Assembly: GCF_000769405.2 (NCBI RefSeq)
Contig: NZ_CP053439.1
Span: 2,728,001 to 2,792,000 of the forward strand
Length of the DNA stretch: 64,000 nt
From: Rhizobium brockwellii
GTDB taxonomy: Bacteria > Pseudomonadota > Alphaproteobacteria > Rhizobiales > Rhizobiaceae
Reading direction: 5' to 3'
Part shown: piece by piece, positions 1 through 64,000 of the stretch
Numbering within the stretch: position 1 is the stretch's first letter
How the letters are laid out: every line of letters begins with the position of its first letter
Program-made: the position numbers and the translations under genes
The notes under the pieces: model-generated
The model's input: only the letters and a program-made list of their open reading frames with translations
Told to the model about the DNA's origin: nothing
The model's database searches: none

Positions 1-409
1 GCTTGTCGGGAGAAATTTCGAGAAATGACGGCATGACGCGTCCCTCCGTTAATCGGTTTAACTGGACGCGATTCTTCAGCATGACGCCTCGTGGGGTGAT
101 CGCGACCCCATGGCCAAACCATGCGCAAACATACCCCGTCGTGTCAAGCGCTTGCACCATGGCGGCTTGCCGTCCGCAGCGGCCGCCTGCCGCCATTCAC
201 CACACCCGATCAGCCGGCAGCTCTACCACCGGGTCTCTGCCGGTCGCCCGCAAGCAGATGAGGGTGAGCGGCAAAGCCGCGAATGCGCGGAGCGCCAGTA
301 AAGCGAGAAAAGTGAGTACGAAAACCCAATCAGCACAAGCGCTTCGGCCCAGAATGGAACAAAATGTCCACTTCGGCATTCTTCTGTCACCGAAAGAGGA
401 GAAAGTACC
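1..409. other. No supported gene at the window start
   Basis: Several open frames cross this stretch on both strands, but none has a Shine-Dalgarno sequence at its start or a recognisable protein family. One minus-strand frame (about 197-379) would encode a short hydrophobic peptide, and I do not consider it supported. The last 20 bases carry the ribosome binding site of the next gene. Confidence 0.5.
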
Positions 410-718
410 ATGACGTACGACCCCAATAATGCCAACGACCCGAACCGCCCGCTAAACCCAAATCTCGACCTGCGCACCACGCCGAGCGCGCGCAGTGGTA
501 ATACGTGGGTTGTCTGGGTCGCTGCATTGGCCGTGATCGCTGTCGCTGCGTTCGCCTATTCGCAGTGGAGCACCCCCGGCACATCCCCGGACACGACAGC
601 CTCCACGACCCAATCCGAGCCGGCGCCGGCCAAGCCGATCGCTCCGACCGACAACAGCGCAACGCCCGCACCGGCACCAGCACCGGCCACTCCGCCGGCT
701 GCCCCTGCCCAGCAGTAA
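410..718 (+). CDS. Small single-pass membrane protein with Ala/Pro-rich tail
   Basis: 102 residues of unknown function. The N-terminus is polar and rich in Asn and Pro. It is followed by one membrane segment (about residues 33-50, VVWVAALAVIAVAAFAY) and a low-complexity Thr/Ser then Ala/Pro tail, which would lie in the periplasm if the N-terminus stays inside. The start is supported by AGGAG nine bases upstream. A 9-bp stem follows the stop, so the gene is probably monocistronic. No catalytic motif is visible. The tail may be a wall-spanning or spacer region, but that is inference. Confidence 0.7.
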   Translation: MTYDPNNANDPNRPLNPNLDLRTTPSARSGNTWVVWVAALAVIAVAAFAYSQWSTPGTSPDTTASTTQSEPAPAKPIAPTDNSATPAPAPAPATPPAAPAQQ

Positions 719-735
719 CCACTGTTCGGCCGAAA

Positions 736-764
736 GAAGCCGGCCCAGTGCCGGCTTCCTTTCT
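736..764 (+). terminator. Intrinsic terminator after the membrane protein gene
   Basis: GAAGCCGGC (736-744) pairs perfectly with GCCGGCTTC (750-758) around a 5-nt loop, followed by CTTTCT. It lies 18 bases after the stop codon. Confidence 0.7.
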
Positions 765-789
765 GCCGCGAGATCTTGAAGAATTTTAA

Positions 790-906
790 TCAAACCCTAC
801 TTAAGGGGCATCATATCTGTCTCTGACGGCTGACCACGGAGGTACTGGCAGCCGTTATCGAGACTGATCGAGGAAGGTCGGTGCGAGTTTCGCCCGGCCT
901 TTTTTC
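790..906 (+). ncRNA. Candidate small RNA with intrinsic terminator
   Basis: Two hairpins occur in tandem on the plus strand with no open frame between them. The first is ACGGCTG (826-832) with CAGCCGT (849-855). The second is AAGGTCGG (874-881) with CCGGCCTT (894-901), running into six T (900-905). The upstream gene already has its own terminator at 736-764, so this second terminator implies another transcript or read-through. The 5' end is a guess. It could instead be a bidirectional terminator for the minus-strand gene ending at 940, but the U-run is only on the plus strand. Confidence 0.35.
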
Positions 907-939
907 TTGACCATATTTGGCAACGCCTGGATCGGGATA

Positions 940-1242
940 TTATTTCGGGATCCTGTTATAGAAGGACTGCGGATCGTACACGCATTCGTAATCGAGAAGG
1001 CAGAGCTTGCCATTGGCATCCCTTACCCTTGCGGTGTCGTATTTGTCGCCGAGATTGCACCTGGCCGGCGGATAACGGAAGCTGCGGCCGCCAAAGCCCA
1101 TGCGCACAAAAACCGCCTTATCCTTGCGGATGATCTGCGCTAGCTCCTCGCAACTGTGATCCCGGGCATTGACCTCCGCCGCCTCGACGGCGAGGGCTAC
1201 GGATGGAAACAACAGTGCGAGGGCCAGAACAACGCTTTTCAT
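940..1242 (-). CDS. Secreted four-cysteine protein, paralogue 1
   Basis: About 100 residues with a clear Sec signal peptide (MKSVVLALALLFPSVALAVEA). The mature part has four cysteines in the order HSC, ARC, KLC and YEC, probably two disulfides, and a conserved block VRMGFGGRSFRYPPARC. The ATG at 1242 is chosen because AGGAG lies just upstream and the signal peptide begins there; longer frames lack this. A paralogue lies at 1880-2176 on the same strand and shares the block, the cysteine positions and the ending. I do not recognise the family. Role unknown, probably periplasmic. Confidence 0.8.
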   Translation of the reverse strand: MKSVVLALALLFPSVALAVEAAEVNARDHSCEELAQIIRKDKAVFVRMGFGGRSFRYPPARCNLGDKYDTARVRDANGKLCLLDYECVYDPQSFYNRIPK

Positions 1243-1603
1243 GGAAACTCCTGAATGTGAGAGAGCGAAGGTAGGGCATCGCACCCGATGCCGCCAGTCC
1301 GGAAACCCTCCGAATTGTACGCGTGAGCACAGCCGTGCCTTTTCTTCCGGGCACCCTTGAGAAGTCAGCTAAGGCACGAGCTCTTTGAAGGCAGCAAGGC
1401 CCAGGTGGCGGGACACGCCTTCGCTGCTGCCCCGGCGAGGGCATCGCTACATCCCGATCCATTAAGATATTTGGTCTACGCTGCCGGCCATGAAACCGAC
1501 GTTTGGGCACAGACACCTTGCATTGGCAGAGCCGGAGCGGACGAGGGCCGTTCCAGCACGGAAGGTTGATACGTCGCCCGCCGGAAGCTTCGATTGGCCG
1601 AAA
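1243..1603. other. Intergenic region, no supported gene
   Basis: Holds the promoter side of the secreted protein gene at 940-1242. Overlapping frames on both strands lack start signals and family features. No repeat or strong hairpin was noticed. Confidence 0.4.
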
Positions 1604-1804
1604 ATGAGGCGTTACGCCAAAAACGCGACCGTGGTCCTGTTGATTGCTACAAAACTTTCGGTTGCGACTATTTACGTCCTTAGAATAAACGCCTCGCATT
1701 CCTTCCAGGAATACGCAGCGCCGATCGCAGTGATGGCAGCGCTGTCGTTTTTCATCGTAGCAGCTCTCTGGCTCGCAGGCATGAAACTGAGCGGCAGCGA
1801 TTGA
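1604..1804 (+). CDS. Small two-helix membrane protein
   Basis: 66 residues from the ATG at 1604, with two hydrophobic segments (NATVVLLIATKLSVATIYVL and YAAPIAVMAALSFFIVAALW) separated by a short polar loop. The frame stays open upstream to 1490, but the added residues are polar and proline-rich. The Shine-Dalgarno is weak, so the start is uncertain. It sits between two paralogous minus-strand genes. No family recognised. The regular helix pattern argues for a real gene, although a chance frame cannot be excluded. Confidence 0.45.
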   Translation: MRRYAKNATVVLLIATKLSVATIYVLRINASHSFQEYAAPIAVMAALSFFIVAALWLAGMKLSGSD

Positions 1805-1879
1805 GGCAGCCTCGGTTGGCGCCGTCTGAAGTTGACCGCCGCCCGCAATTCCCGCTCCTTCCTCTCTCAACGGAAGCGT

Positions 1880-2176
1880 CTAGGGAAAGTTATAGGGCGA
1901 CGCGGGGTCGAAAACGCAGGCATAATCAAGGATGCACTGCTTTCCACCTGCATCGCGCAAACTGGTCGTGGTGCGCTTATCGCCCATGCTGCATTGGGCG
2001 GGCGGATAACGGAAACTGCGGCCGCCGAAACCGACGCGGACAAAGACCTTTTTGTTCTGGCGGATCATCTGCGTCAGCTCGCTGCAACTATGCTCGCTCG
2101 CTTTGACGTTCACGACGCCTGCGGCAATGGCAGGCAACGGCAGAGACAATGCAACGACAAAAATAACGCTTCTCAT
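1880..2176 (-). CDS. Secreted four-cysteine protein, paralogue 2
   Basis: 98 residues: signal peptide (MRSVIFVVALSLPLPAIAAG), then a mature domain with HSC, AQC, KQC and YAC cysteines and the block VRVGFGGRSFRYPPAQC. It aligns almost without gaps to the product of 940-1242, so the pair arose by duplication. The ATG at 2176 follows a GGGAGGGG-type Shine-Dalgarno. The longer frame, which runs into the tRNA gene, is rejected. Function unknown, probably a disulfide-bonded periplasmic protein. Confidence 0.8.
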   Translation of the reverse strand: MRSVIFVVALSLPLPAIAAGVVNVKASEHSCSELTQMIRQNKKVFVRVGFGGRSFRYPPAQCSMGDKRTTTSLRDAGGKQCILDYACVFDPASPYNFP

Positions 2177-2281
2177 AGACCCCTCCCGATATGCGAGAGG
2201 GAGATAGGGCGTGCGGATCGACGCGGCCAGTCCTGCGGACAGCGCGAACCGTGCCGCTCGCTTCGAGAACAGTTTCCAGCA

Positions 2282-2298
2282 GGCCGGAAAATCCGGCC
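2282..2298 (-). terminator. Hairpin downstream of tRNA-Lys
   Basis: GGCCGGA and TCCGGCC form a 7-bp stem with a 3-nt loop, 33 bases past the tRNA 3' end. There is no U-run, so termination is only likely. Confidence 0.4.
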
Positions 2299-2331
2299 CG
2301 AGCTCAAATACATCAATCTTTTCAAGAAATT

Positions 2332-2407
<76 letters not shown>

Positions 2408-2634
2408 GTCCGCGCTTGGCTGCGCGGTGTGACGGGGCGTATAAACAGGATCGGCAGGCTTGTCCAGCACATAGGCAAAATTTCTTTGGTTAATCGCGAA
2501 GATTTTTCGGCATGGCTGAAATGCAACGCACGATCCCGAAAGTCGGAATCGATTTTCGGAAAGGATTATGCGCGGATTCAAAGTGATAGATCGTTCTTAG
2601 CGCGTCCTGTCGGACGCGCAACGCTCTGATCAAA

Positions 2635-3546
2635 TCAAAGGTCGAGCGTGCCGCTGGCCAGCCGCACAGCCTGGCCACCGATCCGCGCGTTGGAGATCGT
2701 CCCGCCGTCGACATCGATATGCAGGTGGATGAAGGACGGCCGGCCCATCTCGACCCCCTGCTCGATCATGATCGGATGATGCCCGTCCGTCAGCCGGTCG
2801 AAATGGTGGATCGCGCCGGAGAGCGCGGCTGCCGCCGAACCGGTGGCCGGATCTTCGACGATACCCATGCCGCTTGCGAACATGCGCGCATGGAACTTTG
2901 CCACGTGGTTGACGCCGCCACGGCAATAGACATAGGCCGAGGCAAGCGCGCCATCGACGAAAGGCACAATCTTTTCCCAGAGCTGCGGATCGAATTCCAC
3001 CCGTTGCGTGGCTCCGACATCGTGCACCGGAATGAGCAGGAAGGGAACGCCGGCGCTCCAGACCGACGGGACGTGATTTTCGAAACCGATCTCGGTGACC
3101 TTCAGCGATAGCGCATCGGCGATGCCGAGCTTGTCGAGCGGCATGATGGCCGGCTGCGATTTGCGCGGCAGGTCAAATTCGGCAAAGCTCGCCTCGCCCT
3201 CTCTCAGCCGCACCGCGCAACGCACCGGCCCGACATTTTCCTCCAGCACCGTGACGAGATCGCGCGTCGCAGCACCGTGCGCCCGTTCGGCCAGCGCCAC
3301 CGCGGTGCCGACCGTGGGATGGCCGGCAAACGGCAGCTCGCGCCCGGGCGTGAATATCCTCAGACGCGCCGCATAGGCGGGGTTGGTCGAAGGCTGCACG
3401 AAGACCGTCTCCGAAAGATTGATCTCCCGGGTGATCGCCTGCATTGCCTCGTCGCTGAGATTGTCTCCGTCGAAGATCACCGCCAGCGGGTTGCCGGCAA
3501 GCTTTCGATCGGTGAACACGTCATAGACGCTGTAGCTTCGCGCCAC
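2635..3546 (-). CDS. PhzF-family isomerase
   Basis: 303 residues, the normal length for the PhzF/YddE family of two-domain (diaminopimelate epimerase-like) isomerases. Family hallmarks are visible: YDVFTDRKLAGNPLAVIFD near the N-terminus, the catalytic-type Glu in INLSETVFV (about residue 46), PFAGHPTVGTA (about 75-85) and EDPATGSAAAALSGAI (about 231-246). The start is GTG with a strong AAGGAGG five bases upstream. The substrate is unknown, and no phenazine genes are nearby, so it is probably a housekeeping homologue. Monocistronic. Confidence 0.92.
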   Translation of the reverse strand: MARSYSVYDVFTDRKLAGNPLAVIFDGDNLSDEAMQAITREINLSETVFVQPSTNPAYAARLRIFTPGRELPFAGHPTVGTAVALAERAHGAATRDLVTVLEENVGPVRCAVRLREGEASFAEFDLPRKSQPAIMPLDKLGIADALSLKVTEIGFENHVPSVWSAGVPFLLIPVHDVGATQRVEFDPQLWEKIVPFVDGALASAYVYCRGGVNHVAKFHARMFASGMGIVEDPATGSAAAALSGAIHHFDRLTDGHHPIMIEQGVEMGRPSFIHLHIDVDGGTISNARIGGQAVRLASGTLDL

Positions 3547-3712
3547 ATCGGCCTCCTTGAATCGTCATCGCGGCCGCCAACCTGCCCGACCGGGCGAGCG
3601 AGTGCAAGGCGATAAAACGCGTCACGTCAACCGGATTCACATGACTCGCTTTCGATCTTTACGTGATGCATGTCGTTATCCCAAAACGCTACATGGTTTT
3701 AGGCGGCATACA

Positions 3713-4486
3713 TCAACGCCGCTCGGCCTTGCCGAAATACCAGTCGATCACGGGCAGCATGGCGATATTATAGGGATGCGCCGCGTGATCGGCCGAGCGG
3801 ATTGCCGCCGCACCCGCGATCTCCTTGTCCTCGGCGACGAGCATGTGGCTCTCGATCCGTTCGACCATCTCGTCCGCCGTCATATCGAAGCGGAAGAGCC
3901 GCAACAGCGTCACCGTTCGGTTGGAATAACTGGCGAAGAGTCCTTGCCCCGCCACCGAACGGCCAAGATCCAATCCGGTCTCCTCATGGACCTCGCGGCG
4001 CATGTTCGCCTCGATGTCGCAACGCCCGTCGACGATATCCTCCGGTTCCAGCGAGCCGGCGGCGAAATAGACCTGGCCGGGATTGGCGGTATGGGCGCCC
4101 ATACGGATCGCCACCAGCGCGCCGTCCGAGGTTTCGAGCACGGGATAGGCGAAGATGTGAACGCCGCCCTGACGCTGCGGCTGTCGGCGCCACCACATGA
4201 AGGCGGAAAAGGGAATGACGTGGCCCTCGCCCGCAATACCGTTTTCACTGAGGGAGAGCCGTTGCTGAAACACCATGCGCCCGTCGAACAGCGCCGGATT
4301 GGCGGCAGTCTCCCGCGCCCAGTTCTCACGGATCGCTGCTTCCTCGGCGGCGACCAAAGGATGGGGACCGGACAGGATGCGCAGATCCACGCCGGCAATG
4401 GGGAAGACCGTGGCCTCCGGCGGCCAGCCGGTGAAATCATCGGAAAAATGGCTGTTGGTGAAATTCGCGTTCAAATTCGCATTCAT
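3713..4486 (-). CDS. NUDIX hydrolase
   Basis: 257 residues. The NUDIX box is recognisable as REVHEETGLDLG, preceded by aromatic and acidic residues of the usual beta-sheet core (GQVYFAAGSLEPEDIVDG). Such enzymes cleave nucleoside diphosphates linked to another group; the substrate here is not predictable. The ATG at 4486 overlaps the stop of the upstream endonuclease/phosphatase gene by 4 bases (ATGA), so the two are translationally coupled. The first 68 codons of the longer frame are discarded because they lie wholly within the upstream gene. Confidence 0.88.
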   Translation of the reverse strand: MNANLNANFTNSHFSDDFTGWPPEATVFPIAGVDLRILSGPHPLVAAEEAAIRENWARETAANPALFDGRMVFQQRLSLSENGIAGEGHVIPFSAFMWWRRQPQRQGGVHIFAYPVLETSDGALVAIRMGAHTANPGQVYFAAGSLEPEDIVDGRCDIEANMRREVHEETGLDLGRSVAGQGLFASYSNRTVTLLRLFRFDMTADEMVERIESHMLVAEDKEIAGAAAIRSADHAAHPYNIAMLPVIDWYFGKAERR

Positions 4487-5592
4487 GGGAGATCCAGTGT
4501 CATGACGACGGGGCAGTGATCGGACGCCTTCGGCCTGTCCCAGCCGGTGCGCGGATAACGCTCCACCTCCTGCCCCGGCGGGAAGATAGTGCGGTAAGGC
4601 TGGCCACTGCGGATGATTTCCGGCAGGCGGCCGACATTGTGGGCGGCGAGTGCTGGCGAGAGCCAGAGATAATCGAGTTGGCAAAGCCACTGCTCCTGCG
4701 GCCCGCGCGCGTGATAGAGCGTCCAGCGGTCGAGAGCCGTGCGGCGGCGCACCACATTTTCGGCAAAGCCATCGCGGCTGAACACGTCGAGTGCGCTTTC
4801 GGCCTCATCCTGATGTTCGAAACGATAGCCGGCGCCCCGGCGGCCGATGACATCGACGCGCTCCTGATAATCGTTCATGTCGCCACAGATAGCGAAGCTC
4901 TTCGTGCCGGCCTGATCCGCCCCGAAGCGATCCTCGATGATGCGGCGCACGGCGCGCGCCTCGGCGCGGCGGATCGGCATGGTCGATTGCCGCCCGTCCA
5001 GCCCGTCGCGCGGATTGCCCATGGACTTGAAATGCACGACGTAGAGCGAAAAAGGCCGGCCGCCGATCAGAAGATCGAGCTCCAGGCAATCGCGCTTGAA
5101 GATCTTGTCGTCGATGCGGTTGGTGAGTGCCAGCTCCTCGTCGAAGAGATCGAGATCGCGATAGGTCGTCATCGCATGGCTTTTGATGTCCCTGAGCTCG
5201 ATCTTCTGGCCGTCGCGCGTTTCCTCACGCATCAGGACGGCAACATCGATGCCGCGGCTGTCGTTGCCTTCGACCAGGTATTTCTGCCGGTAACCATTTC
5301 CGACCATCCGGAAGAGATAGCCGTATTCGAAGGCCTGAAGGGCAGCCATGTTGTCGATTTCCTGCAGGCAGAGGATATCGGCATCCGCGTCGGCGATTGC
5401 GAGCGCCGTCATCTGCCTGGTGTCGTCGGTCGCCGCGATCACGCGGGCCTGCTCGAGCTGCTGGTAGACGCCCTCGCTCGACACCTGGAAAAGCTTGATG
5501 ACCCGGTCCTGGCGCAGCTGGTTGCGGAAACCGGTGAAATCGAAACGGGTCAGGAGATTTTCGACATTGAAGGTGGCGAGGCGAAGCGACAT
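4483..5592 (-). CDS. Endonuclease/exonuclease/phosphatase family protein
   Basis: 369 residues of the Mg-dependent EEP fold. Visible motifs are LRLATFNVENLL at the N-terminus, the metal-binding Glu in ILCLQEIDN (about residue 77), CGDMNDYQ (about 236-243) and the C-terminal SDHCPVVMTL with the catalytic His. There is no signal peptide, so it is probably cytoplasmic. It is the first gene of a two-gene operon with the NUDIX hydrolase (ATGA overlap), suggesting linked nucleotide or phosphodiester metabolism; that link is inference. Confidence 0.9.
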   Translation of the reverse strand: MSLRLATFNVENLLTRFDFTGFRNQLRQDRVIKLFQVSSEGVYQQLEQARVIAATDDTRQMTALAIADADADILCLQEIDNMAALQAFEYGYLFRMVGNGYRQKYLVEGNDSRGIDVAVLMREETRDGQKIELRDIKSHAMTTYRDLDLFDEELALTNRIDDKIFKRDCLELDLLIGGRPFSLYVVHFKSMGNPRDGLDGRQSTMPIRRAEARAVRRIIEDRFGADQAGTKSFAICGDMNDYQERVDVIGRRGAGYRFEHQDEAESALDVFSRDGFAENVVRRRTALDRWTLYHARGPQEQWLCQLDYLWLSPALAAHNVGRLPEIIRSGQPYRTIFPPGQEVERYPRTGWDRPKASDHCPVVMTLDLP

Positions 5593-5791
5593 GGGAAGGA
5601 TCCGGTTGCGGGGAGTACCTTAACCAGCAGAAGCCGCAGGAAAAGATGGCGGGGCCAAGAAATATGCGGACAAACACCCCTCTTGCAGCCCCGGACGCGA
5701 TTGCCTGTGACCTAGGCCGCTGACATTCTCCCGCAAGCCCCGAATAATTCGTCCCAGACGACATTCACCAGTTCCGGCGCGGTGGCATTTC

Positions 5792-6160
5792 ATGAAACGG
5801 ATTTCTGCATCGCTTGCGATTCTGACTGTCCTCGCCGGCGCCGGCCCGGCACTTGCCGACAGCTATGGTGCCATCGCCTATTCGCCATCAACAGGCGCTC
5901 TCGGCTGGTCCTATGCCCATGACAATCGCGGCGACGCCGAAACCGTTGCCCGGCGCAATTGCGACAGCAGCGCCAATGACTGCCGGATCGCCATCTGGTT
6001 CCGCAATGCTTGCGGCGCGGTGGCCGTCGGCCATCGCGGCGGCTGGGGCTCCGGCTGGGGTTACGACAACCGTGAGGCCCAGCGCCAGGCAATCCGCAGC
6101 TGCAGAAAGCAAACCGGCAACTGCCGCGTCATCCGCTGGCAATGTTCGGAGAACGAATAA
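5792..6160 (+). CDS. Secreted DUF4189 protein
   Basis: 122 residues with a signal peptide ending near ALAD (residue 23). The mature part matches the DUF4189 pattern: YGAIAYSPSTGALGWSY, then a Cys-containing repeat (ARRNCDSSANDC) and the closing QAIRSCRKQTGNC...QCSENE. The cysteines probably form disulfides in the periplasm. Proteins of this family are small and of unknown function. Transcribed alone, divergently from the EEP/NUDIX operon. Confidence 0.85.
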   Translation: MKRISASLAILTVLAGAGPALADSYGAIAYSPSTGALGWSYAHDNRGDAETVARRNCDSSANDCRIAIWFRNACGAVAVGHRGGWGSGWGYDNREAQRQAIRSCRKQTGNCRVIRWQCSENE

Positions 6161-6247
6161 GCCGGCTAAGCCAAAGCAATGGCTATCCGAGCCACAAGGC
6201 AAGGCACGCCGGCGAACAAGTCGCCTCGACGCGTTTTTCAGCGGCGC

Positions 6248-6496
6248 TTAGATCCCGCCCGGTGGGCTTGAGGTGGCGCCATCGTGAGGTTGGCTGTGCC
6301 CGCCATCAGAACTGCTCGACGAGCTCCCGTTGCTCGAACCGCCATGTAATTCACTTGGTCTAAATGTCCGGGTTTTCCATTCGTCGCCCCGTTTCTGCCG
6401 CTCTAAAGATGGGCATCCCTGAAGAATGCTCGCCGCAGTTAAAAGAACCGCCGAAAGCGCGAAAACGGATCGGATACGCCTTACTTGAATTGGCAT
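6248..6496 (-). CDS. Small putative lipoprotein with Ser/Gly-rich tail
   Basis: 82 residues from the ATG at 6496; an in-frame TTG at 6514 is an alternative. A basic N-terminus (RRIR), a hydrophobic stretch and LQGC at about residues 25-28 resemble a lipoprotein signal. Gln at the -2 position is not ideal. The mature part is polar and ends in a Ser/Gly/His low-complexity run, suggesting an unstructured anchored tail. Family not recognised. Confidence 0.55.
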   Translation of the reverse strand: MPIQVRRIRSVFALSAVLLTAASILQGCPSLERQKRGDEWKTRTFRPSELHGGSSNGSSSSSSDGGHSQPHDGATSSPPGGI

Positions 6497-6707
6497 GCGA
6501 GTATGGTCCCTCAATAAACGATTGTCGCGCGGGCTTTATTTGACCCGTAGCGCTCGTAGTAATTTAGCCGTTTGCTTCCATCACGGATTACTAGACCGGA
6601 GATATTCAACTTTTTGGCGATTCGAAAGAAGGCAACGGCGACTTTCAACCTAATATCGTCGGGCTTCAAACTGGAGCAGCACCGTAAAAGTGTAGCGCCC
6701 GCCTCGA

Positions 6708-7727
6708 TCAAAGCCGCCACCCGGCGCGGATGACAACACGAACCGCCTCGCCCGGCACGACAGCCACGCGGCTGAATGCGCGCAGCCTCTGACCGTTGCC
6801 GAGCATGAGCCTCACGGCGTAACGCTCGCCCTCGAAAAGCACGGATTCGACAGCTGCCGGAGCCCCCTCGACGCCGATGACCACATCCTCCGGCCGCACA
6901 AGGATATCGGCGCCATTGGTATTTGCAGCATGAAGCGCATCCTGCAGTTCGTCCCACTCCAGATAGCGTTCACGGTTCACAACCGGCAGCGTGAGAATGG
7001 CCCCCCGCCCGATGAGCCCGCCAACGATGCGCCCTTCAGGCCGAGCGTAGATCTCGGCGGGCGCCGCCACCTGCAGCAGCCGCCCTTCCGACATGACAGC
7101 GATGTCGGTCGCAAGTGCCATCGCCTCGCTCTGGTCGTGGGTGACGTAGATCATCGTCGCGCCCGAGCGCTGGTGGAACTCGCGAAAAGTCTCCTCCATC
7201 TCCTGTTTCAGGTGCCGGTCGAGATTGGCAAGCGGCTCGTCGAGCAGCACCACGTCGGGCGATGTCACCAGACAGCGGGCGAGCGCCACGCGCTGGCGCT
7301 GGCCGCCGGAAAGATCGGCCGGGCGTCGTTCGGCGTAGTCGGCGAGCCGGACAGTGTCGAGCGCGTCGCGCACCTTCGTCCGGTGGGCCTCGCCCGATAT
7401 GCCGCGCACTTTAAGGGGATAGCCGACATTGTCGGCAACACTCATATGCGGCCACAGCGCGTAGGACTGAAAGACCATCGCCATGTTACGCTTTTCTGGC
7501 GGCAGTGACTGCGCGGCATCGGCAAGCAATCTCTCGCCGAGATGGATCGAGCCGTCGCTTGGCGTCTCGAAACCGGCGATCATCCGCAGCACTGTCGTCT
7601 TGCCGCAACCGGAAGGCCCGAGCAACGCCAGGAAGCCGCCCTCGCGCACATCGAGCGAAAAACTGCTGACGGCGGCGCGCCCGGTGCCAAAATCCTTGCC
7701 GAGCTGGTTGAGGATCAGCCTCGCCAT
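6708..7727 (-). CDS. ABC importer ATP-binding protein (Fbp/Pot type)
   Basis: 339 residues. Walker A GPSGCGKTT (37-45), Q-loop Gln87, signature LSGGQ (139-143), Walker B VVLLDEP (159-165) and switch His197 are intact. A C-terminal TOBE-like domain follows (VRPEDVVIGVEG). It energises import with the fused permease encoded just upstream, whose gene it overlaps by 13 bases. The family includes FbpC (ferric iron), PotA and phosphonate importers. Last gene of the three-gene operon. Confidence 0.92.
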   Translation of the reverse strand: MARLILNQLGKDFGTGRAAVSSFSLDVREGGFLALLGPSGCGKTTVLRMIAGFETPSDGSIHLGERLLADAAQSLPPEKRNMAMVFQSYALWPHMSVADNVGYPLKVRGISGEAHRTKVRDALDTVRLADYAERRPADLSGGQRQRVALARCLVTSPDVVLLDEPLANLDRHLKQEMEETFREFHQRSGATMIYVTHDQSEAMALATDIAVMSEGRLLQVAAPAEIYARPEGRIVGGLIGRGAILTLPVVNRERYLEWDELQDALHAANTNGADILVRPEDVVIGVEGAPAAVESVLFEGERYAVRLMLGNGQRLRAFSRVAVVPGEAVRVVIRAGWRL

Positions 7728-9409
7728 GGGATCACTCCTTTCGGCAGTCGTTTCGCCAGAAGTTCGAGCAGCAGCATCAGTACGACGACCATGAGGACGA
7801 CGAGCACCGAGAGCGCCGAAGCAAGGTCGGAGCTGCCGCTATCATCGAGATTGTAGATGGCAACGCCGAGCGTCTGGGTGCCGGCAGACCAGAGCAGCGC
7901 CGAGATCGTCAGCTCGTTGCAGGCAATCAGAAAGACAAGAATAACGGAGGCGCCGGCGGCCGGCGCAATCAGCGGCACGATGATATCGGCAAGCCGGCGG
8001 AAGAAGCCGGCGCCGGAAAGCCGCGCCGCCTCTTCCAGAGCCGGATCGAGCTGGTGGAAGGCGCTGACCACGGGTTTCAGGCTGACGGCGAAGAACGAGG
8101 AGAAATAGGCGATCAGGATGATCCAGATCGTGCCATAGAGCGACACGTGGAGGATCGGGATCGGTGCTGCGAACACCAGGATGAAGCAGACCGCCATGAC
8201 GATGCCGGGCAGCGAATAGGGTATCTCGATCAGACTGGAGATGATGCGGGAAGCCGCATCCTTGCGCCGCGTCAGCGTGTAGGCGGCGAGCACCGTCACC
8301 ACGAGGAGACAAAGCGCGGTCGCGCTGGCGAGCGACAGCGAATTGATAAAGGCGCTACGCGTCACCGCCTGCCGGAACAGGATCTCCTCAAAGGCATGCA
8401 GCGACATCGTCTTGAAAGTGAGCGGCACGCCATAGGCCGGCACCAGCGCGCCGGCGACAAGCGCGAAGAAGGGTGCTGCCAGCATGAAGAACAGGATCGC
8501 CCAGACGAGCGATGTGAAAACAAGGCGCCAGGCGCCGAGCTCGAAGGCCGCACTCGCCCCAGATAACCCGATGACACGGTAGTCGCGGCCGCGCAGCGCC
8601 CGGTCCTGGATCATCAGCCCGACGACCGAGATGACGGCGATGATCGCCGAGAGCACGGCGACGTCGCCGAAGGTACGGCTGGTGAAGGCAGAAAACTTGG
8701 TGAAGATTAGCGTCGGCAGTGTGAAGATCGAGGCCGGAATGCCGAGAATGGCGGGAATGCCGAAATTGCCGGTGCAGGAGACGAAGGAGATCGCCGCACC
8801 CGCAATGATGCCGGGCAGCGATAGTGGCAGGATGATATCGCGGAACACCCGCAAGCTGGAAGCGCCGGAAAGCCGTGCGGCCTCGACGCCGTCGCGCGGC
8901 AGCGTCATCAGCCCGGCCCGAAGCGCCAGGTGGACCAGCGGCGCATGCTGCACGCCATAGAGCAGCGCGATGCCGCCTACCGAATAGAGCGGCTGCGGCG
9001 AACCGAGTGGCGGAGCGATATGCAGCGCCTTCAGCAGCGGGCTGGAAGGGCCTGACATCTGTACCCAGGCAAGCGCCGTCACCTGTGGTGGGATCATCAT
9101 CGGCAGCACGAAGAAGAAGCCGAGCGGCCCCTTGGCGCGGATATCGGTCAGCGTCAGCAGGAAGGCGAAGAGGCAGCCGAGGACAAGCGAGATCACCGTG
9201 CCCAGAATGGCGGTGATGACCGTGTAATAGGTCGCCGACCAGAGCGACGCCTCGCTCAAAACCGTCATCACGCCGCCATCGGCAAAGGCCGTCATTCCGA
9301 CCATGGCGAGGCGAGCGAGCGGCAGCACGCTGAGGATCAGGACGATGATGACGACAAAGGGAAACAGCCAGGCGGGCTGGCTGTTTCCGGTTTTGATGTA
9401 TCCTTGCAT
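7715..9409 (-). CDS. ABC importer permease, two fused membrane domains
   Basis: 564 residues, about twice the length of a single permease, with twelve predicted membrane segments. Two EAA loops contact the ATPase: EAARLSGASSLRVF (about 177) and EEAARLSGAGFFRRL (about 460). The second half repeats the fold of the first, as in FbpB-type ferric permeases. The gene lies between the binding-protein gene (7-nt gap) and the ATPase gene (13-nt overlap), so one polypeptide supplies the whole channel. Confidence 0.93.
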   Translation of the reverse strand: MQGYIKTGNSQPAWLFPFVVIIVLILSVLPLARLAMVGMTAFADGGVMTVLSEASLWSATYYTVITAILGTVISLVLGCLFAFLLTLTDIRAKGPLGFFFVLPMMIPPQVTALAWVQMSGPSSPLLKALHIAPPLGSPQPLYSVGGIALLYGVQHAPLVHLALRAGLMTLPRDGVEAARLSGASSLRVFRDIILPLSLPGIIAGAAISFVSCTGNFGIPAILGIPASIFTLPTLIFTKFSAFTSRTFGDVAVLSAIIAVISVVGLMIQDRALRGRDYRVIGLSGASAAFELGAWRLVFTSLVWAILFFMLAAPFFALVAGALVPAYGVPLTFKTMSLHAFEEILFRQAVTRSAFINSLSLASATALCLLVVTVLAAYTLTRRKDAASRIISSLIEIPYSLPGIVMAVCFILVFAAPIPILHVSLYGTIWIILIAYFSSFFAVSLKPVVSAFHQLDPALEEAARLSGAGFFRRLADIIVPLIAPAAGASVILVFLIACNELTISALLWSAGTQTLGVAIYNLDDSGSSDLASALSVLVVLMVVVLMLLLELLAKRLPKGVIPWRG

Positions 9410-9416
9410 GAAAGGA

Positions 9417-10394
9417 TCAGTTCGAGCCGTAGATGCCCGAGAAGGTCTTGAGATCCTGGTCGGTATTCTTCAATGCTTCGGCCGCCTTGATCGGCAGGAC
9501 CTTGATGGTGTCGCGCGCCGGGAAGCCTTCCGGCAGCTTCATGCCGTTGCGGGCCGGGATGTAGCCGAGCTTCAGGAAGCCTTCCTGGCCCTTTTCGGAG
9601 AGCACGTAATCGACGAATTTCCTGGCGGCATCGGCATTCTTGGTGCTGGCGAGGATGCCGACCGGCTCGGTGACGGCCGAAACGCCTTCGCTCGGGAAGA
9701 CGAACTCGACGGGCGCGCCCTTGGCCTTCTCGCGGATCGGCAGGTAGTCGACGACCATGCCATAGGCCTTTTCGCCCGAGGCGACCGACTTCAGCACGGC
9801 GCCGTTGCCGCCGGCAGCGATCGCGCCATTTTCGGCAAGCGACTTGTAGAAGTCCCAGCCGAGGCCGGAAACGGCAGCGAGCGTCTGTGCGTGGATGAGG
9901 GCCGCACCCGAGGCAAGCGGGCTCGGCATGGTGACGAGGCCCTTGGCTTCCGGCTTCGTCAAGTCCTTCCAGCTCGCAGGCTTCATCGCGACCGAGGTGT
10001 TGTACATGATGCCGGTGGTGATCAGCTTGGTCGAGTAGTAATAGCCGTCGGCGTCATAGAGGGCGGCGTCGTACTCAGCAGCTTCCGGCGACTTGTACGC
10101 CAGGAGCTTGCCATCTTCCTTGAGGCGCTCCAGCGTCACCACGTCGGCGATGAGGAGAACGTCGGCGACCGGGTTGCCGGCCTGGATCTCGGCTTGGAGC
10201 TTCGCCATGATCTTCGGCGTTCCGTCGCGCACCCAGTCGACCTTGATATCGGGATTGGCAGCCATGAAACCATCGACCGTCGCCTGCGCGTCTTCGTTCG
10301 GCTGGCTGGTGTAGAGAACGAGGTTTGCGGCCGAAGCCGGAATGGCAAACAGGCTCGCAGCGACAAATGCTGCGGCGGAAACGATCGTTTTCAT
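9417..10394 (-). CDS. ABC importer periplasmic substrate-binding protein (FbpA-like)
   Basis: 325 residues. The signal peptide is cleaved near PASAA (residue 23). The mature protein begins NLVLYTSQPNEDAQATVDGF, typical of FbpA/FutA-like class II binding proteins. DADGYYYSTKL carries a Tyr cluster and ITTGIMYNT follows, in the area where FbpA uses paired tyrosines to hold iron. Substrate may be ferric iron, but related proteins bind phosphonates or polyamines, so this is inference. The ATG at 10394 follows GGGAGG-rich sequence. First gene of the importer operon. Confidence 0.9.
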   Translation of the reverse strand: MKTIVSAAAFVAASLFAIPASAANLVLYTSQPNEDAQATVDGFMAANPDIKVDWVRDGTPKIMAKLQAEIQAGNPVADVLLIADVVTLERLKEDGKLLAYKSPEAAEYDAALYDADGYYYSTKLITTGIMYNTSVAMKPASWKDLTKPEAKGLVTMPSPLASGAALIHAQTLAAVSGLGWDFYKSLAENGAIAAGGNGAVLKSVASGEKAYGMVVDYLPIREKAKGAPVEFVFPSEGVSAVTEPVGILASTKNADAARKFVDYVLSEKGQEGFLKLGYIPARNGMKLPEGFPARDTIKVLPIKAAEALKNTDQDLKTFSGIYGSN

Positions 10395-10667
10395 GGGAGG
10401 GGTCCTCGATTTCGATATCCCTCCCTTATTAGGGGTCGTTAACAGAGATGTGACAGGGCGCGGCGGTTGGTCCACGCCCTGCACCACTACTTTGCCACCG
10501 ACCAGTCGTGACCTCGCCACGCTCGCCTTGGTCAGTTCACTGAGGATCAACTGCAGCAGATGATTGACCAGCGGGGCCTGCCCCGCCGATACGTCGCGCA
10601 GGCAGAGCCGGTCATGGCCCGCGGACAAAACCTCCGCGGCGGCCGGCCACGGCGCTCGGATCGAATA

Positions 10668-11435
10668 CTACTTTGCGGCCTCTTCGATCAGTTCCGCTAC
10701 CTTCGCGGGATGCGACACCATCACGACGTGGGAAGCGCCGTCGACCACCACAGTCCGCTTGGAGCCTGCCCGCTCGGCCATGAAGCCTAGGGCTGCGGCC
10801 GGGATGTTCTTGTCGCCAGTGCCGTAGACAAACCACGACGGCAGCTTCTTCCAGGCGGGCTCGCCGGACTTTTCGGTCAGGGCAGACTCGGTGACCGGAC
10901 GTTGGGCAGCCGCCATCAGGGCCGCCTGTTCGGCCGGCACATCGCTGGCGAACTGATCATGGAACTTGGCCTGGTCGATATAGAGATCGACACCGCCGGC
11001 GCTGAGCTTTACCGGAGCCGCAAGCGCTCCGCTCAGCGTACCGCCCGGAAACTTGCCGGCGAGATCTGCGACAGATTCTCCCGCATCCGGCGCGAAGGCC
11101 GCGACATAGACCAGCGACCTGACGTTGTCGTGGCCGTTGGCCGCGGTCGAAATGACCTGGCCGCCATAGGAGTGACCGACAAGGACCACAGGGCCGGCGA
11201 TGCTGCCAACCACGTCAGAGACATAGGCAGCGTCGTTAGAAACGCTGCGTAGCGGATTGGCGGCTGCCACGACAGAAAAACCATCCTTGCGCAGGATTTC
11301 GACGACGCCGTTCCAACTGGATGAATCGGCAAAGGCGCCATGGACGAGGACAACGGTCGGCTTGGCCGGCTGGGCAACGGCAGCACCGGAAAGAAGAGCG
11401 CCCGCCAGGGCGACGGCAGCAGCAAACTTAAACAT
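10668..11435 (-). CDS. Exported alpha/beta hydrolase
   Basis: 255 residues. A signal peptide (cleavage near AAVAQ, residue 22) is followed by an alpha/beta-hydrolase fold: oxyanion-hole VLVHGAFADSSSW, nucleophile elbow GHSYGG (Ser about residue 93), and a late Asp and His in FVYGTGDKNIP and VDGASHVVM. All triad elements are present. It belongs to the EstC/salicylate-esterase-like group often seen in rhizobia; substrate unknown. It is divergent from an OhrR-like regulator gene, with inverted repeats between them, so that regulator is a good candidate to control it. Confidence 0.88.
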   Translation of the reverse strand: MFKFAAAVALAGALLSGAAVAQPAKPTVVLVHGAFADSSSWNGVVEILRKDGFSVVAAANPLRSVSNDAAYVSDVVGSIAGPVVLVGHSYGGQVISTAANGHDNVRSLVYVAAFAPDAGESVADLAGKFPGGTLSGALAAPVKLSAGGVDLYIDQAKFHDQFASDVPAEQAALMAAAQRPVTESALTEKSGEPAWKKLPSWFVYGTGDKNIPAAALGFMAERAGSKRTVVVDGASHVVMVSHPAKVAELIEEAAK

Positions 11436-11551
11436 TGGTCATTTCCTTTCGTCGGTTGAATTTCATAGGAGCCGGATGGGGAGCCACAAGGGAATTCATG
11501 CGCTTGCGCATCTGGTGACGCAGCAAACCTCTGCAGCCTTCGGTGTTCGAT

Positions 11552-11646
11552 ATATAATTTGCCAGCGATTTCTTTGTGCACGATTTAACTAGGTCGTCTC
11601 GTCTGCCGAGTCAATAGCTTGCAAACAGATCGCGCACAAATTATAT
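11552..11646. promoter_or_regulatory. Inverted-repeat pair in the hydrolase / OhrR-like divergent promoter
   Basis: ATATAATTTG (11552-11561) recurs inverted as CAAATTATAT (11637-11646), and TTTGTGC (11573-11579) recurs inverted as GCACAAA (11634-11640). OhrR operators are AT-rich palindromes of similar flavour. This fits a site bound by the adjacent MarR-family protein; binding is inferred. Confidence 0.5.
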
Positions 11647-11666
11647 TGAGATGAAAGGAGAGCGTG

Positions 11667-12137
11667 ATGAAAGACACCAGATCAAATGATCTCGCTGACG
11701 TGCCCAAGATCGATGAAATGCTTTGCTTTTCGATCTATTCGGCAAGCCACGCCTTTAACCAGCTTTACCGTCCCTTGCTCAACGAGCTGGAACTCACCTA
11801 TCCGCAATTCCTGGTCATGACCGCTTTGTGGGCGCGCGACGACCGCACGGTGAAGGATCTCGGCGAGACGCTTTTTCTCGACTCCAGCACCCTCACTCCG
11901 CTGCTGAAGCGGCTGGAAAATGTTTGCCTCGTCACCCGCAACCGAAATCCCACCGATGAGCGCCAGGTGCTCTTGCGCTTGACGGAGAAGGGACTGGCCC
12001 TCAAGAGCCGTGCCTCCCATGTGTTCGACTGCATCGGCAAGGCTGTCGGTCTCGACGCCGAGGCTGTCAGCAAGATTCGAGACACGATTGCTTCCCTTCG
12101 CGACGATATTCACATCAAGGACAAACAGGAGAGCTGA
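11667..12137 (+). CDS. OhrR-like MarR-family redox regulator
   Basis: 156 residues. The N-terminal motif with the reactive cysteine (EMLCFSIYSASHAFNQLYRPLL, Cys20) is the signature of OhrR regulators, which sense organic hydroperoxide through that Cys. A winged helix follows (VKDLGETLFLDSSTLTPLLKRLE, then NPTDERQVLLRLT). The ATG at 11667 is preferred over the in-frame GTG at 11664 because AAAGGAG then sits six bases away. No ohr gene is adjacent; the divergent neighbour is an exported hydrolase. Confidence 0.88.
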   Translation: MKDTRSNDLADVPKIDEMLCFSIYSASHAFNQLYRPLLNELELTYPQFLVMTALWARDDRTVKDLGETLFLDSSTLTPLLKRLENVCLVTRNRNPTDERQVLLRLTEKGLALKSRASHVFDCIGKAVGLDAEAVSKIRDTIASLRDDIHIKDKQES

Positions 12138-12360
12138 CGTGGCCTCCACCACGTCGACGCTGCGCCAAAACAATTTCCGTCGACAAGCCGATGACATATT
12201 GTACGATCTGCCGCTCGGGTCGTGATCGGCTACAGCCGCTGCATGGCCGGAAGATACCGGCGCTCAGATCTTGCCTAAGCCTCACCCCGCTGTGAATACG
12301 CACCCATTGCTATCTCGGAGCGTTGAGGTACGTCAGTCTTGTTTAAAGGGAGGAATTTCA

Positions 12361-13419
12361 ATGGAATATCGTCTGCTCGGCCGTTCCGGCCTGAAGATTT
12401 CGACTTTGACCATGGGCACGATGACCTTCGGCGGCGTCGGCTGGGCGAAGACCGTCGGCGACCTCGGCGTCTCCGAGGCGAAAAAGATGATCGACATGTG
12501 CATCGATGCCGGCATCAACCTGATCGACACCGCCAATGCCTATTCCGACGGCGAGTGCGAAAACATCATCGGCGATGTACTCTCCGGCAAGCGGCCGCAG
12601 GGCGTGCTGCTCGCCACCAAGGCCCGCTTTCGCATGGGTGACGGCCCGAACGACCAGGGCCTGTCGCGCTACCACCTCATCCGCGAATGCGAGGCGAGCC
12701 TCAAGCGCCTGAAGACCGACGTCATCGACCTTTATCAGGTGCATGAATGGGACGGCCAGACGCCGCTGGAAGAGACGATGGAAGCGCTCGACACCCTGAT
12801 CAGACAGGGCAAGGTGCGTTACGTCGGCTGCTCGAATTATTCCGGCTGGCACATCATGAAGGCGCTCGGCATCGCCAACGAGCACAGGTACCAGCGCTTC
12901 GTCAGCCAGCAGATCCACTATACGCTGGAAGCCCGCGACGCCGAATACGAGTTGCTGCCGATCTCGATCGACCAGGGCCTCGGCGTGCTGGTCTGGAGCC
13001 CGCTCGCCGGCGGCCTGCTCTCCGGCAAGCATCGTCGCAATCAGGCAGCCCCCGAAGGCACACGCCAGTTCGCCGGCTGGACCGAACCGCCGATCCGCGA
13101 TGAGAACCGCCTTTGGAACATCGTCGAGACATTGGTCGCGATCGGCGAAGAGCGCGGCGTCTCGGCGGCACAGGTGGCGCTCGCCTGGCTGATCGGCCGC
13201 AAGGCGGTGACCTCGGTCATCATCGGCGGCCGCACCGAAGCCCAGTTCCGCGACAACATCGCCGCCGCCGAACTGAAGCTCACGGAGGAGGAGCGAAAGC
13301 GCCTCGACGCGGTCAGCCTGCCGCCGGTGATCTATCCCTATTGGCACCAGCTGAACACGGTTAGCGACAGGCTTGGTGAAGCCGATCTCGAGCTTTTCGG
13401 ACCGCATCTGGAGCAATAG
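12361..13419 (+). CDS. Aldo/keto reductase
   Basis: 352 residues, a TIM-barrel NADPH oxidoreductase. It begins MEYRLLGRSGLKIS, with NLIDTANAYSDGECE (catalytic Asp and Tyr about 56-61), ATKARF (catalytic Lys about 87) and LYQVHEWDGQTP (His about 125). The C-terminal cofactor loop includes VIIGGRTEAQFRDNI. Start chosen at the ATG after GGGAGG; upstream codons lack support. It resembles the YajO/IolS-like group (AKR11/12). Substrate unknown. Confidence 0.9.
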   Translation: MEYRLLGRSGLKISTLTMGTMTFGGVGWAKTVGDLGVSEAKKMIDMCIDAGINLIDTANAYSDGECENIIGDVLSGKRPQGVLLATKARFRMGDGPNDQGLSRYHLIRECEASLKRLKTDVIDLYQVHEWDGQTPLEETMEALDTLIRQGKVRYVGCSNYSGWHIMKALGIANEHRYQRFVSQQIHYTLEARDAEYELLPISIDQGLGVLVWSPLAGGLLSGKHRRNQAAPEGTRQFAGWTEPPIRDENRLWNIVETLVAIGEERGVSAAQVALAWLIGRKAVTSVIIGGRTEAQFRDNIAAAELKLTEEERKRLDAVSLPPVIYPYWHQLNTVSDRLGEADLELFGPHLEQ

Positions 13420-13520
13420 GCGATAGGGGATCAAGCATTGCACGGCGAAAGACAGACGTCATAAAAGATGCACCTTCGCCGTGTTATCGTCAAACCCCGC
13501 TACCCGCCGCGAGGTTCTCG

Positions 13521-14564
13521 ATGCTGAAGAATTACAAGGTTCTGAAGGGTACGGCGAGCGCCCGTGCCCTCGACGACGACAACGATCCCCATATCGAAAT
13601 CCGCATCGAGGCGAACGGCGTCAGCTATCGCATCGCGCTCAACGTCCGCTCCAAGGAATCGCCGCACGACTTGCTCTACGCCAATATCGTCGATTTCAAG
13701 CACCCGGCGCTGACCGAGGCGCTCGAAGCCCTGCCGATGGGCCTGACCGACATCCGCAAGGACCGTCCGGAGCTTGCCATCGACTATGTCCGCGGCGGGC
13801 TGATCGAGCGCGAGGACATGAATGTCGCGCCCTTCCAGCTCTCCGGCCCGAAGAACGACCTGCGTGACTTCATCGAGCCGATCGTCCAGGAAGGCATTGC
13901 CGATTCCGACGTGCATTTCTATGCCTTCGGCGAGGCCTGGGGGCCTGAGAACAACAAGCCGGACCAATATTTCGACTTCGAGCCCGGCAACGGCATCCAC
14001 GACATCCACATGAACCAGGGCGACGGCGGCAGCTTCAAGGCCACCAACGGGCCGAACCAGGACGGCGCGCTGCTCGTCCATTTCAACGATACCGACGAAT
14101 GGGCGGCGATCTTCCTCTGCTTCCAGTCGCAGAACTGGAACACCGATGCGGCGACCGGCCATCCGGTTTCCGACAGCCGCGGCGGCCAGGGCCGCGGCGA
14201 AGGCACACGCCGGCCGCAGCCGATCGTCGCCTCGTCGCTGCGCATCGTCGCCGCGCTGATCAACCCGGTGAACGGTGAAGGCGGCACCGAGGCCGAAACG
14301 GTGACGATCATCAACCGCTCCGACATGGAGGCATCGCTCGAAGGCTGGAAACTCGAGGACGAAAACGGCAGGACCCACACGCTGTCGGGATCGCTATACG
14401 CAGGCGAGCTGCGCACCATAGCGCTCGATGCCGCAGCCGGCGGCCCGCAGCTTGCCAACAGGGGCGGCGACATCATCCTGCGCAACGCCGACGGCGCCGT
14501 GGCCGATCGGGTCGGCTACGGCAAGAGCGAGACGGCGAACGAAGGCTGGACGACGATATTCTGA
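13521..14564 (+). CDS. DUF2278 (YukJ-like) protein with lamin-tail domain
   Basis: 347 residues. The N-terminal two-thirds match DUF2278/YukJ: LKNYKVLKGTASARALD at the start, VDFKHPALTEAL, then GIHDIHMNQGD and DGALLVHF with conserved His and Asp. The last about 105 residues (IVAALINPVNGEGGTEAETVTIINRSD to the end) look like a lamin-tail Ig-type domain. No signal peptide. Function unknown; some homologues occur in polymorphic-toxin or phage settings, but nothing here points to that. The Shine-Dalgarno is GAGG. Confidence 0.85.
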   Translation: MLKNYKVLKGTASARALDDDNDPHIEIRIEANGVSYRIALNVRSKESPHDLLYANIVDFKHPALTEALEALPMGLTDIRKDRPELAIDYVRGGLIEREDMNVAPFQLSGPKNDLRDFIEPIVQEGIADSDVHFYAFGEAWGPENNKPDQYFDFEPGNGIHDIHMNQGDGGSFKATNGPNQDGALLVHFNDTDEWAAIFLCFQSQNWNTDAATGHPVSDSRGGQGRGEGTRRPQPIVASSLRIVAALINPVNGEGGTEAETVTIINRSDMEASLEGWKLEDENGRTHTLSGSLYAGELRTIALDAAAGGPQLANRGGDIILRNADGAVADRVGYGKSETANEGWTTIF

Positions 14565-14603
14565 TCGGCGCCCTGCCCTTCCCCGCCGGCCGGGCGACTG
14601 GAA

Positions 14604-15824
14604 TCAGCTGCCGATCTCGGCCGAGATCAGCGCGCTCAAGCGGCCGATGCCATCTTCGATCATCTGCTCGTTGGCGCAGGAGAAGCTGAGGCGGATAGTG
14701 TTGGCGCCGGAACCGTCGGCGAAGAAAGCCTTGCCGGGCACGAAGGCGACCTTCGCGGTTTCGAGCGATTTCGCCAGCAGCTTGGCGCCGTCCATGCCTT
14801 CCGGCAGCGTGATCCAGATGAACATGCCGCCCTCCGGCTTCGTCCAGCTGGTGTCTTCAGGCATGTATTTATCGAGGGCTGTCAGCATACAGTCACGACG
14901 TTGGCTGTAGGCGGCCTTGATCTTGGCGACCTGCGCGTCGAAGCCGCGCGCGGCGACATCTGATATCGCCATCTGGTTGATCGTCGAGGAATGCAGGTCG
15001 GCCGCCTGCTTCATCAGCACCAGCTTGCGGATGACGGGCGCATTGGCGACGATGAAGCCGACCCGAAGGCCAGGCGCCAGCGTCTTCGAGAAGCTGCCGC
15101 AATAGATCGTGCGCGTATCGTTGATATGGCCCTTCTCGGCGATCTCGAGCGCCAGGATCGGCGGAATCGGATCGCCATCGTAACGCAGCGACTGGTAGGC
15201 AGCATCCTCGATGACGGCAATATCGAGATCTTCCGCCAGTGCCAGGACCTTCTTGCGGCCGTCAAGATCGACGGTTTCGCCGGTCGGATTGGAGAAGTCG
15301 GTGGAAAGATAGGCGAACTTTACCTTGCCGCCGGCAGCGGAAGCGGCCGCACGGTAGGACTCGGGCGTCCGGTTGCCGTTCGGCGTCAGCTGGTCGTAGG
15401 CCGGTTCATAGGCATTGAAGGCCTGCAGCGCTCCGAGATAGGTCGGCCACGTCACGAGCGCGGTGTCGTTTGGGGACAGGAACAGCTTGCCGAGATAATC
15501 GAGGCCCTGCTGCGAACCGGAGACGATGAAGACATTGTCGAGTTCGCAAGGAATGTCGAGAGCTGCCATCTGCCCGACCAGCCATTCGCGCAGCGGCTTA
15601 TAGCCTTCGCTCACCGAATATTGCAGCGCCGAATTGACGGCGGCGCCGTCGAAGATATCGGCATAGGCCTGCTTGAATTCCTGATCGGGAAAGAGCGCCG
15701 GATCCGGAATGCCGCCGGCAAAGGAGATGATATCGGGCCGGTCGAGAAGCTTCAAGAGCTCGCGGATCTCGGATGCGCGCATGCGCGACGAGCGCGACGC
15801 AAACATGGTGTCCCAGTTCAGCAT
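14604..15824 (-). CDS. PLP-dependent class I/II aminotransferase (2-aminoadipate type)
   Basis: 406 residues of fold-type I. PLP-binding motifs are ISFAGGIPDP (33-42), the aromatic stack TYLGAL near 128, FSNPTG (177-182), the Asp and Tyr in IEDAAYQSLRYDG (205-217) and the internal-aldimine Lys247 in YCGSFSKTLAPGLRVGF. The closest families are LysN-like 2-aminoadipate or valine/aromatic aminotransferases. It is divergent from a branched-chain aminotransferase gene. The start at 15824 is the ATG that gives the usual N-terminus; an upstream alternative would add 13 residues. Confidence 0.9.
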   Translation of the reverse strand: MLNWDTMFASRSSRMRASEIRELLKLLDRPDIISFAGGIPDPALFPDQEFKQAYADIFDGAAVNSALQYSVSEGYKPLREWLVGQMAALDIPCELDNVFIVSGSQQGLDYLGKLFLSPNDTALVTWPTYLGALQAFNAYEPAYDQLTPNGNRTPESYRAAASAAGGKVKFAYLSTDFSNPTGETVDLDGRKKVLALAEDLDIAVIEDAAYQSLRYDGDPIPPILALEIAEKGHINDTRTIYCGSFSKTLAPGLRVGFIVANAPVIRKLVLMKQAADLHSSTINQMAISDVAARGFDAQVAKIKAAYSQRRDCMLTALDKYMPEDTSWTKPEGGMFIWITLPEGMDGAKLLAKSLETAKVAFVPGKAFFADGSGANTIRLSFSCANEQMIEDGIGRLSALISAEIGS

Positions 15825-16030
15825 GGGGTTTCCTCGTATTTTTCTATTCCCCCAGCAGACCATGCCGGAGAATTTATGTCAATAATACTGACCTATTTTC
15901 TTGTCCCTATGACAACAAAGCGATTATTCCTCTGATCGATGTCGAAACCGGCTGATTCAGGCCTTTCCAAGACCAGCCCGGCGGCAGTAGTGTCGCCGCC
16001 ACTATTCAATGTACTATCAAGGTGCCAGCA

Positions 16031-17131
16031 ATGACCGCGACGACGACCTCTTCTGAAATCAAAATCGAATTGCACAAGTCTCCCGTCTCCGATGCCGACC
16101 GCATCCAGGCACTGGAGACGCCCGGCTTCGGTAAGGTCTTCACCGATCATATGGTCCTGGCACGATGGACTGCCGACAAGGGTTGGCACGATGCGAAGGT
16201 TACGCCGAGGCGTCCTCTCGAGCTCGATCCTGCAAGCGCCGTGCTACACTATGCTCAGGAAATTTTCGAAGGCATGAAAGCCTACAAGGCGGAAGATGGC
16301 CGGATTCTGCTCTTTCGGCCCGAAGAGAACGCTCGCCGCTTCGCGCAGTCGGCGATCCGCATGGCTATGCCTCCTGTGCCCGAAGAACTCTTCCTGAAGG
16401 CGGTCGAAGAACTGGTCCGCGTTGACAGGGCCTGGATTCCATCCGGCGACGCCAGTCTCTACCTTCGCCCTTTCATGTTCGCCAACGAGGCATTCCTGGG
16501 CGTTCGTCCGGCTCAGGAATATGTCTTCTGCATCATCGCCTCTCCGGTCGGCGCCTACTTCAAAGGCGGAGCGAAGGCGGTCTCCCTATGGGTCGAGACC
16601 GAATACACCCGTGCTGCCGCCGGCGGCACGGGTGCTGCAAAATGCGGCGGAAACTACGCAGCCAGTCTCGTGGCGCAGGCCGAGGCGGCGAAGAAGGATT
16701 GCGATCAGGTCGTCTTCCTGGACGCAGCAGAGCATCGCTGGGTCGAGGAACTTGGCGGCATGAACGTCTTCTTCGTCATGAATGACGGATCGGTGGTGAC
16801 CCCGCCTCTTGGCGGCACGATCCTGCCGGGTATCACCCGGGCCTCGGTGATCGTACTCGCCGGAGAAAAGGGCCTGCGCGTCGAGCAGCGTCCCTACTCC
16901 TTCGCGGAATGGCAACAGGACGCAACCAGCGGCAAGCTCGTCGAAGCCTTCGCTTGCGGCACTGCCGCGGTCCTGGCGGGCATCGGCCTGGTTCGGCATG
17001 CCGGCGGCGAGTTTCTGGTCGGAGACGGACAAACCGGCAAGTTGACCAGCGAACTGCGCCAGCAGCTCGTCAGCCTGCAGAAAGGCGTAACCAACGATGA
17101 GCGCGGCTGGACGCGCCTTATCCCGGCCTGA
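16031..17131 (+). CDS. ilvE: Branched-chain amino-acid aminotransferase
   Basis: 366 residues, fold-type IV, of the longer BCAT group shared with eukaryotes. Motifs are LHYAQEIFEGMKAY (72-85), YLRPFMFA (144-151) and the PLP lysine Lys204 in TGAAKCGGNYAASL. EELGGMNVFFV carries the Glu that holds the PLP pyridine nitrogen. It catalyses transamination of Leu, Ile and Val with 2-oxoglutarate, in the cytoplasm. The ATG at 16031 is chosen over the in-frame GTG at 16022. ilvC lies 2.2 kb downstream on the other strand. Rhizobia often have several paralogues. Confidence 0.9.
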   Translation: MTATTTSSEIKIELHKSPVSDADRIQALETPGFGKVFTDHMVLARWTADKGWHDAKVTPRRPLELDPASAVLHYAQEIFEGMKAYKAEDGRILLFRPEENARRFAQSAIRMAMPPVPEELFLKAVEELVRVDRAWIPSGDASLYLRPFMFANEAFLGVRPAQEYVFCIIASPVGAYFKGGAKAVSLWVETEYTRAAAGGTGAAKCGGNYAASLVAQAEAAKKDCDQVVFLDAAEHRWVEELGGMNVFFVMNDGSVVTPPLGGTILPGITRASVIVLAGEKGLRVEQRPYSFAEWQQDATSGKLVEAFACGTAAVLAGIGLVRHAGGEFLVGDGQTGKLTSELRQQLVSLQKGVTNDERGWTRLIPA

Positions 17132-17474
17132 ACTCCGGACGATTCACGCCAACGGCGGCGTCAACACCGACATGGTGGGCGCCGCTCTCCGCCTCGCCCG
17201 CAAAGCCGCCGGGCTGGCGATCTATTCCGCCCTCGCCGGAGTTCGTTTCGATCTGCACGATACGATGTGCTTCGAGCCGAAAGCCATTGAGCAATCCGCG
17301 GATCGCTTTCGAAACCGAGCGCCGACCGGTTTTTTTGTGGCCGAGTCAGCCGGAAGAAACCATCGTCAACGTCCCATTTGGCGACCGAAATAGCACCAAC
17401 GCCAAAAACGGTTCGCCATTGACCGACGCCAAGTGAATTCTTACTATCTACCAATCGATAAAGGAAAAGTAAGA
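17132..17474. other. Intergenic region between ilvE and the vapBC module
   Basis: No supported gene. A frame at 17097-17393 has no start signal and no family features. It holds the ilvE terminator and, near its end, the promoter of the toxin-antitoxin genes. Confidence 0.5.
17313..17337 (+). terminator. Possible intrinsic terminator
   Basis: AAACCG (17313-17318) pairs with CGGTTT (17328-17333) across a 9-nt loop, within a run of seven T (17331-17337). It is about 180 bases past the ilvE stop. Confidence 0.5.
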
Positions 17475-17684
17475 ATGGCAACCGCAACCCTCTCTACAAA
17501 ATTCCAGATCTCCATTCCCAAGGAAGTGCGCGAACAACAGCACTGGTCGGCGGGACAGGAATTCGTGTTCATACCCAAAGGCAAAGGCGTATTGCTGATG
17601 CCGGTCCCGACGCTTGCCGATCTTCGCGGCCTCGCCGAAGGCGCAGACAACAAAAACTACCGCGACCGGAACGACCGTTTCTAA
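17475..17684 (+). CDS. vapB: VapB antitoxin, AbrB/MazE/SpoVT type
   Basis: 69 residues. The swapped-hairpin DNA-binding motif TATLSTKFQISIPKEVRE is followed by GQEFVFIPKGKGVLLMPVP. The C-terminal part (DLRGLAEGADNKNYRDRNDRF) is the usual flexible toxin-neutralising tail. An AAGGA lies nine bases upstream of the ATG. The stop overlaps the vapC start by one base (TAATG), giving translational coupling. Expected to repress its own promoter together with VapC. Confidence 0.9.
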   Translation: MATATLSTKFQISIPKEVREQQHWSAGQEFVFIPKGKGVLLMPVPTLADLRGLAEGADNKNYRDRNDRF

Positions 17685-18061
17685 TGCGCGTGATCGACAG
17701 CTCCGCATGGATAGAATGGCTGACGAAAAGTGCTGCCGGAACCAGGCTGCAGGCCGAAATCCCGGAACGCGATCAATGCATCGTTCCGACGATCGTGCAG
17801 CTTGAGCTTTCCAAATGGCTGGCACGCGAAAAGGACGAGGAAGCCGTCGACAGCTTCATCGCTTATACCGCGACATGCATGGTTGTTTCTCTCGACACGA
17901 CGCTTGCTCGCCGTGCTGCCGAAATATCGGCAGCCCATAAACTCGCCACCGCCGATGCGATCACTTATGCGACCGCGGAGCGCCACGACGCCGACATCCT
18001 GACCTGCGATGCCCATTTTAAGGATCTCGAACGCGTCATCTATATCGATAAAAAAGACTGA
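17684..18061 (+). CDS. vapC: VapC toxin, PIN-domain ribonuclease
   Basis: 125 residues with the full PIN acidic set: Asp5 (RVIDSSAW), Glu41 (QLELSKW), Asp91 (ATADAITYA) and Asp109 (TCDAHF). VapC toxins cleave tRNA or rRNA under Mg2+. The gene looks intact, with no missing catalytic residue. It overlaps vapB by one base and is followed after 118 bases by a second toxin-antitoxin module. Confidence 0.92.
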   Translation: MRVIDSSAWIEWLTKSAAGTRLQAEIPERDQCIVPTIVQLELSKWLAREKDEEAVDSFIAYTATCMVVSLDTTLARRAAEISAAHKLATADAITYATAERHDADILTCDAHFKDLERVIYIDKKD

Positions 18062-18179
18062 TCCGCATGTGACCCAAGCCCTCGACGGCGCGGCACAACG
18101 CTTCTATCACAAACTGGGAAATGATAATCTGGCATCTGGAATGGCTGAAAACCGGCATGTGCAGGCGGCACCGAATCCA

Positions 18180-18431
18180 ATGGCGAAAATGACGATCTCG
18201 CTTCCGGATAATCTGGCGGAATACGTCGAAAACCGTGTCGCAAGCGGCAGATACAGCAGTGCCGGCGCATTCCTGGCGGAGCTTATTCTGAAGGATCAGC
18301 TCCATCACAAGCTTGACGACGAAGAACTGCGCAACATCCTGAGGCAGGCTGAGGAAAGCGGCCCGAGCGGTCGACGCATTCCCGACATCCTGTCGGAAAC
18401 GAAGGCAAAGCTGCGTGACAACAACCTATAG
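18180..18431 (+). CDS. parD: ParD-family antitoxin
   Basis: 83 residues. The N-terminal ribbon-helix-helix motif is AKMTISLPDNLAEYVENRV, then ASGRYSSAGAFLAELI, typical of ParD/CopG regulators. The C-terminal half is charged and would wrap the toxin. The start at 18180 has a poor Shine-Dalgarno; 18189 (MTISLP) is an alternative. It overlaps the downstream toxin gene by 17 bases, the usual operon arrangement. Confidence 0.88.
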   Translation: MAKMTISLPDNLAEYVENRVASGRYSSAGAFLAELILKDQLHHKLDDEELRNILRQAEESGPSGRRIPDILSETKAKLRDNNL

Positions 18432-18750
18432 GCTAACCCGAACCGCAGACTCCGTGCTATCAGGCATCGACGAATATGCTTGCCTCAATTTCGGCGAGGC
18501 GCAGGCGGACGCCTATCTTCTCGACTGGGACAGGATTTTCGTGCTTCTTTCGCACGCTCCCTCGATGGGAGAAGAGTGCGACGAACTCGGCGCCGGCCTT
18601 CGCCGCCTCCTCCACATGCGCCACGTCGCCTTCTACCGGGTGGCATCGGAAGGGATTGTCGTCATTGACATCATCGACGCCGACCGGCTCCCCGAAAGAC
18701 ATCTTCAATCCAACCGACGCCCACGATCGGCCGAACAGCATGCCTCTTGA
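18415..18750 (+). CDS. parE: ParE-family toxin
   Basis: 111 residues from a GTG start inside parD. RelE/ParE-fold signatures are TYRLTRTADSVLSGIDEYA at the start, then APSMGEECDELGAGLRRLLHMRHVAFYRV and GIVVIDIIDADR. ParE toxins block DNA gyrase. The C-terminal 15 residues or so overlap the following methyltransferase gene by 11 bases and are probably dispensable. The fold is complete, so the module is likely functional. Confidence 0.88.
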   Translation: MTTTYRLTRTADSVLSGIDEYACLNFGEAQADAYLLDWDRIFVLLSHAPSMGEECDELGAGLRRLLHMRHVAFYRVASEGIVVIDIIDADRLPERHLQSNRRPRSAEQHAS

Positions 18751-19327
18751 TTGCACCTCCGCCTTCTATGAGGAAAATGCCGAGACATACGCCAAGCGGG
18801 CGCACAGCCTGCCGAAGCAGCAGCTCGATGCCTTCCTCGCCGGGCTTGTGCCGGGTGCGGCAATCCTCGAACTCGGCTGCGGCGGCGGACAGGACAGCAC
18901 CTACATGCTGGCGCAGGGTTTCGACGTGACGCCGACGGATGGCTCGACCGAGCTTGCGAGACAGGCGGAAGTGCTGATCGGCCGGCCGGTCAGGGTCATG
19001 TTGTTTCAAGAACTCGACGCCGACAGCGCCTTCGACGGCGTCTGGGCGCAGGCAAGCCTTCTCCACGTCCCGAGGCCAGAGCTGTCCGATATCTTCGCCC
19101 GCATCCGGCGCGCCCTGAGGACAGGCGGCATCATTCATGCGACCTTCAAGGCAGGCGATGCGGAAGGCCATGACGGCTTCGGGCGTTATTACAACTATCC
19201 CTCCGCCGAATGGCTTTCGGAGCTTTTGACGAAAGGCGGCTGGCGGAATATCGCCATTAGCGAAAGCGACGGCGGCGGCTATGACGGCAAGCCGACCCGC
19301 TGGCTGATCGTCGGCGCAGAACGGTAA
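18740..19327 (+). CDS. Class I SAM-dependent methyltransferase
   Basis: 195 residues. The SAM-binding motif I is ILELGCGGGQDSTYM (about 41-55), with the acidic residue after strand 2 in TPTDGS and motif IV VWAQASLLHV, then LRTGGIIHATFK. The methyl acceptor is unknown. The ATG at 18740 is the start that gives a normal N-terminus; the frame is open far upstream but there overlaps parD and parE. Its 5' end overlaps the ParE gene, so it may be transcribed from the toxin-antitoxin promoter. The stop abuts a shared terminator with ilvC. Confidence 0.88.
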   Translation: MPLDCTSAFYEENAETYAKRAHSLPKQQLDAFLAGLVPGAAILELGCGGGQDSTYMLAQGFDVTPTDGSTELARQAEVLIGRPVRVMLFQELDADSAFDGVWAQASLLHVPRPELSDIFARIRRALRTGGIIHATFKAGDAEGHDGFGRYYNYPSAEWLSELLTKGGWRNIAISESDGGGYDGKPTRWLIVGAER

Positions 19328-19352
19328 AGGCCGGAGCTTTCGCCCCGGCCTT
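19327..19352. terminator. Bidirectional hairpin between methyltransferase and ilvC
   Basis: AAGGCCGG (19327-19334) and CCGGCCTT (19345-19352) form a perfect 8-bp stem with a 10-nt loop between two convergent genes. The U-runs are short on both sides. Confidence 0.6.
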
Positions 19353-19376
19353 AAACTGCAACAGCACAAAAAGTGC

Positions 19377-21111
<1,735 letters not shown>

Positions 21112-21114
21112 ATA

Positions 21115-21130
21115 CGTACCGTACGGTACG
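21115..21130. promoter_or_regulatory. 16-bp perfect palindrome, probable TetR operator
   Basis: CGTACCGTACGGTACG is identical to its reverse complement and lies immediately upstream of the TetR start codon. Length and position are typical of an autoregulatory operator. Confidence 0.7.
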
Positions 21131-21285
21131 GTTCGTGAGGTTTATGCGATAAACCGATCAGGTCGTCAAGAAGTCCAGATAGATTTTTTTAATACGGGAA
21201 ACCGCGATGAAACACCAGAATTGGATAGGCGCGAATCCTCGGTGATCGCATAATGTCGCGCTACGCCATTTGCCCGGAGGCTTCG

Positions 21286-21732
21286 ATGTCACGCCTGTCT
21301 GCAGCTCTTCTCCTGCTCGGAGCAATTCTCCTTGGCGGCCCAAGCGCCCTCGCACAGTCCGACAGCGACGTCTACAACCGCATCGAGGAACTGCCCGGCG
21401 ATGCCGCAAGCTTCGACCGGCCGCTGCGCCAACTTGTTCGGGCGATGCGCTCAGGCGACGCCGAGACCATCGCCGGCCTTGCCGAATACCCGCTGACGGT
21501 CAAGGCCAACGGCGAGACCTACGACGTCGAGAACGCTGAGGATTTCATCGACAATTTCGACGATCTCGTGACGCCGGAAACGCGCAGCGCCGTCGGGCGC
21601 CAGCAATACGAGGACCTATTCGTCAATAGCGACGGCGTCATGCTCGCCGGCGGCGCCGTCTGGATGGGCGCGATCTGCGAGGACAACGCCTGCGAGGCGA
21701 GCCACTGGGCGATCATCGCGATCAACAATTAA
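21286..21732 (+). CDS. Exported hypothetical protein
   Basis: 148 residues. A signal peptide (MSRLSAALLLLGAILLGGPSALAQ) precedes an acidic mature domain resembling NTF2-like or lumazine-binding small stress proteins (LRQLVRAMRSGDAETIAGLAEYPLTVKANGETYDVENAEDFIDNF). It ends with a Cys pair (AICEDNACEA). The ATG at 21286 is fixed by GGAGG five bases upstream, so the longer frame from 21253 is rejected. A DUF4087 gene follows after 23 bases, probably in one operon. Function unknown. Confidence 0.8.
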   Translation: MSRLSAALLLLGAILLGGPSALAQSDSDVYNRIEELPGDAASFDRPLRQLVRAMRSGDAETIAGLAEYPLTVKANGETYDVENAEDFIDNFDDLVTPETRSAVGRQQYEDLFVNSDGVMLAGGAVWMGAICEDNACEASHWAIIAINN

Positions 21733-21755
21733 AATCTGGCGACGAGGAAAAGCCG

Positions 21756-22121
21756 ATGAAATACCGGATAGCCGCCGCAGTCATCACCGCAGCTCTCGCG
21801 ATCGCCGCAAACGCACAGGCCGCCGAAACGCGCTGCGGCTGGATCGAGAATCCGACGCCCGCCAACTGGTGGCTGGAGGACGCGGAGAACACCTGGACGA
21901 TCATGACCCAAGGCGACGATGCCGGCGAGGTGGAAGGCATGGAGCTGATCTCCGACATCTCCGAACATGATTATGTCAAGACCAATGGCAATTACGGCTA
22001 TGCCTGCGCATGCATGAGTGTGGAAACTGATGGCAAGGACCGCATCACACGCATCCTCTCCTTCCGCCAGCTAAAGCTCGCCAAATGCCGTGCCGACAAG
22101 GCGCTGAAATTCCCCGGCTGA
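21756..22121 (+). CDS. Exported DUF4087 protein
   Basis: 121 residues with a signal peptide ending near AQAAE. The mature domain follows the DUF4087 pattern: ETRCGWIENPTPANWWLEDAENTWTIM, then GYACACMSVETD and ILSFRQLKLAKCRAD. Several cysteines suggest disulfides in the periplasm. GAGGA lies upstream of the ATG. Second gene of a small operon of exported proteins. Function unknown. Confidence 0.83.
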   Translation: MKYRIAAAVITAALAIAANAQAAETRCGWIENPTPANWWLEDAENTWTIMTQGDDAGEVEGMELISDISEHDYVKTNGNYGYACACMSVETDGKDRITRILSFRQLKLAKCRADKALKFPG

Positions 22122-22204
22122 CCAACCCATCACCCGAAGAGCGGATGGCGGCCGCGATCATGAGCCAATCGTCCAGAGGCAGTTGATCCGCGAAGAGCCG
22201 CAGC

Positions 22205-23887
22205 CTATGACGCCGTAGCGCAACCAGCGGGGATCAAGAGAAGCTCTGCCGGCATCGCCTTGTCGATCGCGTAAAGCTTTGCGAAACCCGCATCTTCGAC
22301 CAGCGTCAGGCCCGCCGGCATCAAGGTGCCAACATAGCGATCGGGGATATCGGCATTGGCGACGAGGATGAAATCGAAACGTCTGCGCCAGTCCGACAGA
22401 TAGGGCGTGAAGCCTTTATATTCCTGTATCATTGCCGGGCATGAAAGCACGCCGATCGACAGCAGATTGCCCTCGGGAACCGCGATCTCAGACCATGGCG
22501 ACAGAACGGATAACGGCTGTTTGCCTTTTGCCGTGAAGAGCGTTGGCACGAAAGCATGCGACAAGGGCACGGCGAGCGTCGGCAGGTGCCGGAAAGTATC
22601 CAACCCCCAGGCAAAATGCCGGTTGGAGTGGGCAAGATCGCTCACTGTCTCGGGTTCATGTCCCAGAGGCAGCACGGCTGCACCGGCCGGCACTTTTCTA
22701 AGCACAGTCTCGACGGCGGCAACATCCTTCTGTGCCAGCCACCAGTTCCAGCCGACCCAGCCGGTACGGCCGAAGACCGCGAGATTGATGATGAGCGCCA
22801 GCAACAGCGCTTGCCGACGCGTGAGATTGGCGAAGGGGCACACCATCGCCATGGCGACGAGCGCTGTCATGATCGGAAAGCGCCAACTGATCCATCCGGT
22901 GCCGAGCATGTGGCGAGGCGAAACACAGGACAGAAGCAGCAGGCCGCAGGCGGCGACGGCAAGCCCCGCATGCATGCGGATGTCGCCCGCGCGGACGGCA
23001 CGCGTGCAGATGAGGATCAGCGGCAGAACCAGCACGACATCCACCACCGGGACATAAGTCGTGATGGCGGAGAGCAGATTAAGGACGATCAGGATGATAC
23101 CGTCGTTCCAGGCAAGGCCGAGGCCGTTGCCGCCGGCGTTGGGCAAAGCCGCCGTATGGAGATAGAGCGCGAGCGGCGGCAGGACGCAGGCGCCGAGCGC
23201 CAGCGCCAACCGGCCGGCGAGCCTCATCAGACCCGCCTTCGATCGCACGATATCGATGCGCCAGGAAAATTCGAGGCCGCAGACGATCGCCATATAGAAG
23301 CCAAGCGCGAAGAGATGCATCACCGTCAGCAACAGCGCGGCGGCGAGCCGCCAGGCAAAAACCACGGCGGGATTTCTGCGCTGCAGCCGCAGATCTACGC
23401 AGGCGAAGAACAAGGCCATGCCGAGGCCGATCTGGAAGTTGATGAAGCCGCCGATCATGGTGGCGCACCAGCCGAGCGACAGCATAGCGGTCTGCCAGTG
23501 GTGCCGGCCGCCGAAAAGCGCGCGGTGCAGGCCGATTGCCCCGAGCGGCGGCAGCACGATCGCCAGGAAAAGCAAGGCCCCTGCAAGCCTGTCTGCGCCG
23601 ACAAGCGGCCCCATCCAGGTGGCCAGAACGTCGATCCCGACATTGGTGAAGGTGCGGTTCCAATCGACCGCATAGATCTCAGGAAACGGCGGCTCGCCGA
23701 TCCCGCCCGAAAGGAGCCAGATACGGGCGTAGTGATTGGCGTAATCGAGAACCGGCGGAAAGGGAAACAGGAGAACCAAAGCCGCGGCAAGTCCGACGAA
23801 TGCGACGATCGCAACGGTGGAGTCCTGTCTGGCGATCAATTCCCCGGGCCCGGCTGCGGCCACAGCAGGCGCGGCAATCCGGTCCAT
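22205..23887 (-). CDS. Polytopic membrane protein, GT-C-like
   Basis: 560 residues with about ten hydrophobic segments and a soluble C-terminal part (from about residue 440). The first large loop carries charged residues between membrane segments 1 and 2 (DYANHYARIWLL...EIYAVDWNR), similar in layout to lipid-linked sugar-dependent GT-C glycosyltransferases. No confident family assignment. Its ATG overlaps the stop of the GT2 gene by one base, so the two act together: the GT2 enzyme probably makes a lipid-linked sugar that this protein transfers to an envelope glycan. That is inference. Confidence 0.75.
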   Translation of the reverse strand: MDRIAAPAVAAAGPGELIARQDSTVAIVAFVGLAAALVLLFPFPPVLDYANHYARIWLLSGGIGEPPFPEIYAVDWNRTFTNVGIDVLATWMGPLVGADRLAGALLFLAIVLPPLGAIGLHRALFGGRHHWQTAMLSLGWCATMIGGFINFQIGLGMALFFACVDLRLQRRNPAVVFAWRLAAALLLTVMHLFALGFYMAIVCGLEFSWRIDIVRSKAGLMRLAGRLALALGACVLPPLALYLHTAALPNAGGNGLGLAWNDGIILIVLNLLSAITTYVPVVDVVLVLPLILICTRAVRAGDIRMHAGLAVAACGLLLLSCVSPRHMLGTGWISWRFPIMTALVAMAMVCPFANLTRRQALLLALIINLAVFGRTGWVGWNWWLAQKDVAAVETVLRKVPAGAAVLPLGHEPETVSDLAHSNRHFAWGLDTFRHLPTLAVPLSHAFVPTLFTAKGKQPLSVLSPWSEIAVPEGNLLSIGVLSCPAMIQEYKGFTPYLSDWRRRFDFILVANADIPDRYVGTLMPAGLTLVEDAGFAKLYAIDKAMPAELLLIPAGCATAS

Positions 23888-24945
23888 TATCCGATCCGGC
23901 TGTTCTTTTGCGAGCGCGGCGGCTCTTCGGATGCAAAGGCCGCATCCAGCGCGGCGCGTTTGTCGCTGGCGCTCATTTCCGAGAAGGCGATCGACAATTG
24001 TGCCTGTTCACCGCCGCGCACGATCGTCTCGACCATGAACATCGGCCGCTTCTTGCTCTCCTGTACCAGACGGCCGAGATACTCGCCGATGATGCCGATG
24101 CAGATCAGCTGGATAGCGCTGAAGGCGCTGACCGCGGCCATGATCGACGACCAGCCGGTCACCGTCTCGCCCTGCAGCCAGCGAATGAAGGTGTAGACGA
24201 GCAATGCGATCGCGACGCCGGCGCTCATCATGCCAAGCCAAGTGCTGATGCGCAGCGGTGTCGTTGAAAAGCTGGTGATCGCATCGAGAGCGAAATTGAT
24301 CATCTTGCGCAAAGGATATTTCGTCGTGCCGGCAAAACGGGCGTCACGCTCGTAGGGGAGCGCCACCTGCCTGCCGCCGATCCAGCTGACCATGCCGCGG
24401 ATGAAGCGATCGCGCTCCGGCATCGCCAGCAGGATATCGACGACACGCCGGCGCATCAGCCGGAAATCACCGGTATCGCGCGGGATGGTCACGGAAGCGA
24501 GCTTGGACAAAGCGCGATAGAAGAGCGAAGCGGAGGCCAGCTTGAACCAGCTTTCGCCCTGGCGGCGCGTGCGCTGACCGTAAACGACGTCGGCGCCGCG
24601 CTCCATGATCGGCATCATCATCAAAAGCAGCTCGGGCGGATCCTGAAGATCGGCATCGATCAAAAGCACGCGCTCGCCCCGCGACGCGGAAAGACCCGCC
24701 GTCGATGCCAGCTGGTGACCGTGATTGCGCAGAAGACGAACACCGAGCACCTGCGGCACATTTGCCGCCAGATCCGAAATGATCTCCCAGGTACGATCGG
24801 ACGAGCCGTCGTCAACGAGAATGAGCTCGAAGGCATCGCCGGCAACGCTGTGAGCAGCGGCGGCAGCGCGGCGGCAGAACTCGCGCAGCCCTTCTTCCTC
24901 GTTGTGACAAGGCGCGACGATGGAAAGAAAGGGTGCTTGCGTCAT
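23887..24945 (-). CDS. Family 2 glycosyltransferase (GtrB/ArnC-like)
   Basis: 352 residues. The N-terminal GT-A domain is LSIVAPCHNEEEGLREF, then LILVDDGSSDRT and the DxD-containing LLIDADLQDPPELL (about 96-109). YGQRTRRQGESWFK and GDFRLMRR follow. Two C-terminal membrane segments (around 234-254 and 268-290) are as in GtrB, DPM1 and ArnC enzymes, which load a sugar on undecaprenyl phosphate. First gene of the pair with the membrane protein. Confidence 0.9.
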   Translation of the reverse strand: MTQAPFLSIVAPCHNEEEGLREFCRRAAAAAHSVAGDAFELILVDDGSSDRTWEIISDLAANVPQVLGVRLLRNHGHQLASTAGLSASRGERVLLIDADLQDPPELLLMMMPIMERGADVVYGQRTRRQGESWFKLASASLFYRALSKLASVTIPRDTGDFRLMRRRVVDILLAMPERDRFIRGMVSWIGGRQVALPYERDARFAGTTKYPLRKMINFALDAITSFSTTPLRISTWLGMMSAGVAIALLVYTFIRWLQGETVTGWSSIMAAVSAFSAIQLICIGIIGEYLGRLVQESKKRPMFMVETIVRGGEQAQLSIAFSEMSASDKRAALDAAFASEEPPRSQKNSRIG

Positions 24946-25036
24946 GCTGACGTCGGTGCCTGCTTGATGTTTGGCGCCAGACTAGCGACGAAAGGTCAAA
25001 CATCCTTTAACGATTGGCTGCCGGTCGCAAGGCCGA

Positions 25037-25945
25037 CTATTCCGCCGCCATGACCTCGCGGGCGCCGTCGACATCGCGGGCCGGCGAGGCCCCGTAGAGG
25101 CGGCTGTATTCGCGGCTGAACTGCGACGGGCTTTGATAGCCGACGCGGTGACCGGCCGTGCCCGCATCGAGCCGCTCCACCAGCATCAGCCGGCGCGCCT
25201 CGTGCAGGCGAAGCTGCTTCTGATACTGCACCGGCGTCATCGCCGTGACCGACTTGAAGTGATGATGGAAGGAGGACACGCTCATGCTGACGCGGTCGGC
25301 AAGGTCTTCGATGCGCAGTGGCCTCGCGAAATTCTCCTTCAGCCATGCGACGGCGCGCGCGACCCTGTTGCTGTGGCTGTCTGCAGTGGCGATGTTGATC
25401 AGCCGCGCGCCATCCGGCCCGGTCAGCACCCGATAGAGGATTTCCTGCTCAATCAGCGGCGCCATGGCAGGAATGTCGCCTGGACGATCGAGCAAGCGCA
25501 GCAGGCGGACGGCGGCATCCAGGAGCTCCGGCGGAGCGACGTTCACCGCCATCCCGCGCTGCCCGTCGGTATCGGCGGCCGGGCGCGGAATATCGATGCG
25601 GCTAAGCAACTCCAGCAGCTTTTCGGAATCGATTGCCAGCCCCAGGCAGAGATGCGGAACCTCAGGGCTCGCCTCAGTGACGCGCCAGGCGACCGGCAGA
25701 TCGAGCGAGGTCAGCAGATAGTCGCCAGTCCCGTAGCTGATAAGTTCCGCGCCGAGCCGCAAGCTCTTGGCCCCCTGCAGGACAAAGGCAAAACAGGGTC
25801 GGTAGCTGCTGTGTAAGGGATCGCTGGGCTTGGACCGACGGCTGATGTGAAGATTGCCGATATCAGTCGCGAATTCGCCGTCACCGGCTGCGAAGCGCAT
25901 CGCGATATCGACAATTTCCTGATAGGGGCTGAAGGGCAAGGTCAT
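25037..25945 (-). CDS. AraC-family regulator
   Basis: 302 residues. An N-terminal AraC_N domain (HSSYRPCFAFVLQGAKSLRLGAELISYGTGDYLLTSLDLPV) precedes a C-terminal double helix-turn-helix (LRIEDLADRVSMSVSSFHHHFKSVTAMTPVQYQKQLRLHEARRLM, then AGHRVGYQSPSQFSREYSRLYG). Members with this N-terminal domain commonly lie next to alcohol dehydrogenase or aldo/keto reductase genes; here an alcohol dehydrogenase is divergent, with a 204-bp shared promoter region. Activation of that gene is likely. Confidence 0.9.
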   Translation of the reverse strand: MTLPFSPYQEIVDIAMRFAAGDGEFATDIGNLHISRRSKPSDPLHSSYRPCFAFVLQGAKSLRLGAELISYGTGDYLLTSLDLPVAWRVTEASPEVPHLCLGLAIDSEKLLELLSRIDIPRPAADTDGQRGMAVNVAPPELLDAAVRLLRLLDRPGDIPAMAPLIEQEILYRVLTGPDGARLINIATADSHSNRVARAVAWLKENFARPLRIEDLADRVSMSVSSFHHHFKSVTAMTPVQYQKQLRLHEARRLMLVERLDAGTAGHRVGYQSPSQFSREYSRLYGASPARDVDGAREVMAAE

Positions 25946-26149
25946 GCGGCAACTCTTTCTGTCAACTGTCTGACGCCGGCGATACCGCTCTTATCTAGAG
26001 TGCCTTCGCCATTTCGCAAACAGGCTAGCGCCTCACTTTTGCAGGATCGTGCAAAAAGCTGAGAGGATCGCTCTAACCCTCTGCCGCAGTTCCGGGCAAT
26101 AGTCCACCATCTCTTTCAACCCCCACCACAATCGAAAAGGATGGTTCCC

Positions 26150-27196
26150 ATGCCTATTGCAAGAGGCTACGCCGCGACCGACGCTTCCAAGCCGCTGACC
26201 CCTTTCACCTTCGAACGCCGCGATCCGAACCCCGATGACGTCGTGATCGATATCAAGTTTGCCGGCATCTGCCATTCGGACATCCATACTGTCCGCAACG
26301 AATGGAAGAACGCCGTCTATCCGATCGTGCCGGGCCATGAGATCGCCGGCATCATCTCGGCCGTCGGTTCCGATGTGACAAAATTCAAGGTCGGCGATCG
26401 CGTCGGCGTCGGCTGCTTCGTCGATTCCTGCATCGGCTGCGCCGAGCGCGACCTCGATCGGGAACAGTATATGCCGGGGCTCGCCGGCACCTACAACGAC
26501 TTCGAAGCCGACCGCAAGACACGGACCCAGGGCGGCTATTCCGACTCGATCGTCGTCAGGGAAGGCTATGTCATGTCCATTCCGGACAATCTGCCGCTCG
26601 ATGCCTCTGCGCCGCTGCTCTGCGCCGGCATCACGCTTTACTCGCCGCTGCGCCACTGGAATGCCGGCCCCGGCAAGAAGGTCGCGATCGTTGGGATGGG
26701 CGGCCTCGGCCATATGGGCGTCAAGCTCGGCGCCGCCATGGGCGCCGATATCACCGTTCTCTCCCAGAGCCTTTCCAAGAAGGAAGATGGGCTGAAGCTC
26801 GGCGCCAAGGAATATTACGCCACCAACGACCCGGAAACCTTCACGAAACTCGCCGGCACTTTCGACCTGATCATCTGCACCGTCAGCGCCGAGATCGACT
26901 GGAACGCCTATCTCGGCCTCCTGAAGGTGGACGGTTCCTTCGTGGTGGTCGGCGCGCCGGAAAACCCGATCCCCGTGCATGCCTTCTCGATCATCCCCGG
27001 CCGCAAGAGCATATCAGGCTCGATGATCGGCTCGATCAAGGAAACCCAGGAAATGCTCGACTTCTGCGGCGAGCACAACATCGTCTCCGAGATCGAGAAG
27101 ATCAACATCCAGCAGGTCAACGAAGCCTATGAACGCGTCCTGAAAAGCGACGTCCGCTACCGCTTCGTCATCGACATCGCCTCGCTGGCGGCTTGA
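26150..27196 (+). CDS. Zinc-type alcohol dehydrogenase with altered structural-zinc site
   Basis: 348 residues of the YahK/cinnamyl-alcohol-dehydrogenase group. The catalytic zinc ligands look intact: Cys41 (ICHSDIH), His63-Glu64 (PGHE) and the later Cys in [10 protein letters not shown]. The NADP fold has [10 protein letters not shown]. The structural zinc loop normally reads C-x2-C-x2-C-x7-C. Here it is [17 protein letters not shown], so the third and fourth cysteines are Arg100 and Met108. The ATG at 26150 is preferred over 26141 because AAGGA is then eight bases away. Probably controlled by the divergent AraC regulator. Confidence 0.92.
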
Positions 27197-27205
27197 GAAC
27201 ATGAG

Positions 27206-27229
27206 AGGCGGCTCCTTTGGGGGCCGCCT
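27206..27229. terminator. Hairpin between alcohol dehydrogenase and the TetM-like gene
   Basis: AGGCGGC (27206-27212) pairs with GCCGCCT (27223-27229) between two convergent genes. Only two T follow on the plus strand. Confidence 0.5.
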
Positions 27230-27262
27230 TCACGCCCACGACGAAGTATGCGCTGAGGAATC

Positions 27263-29221
27263 TCAGGACATGCCTTCGACATGTCGGTGCAGGCTCAGCA
27301 GATATTCGACGCCGTTGAACGGATCGGGTCCTGAACGCCGGCGAACGCGCGGCGGGCCGGCCATCGAGGCATGATGGTCGAAAGAGGTTTCCATGGTCCC
27401 CGCCCCGCTCGTCAGGCCCGGCAATTGCTGCTGGACGCTCTGGATCATCGCGGACGCCATGGTGCCTTCCACCCAGGCCATGCCGTGGGCAATGACGGAA
27501 TCCGTCATCGTCGCGGCAGATTTCGCAAGCAGGGTCAGCAAGCCGCTCAAGCTCTCCGCGGGCGCTTCGAGATGAAAGCGGTCGATCGGTTCGCATAGGA
27601 CGGTTTGCGCGGCCGACAGTGCATCTGCCAGCACCCAAGGTGTCAGTTGCCGGAAATCGGCGGCGGTGCTTGCAGGCGAGCTGTGCCGGGCTGCCGTCAT
27701 CGCCACGTGGCAATCGATGACCTGCCAGCCGAAAATGCCTTGCTTCAGCGTTTCGAACACGGTTTCTTCGACTGCCCTGTAAAAGCTGGCGGGCATCTGG
27801 CCCACCTCCACATCAAGTGCAAAGCTGTTGCCTGCCCCTTCTGGACGCGGTTCGACGCGTAGACCGACAGTGGCAAGAAATGGATTGGGCTCCTTGAAGA
27901 GGATCTGCAGGCCTTCCCCGGTTCCAGCAAGCCTCTCCACCAAGATGACCGTGCTTTCCTCGAACGCAGCCTCGATACCGAAATCCGTCAGCAGGGTCGA
28001 TTGGACGACCTCCTTCTGCACCTCGCCATAGAGCGATACGAAGATGTCGTCGGCATCATCGTTCCGGCGCAGATTGATCAATGGGTCCTGCTCCGCCATC
28101 TGGTTCAGCGCCAGCCAGAGGGCCGCCTTGTCGGAAGGCCGCCGGGCAAGGACGCCGGTTTCAAGGCTGGGCGGGGCAAACTGCGGCCGCCCACCCGCGA
28201 GCAGGTCGCCGCCCACCGCATCCCCGATGCGGGCGCCGGCAAGGCCGCTTAGGCGCGCGATCTGCCCGGCGCAAAAGCTTGCGGCGCCATGAACCCGGCC
28301 GGCCTCGAAAACCTCGATCGCGGTCACTCTTTCCGGGCCTTTGGGCAAATCCAGATGTTGCCGCAGCCGGACCATGCCTGACGTCAGGTATATATAGGCC
28401 AGCTTTTCACCGCCCCAGCCGCGTTCGATCTTGAAGATTTTTCCGGCAATCGGCCCGTCCGGATCGAGGCGCCGGCCGGGCAATATCGTCGCAATGGCGG
28501 ATGTCAGGGCCGGCACGCCGACGCCGGTCGTTGCCGCACCTGCGAAGACAGGATGCACCAGACCGCGCGCGACCTGATCGCTCAGGCAGCGTCCAAGCCT
28601 GTCCGCCGTCAGGCGATCGGGCGCCAAGACGTAGTCGTCCAGCAGCGCCTCGTCATTCTCTGCGAGAGCTTCGCAGAGCGGCGTGAAAAGCGGTTCGCAT
28701 CCGAGAGCCAACGCCGCCACCCTGGCAAGCCTGCTGCCGGCATCGATGACGGAAGACATGGCGATGGGGCGAACCGGCAATTGGCTGGCAAGAGCTTTCA
28801 GCACGTCCTCATATTGCGCGCCGAGACGATCGACCTTGTTGACGAAGAAGATGAAGGGAACGCCAAGCCGCCGCAGCGCCCGCACCAGCACCCGCGTCTG
28901 GGCCTGCACGCCTTCGGCCGCCGAAACGACGACGACCGCGGCATCTAGCAATCCGAGCACCCGCTCGACCTCGGCGATGAAATCCGGGTGACCGGGGGTG
29001 TCGACGAGATTGACGATCCTGTCGCCGATCGTAAACGACACCACCGCGGCTCTGATCGTGATGCCGCGTTGCCGTTCGAGTTCGAGAGTGTCCGTCTGTG
29101 TATTGCCGTTATCGACGCTGCCGAGCTTGTCGATGACGCCGGCATCAAAAAGCAGTCTTTCGGTAAGGCTAGTCTTGCCTGCATCCACATGGGCGAGGAT
29201 ACCCAGATTCAAAGTGCGCAT
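27263..29221 (-). CDS. TetM/OtrA-like ribosomal-protection GTPase
   Basis: 652 residues, close to the length of Tet(M), Tet(O) and OtrA and shorter than EF-G. G motifs are AHVDAGKT (10-17), RGIT (52-55), DTPGH (74-78) and NKVD (128-131). The EF-G-like domains II-V follow, with a C-terminal extension (PRVRRRSGPDPFNGVEYLLSLHRHVEGMS). Family members release tetracycline from the ribosome or act as translation factors. Whether it confers resistance is unknown. Monocistronic, with an inverted repeat in its leader. No mobile element is beside it, so it is likely intrinsic rather than recently acquired. Confidence 0.9.
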   Translation of the reverse strand: MRTLNLGILAHVDAGKTSLTERLLFDAGVIDKLGSVDNGNTQTDTLELERQRGITIRAAVVSFTIGDRIVNLVDTPGHPDFIAEVERVLGLLDAAVVVVSAAEGVQAQTRVLVRALRRLGVPFIFFVNKVDRLGAQYEDVLKALASQLPVRPIAMSSVIDAGSRLARVAALALGCEPLFTPLCEALAENDEALLDDYVLAPDRLTADRLGRCLSDQVARGLVHPVFAGAATTGVGVPALTSAIATILPGRRLDPDGPIAGKIFKIERGWGGEKLAYIYLTSGMVRLRQHLDLPKGPERVTAIEVFEAGRVHGAASFCAGQIARLSGLAGARIGDAVGGDLLAGGRPQFAPPSLETGVLARRPSDKAALWLALNQMAEQDPLINLRRNDDADDIFVSLYGEVQKEVVQSTLLTDFGIEAAFEESTVILVERLAGTGEGLQILFKEPNPFLATVGLRVEPRPEGAGNSFALDVEVGQMPASFYRAVEETVFETLKQGIFGWQVIDCHVAMTAARHSSPASTAADFRQLTPWVLADALSAAQTVLCEPIDRFHLEAPAESLSGLLTLLAKSAATMTDSVIAHGMAWVEGTMASAMIQSVQQQLPGLTSGAGTMETSFDHHASMAGPPRVRRRSGPDPFNGVEYLLSLHRHVEGMS

Positions 29222-29230
29222 GAACCACCA

Positions 29231-29267
29231 ACTTCTCAGAATTTCGAATGTGATTTTCGTGAGAAGT
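29231..29267 (-). promoter_or_regulatory. Leader inverted repeat before the TetM-like gene
   Basis: ACTTCTCA (29231-29238) and TGAGAAGT (29260-29267) are perfect inverted arms separated by 21 bases, ending only 9 bases from the ATG. In mRNA the start-proximal arm contains GAGAAG, the probable Shine-Dalgarno, so the hairpin could mask it. Confidence 0.4.
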
Positions 29268-29430
29268 GAATCGGCGCATTGGAACCTCTACCCGCTGCTA
29301 GCTACGGCTGGATGCGTAACTCCCGGTGGTTTTCGGAAGACGCGACCAAACCCTAAGGGCGGATCCGAAGATATGTCAAGCTTGACCATATCGCTGCTTC
29401 GAGGCTCAGCCTCTGGGTGCGGGAGAAGAG

Positions 29431-30696
29431 TTACTCCTCCTCCCGCATCGTTTCCCTCTGGGTTATCAGCCGGGCGCTGTGCTGGCCGCTCAGATAGATC
29501 CACAGCCAGCTCCAGGCGACGGAGAAGCGTGAGCGGGTGCCGATCAGGAAGTAGATATGGGCAAGGCCCCAGATCCACCAGGCGAGCCAGCCTTTCAGCT
29601 TGATCCGGCCGAAATCGATGATCGCAGCACTCTTGCCGATCGTCGCCAGGCTGCCCTGATGCCAGTAACGGAAAGGCGCCGGGGCCGGTTTGCCCGATAT
29701 GCGGGCGCGGATCACCTTGGCGACGTAACCGCCCTGCTGCTTGGCGGCGGGCGCAATGCCCGGCACCGGCTTGCCGTCCTCGCGCATGACCGATGCGGTA
29801 TCGCCGACGACGAAGACGTCGGGCAAGCCCGGCGCGCTCAGATCCTTCTCGACCACGACGCGGCCCGCCCGGTCGGCCGCAACGCCGAGCCACCTTGCCG
29901 CCGGCGAGGCGGTGACGCCGGCTGCCCAGACGATCGTCCGGCTGGCAACGAAGGTCTCGCCGATCTTCACGCCGTCGGCGTTGCATTCGGTCACCGGCTT
30001 GCCGAGATGGATCTCGACCCCGAGCTTCTCCAGCGCCTTCTGCGCATAGGCCGAAAGCTCCTCGGCGAAGGTCGGCAGCACCCGCGGGCCGGCCTCGACC
30101 AGCACGACGCGGGTCTTGCGCGTGTCGATGTTGCGGAACTCCTTGGGCAGCGTGAAATGCGCGAGCTCGGCAATGATGCCGGCCAACTCGACGCCGGTCG
30201 GCCCGGCCCCGACGATGGTGAAGGTCAGCAGCGCGTCGCGCGCGGCAGGATCGCTCTCCATCTCCGCCTTCTCGAAGGCGAGCAGCACACGCCGGCGGAT
30301 CGTCGTCGCGTCCTCCAGCGTCTTCAGGCCCGGCGCCACCGGCTCCCATTCGTCATGGCCGAAATAGGCATGCGTCGCCCCGGTCGCCAACACCAGCGTA
30401 TTGTAACCAAGAGTCATGCCGCTGCGTAGAGAAACTGTCTTGGCGCCGCTGTCGACGCCGGTGACCTCGCCGAGCAGCACGGTCACGTCAGGCCGGTCGG
30501 CATAGAGACGACGGATCGGCCAGGCGATCTCGGAGGTGGAGAGAATGGTGGTCGCCACCTGATAGAGCAGCGGCTGGAAGAGATGATGATTGCGCCGGTC
30601 GACCAGCGTGATCCTGACACCAGCATCCTTCAACCCGTTGACGAGCTGCAACCCGCCGAAACCGCCGCCGACAACGACGACATGATGATCGCTCAT
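29431..30696 (-). CDS. ndh: Type II NADH:quinone oxidoreductase
   Basis: 421 residues. The N-terminal FAD fold is VVVVGGGFGGLQ and the NADH fold is FTIVGAGPTGVELAG (about 158-172). The quinone-side motif is VWAAGVTASP and the FAD-contacting motif is VFVVGDTASV. KQQGGYVAKVI is present, and the C-terminal amphipathic segment (LAWWIWGLAHIYFLIGTRSRFSVAWSWLWIYL) anchors it to the membrane. It passes electrons from NADH to quinone without pumping protons. Transcribed alone. A 14-bp palindrome lies about 50 bases upstream. Confidence 0.93.
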   Translation of the reverse strand: MSDHHVVVVGGGFGGLQLVNGLKDAGVRITLVDRRNHHLFQPLLYQVATTILSTSEIAWPIRRLYADRPDVTVLLGEVTGVDSGAKTVSLRSGMTLGYNTLVLATGATHAYFGHDEWEPVAPGLKTLEDATTIRRRVLLAFEKAEMESDPAARDALLTFTIVGAGPTGVELAGIIAELAHFTLPKEFRNIDTRKTRVVLVEAGPRVLPTFAEELSAYAQKALEKLGVEIHLGKPVTECNADGVKIGETFVASRTIVWAAGVTASPAARWLGVAADRAGRVVVEKDLSAPGLPDVFVVGDTASVMREDGKPVPGIAPAAKQQGGYVAKVIRARISGKPAPAPFRYWHQGSLATIGKSAAIIDFGRIKLKGWLAWWIWGLAHIYFLIGTRSRFSVAWSWLWIYLSGQHSARLITQRETMREEE

Positions 30697-30746
30697 GACC
30701 TACCCCTTTGCGCCATTTCGCTAAGGCCAATGTGGTCATCGCTGCA

Positions 30747-30760
30747 ACGGTTGCAACCGT
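30747..30760. promoter_or_regulatory. 14-bp perfect palindrome upstream of ndh
   Basis: ACGGTTGCAACCGT equals its reverse complement and lies 50-64 bases upstream of the ndh start. It is a probable operator for an unidentified repressor or activator. Confidence 0.5.
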
Positions 30761-30800
30761 CGTTTCGGCATATCTCCCCTGCATCGCTCGCAGTCGAGGG

Positions 30801-31358
30801 TTATCGGCTCCCTCGGCAATCGAACCTTGCTTTTTCAAGCAAGTTGTAGACTTGGCGCGCACCGTCGATCGCCAGAAGCTGAGGTTCGTTCGAGAGGCCG
30901 GGTGTCCAGACGCTTGCCATCCTGTATCGCTGATTGGAAGGCACGCTGAACTTAATCGTACCCCTGCCATGGCTGTCTTCTGCAAGACTGATCGACGGCA
31001 GGAGTTCGAGCTGAGTGGCGGAGAAATTGGGAAAGGGGCCACTCCTGCGAATGATCACGCGCCTATCGGTCAAGCTGTATTCAGTCCGGGCCCGCACGGC
31101 CGCATCGACGACAAAACGTCCGGCAATCAGATAGAGGCCTATGAGCACAAACGGAATACCCCACAGACGCATGAGAACCGGGGTGCCCACCGTATTCATT
31201 ACACTCATTTCCCAAAATATTGCGAAGCCGCCCCAAAAAAGCGAGAATGGAACAAGGAGAAGATCCCACGGTGTCAGGCGAAACCCTTGTACGGGACGCC
31301 CGGACCACAGTAGTTTTTCCCCCGGCATGAAATAACTCTGAATATCGCTAGTGCCCAT
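30801..31358 (-). CDS. Membrane protein with PH-like domain
   Basis: 185 residues. Two membrane segments (PWDLLLVPFSLFWGGFAIFW and LWGIPFVLIGLYLIAGRFVVDAAV) are followed by a bacterial PH-like beta domain (RTEYSLTDRRVIIRRSGPFPNFSATQLELLPSISLAED). The opening SYFMPGEKLLWSGRPVQGF is typical of this small family. Function unknown. The TDRR motif after the second helix is the usual domain start. Confidence 0.8.
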   Translation of the reverse strand: MGTSDIQSYFMPGEKLLWSGRPVQGFRLTPWDLLLVPFSLFWGGFAIFWEMSVMNTVGTPVLMRLWGIPFVLIGLYLIAGRFVVDAAVRARTEYSLTDRRVIIRRSGPFPNFSATQLELLPSISLAEDSHGRGTIKFSVPSNQRYRMASVWTPGLSNEPQLLAIDGARQVYNLLEKARFDCRGSR

Positions 31359-31385
31359 CTTATCGTAGCCCCTGAGAACGACGGT

Positions 31386-31850
31386 TCACCGGACGTATCC
31401 CACGGGTATTGCCATTCCATGTTTCAATTCTTCCATCGAAATCGACGCGGAGACATCAAAGAGTTCGAGCCGGCGCACGATCTGCTTATAGATCACATCG
31501 TAATGCTCGACGCGTGGCAGGACGATCTTCAAGATGTAATCGTGGTTACCGGTCAAACGGTGCGCCTCGACGATCTCGGGAATGTCACTGATGATCCTTC
31601 GGAAGCTTTCCGTCCATTCGTCGGAATGGTGTGCGGTCTTGACGAGTGCGAAAACCGTTGTCGGCACGCCCATCTTGTCCCGATCGAGCACGACGATGCG
31701 CCGGGCGATATGGCCGCTCTCCTCTAGCCGCTGGATGCGCCGCGAACAGGCCGACACCGAAAGCGCCACGCGCTCGGCAAGGTCGGTCACGGATATGCCC
31801 GCATCCTTTTGCAATGTATCGAGAATGCGCCTGTCGCGATCATCAAGCAT
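31386..31850 (-). CDS. Lrp/AsnC-family regulator
   Basis: 154 residues. The N-terminal helix-turn-helix is DDRDRRILDTLQKDAGISVTDLAERVALSVSACSRRIQRLEESG, followed by the RAM/ligand domain with RLTGNHDYILKIVLPRVEHYD. It is divergent from an aspartate/glutamate racemase gene (156-bp gap), so it probably regulates that gene in response to an amino acid. Confidence 0.92.
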   Translation of the reverse strand: MLDDRDRRILDTLQKDAGISVTDLAERVALSVSACSRRIQRLEESGHIARRIVVLDRDKMGVPTTVFALVKTAHHSDEWTESFRRIISDIPEIVEAHRLTGNHDYILKIVLPRVEHYDVIYKQIVRRLELFDVSASISMEELKHGMAIPVGYVR

Positions 31851-32006
31851 GTGTCAAACGTAAACCCTTCGCCCAATTTTTGCATGCTTCCTTATAAACA
31901 CGCAAAATAATATCACATATCTCACGCGAGGGACAAACAACGCAAACACGCCGCGCTGGGATTGGGGCATCATCCTTGTAGTTGAAAAGCTTGGGAGCAT
32001 GAAAAG

Positions 32007-32726
32007 ATGGAAACGATCGGCCTGATCGGCGGCATGAGTTTTGAAAGTTCGGCGGTCTACTACCGTCTCGTCAACGAGATGGTGCGTGACCGCAAAGGTG
32101 GCCTCGCCTCGGCCGAGCTCATCCTCCATTCGGTGAACTTCGAGGAGATCGTCGCGCTTCAGAAGGCCGGCGACTGGGATATGGCCGCCCGTCGCCTCGC
32201 CGACGTGGCTCTGCGCCTGCAGATCGCCGGTGCCGGCTGCATCCTCATCTGCACCAACACCATGCATCTGATTGCCGACAAGGTCGCAGACAAGATCTCT
32301 GTGCCACTGATCCACATCATCGACGAGACGGCGAAATCGCTGCATGCGGCCGGCCAGAAGCGCCCGCTGCTGCTCGCCACTCGCTACACGATGGAGCACG
32401 GCTTCTACAGCGACCGCATGAAGAGCCATGGTGTTGATATCATGGTGCCAGATGCTAGCGACCGCACGACCGTGCACGACATCATCTTCAACGAACTCTG
32501 CGCCGGCAAGGTGCTCGACAGCTCGCGCGACAAGCTCATGGCGGTGATTGCACGCGCCATCGACAACGGCGCCGACAGCATCATCCTCGGCTGCACCGAG
32601 ATCTGCCTGATCCTCGACCCTGACCACCTCCCCCTGCCGGGCTTCGACACCACCGCGATCCACGCCCGGGCGGCGGTCGATTTCGCGCTGGGAATGGACG
32701 AGACCGCGGAAGAGGAAGCCGCCTGA
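32007..32726 (+). CDS. Aspartate/glutamate racemase family protein
   Basis: 239 residues. The PLP-independent racemase signature is complete: GLIGGMSFESSAVYYRLVNE at the N-terminus, catalytic Cys82 in ICTNTMH and catalytic Cys196 in LGCTEI. With both cysteines present it is probably an amino-acid racemase (aspartate type) rather than a one-cysteine relative. Divergent from the Lrp-type regulator. The Shine-Dalgarno is a weak GGGAG. Confidence 0.9.
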   Translation: METIGLIGGMSFESSAVYYRLVNEMVRDRKGGLASAELILHSVNFEEIVALQKAGDWDMAARRLADVALRLQIAGAGCILICTNTMHLIADKVADKISVPLIHIIDETAKSLHAAGQKRPLLLATRYTMEHGFYSDRMKSHGVDIMVPDASDRTTVHDIIFNELCAGKVLDSSRDKLMAVIARAIDNGADSIILGCTEICLILDPDHLPLPGFDTTAIHARAAVDFALGMDETAEEEAA

Positions 32727-32766
32727 CATCGCCACGTTAGTTGACTCAGTCCATTAAATGCAGAAC

Positions 32767-32788
32767 AAGATCTCCATCTGGAGATCTT
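32767..32788. repeat. Palindrome copy 1, upstream of the MarR-GNAT gene
   Basis: AGATCTCCA and TGGAGATCT are perfect arms around TC, with one further A-T pair outside. The same core recurs at 32934-32951, next to the MarR-GNAT start codon. Confidence 0.6.
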
Positions 32789-32824
32789 TGCCGGACTGCT
32801 GACAAAGTCGGCCAACTCCTCTTT

Positions 32825-32896
32825 CGTCATGCTCGGGCTTGTCCCGAGCATCTGCAACCGGTGCAGCAGATCCTCGGCACAAGGCCGAGAATGACG
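32825..32896. repeat. Rhizobial-type intergenic palindromic repeat
   Basis: The outer arms CGTCATGCTCGG (32825-32836) and CCGAGAATGACG (32885-32896) are near-perfect inverted repeats. Inner hairpins include GCTCGGG...CCCGAGC. The sequence type (cgtcat-ctcggg-ttgtcccgag) is common between genes in rhizobia. It separates the two copies of the AGATCTCCA palindrome. Confidence 0.65.
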
Positions 32897-32912
32897 TCGA
32901 GTAAAGGGCGAT

Positions 32913-32958
32913 GTTTGTCAAAAAACTGACAAAGATCTCCATCTGGAGATTTTTGTCA
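32913..32958. promoter_or_regulatory. Interlocked inverted repeats at the MarR-GNAT start
   Basis: TTTGTCA (32913-32919) is inverted as TGACAAA (32927-32933). The latter is also the left arm of a 15-bp stem that runs 32927-32941 and pairs with 32944-32958, ending at the A of the ATG. The core is GATCTCCA TC TGGAGAT. It is a probable operator for the MarR protein, and the mRNA hairpin would also cover the ribosome binding region. Confidence 0.6.
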
Positions 32959-33875
32959 TGTCCGATATTGCCCTTATCGAAACCGCCCGTGATTTCAACC
33001 GCTTCTATACGAACTTCCTCGGCCTCCTGAATAAGGCCTATCTCGACACGCCCTTCACGCTGACCGATGCCCGCATCCTCTTCGAGATCGGCTCGCATGG
33101 CGGCATCAGCGCTGTAGCGCTTGTCCGCGACCTGCAGCTCGACCCGGCCTATCTCAGCCGCATCCTAAAGCGTTTTCGCGCCGAAGGGCTAATCGAAACC
33201 AGCCCCGATCCGGCAGATCTTCGCAGCCAGGTCATCATTGTCACCGATCAGGGACGAGAGACGTTCGAGGAACTCGGCCGACGCTCCAATGCGCAGATCG
33301 CCGCCCGTTTCGATCGCTTGGCGGCCGGCGAGCCGGAGGCCGCCGTCTCCGCCATGCACACGATCCGCGCGCTGCTCGACCCGGCGGCGAAGCCTCCGCC
33401 GGCCATCATCCGCGCCCACCGCGCCGGCGATATCGGCTGGATCGTTCAGAGCCAAGGCCGCTTCTACGCAGAAGAATATGGCTGGGATCTGCGCTTCGAG
33501 GCGCTGGTCGCCGAGGTCGCCGGAAAATTCCTCGCCAATTTCGATCCAGCCAAAGAATATTGCTGGATCGCCGAACGCGGCGGCATCAATGTCGGTTCGG
33601 TCCTCGTCACCAATGGCGGCGACGGCATCGCCAAGCTCCGCCTACTCTATGTCGACAAATCAGCCCGCGGTCTCGGGCTCGGCAAATTGCTGGTCGATGA
33701 ATGCATCCGCTTTTCCCAGCAGAAGGGCTACCGCGAACTCTCCCTCTGGACCAACGACATGCTGGAGACCGCCCGCGCCATCTACGTCAAAGCGGGCTTC
33801 CGGCTTGTCTCCGAGGAGAGACATCGCATGTTTGGCCCCGAAGCGAACGGCCAGAACTGGGTGCTCGATCTCTGA
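32958..33875 (+). CDS. MarR-GNAT fusion regulator/acetyltransferase
   Basis: 305 residues. The N-terminal MarR winged helix (about 1-140) has LTDARILFEIGSHGGISAVALVRDLQLDPAYLSRILKRFRAEGLIE. The C-terminal GNAT domain (about 150-305) has the acetyl-CoA motif LRLLYVDKSARGLGLGKLLVDECIRFSQQKGYRELSLWTND. Such fusions are known and combine sensing with acylation; the substrate is unknown. A large palindrome ends at the start codon, so autoregulation is likely. There is no ordinary Shine-Dalgarno, because the palindrome occupies that space. Confidence 0.9.
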   Translation: MSDIALIETARDFNRFYTNFLGLLNKAYLDTPFTLTDARILFEIGSHGGISAVALVRDLQLDPAYLSRILKRFRAEGLIETSPDPADLRSQVIIVTDQGRETFEELGRRSNAQIAARFDRLAAGEPEAAVSAMHTIRALLDPAAKPPPAIIRAHRAGDIGWIVQSQGRFYAEEYGWDLRFEALVAEVAGKFLANFDPAKEYCWIAERGGINVGSVLVTNGGDGIAKLRLLYVDKSARGLGLGKLLVDECIRFSQQKGYRELSLWTNDMLETARAIYVKAGFRLVSEERHRMFGPEANGQNWVLDL

Positions 33876-33935
33876 ATTTGCTGCGCAGCAGAAATTTCAC
33901 TTGATTTGGAAACGATCATTCCCTAATTAGGCGCC

Positions 33936-34559
33936 ATGACCGTTGCCACTCTCACACCAGAAGCAAAGACCCGCAGCCGTGGCCGTCCGCGCGAGTTCGA
34001 TATGGACGCGGCACTCGATGCAGCGCTGCGCGTCTTTTCCGAACGCGGCTACCATGCCGCCTCCATCAGCGAATTGACCGAAGCAATGGGCCTTGCTTCG
34101 GGGAGCATCTACAAGGCATTCAAGGATAAGCGCGGGATATTCCTCGCTGCTTTCGCCCATTATCGAAAACTTGGCCGACGGCGCCTGGAAGCGATGATCG
34201 CGTCTGCTGAGACCGGTCGCGAGAAGGTCTTCCAAATGGTGATGTATTATACCGAGCTTTCCTATGGCGAAGCCGGCCGCAAAGGCTGTCTCGTCGTTGG
34301 CGGCGCCAACGACTTCGCCCTGCTTGACGAGGAAGCCGCTGCCCACGTCGTGACTGCCTTTACCGCGGACGAAAAGCTGATGGCCGATCTCATCCGCATC
34401 GGTCAGGCTGACGGCAGCATTCCGAAGACGGTAGACCCGGATGCCGCCGCCCTCGCCTTCCTCTGCTTTACCAAAGGCCTGCGCGTCATCGGCAAAACAG
34501 GACGCAGCAGGGAAGAGATGTTGTCCGCGGCCGAGGCCGCGATGAAGCTCGTGACCTGA
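33936..34559 (+). CDS. TetR-family regulator
   Basis: 207 residues. The helix-turn-helix is AALRVFSERGYHAASISELTEAMGLASGSIYKAFKDKRGIF (about 29-69) and the C-terminal domain is of the TetR_C type with GCLVVGGANDFALLDEEAA. It lies 110 bases upstream of an MFS exporter gene on the same strand and is the natural candidate to control it. Confidence 0.9.
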   Translation: MTVATLTPEAKTRSRGRPREFDMDAALDAALRVFSERGYHAASISELTEAMGLASGSIYKAFKDKRGIFLAAFAHYRKLGRRRLEAMIASAETGREKVFQMVMYYTELSYGEAGRKGCLVVGGANDFALLDEEAAAHVVTAFTADEKLMADLIRIGQADGSIPKTVDPDAAALAFLCFTKGLRVIGKTGRSREEMLSAAEAAMKLVT

Positions 34560-34669
34560 ACAGTCCACACCGTGGACGAGAGAAATACCGGCATTCGGTC
34601 AAGGATCGGGTGGCCGCAGTCAGCATTTTTGCATTCAATCCTTTCAATCTTTGAATACCGGAGTTTCTG

Positions 34670-35878
34670 ATGAGCGTTTCAGCCACCACGCCGGATGAGG
34701 CCATTCCCAGCGCGCTATCCCCCTGGCTAACCTTCCTTTTCGCCGCCGCCTGCGGATTGGTGGCCGCCAATCTCTATTACGGCCAGCCGCTGGCCGGCCC
34801 GATCAGTGCCGATCTCGGCTTCACGCCTGCCGCCACCGGCCTCATCGTCACGCTGACGCAGATCGGCTATGGCCTCGGCCTGCTGCTGATCGTGCCGCTC
34901 GGCGACCTCACCGAAAACCGCCGTCTGGTGTTGATGCTGATCGCCGTCTCCGCCGTTGCGCTCATCGGTGCGGCGCTGTCGTCGACGCCCACAACCTTCC
35001 TCGTCGCCTCGCTCTCTATCGGTCTTTCATCGGTCGCAGTTCAGGTCCTGGTTCCCTTTGCCGCCAACATGGCGCCGGATGCAACGCGCGGCCAAGTCGT
35101 CGGCAACGTCATGAGCGGCCTGCTCTGCGGCATCATGCTCGCCCGCCCCTTCGCAAGCTTCGTCGCCGAAGCCTCCTCCTGGCACGTGGTCTACTACGTC
35201 ACCGCAGCGCTTATGCTCGTGCTCGCCGTCGTCTTGCGCATCAACCTGCCGGTTCGCGTGCCGAAGACGAAGCTGCGCTATGGCGAGTTGCTCGCTTCTA
35301 TGGGCCATCTGGCGCTCACCTCGCGCGTGCTGCAGCGCCGGGCGCTCTATCAGGCCGGCATGTTCGGCGCCTTCAGCCTGTTCTGGACGACGACGCCACT
35401 GTTGCTCGCAAGCCCAACCTTCGGCCTGACGCAGAACGGCATCGCTCTCTTCGCCCTCGCCGGTGCTGCCGGCGCCGTCGCTTCGCCGATCGCCGGCCGA
35501 CTTGCCGACCGCGGCATGACAAAGATCGCCTCGACGCTTGCCATGCTGCTCGGCATGGCCGCCTTCCTGATCAGCGATTTCGCCGCAGACGGCTCGCTTA
35601 CCGCCCTACTGCTTTTGACGGCAGCGGCGATCCTCCTCGATTTCGGCGTGACCACCAATCTCGTCTGCGGCCAGCGCGCCATCTATGCGCTGAACCCGGA
35701 ACACCGCAGCCGGCTCAACGGCCTGTTCATGGCGACCTTCTTTGCCGGCGGTGCGCTGGGCTCAGCGCTCGGCGGCTGGGCCTATGCGACCGGAGGCTGG
35801 ACGATGACGGCGTGGATTGGCTTCTGCTTCCCGGCGCTGGCCTTCCTGCTGTTTCTGACGGAAGGACGCGGCAAGTAG
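34670..35878 (+). CDS. MFS transporter, drug-efflux type
   Basis: 402 residues with twelve membrane segments. The loop 2-3 motif is DLTENRRLVLML, a variant of the MFS motif A. Early residues (AACGLVAANLYYGQPLAGPISADLGFTPAATGLIVTLTQIGYGLGLLL) match the YnfM/SotB-like sugar or drug exporters. GGAG lies before the ATG. Probably an exporter controlled by the TetR regulator upstream. Substrate unknown. Confidence 0.88.
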   Translation: MSVSATTPDEAIPSALSPWLTFLFAAACGLVAANLYYGQPLAGPISADLGFTPAATGLIVTLTQIGYGLGLLLIVPLGDLTENRRLVLMLIAVSAVALIGAALSSTPTTFLVASLSIGLSSVAVQVLVPFAANMAPDATRGQVVGNVMSGLLCGIMLARPFASFVAEASSWHVVYYVTAALMLVLAVVLRINLPVRVPKTKLRYGELLASMGHLALTSRVLQRRALYQAGMFGAFSLFWTTTPLLLASPTFGLTQNGIALFALAGAAGAVASPIAGRLADRGMTKIASTLAMLLGMAAFLISDFAADGSLTALLLLTAAAILLDFGVTTNLVCGQRAIYALNPEHRSRLNGLFMATFFAGGALGSALGGWAYATGGWTMTAWIGFCFPALAFLLFLTEGRGK

Positions 35879-35889
35879 AAGAGAGCAGC

Positions 35890-36306
35890 CTATTTGTCGG
35901 TGGAATCAAAATGCGAACGGGCGGCGCGAACGGCATCATGGTTCGCTTCCGCCCAGTTCAGAAGCTGCGACAGCGGCTTGTAGAGCGAACGTCCAAGTTC
36001 GGTCATCGAATATTCGACGCTCGGCGGCTTGGTCGGGAATACCTCGCGGTCGATATAACCATCCCTTTGCAGGTCGCGCAGCGTCTGCGTCAGCATACGC
36101 TGCGAAATATCGGGGATCATCCGCCGCAGCTCGCCAAAGCGATAAGGCCGATCCGCCAGCACCTCGAGTAGCAGCGTCGACCATTTGCCGCCGATCTGCT
36201 GCATCATGTCCCTGACCGGGCAATTGCCGAAATCGAGGCCGGCGAGATCGATCTCGCGCCGCGCCCCCGGCACTCTGTTCTTCAGACTGACGACCGCACC
36301 GCTCAT
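35890..36306 (-). CDS. HxlR-family regulator
   Basis: 138 residues. The HxlR motif is [56 protein letters not shown]. Cys29 lies at the position of the redox-sensing Cys in QorR, YodB and HypR. Divergent from a QorB-like reductase, the same arrangement as the known QorR-qor2 pair, so thiol-reactive quinones or diamide are likely signals. That inference rests on Cys29 and gene order. Confidence 0.9.
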
Positions 36307-36429
36307 CTGCCGGTTCCCTTTTGGTAACGTAGAGCTGAAAAACTGCCTCCTTTACACTGCCTAGTCAATTCCTATTCTAGTGTTACTCTCTTTTCGAGAC
36401 CACCTGCACAACACAGAAGGAAACGACGT

Positions 36430-37317
36430 ATGAGCGAAATCATCCTGGTCACCGGCGCTGCGGGGCAGCTCGGCCAACGTGTCATCCATCACCTCATCGA
36501 GACCTACAAGGTCGCCCCCGGCAACATCGTCGCGGCGACGCGCAGCCCGGAAAAGCTCTCCGAACTCGAAAAGAAGGGTGTCGTCACCCGCAGGGCCGAT
36601 TTCGATGACGCGGCAGGCCTGGAGAAGGCTTTCGCCGGCGTCGACCGGCTGCTGATCATCAGCACCGATGCGCTGGACACTCCCGGCAAGCGCCTCGCCC
36701 AGCACAAGGGCGCCGTTGCAGCGGCCGTCAAGGCTGGCGTCAAGCACATCGCCTACACCTCGATGCCGGCGCCGGACGATTCGCTTGTCACCTTCGCGCC
36801 CGATCATCTCGGCAGCGAAAACGCCATCAAGGCAAGCGGCATCGCCCATACGATCATCCGCGACGCCTGGTATCACGACAATTACCTGCACGGCATGCCG
36901 CACAACCTGCAGGGCGGCAAGTGGTATAGCGCCACGGGCGACGGCAAGATCTCGACCATCTCGCGTGACGACTGCGCCCTGGCGATTGCCGCAGCCCTTG
37001 CCTCCGGCACCTCGGAGAGCGCCACCTATACGCTGACCGGCGCGCAGTCGCTGAACAACCGGCAGATCGCCGCCATCGTCTCCGATGTCGCCGGCAAGCC
37101 GTTAGAGGTGATCGACGTCAATGATGAGCAGCTCGGCCAGGGCATGCGCGGCGCCGGCCTTCCCGGTTTCGTCGCCGACATGCTGGTTTCGGCCGACGCC
37201 AACACCCGCGCCGGCAAATTCGACATCGTCACCGAAGACTTCACCAAGCTGACCGGCAAACAGCCGCAGCCGCTGAAGGATTTCTTCGCGGAGCACAAGG
37301 CGGCGCTGACCGCCTGA
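36430..37317 (+). CDS. NmrA-type NAD(P)H reductase, QorB-like
   Basis: 295 residues. The N-terminal NAD(P) motif is LVTGAAGQLGQRVIHHL (about 6-22), then NIVAATRSPEKLSEL and GVDRLLIISTDAL. A conserved HDNYLHGMP precedes GKISTISRDDCALAIAAAL and ATYTLTGAQSLN. The set matches QorB/YtfG quinone reductase-like proteins. Regulated probably by the divergent HxlR protein. The AAGGAAA Shine-Dalgarno is well placed. Confidence 0.9.
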   Translation: MSEIILVTGAAGQLGQRVIHHLIETYKVAPGNIVAATRSPEKLSELEKKGVVTRRADFDDAAGLEKAFAGVDRLLIISTDALDTPGKRLAQHKGAVAAAVKAGVKHIAYTSMPAPDDSLVTFAPDHLGSENAIKASGIAHTIIRDAWYHDNYLHGMPHNLQGGKWYSATGDGKISTISRDDCALAIAAALASGTSESATYTLTGAQSLNNRQIAAIVSDVAGKPLEVIDVNDEQLGQGMRGAGLPGFVADMLVSADANTRAGKFDIVTEDFTKLTGKQPQPLKDFFAEHKAALTA

Positions 37318-37331
37318 GGCAACGCTTGTCG

Positions 37332-37365
37332 CCCCTGTCCTTTGGGTTTAACCTAAGGACAGGGG
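37332..37365 (+). terminator. Long hairpin downstream of the QorB-like gene
   Basis: CCCCTGTCCTT (37332-37342) pairs perfectly with AAGGACAGGGG (37355-37365), with a smaller GG/CC stem inside. There is no U-run, so termination may need Rho or be partial. Confidence 0.55.
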
Positions 37366-37536
37366 TGCAGTAGACACGGATCTTGACTCAAAAGAGCTTC
37401 ATTCCAGGTGCGCCATTCACGACGAAGACGCCCCGCGGCTGGATTCTGCAACAATAACGTGACCGAGGGAGAATACCGCGCTGCTTCTCGACACGAGATC
37501 GCCCGACAGCTTCATGACGCGGGAAATAGCCGATCC

Positions 37537-39369
37537 TTAGAATTGCGAGACGAAGCGAGGCGGTTTTTCCCTAAGGTCCAGCCCGTATTCAAGCTCGGCC
37601 CGCATCCAGAGAACACCGCTTTCATAGGGATCGTCAGACATTGTCTCAGTTCGCGCGTCGGCGACATTGCTGTCAGGCCAGTTCTTGACGCACGCGCCGT
37701 TCTCGCGTTTCCGCTCGTTCCGGTCGATCGCACACCATTCTCGTCTCTCGTCGAACGGAACCCATGCGAGACCATCCCGGAAACAGGTGATGGCGCGATA
37801 TCTCGGCTCGACGACGATATTCCCGGCGGCATCCGCGATGCCCCAAAGCAAGGTTCCGTTCGAATTCCTGGAGACGCGCTGTCCGCCGTCTGGTTCGCAA
37901 CGCAACTTTGATTGCCGATCCTCCAGGCGGCGCGGCTCGGCGACTTCACGTCCTGATGCGTCGATCCAAAACTTCCGCGCATCCTTCGATACCGCATAGG
38001 CGCCGGAATCGGGCTGCATCTCATCGAACTGGGGAGCGAGGGCCAGTACGCCGCTGCTGTCCAGTATTCCCCACTTGCCGTCAACTTTGACGCTGGCATA
38101 GCCACCGCTGAAACCAAATTGGCTCTGAAATGACGGCGGATCGACAAGCAGTTTGCCGTCCTGCTTTAGAAATCCCCATTTTCCATTGTACCGAACCGAT
38201 ACGGGGAATTCGCAAGTCATGTGCGTGTCGTCAAAGAGATACGAAACCGTCGGCTTTTCGTCCGCTCCGACGACCTGAATACGGTTGCCGCTGTGCATGA
38301 ATTTGATACCCGAAGGACATGCAACCAGCGCCTTCCCATCCTCCGGGTTGGGCACCAGATCCCCGGCACGGTTGAGCCCGATCCACTGGCCGTCGACCAA
38401 TATCTTGGCCACCTCACCGGAATAATCGGGCAATCTCGCATCGTCAAACAAACGCCCGCCAAGCAACCGTCCCGCCTCGTCAAGGAGGCCGGCTTTCTGG
38501 TCTTCGGTCACACGGTAAAAACCGTTTCGATACCCATGAATCCTAAACTGCTGTGGGGCGAGAATAGTTTGACCGTCACGGTCGATCACGCCGCATTGGG
38601 TGGCGTCGGCCAGGCCATGTTGGGCGGACTGATCTTTTTGTCCGGCCGGCCGACCATAACAGACAATTGCTCTTCCTCCATGGAGTTTACCGACTGTTTC
38701 GAAGCGAGGCTCGATCTTCCAGGTTCCGTCGGGAGCAAGCAATCCGTATCGTTTATCTCCCGGTTGAGCGGCCCAGACGAAAGTGCCGAATTCGAATTCT
38801 TTAATGGCCAGCTTATCCTTCAGGATCTTTCCCGAAGGCAGATCAATGAGCAGATAGCGCAGATCGCCCCTCTCCACGACCAATTCACCGATCGTGAAGC
38901 GTAACATGCCAAAGGAATCCGACGCGATCGCTTTGCCAGGACGAACGAGGGCCGCCTCGGCTCCGAATGGGATGGCACGCGCGTAGTTCGGCGCCAATAC
39001 GAGCTTTCCCGCCCTGTCGATGATTCCTGCCTTGTCACCGAGCACCACCTCGGCATGGCCTTTGCGAAATGCACGGGCAAGGTCGAACGCAGGCGCGATC
39101 ACCATATTGCCACTCGAATTGATATAGCCGAATTTCCCCTCGGAGCGCACGGCGGCCAGCCCCTCCGAGAAAGGAAGTCCAACTTCGAACTTGCGATCGA
39201 TCCGTGGTTCTAACGTCGCTCTGTCGATATAGCCGCAAAGAGCGTAGACGCCGCCGCACCTTTCCACCCATCTTTCCGGCCGGGGATCGGCGACCCCGGC
39301 TCCAACGGAGCAGAGCAAACACGCCCATGCTGCCGCGACAAACATAAATTGACGCGTAACAACTCTCAT
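37537..39369 (-). CDS. Exported WG-repeat protein
   Basis: 610 residues. A signal peptide (cleavage near AGVADP) is followed by many WG-type repeats, for example GKFGYINSSGNMVIAP, DKAGIIDRAGKLVLAP, KRYGLLAPDGTWKIEP, KWGFLKQDGKLLVDP, KWGILDSSGVLALAP and LWGIADAAGNIVVEP. Each repeat forms a small beta unit, together a beta-propeller-like or solenoid surface for protein contacts. Length and number of repeats are normal for the family. Function unknown; probably periplasmic. Confidence 0.88.
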   Translation of the reverse strand: MRVVTRQFMFVAAAWACLLCSVGAGVADPRPERWVERCGGVYALCGYIDRATLEPRIDRKFEVGLPFSEGLAAVRSEGKFGYINSSGNMVIAPAFDLARAFRKGHAEVVLGDKAGIIDRAGKLVLAPNYARAIPFGAEAALVRPGKAIASDSFGMLRFTIGELVVERGDLRYLLIDLPSGKILKDKLAIKEFEFGTFVWAAQPGDKRYGLLAPDGTWKIEPRFETVGKLHGGRAIVCYGRPAGQKDQSAQHGLADATQCGVIDRDGQTILAPQQFRIHGYRNGFYRVTEDQKAGLLDEAGRLLGGRLFDDARLPDYSGEVAKILVDGQWIGLNRAGDLVPNPEDGKALVACPSGIKFMHSGNRIQVVGADEKPTVSYLFDDTHMTCEFPVSVRYNGKWGFLKQDGKLLVDPPSFQSQFGFSGGYASVKVDGKWGILDSSGVLALAPQFDEMQPDSGAYAVSKDARKFWIDASGREVAEPRRLEDRQSKLRCEPDGGQRVSRNSNGTLLWGIADAAGNIVVEPRYRAITCFRDGLAWVPFDERREWCAIDRNERKRENGACVKNWPDSNVADARTETMSDDPYESGVLWMRAELEYGLDLREKPPRFVSQF

Positions 39370-39533
39370 CCTAGCGCCCCCCGGTTGAAAGAACTAGGAG
39401 ATGCTCGTGTGTTGGAAATATGGCCGGTCCGCAAGTCGGATGTCACGAACACAGGAATCCTGCGCGCGCGGCACGAGAGACCCTTGCAGGGCAAGTTAGT
39501 CGCCGCCCAATACGCAAGAAGGAAAAGACTTCC

Positions 39534-40286
39534 TCAAACCACCTGACCACAGGCCCGGCAGAAGCGCCGCACCGTTTCCGCCATGCCGTATTCCAGCGCA
39601 TCGGCGGTCAGCCCATGGCCGATCGAAACCTCGGCAAGAGCGGGAATGCGCTTCACCAGATCAGGCAGGTTTTCGACCGTCAGATCGTGACCGGCATTGA
39701 CGGCAAGGCCGATTGCAAGGGCTGCATCCGCCGTCCGTCCAAGCGCTTCAAGGATCGGGCCTGCCCGCTCCGGCGCATCGAAGCAACCGCCATAGGGGCC
39801 GGTATAGAGTTCGATCCGATCGGCGCCGACCGCCTTGGCGATCTCAACCGCCTGTGTGTCCCCGTCACCGTCGGCAAACAGCGACACCCGGCACCCCATC
39901 GTCTTCAGCCGCGCGACGGCATCGGTCAGGAACGCCTGGTGCTTGCGGAAATCCCAGCCGTGATCGGAGGTCGCCTGGGCGGGATCGTCAGGCACCAGCG
40001 TCACCTGCTCGGGTGCAGCCCCGGCGCAGAGTTCGAAGAATTCTTCGGTCGGATAGCCCTCGATATTGAACTCGGCCTTGGGGAATTCGTCGTCGATCAG
40101 GTTGCGGATCACAGGCAGGTCGGAAAAGCGGATGTGCCGCTGGTCGGGGCGCGGATGCACCGTCAGCCCGCTCGCTCCAGATTTCAGCGCGATACGCCCA
40201 AGCGCTTCGACGCTCGGCCAGGGCAGGTCGCGCCGGTTGCGCAGCATGGCGACGGCGTTGAGGTTCACAGAGAGCTTGGCGGGCAT
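39534..40286 (-). CDS. pdxJ: Pyridoxine 5'-phosphate synthase
   Basis: 250 residues. PdxJ joins 1-deoxyxylulose 5-phosphate and 3-amino-2-oxopropyl phosphate to make pyridoxine 5'-phosphate. Motifs are [86 protein letters not shown] and [16 protein letters not shown]. The ATG at 40286 gives the usual start; an ATG four codons earlier (40298) is possible. Transcribed alone. Confidence 0.95.
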
Positions 40287-40737
40287 GGCGAGATCCATCG
40301 GTCACGGAAATGGGAGGCCTGCTTTTAAGCCAAGTGCTCCGCGATGGCCAACGAGATTCACAAATGGATGCGATGCCAATCGCTGATGGGGCACCGAAAT
40401 TACGCTGAGCATTTGCCGCACGCGTACCGCAGATAGTAAATCCCGTCACCTTTGAAGAGGACCACGAGATCCCGCAGTGCAACACATGTTTTTGTGCAAC
40501 ACACCCAAGAACCCGGCAAAATATGCCGGTAAAGTTGCTATCCCATTTAAAAGAGATTATTTTTAGCACTTATAAAAAAGATCGTTCACGCATAACGTGG
40601 ACATCGTATCGCGTAGAGTATGCCGCGTACTGCTTCTTTCCCAATGAGAAGAACGCCTAGAGGAAACCCCACTCGCCGCGCATGGGAAGCAACTGGCAAA
40701 GCCGCATGAGGTGCAACAACATGCCCCAGGAGGGTTC
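40287..40737. promoter_or_regulatory. Long divergent intergenic region pdxJ / MerR-LuxR regulator
   Basis: No supported gene. It holds the direct repeat GTGCAACACA at 40477-40486 and 40494-40503 (17 bases apart), a hairpin CCGGCA/TGCCGG at 40513-40529, and an AT-rich stretch (40551-40580) suited to a promoter. Confidence 0.45.
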
Positions 40738-41430
40738 ATGCCAGACGGTTCCAAACGCCTGTTTGCCACCGCCGGTATCGCTTCGGAGGCCCGATCGAAA
40801 TATCGGTTCCTGCCTTCAGCCGCGCTACCGCCGGATCTACCTGATGGTCCGGTGCCCATTGCCGACATGGCAAACGCATTCGGCGTCACACACAGGACAC
40901 TGCATTTCTATGAAGAGAAAGGGTTAATTTCAGCCAACCGCATCGGCCTGATGCGGGTCTACGGCCAGGACGATGTGATGCGCATGGCCGTGATCACGGT
41001 CTGCCGCGATACAGGTATGCCGATCGCCGTCATCCAGGAACTGATGGGCGAACTCCGCAACGCCGATTCGCAGGAAGCGGCCGAGGCAATGTTCCGCGAG
41101 GCCCTTGAGGTGCGCAAGCGCGAACTGACGGCGGAGATGTCGACGCTGCACCGCCAGCTCCAGCAGGTCGGCGACCTCCTGGACTACGACGGCAGCATCG
41201 AGGAGGCGCCGTTAAACGACAATCAGGACAGTGCAAGCCTGACCCCGCAGGAGCGGCGTTGCCTGGAACTGATGGCGGAGGGTTATTCCACCCAGCGCAT
41301 CGCCCGGGCGCTCGACCTGAAACATGACGAAACCCGTGACCTGGAGGCCGGAATCATCCTGAAATTCCGCGCCAACAACCGCTTCCAGGCCATCGCCAAG
41401 GCAGTTCTGCTCGGTATCGTGCAGGCTTAG
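40738..41430 (+). CDS. MerR-type regulator with C-terminal LuxR-like helix-turn-helix
   Basis: 230 residues. The middle part has a MerR DNA-binding domain (VPIADMANAFGVTHRTLHFYEEKGLISANRIGLMRVYGQDDVMRMAVI, about 39-87) with the usual dimer helix afterwards. The C-terminal about 60 residues (SLTPQERRCLELMAEGYSTQRIARALDLKHDETRDLEAGIILKFRANNRFQAIAKAVLLGI) resemble a LuxR/GerE helix-turn-helix. The start follows AGGAGG four bases before the ATG. Two DNA-binding modules in one protein is unusual. Ligand and targets unknown. Confidence 0.83.
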   Translation: MPDGSKRLFATAGIASEARSKYRFLPSAALPPDLPDGPVPIADMANAFGVTHRTLHFYEEKGLISANRIGLMRVYGQDDVMRMAVITVCRDTGMPIAVIQELMGELRNADSQEAAEAMFREALEVRKRELTAEMSTLHRQLQQVGDLLDYDGSIEEAPLNDNQDSASLTPQERRCLELMAEGYSTQRIARALDLKHDETRDLEAGIILKFRANNRFQAIAKAVLLGIVQA

Positions 41431-41516
41431 CGCCATCCGCCTAAGACACGGCCGCCACCGTTTCTTCCTCACCACTCCAGATCGGGAATGCGACCTGGTC
41501 GCAGGTGCGACCGGGA

Positions 41517-42644
41517 TTAGCGGACGATCGTCAGCGTCTCCGCCGCGCGCGTGATTGCTGTATAGAGCCAGCGTTCCCGGGTATCGCGAAACGCCCAGCT
41601 CTCGTCGAAGAGCACGACATCGTTCCATTGCGAACCCTGCGCCTTGTGAACGGTCAGCGCGTAGCCAAAGTCGAATTCGTCGTAGCGTTTGCGGGTGTTC
41701 CAGGGGATCTCGCCCTCGACATCCTCGAAGGCCTGCTTCAGCAGTTTGATCTTGGCCGCTCCCCGGTCCATGTCGTCATCCTCAGGCCGGACGAGCAGAT
41801 TGATGCCGGGCTTCGTCGTTTCCTTGGACGAGGTCATCACCTGCCAGAGCGAGCCGTTGAGCAGGCCCTTGGCCGGATCGTTTCGCAGGCAGACGAGCTT
41901 GTCGCCAGTCTGCGGATAATCGGCGTTGAAGCCCTTCAGCTCGCGCAGGCGCTGATTGTAGCGCCGCCGCGTGCGGTTGGTACCGACGAGCACCTGGTCG
42001 GCATCAAGCACCAACTGCTGCGTCACCTCGTTCTTCGAGATCACCTTGGCCGTGCCGTAATCGCCGTACATCACCTCATTGCCTTCGCGCACCTGCATGG
42101 CGAGCTTGATGATCGGATTGTCGCGCGCCTGCCGGTGGATATCGGTGAGAAGGTAGTCCGGATCCTGATTGGTGAAGTAGCCGCCGCCGGTCACCGGCGG
42201 CAGCTGGCCGGGATCGCCGAGCACCAGGATCGGCGTGCCGAAGCTCATCAGATCCTTGCCAAGCGCCTCGTCCACCATCGAGCATTCGTCGACGATGATC
42301 AGCGCTGCCTTCGCGACCGGGCTTTGCCGGTTGATCGAAAACATCGGCGCGATCGAGGTCTTGCCTGTTTCCTCGTCTTCCACCGCCTCCTCGCCGCGCG
42401 GCCGGTAGATCAGCGAATGGATCGTCCGGGCGTTGGAGGCGCCGCGCGAGCGCAGCACCTGCGCCGCCTTGCCGGTGAAGGCGGCAAACAACACGTCGCC
42501 ATCGACATTTTCGGCAAAATGCTTGGCAAGCGTCGTCTTTCCCGTTCCGGCATAGCCGAACAGGCGAAAGAGCGGCGAGCGCCCTTCCTTCAGCCATTTC
42601 GAAACAGCCTTCAGGGCTTCATCTTGTTGCGGCGCAAATTGCAT
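41517..42644 (-). CDS. ATP-dependent helicase of the RecD/Pif1 superfamily
   Basis: 375 residues, SF1B. Walker A is GYAGTGKTT (30-38) and Walker B is LIIVDECSMV (about 113-122). Motif III is LGDPGQLPPV. The UvrD_C_2-type C-terminus is FGYALTVHKAQGSQWNDVVLF and YTAITRAAETLTIV. It is much shorter than RecD, with no RecBCD partner domain visible, so it is probably a stand-alone 5'-3' helicase such as those used by phage (Dda-like). Cytoplasmic. Single gene. Confidence 0.9.
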   Translation of the reverse strand: MQFAPQQDEALKAVSKWLKEGRSPLFRLFGYAGTGKTTLAKHFAENVDGDVLFAAFTGKAAQVLRSRGASNARTIHSLIYRPRGEEAVEDEETGKTSIAPMFSINRQSPVAKAALIIVDECSMVDEALGKDLMSFGTPILVLGDPGQLPPVTGGGYFTNQDPDYLLTDIHRQARDNPIIKLAMQVREGNEVMYGDYGTAKVISKNEVTQQLVLDADQVLVGTNRTRRRYNQRLRELKGFNADYPQTGDKLVCLRNDPAKGLLNGSLWQVMTSSKETTKPGINLLVRPEDDDMDRGAAKIKLLKQAFEDVEGEIPWNTRKRYDEFDFGYALTVHKAQGSQWNDVVLFDESWAFRDTRERWLYTAITRAAETLTIVR

Positions 42645-42717
42645 GATCGGACGACTTGGCAGGATTCGCGGGCTTTAGGCAAGGCGGAAAACGGCAAATC
42701 GCGCGGCCGGGCGATCA

Positions 42718-43641
42718 TCAGTTCCACTGCCGGTCCGCGCCGCTGGCGCACATCGACGGGTCCTGCCCCATAGCCTCGATGAGAAAATCCAGAACCGTCT
42801 TGACGCGCAGCGGCATGTTGCGCCGCGAGGGATAGACAACGGTAACCGGCAGCCGGCTGGGCTGGAAATCCTTCATTACGGGGACCAACTGGCCGGCGGC
42901 GATATCAGGCATCGCGATGATGTGCGAAAGCACCGCAAGACCCGCTCCAGCAAGGGCTGCCCGGTGAATGGAGACGGCATTGCAGGCGGTCAGCCGCGGT
43001 GAGATCCGGACCGATATGTCTTCCGAACCGTTCGAGAAGGACCAGGTATTGGCCTCCCCTGCCCTGTTGTAGCACAGGCATTCATGGTCCTTGATCTCCT
43101 TCGGTGCGCGGGGAGCCGCCCTACGTGCGAGATAGGCGGGAGATGCAACGAGGAAGGCGGTCGTCCAACCGATCCGCCGGCAGACGAGGCTGCTGTCGGC
43201 GACGTGGCCCAAGCGCACTTCGAGATCCAGGCGCTCCTCGATCATATCCGACCCCTGCTCCCTGAAGATGAGTTCGACCGAGAGCTTCGGATGGGCGGCG
43301 AGAAGATCGCCGAGCCGCTCGCTGAGATAGAGGCCGAGTGGTGCTGGAACGCTGAGCCTGACCTTTCCCGAGGCCATGGTTCCGTCCGATCCGGCCGCAT
43401 CGCCGAGCTCCTCAACCGCTTCGAGAATCCGCAGCGCCATCGGCAGCATCCGCTCCCCCTCTGCCGTCAGCGACAGGCCGCTCGTCGTGCGATGCAGGAG
43501 GCGCGTGTTGAAGTGGCCCTCGAGGGCTGCGACCTGTCGTGAGACCGCCGGCTGCGTCACGTCGAGATCGTGCGCCGCCGCCGAAAACGAACCCGTCTCC
43601 ACGACGCGCTGAAAGGTCCGCAATGCCGAAACGATATCCAC
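42718..43641 (-). CDS. LysR-family regulator
   Basis: 307 residues. The winged helix is MDIVSALRTFQRVVETGSFSAAAHDLDVTQPAVSRQVAALEGHFNTRLLHRTTSGLSLTAEG, with the LysR_substrate domain after about residue 90. Divergent from the AhpD-like gene across 130 bp; Rrf2-type sites occupy the part of that region next to the AhpD-like gene. It may act on the same promoter. The effector is unknown. Confidence 0.92.
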   Translation of the reverse strand: MDIVSALRTFQRVVETGSFSAAAHDLDVTQPAVSRQVAALEGHFNTRLLHRTTSGLSLTAEGERMLPMALRILEAVEELGDAAGSDGTMASGKVRLSVPAPLGLYLSERLGDLLAAHPKLSVELIFREQGSDMIEERLDLEVRLGHVADSSLVCRRIGWTTAFLVASPAYLARRAAPRAPKEIKDHECLCYNRAGEANTWSFSNGSEDISVRISPRLTACNAVSIHRAALAGAGLAVLSHIIAMPDIAAGQLVPVMKDFQPSRLPVTVVYPSRRNMPLRVKTVLDFLIEAMGQDPSMCASGADRQWN

Positions 43642-43716
43642 CCCTGCCCCTCATACTTTTGCGCATAGGCTTTATGCAGCCAGACTAAGCGAGAATGGCT
43701 TTACAGTCCAGCAATT

Positions 43717-43754
43717 AAGGATATCTTTTATCCATAAGGATATTTAATATCCTT
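43717..43754. promoter_or_regulatory. Two adjacent 19-bp operators, probable Rrf2 sites
   Basis: Site 1 is AAGGATATCTTTTATCCAT (43717-43735) and site 2 is AAGGATATTTAATATCCTT (43736-43754), the latter a perfect 8-3-8 palindrome. They end 17 bases before the AhpD-like start codon. The same architecture occurs once before rrf2 at 47780-47798. Confidence 0.7.
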
Positions 43755-43771
43755 AATTAAAGGAGAGACGC

Positions 43772-44251
43772 ATGACCCAGCGACTGAACTACGCCCAGCA
43801 GTCCCCCGAGCTTTTCAAGAAATTCATGGAATTCAGCATGGCGCTGAAGAGCAGCGTGATCGACGAGAAGCTACAGGCCCTCGTCGAGACTCGCGCCTCG
43901 CAGATCAATGGATGCGGCTTTTGCCTCGATATGCATGTAAAGCAGGCCAAGATCCATGGCGAGACGGAACTGCGGCTCTACCACGTGGCCATTTGGCGGG
44001 AATCGAACCTGTTCATCCCCCGCGAGCGCGCAGCCCTTGCCTGGACCGAAGCGCTGACGAGGCTTCCCGAGGGCGGCGTTCCAGACGAGATTTACGAACG
44101 GGTGCGCGGCCAGCTATCCGAGAAGGAAATCTCGGACCTGACTTTCGTCGTCATGGCGATCAATGCCTGGAACCGCGTCAATGTCGGCTTCAAGACCGTG
44201 CCCGGTACGGCCGACAAGGCCTACGGCCTCGATAAGGCCGGCCTGAACTAA
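43772..44251 (+). CDS. Carboxymuconolactone decarboxylase / AhpD-like protein
   Basis: 159 residues. The AhpD-type redox motif is NGCGFCLDMH (Cys48, Cys51, His55), and the CMD fold has RERAALAWTEALTRLPEGG. Such proteins act as alkylhydroperoxidases or peroxidase partners. Strong AAAGGAG before the ATG. First gene of a likely operon with an NmrA-like reductase and a cupin. Two Rrf2-type sites overlap its promoter, so it is probably derepressed by oxidative or electrophile stress. Confidence 0.9.
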   Translation: MTQRLNYAQQSPELFKKFMEFSMALKSSVIDEKLQALVETRASQINGCGFCLDMHVKQAKIHGETELRLYHVAIWRESNLFIPRERAALAWTEALTRLPEGGVPDEIYERVRGQLSEKEISDLTFVVMAINAWNRVNVGFKTVPGTADKAYGLDKAGLN

Positions 44252-44319
44252 ACCGCGCAATTTATTGAGAAGATTCAACTTTGACGCTGCCGCGCCGCGG
44301 CAGCGAACGGAGATCCATT

Positions 44320-45075
44320 ATGAAAATCGTTGTCATCGGCGGAACCGGCCTTATCGGTTCGAAGACTGTCGAACGCCTGCGCAAACGCGGCCATGACGTG
44401 ATTGCCGCATCGCCGAACTCCGGCGTCAACACAATCACCGGAGAAGGACTGGCAGAGGCGCTCTTCGGCGCCGAAGTCGTGCTCGACCTCGCCAATTCGC
44501 CGTCCTTCGAGGACAAGGCCGTCCTCGAATTCTTCGAGACCTCGGGTCGCAACCTTCTCGCTGCCGAGAAATTCGCCGGCGTCAGGCACCATATCGCCCT
44601 TTCCGTGGTCGGCACGGAGCGTCTGCAGGAAAGCGGCTATTTCCGCGGCAAACTCGCTCAGGAAAAGCTGATCAAGGCATCGGGTATTCCCTATACCATT
44701 GTGCATTCGACGCAGTTCATGGAATTCCTCGGCGGCATCGCCCAATCGGGGACGGTCGGCCAGACGGTCCGCCTGTCGCCGGCCTATGTGCAGCCGATCG
44801 TTTCCGACGACGTCGCCGATGTCATGGCGGATATGGCTCTCGCACCGCCCGCCAACGCGACGATCGAGATATCAGGTCCGGAACGGGCGCGCCTCAGCGA
44901 ACTCGTCGGCCGATATTTGAAGGCCATGAAAGATCCGCGCACCGTCGAGGCCGATGCCGAGGCGAAATATTTCGGCGCGAGACTCAACGACCGGTCGCTC
45001 GTTTCCGACAACAACTCGCGGCTCGGCGCGATCACCTTCGAGCAGTGGTTTGCCAAGTCCGCCCAGCCGAAGTGA
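44320..45075 (+). CDS. NmrA/SDR-like NAD(P)-binding reductase
   Basis: 251 residues. The NAD(P) motif is KIVVIGGTGLIGSKTVERLRKRGHDVIAASP. FAGVRHHIALSVVGTERLQESGYFRGKLAQEKLIKASGIPYTIVHSTQFMEF follows, including the usual contact segment. No complete YxxxK triad is evident, as in other NmrA-like members. Start fixed by GGAG before the ATG. It lies 68 bases downstream of the AhpD-like gene. It may reduce quinones or nitro-compounds; substrate unknown. Confidence 0.88.
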   Translation: MKIVVIGGTGLIGSKTVERLRKRGHDVIAASPNSGVNTITGEGLAEALFGAEVVLDLANSPSFEDKAVLEFFETSGRNLLAAEKFAGVRHHIALSVVGTERLQESGYFRGKLAQEKLIKASGIPYTIVHSTQFMEFLGGIAQSGTVGQTVRLSPAYVQPIVSDDVADVMADMALAPPANATIEISGPERARLSELVGRYLKAMKDPRTVEADAEAKYFGARLNDRSLVSDNNSRLGAITFEQWFAKSAQPK

Positions 45076-45143
45076 TGCGACTTGCCCTGAGGACGCGGCC
45101 AGTCGGGCGCGTCTTGCCAAACCCTGCAACCATGGAGATTCCG

Positions 45144-45560
45144 ATGATCAAAACATCATTCCTCGCCGGTGCGCTCGCCCTTCTGGCAGCCACGGGCGCC
45201 AGCGCCGATGAGAGCAGCAAAGCTGCCAAGGTGACGCTCGTCTATGAAAACGAACTTCCGAACGTACCGGGCAAGAGCATCAAGGGCGTGCTGGTCGAGT
45301 ACGGCCCAGGCGGTTTCTCCGACGGCCACACACATCCCGATACGGCCTTCATCTACGCCACCGTGCTCGAAGGAGCGATCCGCAGCCAGGTCAATGACGG
45401 CCCCGTCAAGGTCTATCATGCCGGAGAGAGCTTCTCCGAAATGCCGGGCGACCGCCATGGAGTCAGCGCCAACGGTAGCAAGACGAAGCCCGCCCGCCTG
45501 CTCGCCGTCTTCGTCGTCGATACCAAGCAGAAAGAGCTGACCTATCCGCTCAAGAAGTGA
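45144..45560 (+). CDS. Exported cupin-domain protein
   Basis: 138 residues with a signal peptide (MIKTSFLAGALALLAATGASAD). The cupin metal site is FSDGHTHPDTAFIYATVLEGAIRSQV, then EMPGDRHGVSAN; together His, His, Glu/Asp and His can bind a metal. Start at 45144 because GGAG lies before it; 45132 is also in frame. Third gene of the AhpD-like operon. A hairpin follows the stop. Substrate unknown. Confidence 0.85.
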   Translation: MIKTSFLAGALALLAATGASADESSKAAKVTLVYENELPNVPGKSIKGVLVEYGPGGFSDGHTHPDTAFIYATVLEGAIRSQVNDGPVKVYHAGESFSEMPGDRHGVSANGSKTKPARLLAVFVVDTKQKELTYPLKK

Positions 45561-45573
45561 TGATCCGCCTATA

Positions 45574-45606
45574 CCGCCTGCGCAGGCCCGATGCTTGCGC
45601 AGGCGG
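45574..45606 (+). terminator. Hairpin after the cupin gene
   Basis: CCGCCTGCGCA (45574-45584) pairs perfectly with TGCGCAGGCGG (45596-45606). No U-run follows. It may end the AhpD-like operon or attenuate the downstream channel gene. Confidence 0.55.
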
Positions 45607-45654
45607 CCGAGATACTGAATCAGGGGCGGCTCGCCCCATTCCGGAGACAGAGAG

Positions 45655-47136
45655 ATGATTGACGACGTGCTCTTCGGCAAGCCTCTGATATCCCTCATTA
45701 CAGTTGGATTCGCCGGGATCATCATCTGGCATCTTCTCTCCCGCCAACGGCCGACGACGCGACTGGTGGTGCAAATCCTCTTCTTTGCGGCGATGACGTT
45801 GATCCTTGTCGGCAGCGGCATCGAACCCCACCGGTTTCAAGGATATGAGTCCGAGGACCCGCAGGCCCTGCTCGTCATCGTCGCAAAAACGCTCTGGTGG
45901 ATCCATCTGGCATGGGCCGTCATCGGTTTCATCAGGCTGTATCTGGTACTGGAGGGTAGTCCGCGAGAAGCCCGACTGCTCCAGGATCTCGTCATCGGGG
46001 TCGTCTATATCGGCATGGCCCTGTCGGTTATGGCCTTCGTCTTCGGTGTGCCGATCGGCACCCTCGTCGCGACCTCGGGCGTGGTCGCCATCATTCTCGG
46101 TTTGGCGCTCCAGAATACGCTGGCCGACGTCTTCTCCGGCATCGCGCTGACACTCGGCCGGCCATACATCATCGGCGACTGGATCCTTCTCAGCGACGGC
46201 ACGGAGGGGCGCGTCGTCGAAAGCAACTGGCGCGCGACACACATCCTGACTAGCGCAAACAATGTCGTCGTTCTGCCGAACAATTTTCTGGCAAAGCTCG
46301 GCCTGACGAATGTAAGCCGGCCGGACGAGAGCCATCTCCTGGTCCTCACCATCCGCATCGCCCCGACGCGGATGCCGGCATCGGTCCGGCAAGTCATGGC
46401 AACGGCGCTTGCGAGCTGCAATTCGATCGTGCGCGAGCCGCCGCCGGTCGTGGCACTGAAGGGGCTGGATGCCACGGCGCTGGAGGTCGAGCTGTGGTTC
46501 CGGGTGACGAGCCCGAGCCGGCGTGTGACGGCGCGAAACGAGGTGCTCGATCTCGTCTATCGTCACTGCAAATCAGGCGGCCTGCTTTTGGCTGTTCCGG
46601 CGGCGGCCTCGATCCTGACGGGCGATCTGCCGACCGAAGAAAGCACACGGCCGCCCCGTGTGACGCCGCTCGAACTGATCGAGGCCATTCCGATCTTTGC
46701 GACGCTGACATCGGATGAAAAGCAGAAACTCGCCGAGACCACGGCCGTGCGGGAGTTCCGCAAGGGCGATGTCATCGTGCGGGAGGGCGAGATGCTCCCG
46801 TCGCTGATGATGGTGCGGGCAGGTATCATCGCGGCGCGGCACGGAGATGAGGAGCGCGGGCGGCTTGCGCCGGGTGATGTCTTTGGAGAGACCGGCCTGC
46901 TCGCAGGCATGCAGGAAGTCTGCACCCTGGAGGCTCTTACCCCGGTGACAACCTATGAAATCGATCAGAAGGCCTTCGCGCCGCTGCTGAGTGAACGTCC
47001 CGCGCTGGCGGAAGAAATCGCCGAAGACCTCGCCAGCCGCGCCGAGCGCTTTCGCGACATCGCCGCCCTGCCGCCGGAACACGCCCGTAACGCGCACGCC
47101 ATTCTGAAAACCATCCGGACCATCTTCAGGGCATAG
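45655..47136 (+). CDS. MscS-type channel fused to a cNMP-binding-like domain
   Basis: 493 residues. Membrane segments occupy about 10-155. The pore helix GVVAIILGLALQNTLADVFSGIALTLGRPYIIGDWI (about 142-177) is the MscS signature, followed by the beta and C-terminal MscS domain (to about 320). A cyclic-nucleotide-binding-like domain follows (IPIFATLTSDEKQKLAETT...FGETGLLAGMQEVCTLEAL). In true cAMP binders an Arg follows the FGE..LL loop; here it is Glu, so cyclic nucleotide binding is doubtful. It may release solutes on osmotic shock. Follows the cupin gene after a hairpin. Confidence 0.88.
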   Translation: MIDDVLFGKPLISLITVGFAGIIIWHLLSRQRPTTRLVVQILFFAAMTLILVGSGIEPHRFQGYESEDPQALLVIVAKTLWWIHLAWAVIGFIRLYLVLEGSPREARLLQDLVIGVVYIGMALSVMAFVFGVPIGTLVATSGVVAIILGLALQNTLADVFSGIALTLGRPYIIGDWILLSDGTEGRVVESNWRATHILTSANNVVVLPNNFLAKLGLTNVSRPDESHLLVLTIRIAPTRMPASVRQVMATALASCNSIVREPPPVVALKGLDATALEVELWFRVTSPSRRVTARNEVLDLVYRHCKSGGLLLAVPAAASILTGDLPTEESTRPPRVTPLELIEAIPIFATLTSDEKQKLAETTAVREFRKGDVIVREGEMLPSLMMVRAGIIAARHGDEERGRLAPGDVFGETGLLAGMQEVCTLEALTPVTTYEIDQKAFAPLLSERPALAEEIAEDLASRAERFRDIAALPPEHARNAHAILKTIRTIFRA

Positions 47137-47137
47137 A

Positions 47138-47231
47138 GCAATTCCAGCAAAAGTGCGCAGCGGTTTGGCGTCCGGAATTGCGAAAAACAAATACAGGGCA
47201 TTTCCGCGGCTCGGAAAAAAGCGGAGATGCC
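47138..47231. repeat. Intergenic palindromic repeat of rhizobial type
   Basis: GCAATTCC (47138-47145) and GGAATTGC (47174-47181) form inverted arms around a sequence reading CAGCAAAAGTGCGCAGCGGTT in part, of the kind repeated between genes in rhizobia. A second hairpin (47197-47207 with 47221-47231) follows. It lies between convergent genes and may serve as a terminator. Confidence 0.6.
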
Positions 47232-47250
47232 ATGAAGGGCGGCCATTCGC

Positions 47251-47739
47251 TCAGCCGGCGCGCTTAAGCACCCATGCGAAGGTGCTCTGCCAAATGTCGG
47301 ACGGCACTTCCTCGGACAAGGTGCCGACCAGATCGGAAAGCCGGACGCGCCTCAGCGTATCCCGCCAGGCCTCGTCGGCCTCCCACATGATGCGCGCGAC
47401 CGCGCATGGCTTGCTGTCGCAATATCCTTCCGGTCGGCAGGGATTGTTCGCCCGGATGTTCGTACAGGTAAAGCTGCGGGCCTTCCCCTCGACCGCCTCC
47501 ACGATCTCGAGAAAATTGATGTCCGAGGGGGTCTTGGCAAGCCTGTAGCCGCCACTCGGACCGAGTGTGGTCTCGACCAGCGATGCCTGCGAAAGGCTCT
47601 GCAGTGCTTTGGATAGATATTCCTTCGGCAGACCATGAAGCTCCGCGAGCGCCTTGGTGGAAAGATACCTGCCCTCTGGCAGGCCCGCGAGAATGGCACA
47701 GCAGTGAAGCGCCCACTCGACTTGGCTTTTCAGGATCAT
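47251..47739 (-). CDS. Rrf2-family regulator with cysteine cluster
   Basis: 162 residues. The winged helix is YLSTKALAELHGLPKEYLSKALQSLSQASLVETTLGPSGGYRLAK (25-69). A cluster Cys92, Cys101, Cys107, Cys112 (C-x8-C-x5-C-x4-C) sits where IscR and NsrR hold an Fe-S cluster, so Fe-S or thiol sensing is likely; spacing differs from IscR (C-x5-C-x5-C). Its own promoter carries the same 19-bp site as the AhpD-like promoter 4 kb away. Confidence 0.9.
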   Translation of the reverse strand: MILKSQVEWALHCCAILAGLPEGRYLSTKALAELHGLPKEYLSKALQSLSQASLVETTLGPSGGYRLAKTPSDINFLEIVEAVEGKARSFTCTNIRANNPCRPEGYCDSKPCAVARIMWEADEAWRDTLRRVRLSDLVGTLSEEVPSDIWQSTFAWVLKRAG

Positions 47740-47779
47740 TCAGCAACTCGTGTGGATGGCTGGTTCTGCCAATGGAATT

Positions 47780-47798
47780 AAGGATATACCATATCCGA
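47780..47798. promoter_or_regulatory. 19-bp Rrf2-type operator in the rrf2 promoter
   Basis: AAGGATATACCATATCCGA has the same 8-3-8 layout as the two sites at 43717-43754, with two mismatches in the right arm. It lies 41-59 bases upstream of the rrf2 start. Confidence 0.65.
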
Positions 47799-47873
47799 AA
47801 ACCGACACGATGTAAATGCGCTGCAAAAGCAGCGTGTTGTTGCCTGAACGGCGATGCGGGCTCCGGTCTCCGC

Positions 47874-48467
47874 TCAGCCCCCGTTCTCGTCCTCCCCGCG
47901 CGTCTGCTCATTTTCAATTCCGGCGATCAGCTTGCGCAGCAGCGCAGCGAGCGCCTCGCGCTCGTTTCCGTCAAGAGCCTGCAGAAACGAAGCTTCGCTC
48001 GTCATGTCGGTGCGGAAGGCCTTTTCGGCGAGTGCCGCACCCGCCTCGCTCAATGCCACCAGCACGCTGCGCCCATCGCGTGGTGATTTCTCCCGGCGGA
48101 TCAGTCCCGCCTTCTCCAGCCGGTCAAGCCTGTGGGTCAGGCCTCCCGAGGAGATCATCAGCGCCGAATATATCTCCGTCGGGGTCATCAGGTAGGGCGT
48201 TCCGGAACGGCGAAGCGTTGCGATCACGTCGAATTCGCCGCGGTCGAGGCCAAAATCGGCAAATGTCGCCTCAATGCTGGGGCGCACCAGGTTCGACAGC
48301 CGGAAGGCCCGCCCCAGGATCGCCATCGGCTCCGTGTCGAGGTTGGGCAGTTCCACCGCCCATTGCCGGCGCAGCCGGTCGACATGGTCATCCGCGGAGC
48401 GGTCACCCTCCCTGGGGCGGTCCTCGTCCCCCCGGCGGTCGCGGTCTCCTTCAGTCCCATTCATCAT
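47874..48467 (-). CDS. MarR-family regulator
   Basis: 197 residues from the first of two adjacent ATG codons (48467). A charged N-terminal extension (NGTEGDRDRRGDEDRPREGDRSADD) precedes the winged helix (GTPYLMTPTEIYSALMISSGGLTHRLDRLEKAGLIRREKSPRDGRSVLVALS). GAGG lies upstream. Divergent from a cupin gene; repeated GAAGATA half-sites lie between them, so it likely represses both. Confidence 0.88.
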   Translation of the reverse strand: MMNGTEGDRDRRGDEDRPREGDRSADDHVDRLRRQWAVELPNLDTEPMAILGRAFRLSNLVRPSIEATFADFGLDRGEFDVIATLRRSGTPYLMTPTEIYSALMISSGGLTHRLDRLEKAGLIRREKSPRDGRSVLVALSEAGAALAEKAFRTDMTSEASFLQALDGNEREALAALLRKLIAGIENEQTRGEDENGG

Positions 48468-48521
48468 TCTCTGCCTCGTATGCCACCACAGCCGAGACAT
48501 ACACCTTCCATTCGATTCAAG

Positions 48522-48574
48522 GAAGATATCTTGACAGGAAGATACCTTTAAGAATATATCTTCTCACGAAGATA
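48522..48574. promoter_or_regulatory. Cluster of GAAGATA half-sites between marR and the cupin gene
   Basis: GAAGATA occurs at 48522, 48538 and 48568, and inverted as TATCTTC at 48557-48563. The first is part of a perfect 10-bp palindrome AAGATATCTT (48523-48532). Likely binding sites for the MarR regulator. Confidence 0.55.
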
Positions 48575-48611
48575 CTTTGTATTCGCAAACGACACGAGCG
48601 GGAGGCAGGTG

Positions 48612-48947
48612 ATGTTCAGGATAGTTCGCCACCAGGAGCCACAACCCGATCAGAGCCGGACGGTCCGCTTCGAGGGCCGCGACTACGGCGGCGAGATCTC
48701 GCTCTTCATTGTTGACAATGAACCGGGTCAGGGGCCGGGCCTGCATGTCCATCCCTATTCCGAGACATGGGCCGTCAGGAAGGGCGAGGCCGAATTCACC
48801 GTGGGTGAGACCACGACCCGCGCCTTTCCGGGCGATATCGTCGTCGTGGCCGCCAACGTTCCGCATCGTTTCGAGAATGTCGGCTTGGGACGGCTCGAAA
48901 TCGTCTGCATTCATGCCAGTGACACGATCGTGCAAGAGTTCTTGTGA
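48612..48947 (+). CDS. Cytoplasmic cupin-domain protein
   Basis: 111 residues. A single cupin: GPGLHVHPYSETWAVRKGEAEFTVGE, then GDIVVVAANVPHRFENVG. His, His, Glu and His are present for a metal. No signal peptide. The ATG at 48612 is preferred over the GTG at 48609, with GGAGG six bases upstream. Followed after 45 bases by a VOC gene; the two probably form one operon under the MarR regulator. Substrate unknown. Confidence 0.87.
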   Translation: MFRIVRHQEPQPDQSRTVRFEGRDYGGEISLFIVDNEPGQGPGLHVHPYSETWAVRKGEAEFTVGETTTRAFPGDIVVVAANVPHRFENVGLGRLEIVCIHASDTIVQEFL

Positions 48948-48992
48948 GGCGAGACTGTCCCCTGGAAAACAACTGAAGAGGAGGAAACTGCA

Positions 48993-49409
48993 ATGCCCAA
49001 GATGATCTTTGTGAACCTGCCGGTGAAAGACATTGCTGCTGCGACCCGCTTCTACGAAGCGATCGGATGCACGAAGAACGAACAGTTCAGCGACCATCAG
49101 GCGTCGAACATGGTGTGGTCCGACGCCATCATCTTCCACTTGCTGACGCGCGATTTTTTCGCGACCTTCACGCCGAAGCCGGTTGCCGAAGCGCAGAAGA
49201 CCAGCGAGGTCCTGTTAGCCCTGGCACAGGACAGCCGCGAAACGGTGGACGCCATCGTCGAAGCGGCAGCAACCGCCGGCGGCAAGGCCGATCCGCGCGC
49301 CCCAACCGACATGGGCTGGCTCTACAACCGCGCCTTCGAGGATCCCGATGGCCATATATTCGAGGCGGTCTGGGTCGACATGGCGGCAGTGTCCACCACC
49401 GGAGAATAG
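48993..49409 (+). CDS. VOC/glyoxalase-fold protein
   Basis: 138 residues of the lactoylglutathione lyase-like group (YaeR/PhnB-like): MPKMIFVNLPVKDIAAATRFYEAIGCTKNEQF at the start and MGWLYNRAFEDPDGHIFEAVWVDM near the end. A metal or substrate site is probable but not assigned. GAGGAGG lies upstream. Second gene after the cupin. Its family includes glyoxalases, fosfomycin-resistance enzymes and dioxygenases; nothing distinguishes them here. Confidence 0.87.
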   Translation: MPKMIFVNLPVKDIAAATRFYEAIGCTKNEQFSDHQASNMVWSDAIIFHLLTRDFFATFTPKPVAEAQKTSEVLLALAQDSRETVDAIVEAAATAGGKADPRAPTDMGWLYNRAFEDPDGHIFEAVWVDMAAVSTTGE

Positions 49410-49500
49410 CGGCAACACCGGCCACATTGATCTGCGGCATGGCATCAGGTGCAGCGGGCTTCCATCCGCCTCACTCGTCTTAAAAACATTTCCCACCCAT

Positions 49501-49528
49501 GGAATAAAAGCGCCTCGGCTCGTGTCTC
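49501..49528 (+). promoter_or_regulatory. Possible ECF-type promoter
   Basis: GGAATAA (49501-49507) followed by CGTGTC (49521-49526) resembles alphaproteobacterial ECF -35/-10 elements (GGAA-type and CGT-type). It lies 47 bases before the exported Yx(F/W)xxD gene, next to an ECF sigma gene. The spacer is at the short end. Confidence 0.35.
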
Positions 49529-49574
49529 ATGTCAGGTACCGCAAGACTGCGTGCCCAATCTGAGGAGAGACACC

Positions 49575-49955
49575 ATGAAATTCGTGAAATTCCTGTCCGT
49601 CGTGGCGGCTGCCGCCTTTGCCGCGACCGCTGCTTTCGCCGCCCCTCCTGTCAAAACAGTCGAATCCGAAAAGGGCAAGGTGCTTGCCGGCGAAAACGGC
49701 ATGACACTCTACACCTTCAAGAAGGACGTGAAGGGCGTTTCCAATTGCAACGGCGATTGCGCAAAGAACTGGCCTCCGCTGATGGCTGCTGGCGATGCCA
49801 AGGCCGATGGTGCATATTCGATCGTCGAGCGCAAGGATGGCATGAAGCAATGGGCCAAGGACGGCATGCCGCTCTATTTCTGGGTGAAGGACAAGAAGAT
49901 GGGCGACATCACCGGCGATGGCGTCGGCGGCAACTGGGATCTCGCCAAGCCTTGA
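49575..49955 (+). CDS. Exported Yx(F/W)xxD-repeat protein
   Basis: 126 residues with a signal peptide (MKFVKFLSVVAAAAFAATAAFA). The mature part has the paired motif typical of the COG4315 family: LYTFKKD and, later, LYFWVKDKKMGD, with Cys in SNCNGDCAKNWPP, a possible disulfide. Function unknown. GAGGAGA lies upstream. It is followed 34 bases later by an ECF sigma factor and anti-sigma gene, so it is likely part of the same stress unit. Confidence 0.87.
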   Translation: MKFVKFLSVVAAAAFAATAAFAAPPVKTVESEKGKVLAGENGMTLYTFKKDVKGVSNCNGDCAKNWPPLMAAGDAKADGAYSIVERKDGMKQWAKDGMPLYFWVKDKKMGDITGDGVGGNWDLAKP

Positions 49956-49989
49956 TCGCCAAGATCCCGATCACAAGCGAGTTGCCGGC

Positions 49990-50505
49990 GTGAAAACACC
50001 CGCCCCCGAAACCTTCGAGGGCCAGATCCTGGCCCTCCTGCCCTCGCTCAGGCGCTATTCGCGCAGCCTGACGCGCTCGGATGCGGATGGCGAGGATCTG
50101 CTCCAGGATTGCGTCGAGAAGGTTCTCACGCGCCGCGGCCAGTGGCGCGGTCTCAACCTGCGCGGCTGGGTCCTGACCATCATGACCAATCTCTATCGCA
50201 ACGGCCGGCGCGGCAAGACCCGCGACGGCCTCGTCGAACTCGACGCCGCAACGGACCTGGCCGCGCCTGAAGTGCCGGCCGATCCGCAGGAGCGCGCGCG
50301 GCTGGACGATGCGCTGAACAGCCTTTCGGAGGAATACCGCGCCGTGCTGATGCTTGTCGTTATTGAGGGATACACCTACAGCGAGGTCGCAGCCGCTCTC
50401 GATATCCCCATCGGCACCGTCATGTCCCGCCTGTCGCGCGCCCGCCAGCGTGTCGCCGAGCGGCTGAAAGCCGACAATATCATTACGCTCCGGAGACCGA
50501 AATGA
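49990..50505 (+). CDS. ECF sigma factor
   Basis: 171 residues. Region 2 is LRRYSRSLTRSDADGEDLLQDCVEKVLTRRGQWRGLNLRGWVLTIMTNLYRN and region 4 is LDDALNSLSEEYRAVLMLVVIEGYTYSEVAAALDIPIGTVMSRLSRARQRVAERL. The start is GTG at 49990 with a weak Shine-Dalgarno; an upstream start (49918) would add residues overlapping the preceding gene. Coupled to the anti-sigma gene by an ATGA overlap. Confidence 0.9.
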   Translation: MKTPAPETFEGQILALLPSLRRYSRSLTRSDADGEDLLQDCVEKVLTRRGQWRGLNLRGWVLTIMTNLYRNGRRGKTRDGLVELDAATDLAAPEVPADPQERARLDDALNSLSEEYRAVLMLVVIEGYTYSEVAAALDIPIGTVMSRLSRARQRVAERLKADNIITLRRPK

Positions 50506-51284
50506 ACGACACCAACCCGAGCGTAACCGAAGCCGACCTCCACGCCTATGCCGACGGCCAGCTGCCGGAAACGGCACGCGCCCGCATCGATGCCTTCCTG
50601 GCAGACAATCCCGACGAGGCGGCGATGATCGCCGAATGGCAGGCGCAGAATACAGGCATCAGATCGCTGTTTGCAGGCTATGAAAAAACAAGGGAAACCG
50701 ACGCTCTCCTGGTTTCGCCGCCCCGCGGCATCTCTTCCGGGCGGAAACGCGCGGCGATCGCCGCAGCCGCCCTCGTCGTCTTCGCGCTCGGCGCCGTCAG
50801 CGGCCATTATGGTCCGGCCCTTCTGGAAAAACCGGAGTTGCAGCTTGCCGGCTCCGAAACCCTGCCGAAACAGGCTGAGACCGCCTTCATGGTCTATGCC
50901 GCCGAGGTTCGCCACCCCGTCGAAGTCTTCGCCAACGAGGAGGCCCATCTCGCCACCTGGCTCGGCAAACGCCTGGCGATAGAGAATCTCAAGATCCCGA
51001 ACCTGCAGTCGCTCGGCTTCAAGTTGGTCGGCGGCCGCCTGCTGCCGGTCGATGGCAGGCCGGGCTCCATGTTCATGTATGAAAACCAGGCCGGCGAGCG
51101 CCTGACTGTCCTGGTCGGCCGCAACACGGAAAACCGCACGACGAGCTTCCGCTTCGCCTCATCCGGAAATGTCGAGACCTTCTACTGGATCGACGGCGAA
51201 CTCGGCTACGCCGTCACCGGCGAAATCTCCCGCGAGACACTGCGGGAGGTAGCCGAGGAGTGCTACAAGCAATTCCCGTCATGA
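50502..51284 (+). CDS. Membrane anti-sigma factor
   Basis: 260 residues. The cytoplasmic N-terminus (EADLHAYADGQLPETARARIDAFLADNPDEAAMIAEWQ) is a typical anti-sigma domain without the zinc HCC motif. One membrane segment (about 83-101, RAAIAAAALVVFALGAVSG) and a periplasmic C-terminal domain follow. The start overlaps the sigma stop by 4 bases, so the two are coupled. The signal that releases the sigma factor is unknown. Confidence 0.88.
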   Translation: MNDTNPSVTEADLHAYADGQLPETARARIDAFLADNPDEAAMIAEWQAQNTGIRSLFAGYEKTRETDALLVSPPRGISSGRKRAAIAAAALVVFALGAVSGHYGPALLEKPELQLAGSETLPKQAETAFMVYAAEVRHPVEVFANEEAHLATWLGKRLAIENLKIPNLQSLGFKLVGGRLLPVDGRPGSMFMYENQAGERLTVLVGRNTENRTTSFRFASSGNVETFYWIDGELGYAVTGEISRETLREVAEECYKQFPS

Positions 51285-51641
51285 GGATCCGCGCGAGGGA
51301 TCGTTGCCGAGCTCGATCGGCCGTCCGTGCGGCGTCGCTTCCGCCGCCCGCTGCCAGCTTTGTTGCAGTGCCAGGATCGTTTCCACATCGGCGATGCCGT
51401 TGTCGACGATAAGGTCGGAGAGTGCCGCCACCCAGCAGTCAAAATAGTCGCTGCCATCTTCAGCCCGGCCAGGCTTGTGCAATTGCGCGGAAAGCGTTTC
51501 AGCCCATTCGCTCCAGCTGAACAGGCCCTTTGCATGCAGGTGCACAGTCATGGCAAAGGCTTCGGCGGCCCATGGCTCGGGAAAGACCGGCTCGCCCTCC
51601 GGCGACCTCGGCAGGCTGGGCGATTGCGTCAGCGGCGACAT
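51279..51641 (-). CDS. Nitrile hydratase accessory protein
   Basis: 120 residues from the ATG at 51641. The motif FPEPWAAEAFAMTVHLHAKGLFSWSEWAETLSAQLH is the signature of the small activator encoded after nitrile hydratase beta genes, which aids metal insertion. One base separates the beta stop from this ATG (TGAAATG). It overlaps the anti-sigma stop by 6 bases in convergent orientation. Confidence 0.85.
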   Translation of the reverse strand: MSPLTQSPSLPRSPEGEPVFPEPWAAEAFAMTVHLHAKGLFSWSEWAETLSAQLHKPGRAEDGSDYFDCWVAALSDLIVDNGIADVETILALQQSWQRAAEATPHGRPIELGNDPSRGSS

Positions 51642-51642
51642 T

Positions 51643-52302
51643 TCATGCTGGTTCAAGATAGCTCTCCCAGGCATCGATTGACACGGTCAGCGTCGGATCG
51701 GCATCCTCGCCCCAGATCTCCGCGCCGTCGAAAACGACCGTATAGAGCCATTGCGGGTTCTCGCCCTTGCCATGAGCATTGTCGTCGGGAAAGACGAACG
51801 AACCCTGCACCGCCTCGACCACACCGGTCCTGGCCCTGGCATAACGCGGCAGGCGCGTATGCGTCGCCGGATTGAAATTCTTCGTCCTCACCGTCTCACC
51901 GACCACGAAGAGCGGCGCTGCCTCGACGGGACGATCGCAAGGCCCACCCTTTGCCAGAACGGCTGGCACCATGTCCGCCTTCAGCACCCGCTTCGGCACG
52001 GCGCCGTCTTGCAGCTTCCGCCCAGAAAGCAGCTCCTCATGCGTCGCAAAGCCGTGCCGTTCGAGCAGCTTGTCGATGCCGCGGATCCAGATCTCGTAAT
52101 AGCTGGCGGCAAGGTAATCGGCCGGCGGAATGTTTTCGCGCGCATGCCGGCTTTCATCGATGGTCCAGGCGCCGAAGGCGCCGCAGGAAAGGGTAATTCC
52201 GAGCGCGCGCTTCTCCCATCCGGCATGGAAATAGGGCTCGTCCTTTTCCGGCGCGACAGGACCGAAGCCCATCTGCCCGCCGAGATCGTGCGGTCCGTTC
52301 AT
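51643..52302 (-). CDS. nthB: Nitrile hydratase beta subunit
   Basis: 219 residues. It begins [38 protein letters not shown] and has [31 protein letters not shown] and the C-terminal SH3-like domain ([58 protein letters not shown]). It pairs with the alpha subunit to hydrate nitriles to amides. ATGA overlap with the alpha gene. Confidence 0.95.
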
Positions 52303-52913
52303 GTGGCGCTCTCCGGCTTGCCGGCAACGGCCGTGCCGATCATCGCATCGCGGCTGACGAGGTCGGCGAGCGTCTGCTCGTCAATTCCCTCTGTCCCTTC
52401 GGGTCGCTCGGGAATGACGAGATAGCGCAGCTCCGCCGTCGAATCCCAGACGCGGACCTTCTTCTCCTCCGGCAGCGTCAGCCCGAATTCGGCCAGCACG
52501 CCGCGTGGATCGATGACGGCGCGTGAGCGATAGGCCGGCGCCTTGTACCAGACCGGCGGCAGGCCGAGCACCGACCAGGGATAACAGGAGCAGAGCGTGC
52601 AGACGACGAGGTTATGGGTCTCGGCCGTGTTGAAGACGGCGCGCATGTGCTCGCCCTGCCGGCCGGTGTAACCGAGGCTTGATATCGCCGCCGTCGCGTC
52701 GCGCTTCAGCCAGTCGGCGAAATCGGCATCGCTCCAGGCCCTGGCGACGACATGGGCGCCGTTTCTCGGTCCCACCTTCGTCTCGTAGGTCTCGACGATC
52801 GCATCGATCGCCGCCGGATCGATCAGCCCTTTCTCCGTCAGCAGCGTTTCCAGCGCCTTCACGCGCGCCTGCATGTCGGAATAATGGTTGTCGTGGTGGT
52901 CATGGTCGTGCAA
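52299..52913 (-). CDS. nthA: Nitrile hydratase alpha subunit, cobalt type
   Basis: 204 residues from a TTG at 52913. The metal site is CTLCSC (Cys105, Cys108, Cys110). Thr in the second position indicates the cobalt type; iron enzymes have Ser. Also visible are [23 protein letters not shown] and [27 protein letters not shown] lies eight bases before the TTG and the N-terminus reads [17 protein letters not shown]. Longer frames run into a repeat element and are rejected. First gene of the operon. Confidence 0.93.
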
Positions 52914-53002
52914 GGCAATGTCCTCCCGGTACGTCAGAGAGGCGGCTCTCACCCTCTCTGACGGGTCTGAAAAGTAAGCGAGGTCCGCGGCTTGGTTCCC
53001 TA

Positions 53003-53157
53003 TTCTCCCCAGCGGGGAGAAGCTGGCCCGAAGGGTCGGATGAGGGGGCCGCACGGCACAACCATCAATATTGCCCTTCGCTTGCGCTTAGCGCATTCAC
53101 TGCTTCGCCGCTCACCCCCTCATTTGCCTGCCGGCATCTTCTCCCCGCTGGGGAGAA
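53003..53157. repeat. Composite inverted pair of rhizobial palindromic repeats
   Basis: TTCTCCCC AGC GGGGAGAA (53003-53021) and TTCTCCCC GCT GGGGAGAA (53139-53157) are perfect 8-bp hairpins. GGATGAGGGGG (53038-53048) faces inward on the left and CCCCCTCAT (53115-53123) on the right, so two similar units sit head to head. The upstream start region of nthA lies just outside. Probably inserted, non-coding. Confidence 0.7.
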
Positions 53158-53274
53158 GCGGAATCGTGGCAGCGTGTCGCATCCCTAAAAACGTCCTCTC
53201 TGCTACTTCTATCACACACCGCACGCCCGCCAAGCCCTCCTATACCACTCACGCTTTTCCGCTAATCTCCTGTC

Positions 53275-54549
53275 ATGAACATCCTGATTCTCGGCGCAAC
53301 CGGCTTCATAGGCTCCGTCGTCGCCGCCCGGCTCGTTGCCGACGGCCACACCGTGATCGGCCTCGGCCGCAATCCCGCGCGTGCGCGCCTGAAACAGCCG
53401 GCGCTCGACTGGCGGCGCGCAGATCTATCGCGCATGACGAAACCAGCGGATTGGGACGATATCCTCAAGGACCAGCATGTCGTCGTCAATTGCGCCGGCG
53501 CCCTGCAGGACGGCCTGTCGGATGATCTGTCGGCCGCCCAGGCAGAGGCGATGCTGGCGCTCTATTCCACCGCAAAACGCTCATCGCGCCCGCTGATCGT
53601 GCAGATATCGGCAAGGACGGCGGGAGCCGCTGGCGATCTTCCCTTCCTCGCCACCAAGCGGCAAGCCGACGAGGCGCTGGCTGCAAGCGGCCTGCCTTAC
53701 CTCATCCTGCGCCCTGCCCTCGTTCTCGGCCGCAATGCCCACGGCGGTTCGGCCCTGCTGCGGGCGCTTGCCGCCTTTCCCCTCATGCTGCCGCTGGTCC
53801 ATGCCGAAAGCCCGATCGAAACACTTTCGGTGGACGATGTGGCGGAAGCCGTGTCGCGGGCAATCTCCGGCGGCATCTCCGGCGATATCGATCTTGCCGC
53901 CGACGAAGTTCTGACGCTCGCCGAGCTCGTCCGCCTTCACCGCCGGTGGCTCGGCCTGCCGCCCGCCCGCGTGTTTTCCCTTGCCCCCTGGCTTGCTAGG
54001 CCGGTGACGTGGCTGGCCGATATGTCTGGCCTGCTCGGCTGGCGTTCGCCGCTGCGCTCGACAGCCATGACAGTGATGTCGGAAGGTGTGCAAAGCTCGA
54101 AATCAGGAAGCGGCCTTGCTGCGACATCCGCGACCGCAGCGCTCTCGGCCAATCCCTCCGGCGTGCAGGATCTCTGGTTTGCCAGGCTCTATCTTCTGAA
54201 GCCGCTCGTCATATCGGGCCTGTCCGTTTTCTGGCTGCTCTCCGGGCTGATCCCGCTGCTGACACTGGAGAAGACGTCCGCTCACTTCCTGCCGTTCATG
54301 CCTGAGGCCGCTGCAATGGCGCTGACGCTTGCAACCTGCCTGATCGATACCGCTCTCGGCGCTGCCGTCCTCCTTCGCCCGCTGGCGAAACGTGCCCTTG
54401 TCGGCATGCTGGCCGTGTCGTTCGCCTATCTTACCGGCGCCAGCCTGCTCGAACCCGCGCTCTGGCTCGATCCGCTCGGTCCCCTCGTCAAGGTGCTGCC
54501 GTCGATCCTGCTGGCGTTCACCGCACTTGCCACCCTGGATGAACGCTGA
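53275..54549 (+). CDS. SDR oxidoreductase fused to DoxX-like membrane domain
   Basis: 424 residues. The N-terminal atypical SDR is NILILGATGFIGSVVAARLVADGHTVIGLGRNP, with IVQISARTAGAAGDLPFLATKRQADEAL and YLILRPALVLG. The C-terminal about 125 residues have four membrane segments like DoxX (WFARLYLLKPLVISGLSVFWLLSGLIPLL...). Such SDR-DoxX fusions are known. Overlaps the next gene by one base (TGATG). The function may involve membrane quinones; substrate unknown. Confidence 0.87.
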   Translation: MNILILGATGFIGSVVAARLVADGHTVIGLGRNPARARLKQPALDWRRADLSRMTKPADWDDILKDQHVVVNCAGALQDGLSDDLSAAQAEAMLALYSTAKRSSRPLIVQISARTAGAAGDLPFLATKRQADEALAASGLPYLILRPALVLGRNAHGGSALLRALAAFPLMLPLVHAESPIETLSVDDVAEAVSRAISGGISGDIDLAADEVLTLAELVRLHRRWLGLPPARVFSLAPWLARPVTWLADMSGLLGWRSPLRSTAMTVMSEGVQSSKSGSGLAATSATAALSANPSGVQDLWFARLYLLKPLVISGLSVFWLLSGLIPLLTLEKTSAHFLPFMPEAAAMALTLATCLIDTALGAAVLLRPLAKRALVGMLAVSFAYLTGASLLEPALWLDPLGPLVKVLPSILLAFTALATLDER

Positions 54550-55025
54550 TGCTTGAGGAATGGCTGCTGCTTGCCCATGTCACCGGCGCGACCGTGCTCT
54601 TCGGCACCGGCGCCGGCATCGCCTTCTTCATGGTGATGGCGCACCGAACACGCGATCCCAAGCTGATCGCCCATGTCGCCGGCACCGTCGTGATCGCCGA
54701 CACGATCTTCACCGCCACCGCAGCCATTCTCCAGCCGGTGACCGGCTACCTGCTGGCCCGGTCGATCGGTTGGGACCTGTCGGAGGGATGGATTGCGCTT
54801 TCGCTGCTGCTTTATGTCGTGACCGGCCTGTTCTGGCTGCCGGTCGTCTGGATTCAGATTCGGCTGCGCGATCTCGCCCGCGCCGCAGCCGCGGCGGGAA
54901 AAGCACTGCCGCCAGCCTATTTCAGCCTCTACCGCATCTGGTTCGCCTGCGGTTTTCCGGCTTTCTCAGCCGTCATCGGCATTCTCTGGCTGATGCTGAC
55001 GAAGCCGTCGATCGCTCTATTTTAG
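54549..55025 (+). CDS. DUF2269-family membrane protein
   Basis: 158 residues with four membrane segments. Motifs are EEWLLLAHVTGATVLFGTGAGIAFFMVMAHRTRDPKLIAHVA and TGYLLARSIGWDLSEGWIALSLLLYVVTGLFWLPVVWIQIRLRDLA, typical of DUF2269. Its start overlaps the SDR-DoxX stop, so it is translated with it. Convergent overlap of 9 bases with the LysE gene. Function unknown. Confidence 0.87.
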   Translation: MLEEWLLLAHVTGATVLFGTGAGIAFFMVMAHRTRDPKLIAHVAGTVVIADTIFTATAAILQPVTGYLLARSIGWDLSEGWIALSLLLYVVTGLFWLPVVWIQIRLRDLARAAAAAGKALPPAYFSLYRIWFACGFPAFSAVIGILWLMLTKPSIALF

Positions 55026-55610
55026 CATCGGCCAGAGGCTTAGCACCAACAGCACCGCCATGCTGATATTGAACCACTTCAACCGCACCGGATCGGAAAG
55101 CCATTCCCTCAGCGCTGAGCCGAAACCTGCCCAGGTCGAAACGCTGGGCACATTGACCGCCGCGAAAGCGAGACCGACGATCAGCACGCTCGCGAGATAG
55201 AGTTGCGGATTGGTGTAGGTCGCCATCGCGGTCACCGCCATCACCCAGGCTTTCGGGTTGACCCACTGGAAGGCGGCCGCCGCGAAGAACGACATCGGCT
55301 CGACGCCAGTGCTGCTTTCGCTGAGCGAGCGCGAGGTAGCGATCTTCCAGGCTATCCAGACGAGATAGGCGCCGCCTGCAAACTTCAGCGCCGTATAGAC
55401 TACGGGCACCGTGTGGAGCAGCGCGCCGAGCCCGAAGCCGACGCCGATGAGCAGCGAGAAGAACCCGACGCCGATGCCGCACATATGCGGGATTGTCCTG
55501 CGGAAACCGAAATTCACGCCTGATGCGAAGAGCATCATATTGTTCGGCCCCGGCGTGATCGAGGTCGTGAAGGCGAAGAGAACGAGGGCGAGAAATGTAT
55601 CCAGCGGCAT
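55017..55610 (-). CDS. LysE/RhtB-family amino-acid exporter
   Basis: 197 residues with about six membrane segments. The LysE signature is ITPGPNNMMLFASGVNFGFRRTIPHMCGIGVGF near the N-terminus, with GGAYLVWIAWKIATS and FQWVNPKAWVMAV. It exports an amino acid or homoserine lactone-like compound. GGGAGG lies upstream of the ATG. Monocistronic. Confidence 0.92.
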   Translation of the reverse strand: MPLDTFLALVLFAFTTSITPGPNNMMLFASGVNFGFRRTIPHMCGIGVGFFSLLIGVGFGLGALLHTVPVVYTALKFAGGAYLVWIAWKIATSRSLSESSTGVEPMSFFAAAAFQWVNPKAWVMAVTAMATYTNPQLYLASVLIVGLAFAAVNVPSVSTWAGFGSALREWLSDPVRLKWFNISMAVLLVLSLWPMLK

Positions 55611-55762
55611 GCGACCTCCCGAAGCCAGCTTTTCTGCGGCCTGTTTATTTAGGTCAGCATAACTGTCCTAAACCATCGATGCTATTACATCATTGTCATG
55701 GTGACAGGATTACTTGAAAGATGGCGACCCGGCCCAATCTCTTGTCAAAGGGACAGAAAACC

Positions 55763-56611
55763 ATGCAGGACGACCCGATTCCATCGATCACATTCCCTGA
55801 TGGCACCGAGGTGCCGGCGCTCGGCCAGGGCACCTGGGCCATGGGCGAGGATGCCGGCCACGCGAAGGCCGAGATCGGCAGTCTCAAGGCCGGCATCGAT
55901 CTCGGCATGACGCTGATCGATACCGCCGAAATGTATGGGGATGGTGGCGCCGAAGAGATCGTCGGCCAGGCGATCAGGGGCCGGCGCGACGAGGTCTTCA
56001 TCGTCAGCAAGGTCTATCCTTGGAATGCCAGCCTGAAAGGCACGATCGAGGCCTGCGAGCGCAGTCTCGAACGGCTGGGTACCGATCGCATCGATCTCTA
56101 TCTGCTGCACTGGCGCGGAGACCATCCGCTCACAGAGACCGTCGCCGCCTTCGAAATGCTGAAGGCATCGGGCAAGATCGGCGCCTGGGGCGTCTCCAAT
56201 TTCGACACCGACGACATGGAGGAACTGCTTGGAGTGCCCGACGGCGCCAACGTCGCCGCCAACCAGGTGCTCTATAACCTTTCCCGCCGCGGCATCGAAT
56301 TCGATCTGCTGCCCTGGTGCCAGAACCGAGGCATTCCCATCATGGCCTATTCGCCGATCGACCAGGGAAGCATCCTGCACCATCCCGAGCTGATCCGCAT
56401 CGCCAAGGCCTATCAGGCAACACCCGCCCAGTTGGCGCTCGCCTTCCTGCTGGAACGCGACGGCGTCATCGTCATCCCGAAGACCTCGAATGCCGAACGC
56501 GCGGCGGAGAACCGCGACTGCGTCTCGCTTGATATCACCGACGACGACTGGGATGCCCTCGACGCCGCCTTTCCGCCGCCCACAAAGAAAAAACCGCTGG
56601 AGATGCTCTGA
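55763..56611 (+). CDS. Aldo/keto reductase
   Basis: 282 residues of the AKR5-like type. It begins [22 protein letters not shown]. Catalytic residues are in [19 protein letters not shown] (Asp, Tyr), IVSKVYP (Lys) and [20 protein letters not shown] (His). The cofactor end is [18 protein letters not shown]. The ATG at 55763 follows AGGGA; upstream codons lack support. Substrate unknown. Confidence 0.92.
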
Positions 56612-56621
56612 CCTTCAGCGG
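56594..56621 (+). terminator. Possible terminator of the aldo/keto reductase gene
   Basis: CCGCTG (56594-56599) and CAGCGG (56616-56621) form a 6-bp stem that spans the stop codon and is followed by CTTTCCC. Confidence 0.35.
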
Positions 56622-56646
56622 CTTTCCCGATTATTGCAGCATCGGA

Positions 56647-56720
56647 CTTACATGCCCAAGCTGTAATCTTACATGCCTTGGCGGTAATCTTACATGCCCG
56701 GGCTGTAATCTTACATGCCC
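56647..56720. repeat. 21-bp tandem repeat at the ilvH 3' end
   Basis: CTTACATGCC begins at 56647, 56668, 56689 and 56710, a period of exactly 21 bases. Three full units and one partial unit are present. The last copy contains the ilvH stop codon (TTA at 56711-56713). Between units the string TGTAATCTTACA forms a 5-bp palindrome. Confidence 0.85.
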
Positions 56721-57283
56721 TGCACGCCGCGATTCATCGCCGCAATGCCGGTACGGCAGACCTCGATGAGGCCGAGCGGCTTCATGATCGCGACGAACTG
56801 ATCGATCTTCGACGATTTGCCGGTGATCTCCAGAATGAAGTGACCGACCGTCGCATCCACCACCTTGGCATGGAAGGCATCGGCAAGGCGCAGCGTCTCG
56901 GCGCGCATCTCGCCCTCGCCGATCACCTTGATCAGCGCCACTTCGCGCTCGATCGGCCGGTCCTGGCCGAGCTCGCGGGCACGCACCGTCAGGTCGACGA
57001 CGCGATGCACCGGCACGATGCGCTCGAGCTGCGCCTTGATCTGCTCCAGCACCTGCGGCGTGCCGCGTGTGACGACGGTGATGCGGGAAAGATGCGCCTG
57101 ATGCTCGGTCTCGGAGACGGTCAGGCTCTCGATATTGTAGCCGCGGCCGGAGAACAGGCCGATAACCCGGGCAAGAACGCCCGGTTCGTTGTCGACGAGA
57201 ACCGAAAGCGTGTGGCTTTCGACGGCCGCCGTTTCCGGCGAGATGAAATAGGCGGAGCCCGTGGGCTGTAAGTGTGCGTTCAT
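56711..57283 (-). CDS. ilvH: Acetolactate synthase small subunit
   Basis: 190 residues. The N-terminal ACT domain is ESHTLSVLVDNEPGVLARVIGLFSGRGYNIESLTVSETEHQAHLSRITVVT, with the C-terminal half of the ALS small-subunit type (REVALIKVIGEGEMRAETLRLADAFHAKVVDA). It makes the synthase responsive to valine. The start at 57283 gives the usual N-terminus, 22 bases after the ilvI stop. A 21-bp tandem repeat begins at its stop codon. Confidence 0.95.
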   Translation of the reverse strand: MNAHLQPTGSAYFISPETAAVESHTLSVLVDNEPGVLARVIGLFSGRGYNIESLTVSETEHQAHLSRITVVTRGTPQVLEQIKAQLERIVPVHRVVDLTVRARELGQDRPIEREVALIKVIGEGEMRAETLRLADAFHAKVVDATVGHFILEITGKSSKIDQFVAIMKPLGLIEVCRTGIAAMNRGVQGM

Positions 57284-57305
57284 GGCGATGTTTCCTCTTC
57301 CCTTT

Positions 57306-59096
57306 TTAGACGAGCGCGCGGCCCTTGGCGTCGATCGCATTGGCGACCGCTTCGTCGGTGGCTTCGTCCGGCAGCAGCATTTCGTTATGAGCCTTGCCCG
57401 AGGGGATCATCGGGAAGCAGTTCGCGAGATTGGCGACGCGGCAATCGAAAATGACCGGCTTCCTGACCTCGATCATCTCCAGAATGGTGTCGTCGAGATG
57501 TTCCGGCTTTTCGCAGCGCAGGCCGACGGCGCCATAGGCTTCTGCCAGCTTGACGAAATCGGGCATCGCCTCCGTATAGGAATTCGAAAGGCGGTTACCG
57601 TGCAGCAGCTGCTGCCACTGGCGCACCATGCCCATATACTGGTTGTTCATGATGAAGATCTTGATCGGCGCATCGTGCTGGATCGCTGCCGACATTTCCT
57701 GGATACACATCTGGATCGAGGCGTCGCCGGCAATGTCGATGACGAGGCTATCGGGATGGGCGATCTGCACGCCGAGCGCGGCCGGCAGACCATAGCCCAT
57801 CGTGCCGAGGCCGCCCGAGGTCATCCAGCGGTTCGGCTGCTCGAAACCGAAAAACTGCGCCGCCCACATCTGGTGTTGCCCGACTTCTGTCGTGATGTAG
57901 GTATCGCGATCCTTGGTGTGGGCGAAGAGCCGCTCCAGCGCATATTGCGGCATGATGACGTCATTGCTCTTCGTATAGGCGAAGGAGTTGCGTGCCCGCC
58001 AGCGGGCGATATCGGTCCACCAGTCGTCCAGGCGAGCCTTTTCCGGCTTCTTCGGCAGCGCCCGCCACAGGCGGACCATGTCTTCGAGGACATGGCCGAC
58101 ATCGCCGCGGATACCGATATCGACACGGACGTTCTTGTTGATCGAGGATGGATCGATATCGATATGGATCTTCTTCGAGTTCGGCGAAAAGGCATTGAGA
58201 CGGCCGGTGATGCGGTCGTCGAAACGGGCGCCGATGCAGACCATGACGTCGCAGTCGTGCATCGCCATGTTGGCTTCGTAGGAGCCGTGCATGCCGAGCA
58301 TCTTCAGCCAGTTCTTGCCCGAAGCAGGATAGGCGCCGAGGCCCATCAGCGTCGAGGTGATCGGGAAATCGGTGAGCTCGACCAGTTCGCGCAGCAGCTT
58401 GGAAGCCTCGGGGCCGGAATTGACGACGCCGCCGCCGGAATAGATGACGGGACGGCGCGCATTCGCCATCAGCTCGATCGCCGCGTGGATCTGGTTGAGG
58501 TCGCCCTGGACCTTCGGCTGGTAGCTCTTCTGGATCGAGTAATCTGCCGGCGGGGTGTAGGTGCCGGTCGCAAACTGCACGTCCTTCGGAATATCGACGA
58601 CGACAGGGCCCGGACGGCCGGACTGGGCGATGCGGAAGGCCTCGTGAATGACGGCGGCGAGTTCGTTGACATCCTTGACCAGCCAGTTGTGCTTGGTGCA
58701 GGGCCGGGTGATGCCGACCGTATCGCATTCCTGGAAGGCGTCGGAGCCAATCAGCGAGGTCGGAACCTGGCCGGTCAGGCAGACGAGCGGGATCGAATCC
58801 ATCAGCGCGTCCTGCAGCGGCGTGACGGCATTGGTAGCGCCCGGACCCGAGGTGACCAGCATGACGCCGACCTTGCCGGTGGAGCGGGCGTAACCCTCGG
58901 CCGCATGGCCTGCCCCCTGCTCATGGCGGACGAGGATGTGCTTGACATCTTCCTGCTGGAAGATCTCGTCATAGATCGGCAGGACCGCGCCGCCGGGATA
59001 GCCGAAAATATGTTCGACGCCGTTGTCCTTCAGCGCCTTGAGAACGATCTCCGCTCCCGTCATCCGATTGCCTGCCGCCTGATTGTCCGTGCTCAT
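57306..59096 (-). CDS. ilvI: Acetolactate synthase large subunit
   Basis: 596 residues. The ThDP enzyme has the N-terminal catalytic Glu59 (VRHEQGAGHAAEGYARS), a middle FAD-like domain and the C-terminal ThDP motif GDASIQMCIQEMSAA...NNQYMGMVRQWQQ. It condenses pyruvate to acetolactate, the first step of valine and leucine synthesis. Coupled with ilvH downstream. A leader with attenuator precedes it. Frame start at 59096. Confidence 0.96.
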   Translation of the reverse strand: MSTDNQAAGNRMTGAEIVLKALKDNGVEHIFGYPGGAVLPIYDEIFQQEDVKHILVRHEQGAGHAAEGYARSTGKVGVMLVTSGPGATNAVTPLQDALMDSIPLVCLTGQVPTSLIGSDAFQECDTVGITRPCTKHNWLVKDVNELAAVIHEAFRIAQSGRPGPVVVDIPKDVQFATGTYTPPADYSIQKSYQPKVQGDLNQIHAAIELMANARRPVIYSGGGVVNSGPEASKLLRELVELTDFPITSTLMGLGAYPASGKNWLKMLGMHGSYEANMAMHDCDVMVCIGARFDDRITGRLNAFSPNSKKIHIDIDPSSINKNVRVDIGIRGDVGHVLEDMVRLWRALPKKPEKARLDDWWTDIARWRARNSFAYTKSNDVIMPQYALERLFAHTKDRDTYITTEVGQHQMWAAQFFGFEQPNRWMTSGGLGTMGYGLPAALGVQIAHPDSLVIDIAGDASIQMCIQEMSAAIQHDAPIKIFIMNNQYMGMVRQWQQLLHGNRLSNSYTEAMPDFVKLAEAYGAVGLRCEKPEHLDDTILEMIEVRKPVIFDCRVANLANCFPMIPSGKAHNEMLLPDEATDEAVANAIDAKGRALV

Positions 59097-59139
59097 CTGT
59101 CTGTTCCGTTTGATGCTGGGATTGCGTTTGTGGCCGGAA

Positions 59140-59154
59140 GCCCGAATTTCGGGC
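59140..59154. promoter_or_regulatory. Small hairpin between the ilv attenuator and ilvI
   Basis: GCCCGAA and TTCGGGC form a 7-bp stem with a 1-base centre (GCCCGAATTTCGGGC), between the terminator of the attenuator and the ilvI start. Function unknown. Confidence 0.4.
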
Positions 59155-59156
59155 AT

Positions 59157-59270
59157 AAAAAAAGGCCCCTGAGGAGCCTGTCATCTAGCGCATGGGTGGC
59201 TATCGCCGGATGGTTACACCATCCTGCCCATGCGCTTTCCCACCACGATAAGAGCCGTTGCGATTTTCAT
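59157..59270 (-). promoter_or_regulatory. ilvIH transcription attenuator
   Basis: On the minus strand, the leader peptide gene is followed by a long stem (59187-59196 with 59227-59236, 10 bp) enclosing a second hairpin (GGATGGT/ACCATCC, 59208-59224). Next is a terminator: a 7-bp stem with one G-U pair (59163-59179) and seven U (59157-59163). This is the layout of amino-acid operon attenuation: stalling at Ile/Val/Leu codons should favour an alternative fold and let RNA polymerase reach ilvI. The exact antiterminator is not assigned. Confidence 0.85.
59214..59270 (-). CDS. ilvIH leader peptide
   Basis: 18 residues: MKIATALIVVGKRMGRMV. Five of the first ten residues are Ile, Leu or Val (I3, L7, I8, V9, V10), the product amino acids of the operon. 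It starts with ATG and ends TAA within the attenuator loop, before the terminator. It serves as a sensor of charged tRNAs, not as a functional protein. Confidence 0.85.
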   Translation of the reverse strand: MKIATALIVVGKRMGRMV

Positions 59271-59418
59271 GGTCGGAAGTGATAGACAGAAAATTTCGCA
59301 GCGTCAACGCATGCCGCAATAAAAAACTGCCCACGCCTGCGCCCCCGAAAATCGATAGGATGAAGGATTTGTTAAAGGATCGACTTTATTCTTCTACGCT
59401 ACCGCATGGAGTAGCCCT

Positions 59419-61458
59419 TTGCTCAACAACGACTTGCACCCGTCTGGCAAGGCGGGTGAACAGGATCGCCGCGATGGCCATACACCGGGGAACCGCTTTC
59501 TCGGCCGCGTCGTTGCATGCAGCGGGTCGCGGGCCACCATCGCCGCCGTCGCCGAACAGGGCGGCACCGATCTGACCGAACTGTGGTCCGTGGGCCGGCT
59601 GATTTCGATCAGCGTCGGCCGCAACCGCGTCGTCGCGCTCGTCTATCAGATGAACACCGGCAGCCATGCCTGGGGCGAAGGCGAAGACAATATTTTCAAG
59701 ATCGAGACCGAGCTGCTCGGCGAGGTCCGTGTCGACGAGGACGGGCGCGAGGAATTCTCGACCGGCATCTCGCGTTATCCCTATCTCGGCGCCATCGCGC
59801 ACCGCATCCGATCCGCAGACCTGATGCGCATCTATGATGCCGGCCAGGGCACGACCGCCGTCATCGGCAAGCTGACGCAGGACGAAAGCATCGATGCGGC
59901 GATCCATATCCCTTCGATGCTCTCCAAGCATTTCGCCGTCGTCGGCTCGACCGGTGTCGGCAAGTCGACGGCCGTGTCGCTGCTCCTGCACAAGGCGATC
60001 GCGGCGGACCCGAAGCTGCGTGTACTGATCCTCGATCCGCATAACGAATTCGCCGCCGCATTTCCTCAGCACGCCGTCACCATCGATACCGATACGCTTG
60101 ATCTGCCCTTCTGGCTGATGCGGCTTGAAGAGTTCGCCGAAGTCGTCTTTCGCGGCCGCCCGCCGGTGCCCGAAGAGCTCGATATGCTGCGCGATATCCT
60201 GCCGGAAGCCAAGCGCGCCTTCCGTGGTAGCGACAATTCACTGGTGCGCCGCACGACCGAAAAGAGTTCGATCACCGCCGACACGCCGGTTCCCTACCGC
60301 ATGGCAGATTTGCTGGCGCTGATCGACGAGCGCATCGGCCGCCTGGAAGGCCGTTCGGAAAAACCCTTCCTGCGTTCGTTGAAGATGCGCATCATCGCCG
60401 CAATCAATGATCCGCGTTATCATTTCATGTTCTCCAACAACACGATCACCGACACGATCACCGACACCATCGCGCAGATCTTCCGCATTCCCGGCGAGAA
60501 CCGGCCGATCTGCGCCTTCCAGCTTGCCGGCATTCCTTCCGAGGTCGTCAATTCGGTCGCTTCCGTGCTTTGCCGCATGGCCTTCGAGGTGGCGCTGTGG
60601 AGCGAGGGCGCCATCCACATGCTCGTCGTCTGCGAGGAAGCCCACCGCTATATCCCCTCCGATCCGAGCCTCGGCTTCGTGCCGACGCGCCAGGCGATCG
60701 CCCGCATCGCCAAGGAAGGCCGCAAATACGGCGTCTCGCTTGGTATCATCACCCAGCGGCCGGGCGAGCTCGACCAGACGATCCTGTCGCAGTGTTCGAC
60801 GCTCTTTGCCATGCGCCTCGCCAACGACCGCGACCAGGAAATCATCCGCTCGGCCATCCCGAATTCGTCGATCTCGACGACAAGCTTCATCTCCTCGATC
60901 GGCAATGGCGAAGCGATCGCCTTCGGTGAGGCGATCAGCGTGCCGATGCGCATGCGTTTTTCCCGCGTCGAGGAGAACCTGCTGCCGAAGGCGAGCAACG
61001 CCAACAGCAAGCAGAGCGAGGAAGATCCGGATACGGTCGATTTGCGCAAGATCGTCACCCGCATGCGGGCGGTGACCGTCGGACCCGACATTTCGAATTT
61101 CCAGCAGAACTATGCCGCGTCCGCGGCAGGTTTCGACGAGACCGACGCAGCCGACGAGGATCTTGACGCGAAGCCATACACGCCGCCCGCCTCTTCCGCC
61201 GCGCCGCCCGCCTCCGCGCCGCTCGAAACCTACCGGCGGGAACTGCTGCCGCAGACGCCGCGGCTGGACCCGGCCACGTCACCCGCGATCGATCCCCGGC
61301 TGGACGCGCTTCGCCGCGAGATGCGCCGCGACGAGCCGGTCTTTCCCCGGCCGGCACCACCGACGGACCAGTCCGCAGCCTCCCGCCGGGAGCCCGGCAC
61401 GTCGCTGCGCGAAAGCATCCTGAAAAAACCGCTGAGCAGCCTCTACAACAAGGATTGA
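59419..61458 (+). CDS. HerA-like DUF87 ATPase
   Basis: 679 residues. The N-terminal HAS-barrel is GNRFLGRVVACSGSRATIAAV. Walker A is VVGSTGVGKSTAV (174-186), Walker B is IHMLVVCEEAHRYIPSD (about 406-422), and the arginine-finger end is ARIAKEGRKYGVSLGIITQRPGELDQTILSQCSTLFAMRL. The C-terminal about 130 residues are proline-rich and low in structure. HerA-type ATPases are hexameric DNA translocases, often with a nuclease; no NurA homologue is adjacent. The start is TTG at 59419, with GGAG seven bases upstream. Divergent from the ilvIH leader. Confidence 0.9.
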   Translation: MLNNDLHPSGKAGEQDRRDGHTPGNRFLGRVVACSGSRATIAAVAEQGGTDLTELWSVGRLISISVGRNRVVALVYQMNTGSHAWGEGEDNIFKIETELLGEVRVDEDGREEFSTGISRYPYLGAIAHRIRSADLMRIYDAGQGTTAVIGKLTQDESIDAAIHIPSMLSKHFAVVGSTGVGKSTAVSLLLHKAIAADPKLRVLILDPHNEFAAAFPQHAVTIDTDTLDLPFWLMRLEEFAEVVFRGRPPVPEELDMLRDILPEAKRAFRGSDNSLVRRTTEKSSITADTPVPYRMADLLALIDERIGRLEGRSEKPFLRSLKMRIIAAINDPRYHFMFSNNTITDTITDTIAQIFRIPGENRPICAFQLAGIPSEVVNSVASVLCRMAFEVALWSEGAIHMLVVCEEAHRYIPSDPSLGFVPTRQAIARIAKEGRKYGVSLGIITQRPGELDQTILSQCSTLFAMRLANDRDQEIIRSAIPNSSISTTSFISSIGNGEAIAFGEAISVPMRMRFSRVEENLLPKASNANSKQSEEDPDTVDLRKIVTRMRAVTVGPDISNFQQNYAASAAGFDETDAADEDLDAKPYTPPASSAAPPASAPLETYRRELLPQTPRLDPATSPAIDPRLDALRREMRRDEPVFPRPAPPTDQSAASRREPGTSLRESILKKPLSSLYNKD

Positions 61459-62369
61459 CGCTTCAGCTCGCCCTCCAGGGCGATCAGAGGCTCGACGGCG
61501 TCGAGCACACGCTGCCGGTCCATCGGCCCGAGCGGCAAGAGAGGGCGTGGGAGCTCTGCCCTGGCGAGTGAGAGAAGGTCGACCAGCGTATAGACCACGC
61601 GAAGGCTTCCGAACGCCTTGAACGTTTTCCAGAGCGGCTCGAGAAGACCATCGAGCCGACGCACTTCGCCGCCCTCGCCCGCAATCGCCGCCTTGGTCAG
61701 GGCAAGGGCGACGCGCGGAAGCAAGCCGCCGATGACGCTGTACCAAGCGTCGGCACCTGAAAGCAGCGCTTCGGCCGCGCCCCAGTCGCCGCTGTAGCCG
61801 ATCGCAAGCCTGGTCTTCTCTCGCAATGCCGCCAGCTCGCCTGCGAAATCACCGTCAACAGGCAGAGGCATCTTCACGGCCCTGATCGTCTCGATATCGG
61901 ACAGGCGCTGCAGAAGGTCCGGGCTGAAGGTGAAGTGGGTCGTGCCGGGATTATTGTAGATACAAAGCGGCAATTTCGCGGCCTCCGTGACCGCCAGGAA
62001 ATGCTCGTAGGCTTCATCCTGGGTCAGCGGCGTGTAGGACACCGGCGCAAGCAGAAGAGCATCTGCACCGGCAGCCTCGGCATCCCTAGCCAGGTTCCGG
62101 GCATGGTCTGTCCTCAGAGCGCCGACGCCGACGACGAGGGGAACACGACCGCGAACGCATTCGACCGCGGCCTCGACGGCTCGCCGTCGTTCCTCGCGCG
62201 TGAGAAAGGCGTAGATCCCGGTGCTGCCGAGAAGGCCTATCGAAGCGACGCCTGCATCACACAGGCGTTCCAGCAGGCGGCAGAGGGCTTCGGTGTCGAC
62301 CCGGCCATCCCTATTGGCGGGCGTGGGCGGAAAGGCCGAAAGACCATGAAACGGAGAAGCGACAAACAT
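61443..62369 (-). CDS. DapA-like (DHDPS/NAL family) lyase
   Basis: 308 residues, TIM barrel. GLLGSTGIYAFLTREERRRAVEAAVE corresponds to the DapA GTTGE segment, but Glu is replaced (GSTGI). VPLVVGVGALRTDHARNLARDAEAAGADALLLAPVSYTPLTQDEAYEHF and LCIYNNPGTTHF contain the catalytic Tyr, and the Schiff-base Lys is expected in RAVKMPLPVDGDF. The altered motif suggests a non-lysine substrate, such as a sugar acid or hydroxyproline product. 21 bases after the LysE gene, so cotranscribed. Overlaps the HerA-like gene by 16 bases, convergent. Confidence 0.9.
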   Translation of the reverse strand: MFVASPFHGLSAFPPTPANRDGRVDTEALCRLLERLCDAGVASIGLLGSTGIYAFLTREERRRAVEAAVECVRGRVPLVVGVGALRTDHARNLARDAEAAGADALLLAPVSYTPLTQDEAYEHFLAVTEAAKLPLCIYNNPGTTHFTFSPDLLQRLSDIETIRAVKMPLPVDGDFAGELAALREKTRLAIGYSGDWGAAEALLSGADAWYSVIGGLLPRVALALTKAAIAGEGGEVRRLDGLLEPLWKTFKAFGSLRVVYTLVDLLSLARAELPRPLLPLGPMDRQRVLDAVEPLIALEGELKRQSLL

Positions 62370-62390
62370 GATGCGATCCTGAAAATCCGG

Positions 62391-63005
62391 TCAATGTAAG
62401 AACAGAAGGCGCGATCCGGCGCCCGCGAAGAAGACGGCGAGACTACCCTCGATCCACCGCCGCGCACGGGCGTAGCCGCGCACCATCGGCGCCGTCGAGA
62501 AAAGCACGGCATAGCCGGCAAATATTGAGATCCCCAAGAGCACGCAGCCGCCGAAAGCCGTGACGGCCATCTCCGGCGAAGCGCCCGGCTTGAGGCCAAG
62601 CGACATGATCGCCACCCAGGCCAGAACCGCCTTCGGATTGCCGAGATGCATCAGAACGCCGCGACGATAGAGCACGCCAAGTTGCGCGGCAGGCCGGACG
62701 ACCTCGCTTGCCGGCATATCCGGGGCTGCTGCCGAGCAGGCCGCCCTCCAGGCGAGCCAGAGAAGGTACAATCCGCCTGCGATCTTGAGAAACAGCAGGG
62801 CATGGGCATAGCGTACCAGCAGTGTGGAGATGCCGGTGACCGCAATCAGCCCCCAGCATGTCGACATCGTTATAACCCCGGCGGCAAGGGCGAGCGCCGG
62901 TCGACGCCCTTGCCGCATCGCCACATTCATGATGGCCATATTGCTTGGTCCGGGACTGCCTGCAGCGATTGCGTAGGCGATGTAGACGACGAGAAGATCC
63001 TGCAT
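62391..63005 (-). CDS. LysE-family exporter
   Basis: 204 residues with about six membrane segments: AYAIAAGSPGPSNMAIMNVAMRQGRRPALALAAGVITMSTCWGL, then GGLYLLWLAWRAA and LMHLGNPKAVLAWVAIMSLG. The ATG at 63005 gives the normal N-terminus. In operon with the DapA-like gene downstream and divergent from a MocR regulator. It probably exports an amino acid or related compound. Substrate unknown. Confidence 0.9.
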   Translation of the reverse strand: MQDLLVVYIAYAIAAGSPGPSNMAIMNVAMRQGRRPALALAAGVITMSTCWGLIAVTGISTLLVRYAHALLFLKIAGGLYLLWLAWRAACSAAAPDMPASEVVRPAAQLGVLYRRGVLMHLGNPKAVLAWVAIMSLGLKPGASPEMAVTAFGGCVLLGISIFAGYAVLFSTAPMVRGYARARRWIEGSLAVFFAGAGSRLLFLH

Positions 63006-63150
63006 TTGCGTTTTATCCAGAAGTTTGCGCTCGCACGACCCACGAAGACAAAGAATGCGCCATCGGGGAACCGCCAATACGCTTCCTTTTCTTCGAAAAT
63101 TGGTTCATCATGAAGCGCCATTTTGAAGAATTTGTATAGACCACTTTGCG

Positions 63151-64000
63151 ATGTCCAAACGGCGCAGCACCATCGAAATACCGTCGCTCAAGGCGATCGA
63201 TCGAACGGTCAACGTCAGCCGCCAGCTTGCCCAGGCCCTGCGGAATGCAATCGCCTGCGGTGAGCTGAGGCCAGGCGAACGGCTTCCTTCGACGCGCAGC
63301 CTTGCGGCTTCGCTGAAGATCGCGCGCGGCACCGTTGTCGAAGTGTTCGATCAGTTGACCGCTGAAGGCTATCTCGAAGCGCGGGTCGGAGCCGGAACCC
63401 GTGTTGCCACCGATCTGATGCACACCACGCCGGCGCCCCCGCTTGCACCGGCTGTGCCATCTACCGCGGATGCCGTCGATCTGCCTTCCCAGGCTGCCCG
63501 GCTGATTGCCGTCGCCCGTGCGCTCACCCCGCACCCGCCCGTTCCCTTCGCCATCGCCGTCCCGGCTTGTGGCATTGCGCCCGACGACAACTGGCGCCGT
63601 CTGGGCAACCGCGTGCGCGCGTCGCGACAGGCCGCACCCTCTGGTTACCACGATCCTATGGGTTTGCTCGAACTCAGGCTTGCCATTGCCGACCACGTCC
63701 GCCGCGCGCGGGCCGTTCATTGCGAGCCGGAACAGGTCATCGTCACGTCAGGCACCCAGCAGGGCCTCTATATGGCGGGCCGGGTCCTTCTCTCGCGTGA
63801 CGATGCGGTATGGGCCGAGGACCCGGCCTATCCCGGCCTGACGGCGGTGCTCGATGATCTCGGTGTCCAGACACACCGCCTGCCGGTCGATGCACAAGGA
63901 ATGAATGTGGAACGCGGCCTCGAGCTATGCCCGCAGGCACGCGCCGCATTCGTCACTCCGTCGCACCAATATCCGATCGGAATGCCGCTCAGCATGGCTC
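63151..64000 (+). CDS. MocR-type GntR regulator with aminotransferase-like domain (partial, 3' end outside window)
   Basis: The open frame runs from the ATG at 63151 to the window end (283 codons seen). The GntR winged helix is SRQLAQALRNAIACGELRPGERLPSTRSLAASLKIARGTVVEVFDQLTAEGYLEARVGAGT (about 23-83). The start of a fold-type I aminotransferase domain follows (GYHDPMGLLELRLAIADHVRRARAVHCEPEQVIVTSGTQQGLYMAGRVLL, then WAEDPAYPG). MocR proteins sense PLP or PLP adducts and control nearby genes. Divergent from the LysE/DapA-like pair, so likely their regulator. The PLP lysine is not reached in the window. Confidence 0.9.
   Translation, partial: MSKRRSTIEIPSLKAIDRTVNVSRQLAQALRNAIACGELRPGERLPSTRSLAASLKIARGTVVEVFDQLTAEGYLEARVGAGTRVATDLMHTTPAPPLAPAVPSTADAVDLPSQAARLIAVARALTPHPPVPFAIAVPACGIAPDDNWRRLGNRVRASRQAAPSGYHDPMGLLELRLAIADHVRRARAVHCEPEQVIVTSGTQQGLYMAGRVLLSRDDAVWAEDPAYPGLTAVLDDLGVQTHRLPVDAQGMNVERGLELCPQARAAFVTPSHQYPIGMPLSMA

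Follow-up and report, generated by a model that had tools for sequence, protein, structure and literature searches.

A predicted RsrR-type Rrf2 regulator and its putative operators at an AhpD-like/NmrA/cupin locus of Rhizobium brockwellii

Comparison of related loci establishes a putative operator, GGATA-N5-TATCC, its tie to one particular Rrf2 family regulator, its position before both rrf2 and the putative target genes, and the regulator's residues of ligand type, in a 64,000-nucleotide stretch of Rhizobium brockwellii DNA (the window). Judged from sequence, the regulator is probably a proteobacterial RsrR-type [2Fe-2S] redox switch, which would repress its own gene together with a set encoding AhpD-like, NmrA-type, cupin and MscS-type proteins.

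Gene set and putative operators

Family searches agree with the names AhpD-like, NmrA, cupin and Rrf2 given in the first-pass annotation (matching, respectively, CMD/AhpD core, NmrA/NAD(P)-binding, Cupin_2 and Rrf2 families), from which the divergent LysR gene and the MscS-cNMP channel gene were absent. The features of the region are as follows.

42718..43641, minus strand: divergent LysR-family regulator (family search; detected in 20 of 33 close loci)
43663..43677, no strand: further palindrome, GCATAGGCTTTATGC, probably bound by the divergent LysR rather than Rrf2 (tracks LysR presence)
43700..43727, plus strand: predicted promoter, TTTACA-16-TATCTT (9/12 matches, weak; -10 inside operator 1)
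43717..43735, plus strand: putative operator 1 of the AhpD-like operon, AAGGATATCTTTTATCCAT (core GGATA-N5-TATCC perfect; contains the predicted -10, 43722-43727)
43736..43754, plus strand: putative operator 2 of the AhpD-like operon, perfect AAGGATATTTAATATCCTT, adjoining operator 1 (pattern scan, comparison)
43772..44251, plus strand: AhpD-like (CMD family) protein, 159 aa, C48-x2-C51-x3-H55 (family searches; closest solved PA0269, Atu0492)
44320..45075, plus strand: NmrA/NAD(P)H-binding reductase-like protein, 251 aa (family search)
45144..45560, plus strand: Cupin_2 protein, 138 aa (family search; N terminus resembles a signal peptide, by eye)
45655..47136, plus strand: MscS-type channel, cNMP-binding domain at the C terminus; its presence in the set varies (family search)
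47251..47739, minus strand: Rrf2 regulator, RsrR type, 162 aa, with E8, W9, H12, H35, C92, C101, C107 and C112 (family, PDB and structure-model searches)
47780..47798, no strand: putative rrf2 operator, TCGGATATGGTATATCCTT on the minus strand (core at -57 from the rrf2 start codon)
47788..47816, minus strand: predicted rrf2 promoter, TTTACA-17-TATGGT (weak; -10 inside the rrf2 operator)

The AhpD-like protein exceeds the cut-off of TIGR00778 (AhpD core domain) and matches PA0269 (PDB 2ijc/2o4d) and Atu0492 (2gmy) with E values of 2e-37 to 5e-37. The key residues of PA0269 are Cys48, Cys51, His55 and Glu36 (PMC3141380). C48, C51 and H55 are present in the window protein, the CxxC motif and His being common to it, PA0269 and Atu0492, whereas residue 36 is Ala (alignment read by eye), versus Glu in PA0269 and His in Atu0492. 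In an Agrobacterium locus (L120), a gene whose product is nearly identical to Atu0492 follows an RsrR-type rrf2 that has the operator.

The first-pass annotation had described three sites of AAGGATAT-N3-ATATCCTT type, two abutting (one of them perfect) and one before rrf2, and scans of the window and genome bear out both their number and their positions. Matches to AAGGATATNNNATATCCTT were found at 43717-43735 (two mismatches), 43736-43754 (none) and 47780-47798 (two); a fourth window match, at 26562, has three mismatches, the chance expectation at up to three mismatches being 0.06 per window. The 7,118,658-base genome has 16 places with up to three mismatches, versus five for the reversed control pattern; only the three window sites have two or fewer, and 43736-43754 is the sole perfect copy. 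Of the 13 places with three mismatches, one (C1:195824) is immediately 5' of an rrf2 paralogue. Perfect copies of the core GGATA-N5-TATCC number seven in the genome, three of which are not near rrf2 (C1:1036638, C2:237490 and C5:91673); that at C2:237490 directly precedes a GntR/FadR-like gene (named by eye). Promoter prediction in the 4.3-kb region is weak (two matches found versus 1.1 expected); both promoter-like matches have their -10 elements within the operators, and 31/33 close loci have CTTTAC or CTTGAC 5' of the sites (counted by eye).

The Rrf2 protein and its predicted cluster

The kinship of the window Rrf2 is clearest with RsrR, which is the nearest protein in a PDB search (E=1e-31, the next Rrf2 protein being at 2.5e-9) and occupies all of ranks 1-11 in a Foldseek search with the structure model (pLDDT 88.6). 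PMC9218516 gives the cluster ligands of RsrR as E8, H12, C90 and C110, plus W9, and does not list C106 as a ligand. The window Rrf2 carries the full set, i.e. E8, W9, H12, C92 and C112, as well as H35, equivalent to the residue substituted in an H33A variant of RsrR in the PDB. Among 80 relatives, H12, C92 and C112 are each present in 80 and E8 in 79, with one gap (a truncated locus); H35 is found in 76/80 and W9, lacking in many of the more distant homologues, in 31/80.

The Cys spacing reported in the first-pass annotation, C92-x8-C101-x5-C107-x4-C112, is correct, but the four Cys are not invariant in that C101 and C107 vary; the invariant residues of ligand type are Glu8, His12 and the outer two Cys. 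In the close clade C101 is present in 25/25 sequences and C107 in 20/25, and all five relatives without C107 (L089, L091, L093, L094 and L097) keep the core site. Since C107 aligns with the non-ligand C106 of RsrR, only C101 is new relative to RsrR. That the close clade has C101, and mostly C107, might point to a different type of cluster or to a disulphide.

Identity with other characterised Rrf2 regulators was considered and rejected. For IscR, the expected C-x5-C-x5-C-x2-H differs from the C-x8-C-x5-C-x4-C found and the NCBIfam score is low (36.6 bits vs a cut-off of 207.55); for RirA, the score is far under the equivalog cut-off (38.4 vs 193 bits); and for NsrR, residue 8 is Glu, the spacing is x8/x5, the third Cys is missing in 5/25 close relatives and the score is again low (40.3 bits vs a cut-off of 182).

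Three alternative views of the sensing chemistry were weighed. It is unlikely that the close clade represents a hybrid sensor, in which the RsrR-type Cys2-Glu-His set is supplemented by C101 beside C107, enabling two cluster forms or a cluster-coupled disulphide and the reception of two signals, with two dimers binding cooperatively to the 38-bp double operator; three of the cysteines do come close to the cysteine positions of [4Fe-4S] NsrR, but the match of C107 to a non-ligand Cys of RsrR lowers the likelihood of this reading. Quite unlikely is a cluster-free thiol switch of the SifR/YwnA or HypR kind, in which Cys modification would report quinones or oxidants. SifR is a quinone sensor of the Rrf2 family which controls YwnB, an NAD(P)H quinone reductase (PMC9218516), and the window operon also has a reductase-like gene; however, the single-Cys HxxPNPxC signature and the TGTAA-N9-TTACA operator of SifR/YwnA both mismatch the window Rrf2 and its sites, excluding SifR/YwnA identity, and a thiol switch gives no reason for the invariance of E8 and H12.

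Very unlikely is the possibility that Rrf2 binds the sites but senses NO or iron via an NsrR/RirA-like [4Fe-4S] cluster held by C92, C101, C107 and E8. The conservation of C101 and C107 in the close clade, roughly at the NsrR cysteine positions, is in its favour, as is the acidic residue 8 of NsrR, Asp8 (PMC9338935). By contrast, C107 is absent from five core-site-bearing close relatives, and corresponds to a residue not among the RsrR ligands in PMC9218516, whilst H12 and C112 are invariant; RsrR is the nearest solved family by a wide margin; and a family scan of nine proteins from the region detected no NO-detoxification family.

Conservation of the putative operator and the probable role of LysR

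The conservation of the sites was analysed in 80 loci, with rrf2 upstream counts made over 79 and within 200 bp; the loci are mostly from Rhizobiales, so the counts are not independent. GGATA-N5-TATCC is present 5' of rrf2 in 54/79 cases perfectly and in 66/79 with up to one mismatch, compared with 0/3950 and 18/3950, respectively, in shuffled controls; without a preset pattern, GGATA-N5 emerges as the top dyad (54/79 rrf2 upstreams). The AhpD-like gene is the core neighbour (70/80 loci), the MscS-cNMP channel gene, which lies between cupin and rrf2 on the same strand as cupin, having a homologue in 11/80. The core precedes the AhpD-like gene in all 33 close loci, which have 33 different upstream sequences, and is paired at exactly 19 bp in 26 of them. 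The sites are thus retained at orthologous genes, as the proposal in the first-pass annotation entails, and their link to Rrf2 is supported by loci that keep them without LysR and by their co-absence with the regulator in one genome (L190).

Thirteen of the 79 rrf2 genes have no site within 200 bp; in six of these it lies ahead of a same-strand gene pair in which rrf2 comes second, and the remaining seven, one being a Streptomyces homologue (L110), have no site there either. No site was found in 3/20 distant homologues from the family search (L024, L026 and L034), nor was the core found 5' of the other Rrf2 genes of this genome (0/4) or in upstreams of another Rrf2 group, RirA-like by our reading (0/27). 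A close AhpD-like gene is present in 11 of 151 genomes, including all 10 with a close Rrf2 (Fisher 9e-15, phylogeny ignored). The eleventh, L190, carries AhpD-like and NmrA genes without an Rrf2 match at E<=1e-25, and no core with up to one mismatch was found in 12.5 kb.

LysR genes often regulate their divergent promoter, and the sites before the AhpD-like gene fall within the 130-bp intergenic region separating it from a divergent LysR gene. That LysR rather than Rrf2 binds them is nevertheless highly improbable: the sites are kept in 13/13 close loci without a detected divergent LysR, the same sites occur before rrf2 in loci without a LysR match, and a different palindrome, GCATAGGCTTTATGC (up to two mismatches, -98 to -111), follows LysR, being present in 18/20 loci with it and 2/13 without. 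LysR is therefore rejected as the binder of the GGATA-N5-TATCC sites; it is a probable second input to the region. Short AT-rich palindromes can arise by chance, but an origin of the sites as chance or structural palindromes without a regulatory role can be dismissed almost entirely, given the window and genome-wide counts, the shuffles, the conserved 19-bp spacing and the co-absence with rrf2.

Proposed mechanism and comparison with known systems

In the RsrR-type mechanism that we favour, the cluster would be of [2Fe-2S] type, with an Rrf2 dimer holding it, oxidised, between subunits via C92 and C112 of one and E8 and H12 of the other. The dimer would bind GGATA-N5-TATCC operators over the -10 region and would repress, rather than activate, rrf2 via one operator and the AhpD-like/NmrA/cupin/MscS set, whose four genes may be co-transcribed, via two operators 19 bp apart, presumably with two dimers. 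The direction of the switch may be as described for RsrR, such that reduction or loss of the cluster shifts W9 and Rrf2 leaves DNA. Derepression would then yield the AhpD-like protein with its CxxC motif, the NmrA-type reductase, dependent on NAD(P)H, and the cupin, which is probably exported, and would also renew the repressor. A redox or electrophile role of the gene set, as the first-pass annotation suggested, is plausible; the proteins may deal with redox cyclers resembling quinones, with peroxides or with further compounds that react with thiols.

According to a 2025 paper (PMC12594620), the in vivo signals regulating RsrR are less well known, and the experimental work on RsrR that we found is from Streptomyces. 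Here a predicted RsrR-type sensor accompanies a gene set that is both compact and predictable, and the soil bacteria concerned are tractable; the system combines one operator word, an AhpD-like neighbour and natural variants, and what an RsrR senses is therefore directly testable. It also provides a regulatory context for AhpD-like proteins that have been solved yet are named hypothetical, e.g. Atu0492.

Amongst known Rrf2 systems, SifR/YwnA (Streptococcus, Bacillus) likewise tie an Rrf2 repressor to a reductase, making a quinone/electrophile role plausible here, but differ in their single-Cys sensing, lack of cluster ligands and operator. NsrR, RirA and IscR are Fe-S regulators of the Rrf2 family whose ligands occupy the same part of the protein, but their ligand sets differ, e.g. 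Cys 93, 99 and 105 plus Asp8 in NsrR of S. coelicolor. Rhodobacter MppG is an Rrf2 regulator predicted to act on photosynthesis genes (PMC4344238). Within open-licence papers, none was found linking Rrf2 with the carboxymuconolactone decarboxylase, NmrA and cupin set.

The first-pass annotation knew of no described system of exactly this gene set; a precedent exists, however, in Streptomyces RsrR, which shares the operator core and likewise has a target of NmrA type (PMC5015018, as for the further statements on RsrR binding below). RsrR (Streptomyces venezuelae, Sven6563; PDB 6hsd, 6hse, 6hsm, 6y42 and 6y45) shares the Rrf2 fold, with 38-40% identity in Foldseek, and the equivalent residues (RsrR/window) are E8, W9, H12, H33/H35, C90/C92, C106/C107 and C110/C112; C101 is an extra in the window protein. 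The RsrR probe carries two GGATA-N5-TGTCC sites, and some sites of the compared loci likewise have TGTCC. The likeness of the operators is confined to the GGATA-N5-TRTCC core, the outer letters being AAGGATA/ATGGATA here versus CTCGGATA in the RsrR probe. Both systems have an operator pair in one promoter region, 19 bp apart here versus 27 bp in the RsrR probe as published. The target set here is AhpD-like/NmrA/cupin, whereas RsrR binds over a hundred other places besides; the NmrA target of RsrR is reported to be a regulator of LysR type that contains an NmrA domain, whereas here the NmrA-like protein stands alone. RsrR also binds its own promoter and has an NmrA-type target, and for both the window has a counterpart that is predicted from its sites.

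Gene row and candidate operators

The first-pass annotation had proposed that three sites share one pattern, two adjoining before an AhpD-like gene (43717-43735 and 43736-43754) and one before rrf2 (47780-47798). This is borne out: each has a perfect GGATA-N5-TATCC core, and in the 7.1-Mb genome only these three match the pattern with two or fewer mismatches. The core alone occurs perfectly seven times in the 7.1 Mb, the fourth copy lying before another rrf2 gene of this type. No rrf2 gene is near the remaining three.

Gene row around the three sites (window positions)
42718-43641, minus strand, lysR
43772-44251, plus strand, AhpD-like gene
44320-45075, plus strand, NmrA-like gene
45144-45560, plus strand, cupin gene
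45655-47136, plus strand, MscS-cNMP gene
47251-47739, minus strand, rrf2
47874-48500, minus strand, marR

From strand and spacing, the AhpD-like, NmrA-like, cupin and MscS-cNMP genes are assumed to be co-transcribed. The last encodes an MscS channel joined to a cNMP-binding domain and ends the operon-like row in some loci (11 of the best 80 of at least 577). The second RsrR-type rrf2 gene of the genome (locus L050, 8456-9441; contig C1, about 194855-195840) is followed by its own AhpD-like gene and has the site ATGGATA-N5-TATCCAT, so that the genome may have two such switches side by side, their operators differing slightly. Beyond marR, repeats of the AAGATA/TATCTT kind (48522-48578) separate it from a divergent cupin-glyoxalase pair, as they do in Rhizobium anhuiense (L076); these are probably MarR operators.

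Conservation of the core

A family search of 151 genomes, drawn from a larger group, found an Rrf2 relative at E<=1e-25 in 42, of which 10 have a close form (72-100% identity; the rest <=50%). The core lies upstream of all 10 close rrf2 genes (nine perfect, one with one mismatch) and of 17 of the 20 more distant ones examined, being absent upstream at L024, L026 and L034. A scan of named genomes gave at least 577 relatives, the best 80 of which were retained; upstream counts refer to 79 of these, L151 being left out as its contig stretch starts at the gene. The nearest named relatives belong to Rhizobium, from which the window very probably comes. Within 200 bp of rrf2, 54/79 have a perfect core and 66/79 one with at most one mismatch, compared with 0/3950 and 18/3950 for shuffled upstreams, and with 13/3142 and 23/3142 for 200-bp windows drawn at random from these loci, which may still include true sites before AhpD-like genes. 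When all 5-base dyads are counted among these best 80, with no pattern set beforehand, GGATA-N5 ranks first upstream of rrf2 (54/79), and again when distant upstreams are taken alone (39/54). Six of the 13 siteless genes (L089, L093-L097) have the site ahead of a two-gene, same-strand unit whose second gene is rrf2, and at L147 perfect cores lie in other parts of the locus; no core was found at L088, L099, L100 (Ktedonospora and Ktedonobacter), L103, L110 (Streptomyces) and L122. Ktedonospora, Solimonas and two MAGs, one of Nitrospirae and one of Phycisphaeraceae, have close homologues of the regulator, with 57-71% identity (L088, L089, L093, L097), which suggests horizontal transfer or, possibly, misbinned MAGs.

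An AhpD-like gene is present in 33 of 35 close loci (the window, L041-L049, L075-L098 and L107, from two source sets that may share species). All 33 of its upstream sequences are distinct, and each carries one or more cores, with no more than one mismatch, inside 110 bp. Two cores exactly 19 bp apart, allowing two mismatches per core, occur in 26/33, the exceptions being L045, L091-L094, L097 and L098. In some distant loci (L056, L058, L059, L134, L144, L145, L154, L193; L059 and L134 are probably one genome) the pair is instead 16 bp apart, suggesting that double operators come in two geometries. By eye, CTTTAC or CTTGAC stands 5' of the sites, at variable distance, in 31/33 (not L087 or L098). 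The predicted -10 elements of the operon and of rrf2 both fall inside the sites, such that bound Rrf2 would cover the promoter and repress; the promoter scan lends this weak support because 1.1 matches are expected by chance.

Assignment of the sites to a regulator

The divergent LysR protein can be rejected as the binder; it is detected in 20/33 close loci, and the sites are retained in all 13 where it is not. A second conserved palindrome, GCATA-N5-TATGC (43663-43677, between lysR and the AhpD-like gene), is probably the LysR site. With up to two mismatches it is found in 18/20 loci with divergent LysR and in 2/13 without, and as it tracks LysR the AhpD-like operon may have two inputs. Within 300 bp upstream of four other rrf2 genes of the genome the core does not occur, even with one mismatch, nor does it in any of 27 upstreams (one only 38 bp long, two reaching two mismatches) of the group to which one of the four belongs, queried with L062 in 31 genomes, which we take to be RirA-like.

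Close Rrf2 occurs in 10/151 genomes and a close AhpD-like gene (>=66%) in 11/151, all 10 being common to both. The eleventh, G027 (AhpD-like 73%, NmrA 68%, cupin 36%), lacks an Rrf2 match at E<=1e-25, and its 12.5-kb stretch (L190) contains no copy of the core, even when one mismatch is allowed. Five further genomes have a weaker AhpD-like match (47-49%), and three were looked at (G126 and G142 being left out): two stretches (L191, L192) have neither rrf2 nor site, and the third (L193) has a distant rrf2 and two sites 16 bp apart. On these comparisons, the three sites are almost certainly operators of the window Rrf2 protein, as predicted.

A probable RsrR-type sensor and its proposed targets

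The closest solved relative of the window Rrf2 protein is RsrR of Streptomyces venezuelae (6hsd, E=1e-31; next Rrf2 protein 2.5e-9), and RsrR chains take ranks 1-11 among structure matches to its AlphaFold model (pLDDT 88.6, 17 sequences). The close relatives have W9 (25/25), C101 (25/25) and C107 (20/25). Among the best 80 of at least 577 relatives, E8 is present in 79 (the one gap being incomplete L151), H12, C92 and C112 in 80 each, H35 in 76, W9 in 31, C101 in 29 and C107 in 20. Of the four cysteines noted earlier at the place where family members have Fe-S clusters, C92 and C112 are therefore invariant and the middle two, C101 and C107, variable; C107 aligns with RsrR C106, outside its ligand set. 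A functional role of His33 in RsrR has been discussed, and a PDB entry is titled as an H33A variant; the equivalent H35 is present here. The RsrR ligands are reported as E8, H12, C90 and C110, with W9 as the switch (PMC9218516); residues 8, 9, 12, 90 and 110 were verified on the RsrR chain, and the window protein has E8, W9, H12, C92 and C112. It is probably an RsrR-type [2Fe-2S] sensor. That its oxidised dimer represses rrf2 and the AhpD-like/NmrA/cupin/MscS set, and is released when the cluster is reduced or lost, is a likely, though putative, mechanism.

By tblastn within the fetched stretches of the best 80 of at least 577, homologues of the AhpD-like gene occur at 70/80 loci, making it the core neighbour; NmrA (21/80), cupin (19/80) and MscS (11/80) are accessories. 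The closest solved relatives of the AhpD-like protein are PA0269, described as a weak peroxidase (PMC3141380), and Atu0492, to which the product of the gene after an RsrR-type rrf2 in Agrobacterium (L120) is nearly identical; the window protein keeps C48, C51 and H55, and its position 36 is Ala. The NmrA-like protein has weak matches to SimC7 and others, and the cupin no PDB match at E<=0.001. By analogy with YwnB, which is under another Rrf2 repressor (PMC9218516), the NmrA-like protein may be a quinone reductase. Given this case, the PA0269 activity and the allicin resistance reported for ahpD genes in Pseudomonas (PMC8001868), we infer that the set protects the cell from redox cyclers or from compounds that react with thiols.

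As far as searches of open-licence papers show, an RsrR branch in proteobacteria is new, together with the operator and the AhpD-like target set that belong to it. The published RsrR probe contains GGATACCCGATGTCC and GGATAGTCTGTGTCC, 27 bp apart (PMC5015018); these are GGATA-N5-TGTCC, one change from the window core, and the TGTCC form is also present among sites of the close loci. According to PMC5015018, PMC9218516, PMC11138216 and PMC12594620, RsrR occupies the promoters of its own gene and of an NmrA-type gene, the oxidised form binding and the reduced form doing so weakly. RsrR is also described as binding more than 100 other places, whereas of the seven perfect cores in the present genome only four go with a regulator of the RsrR type.
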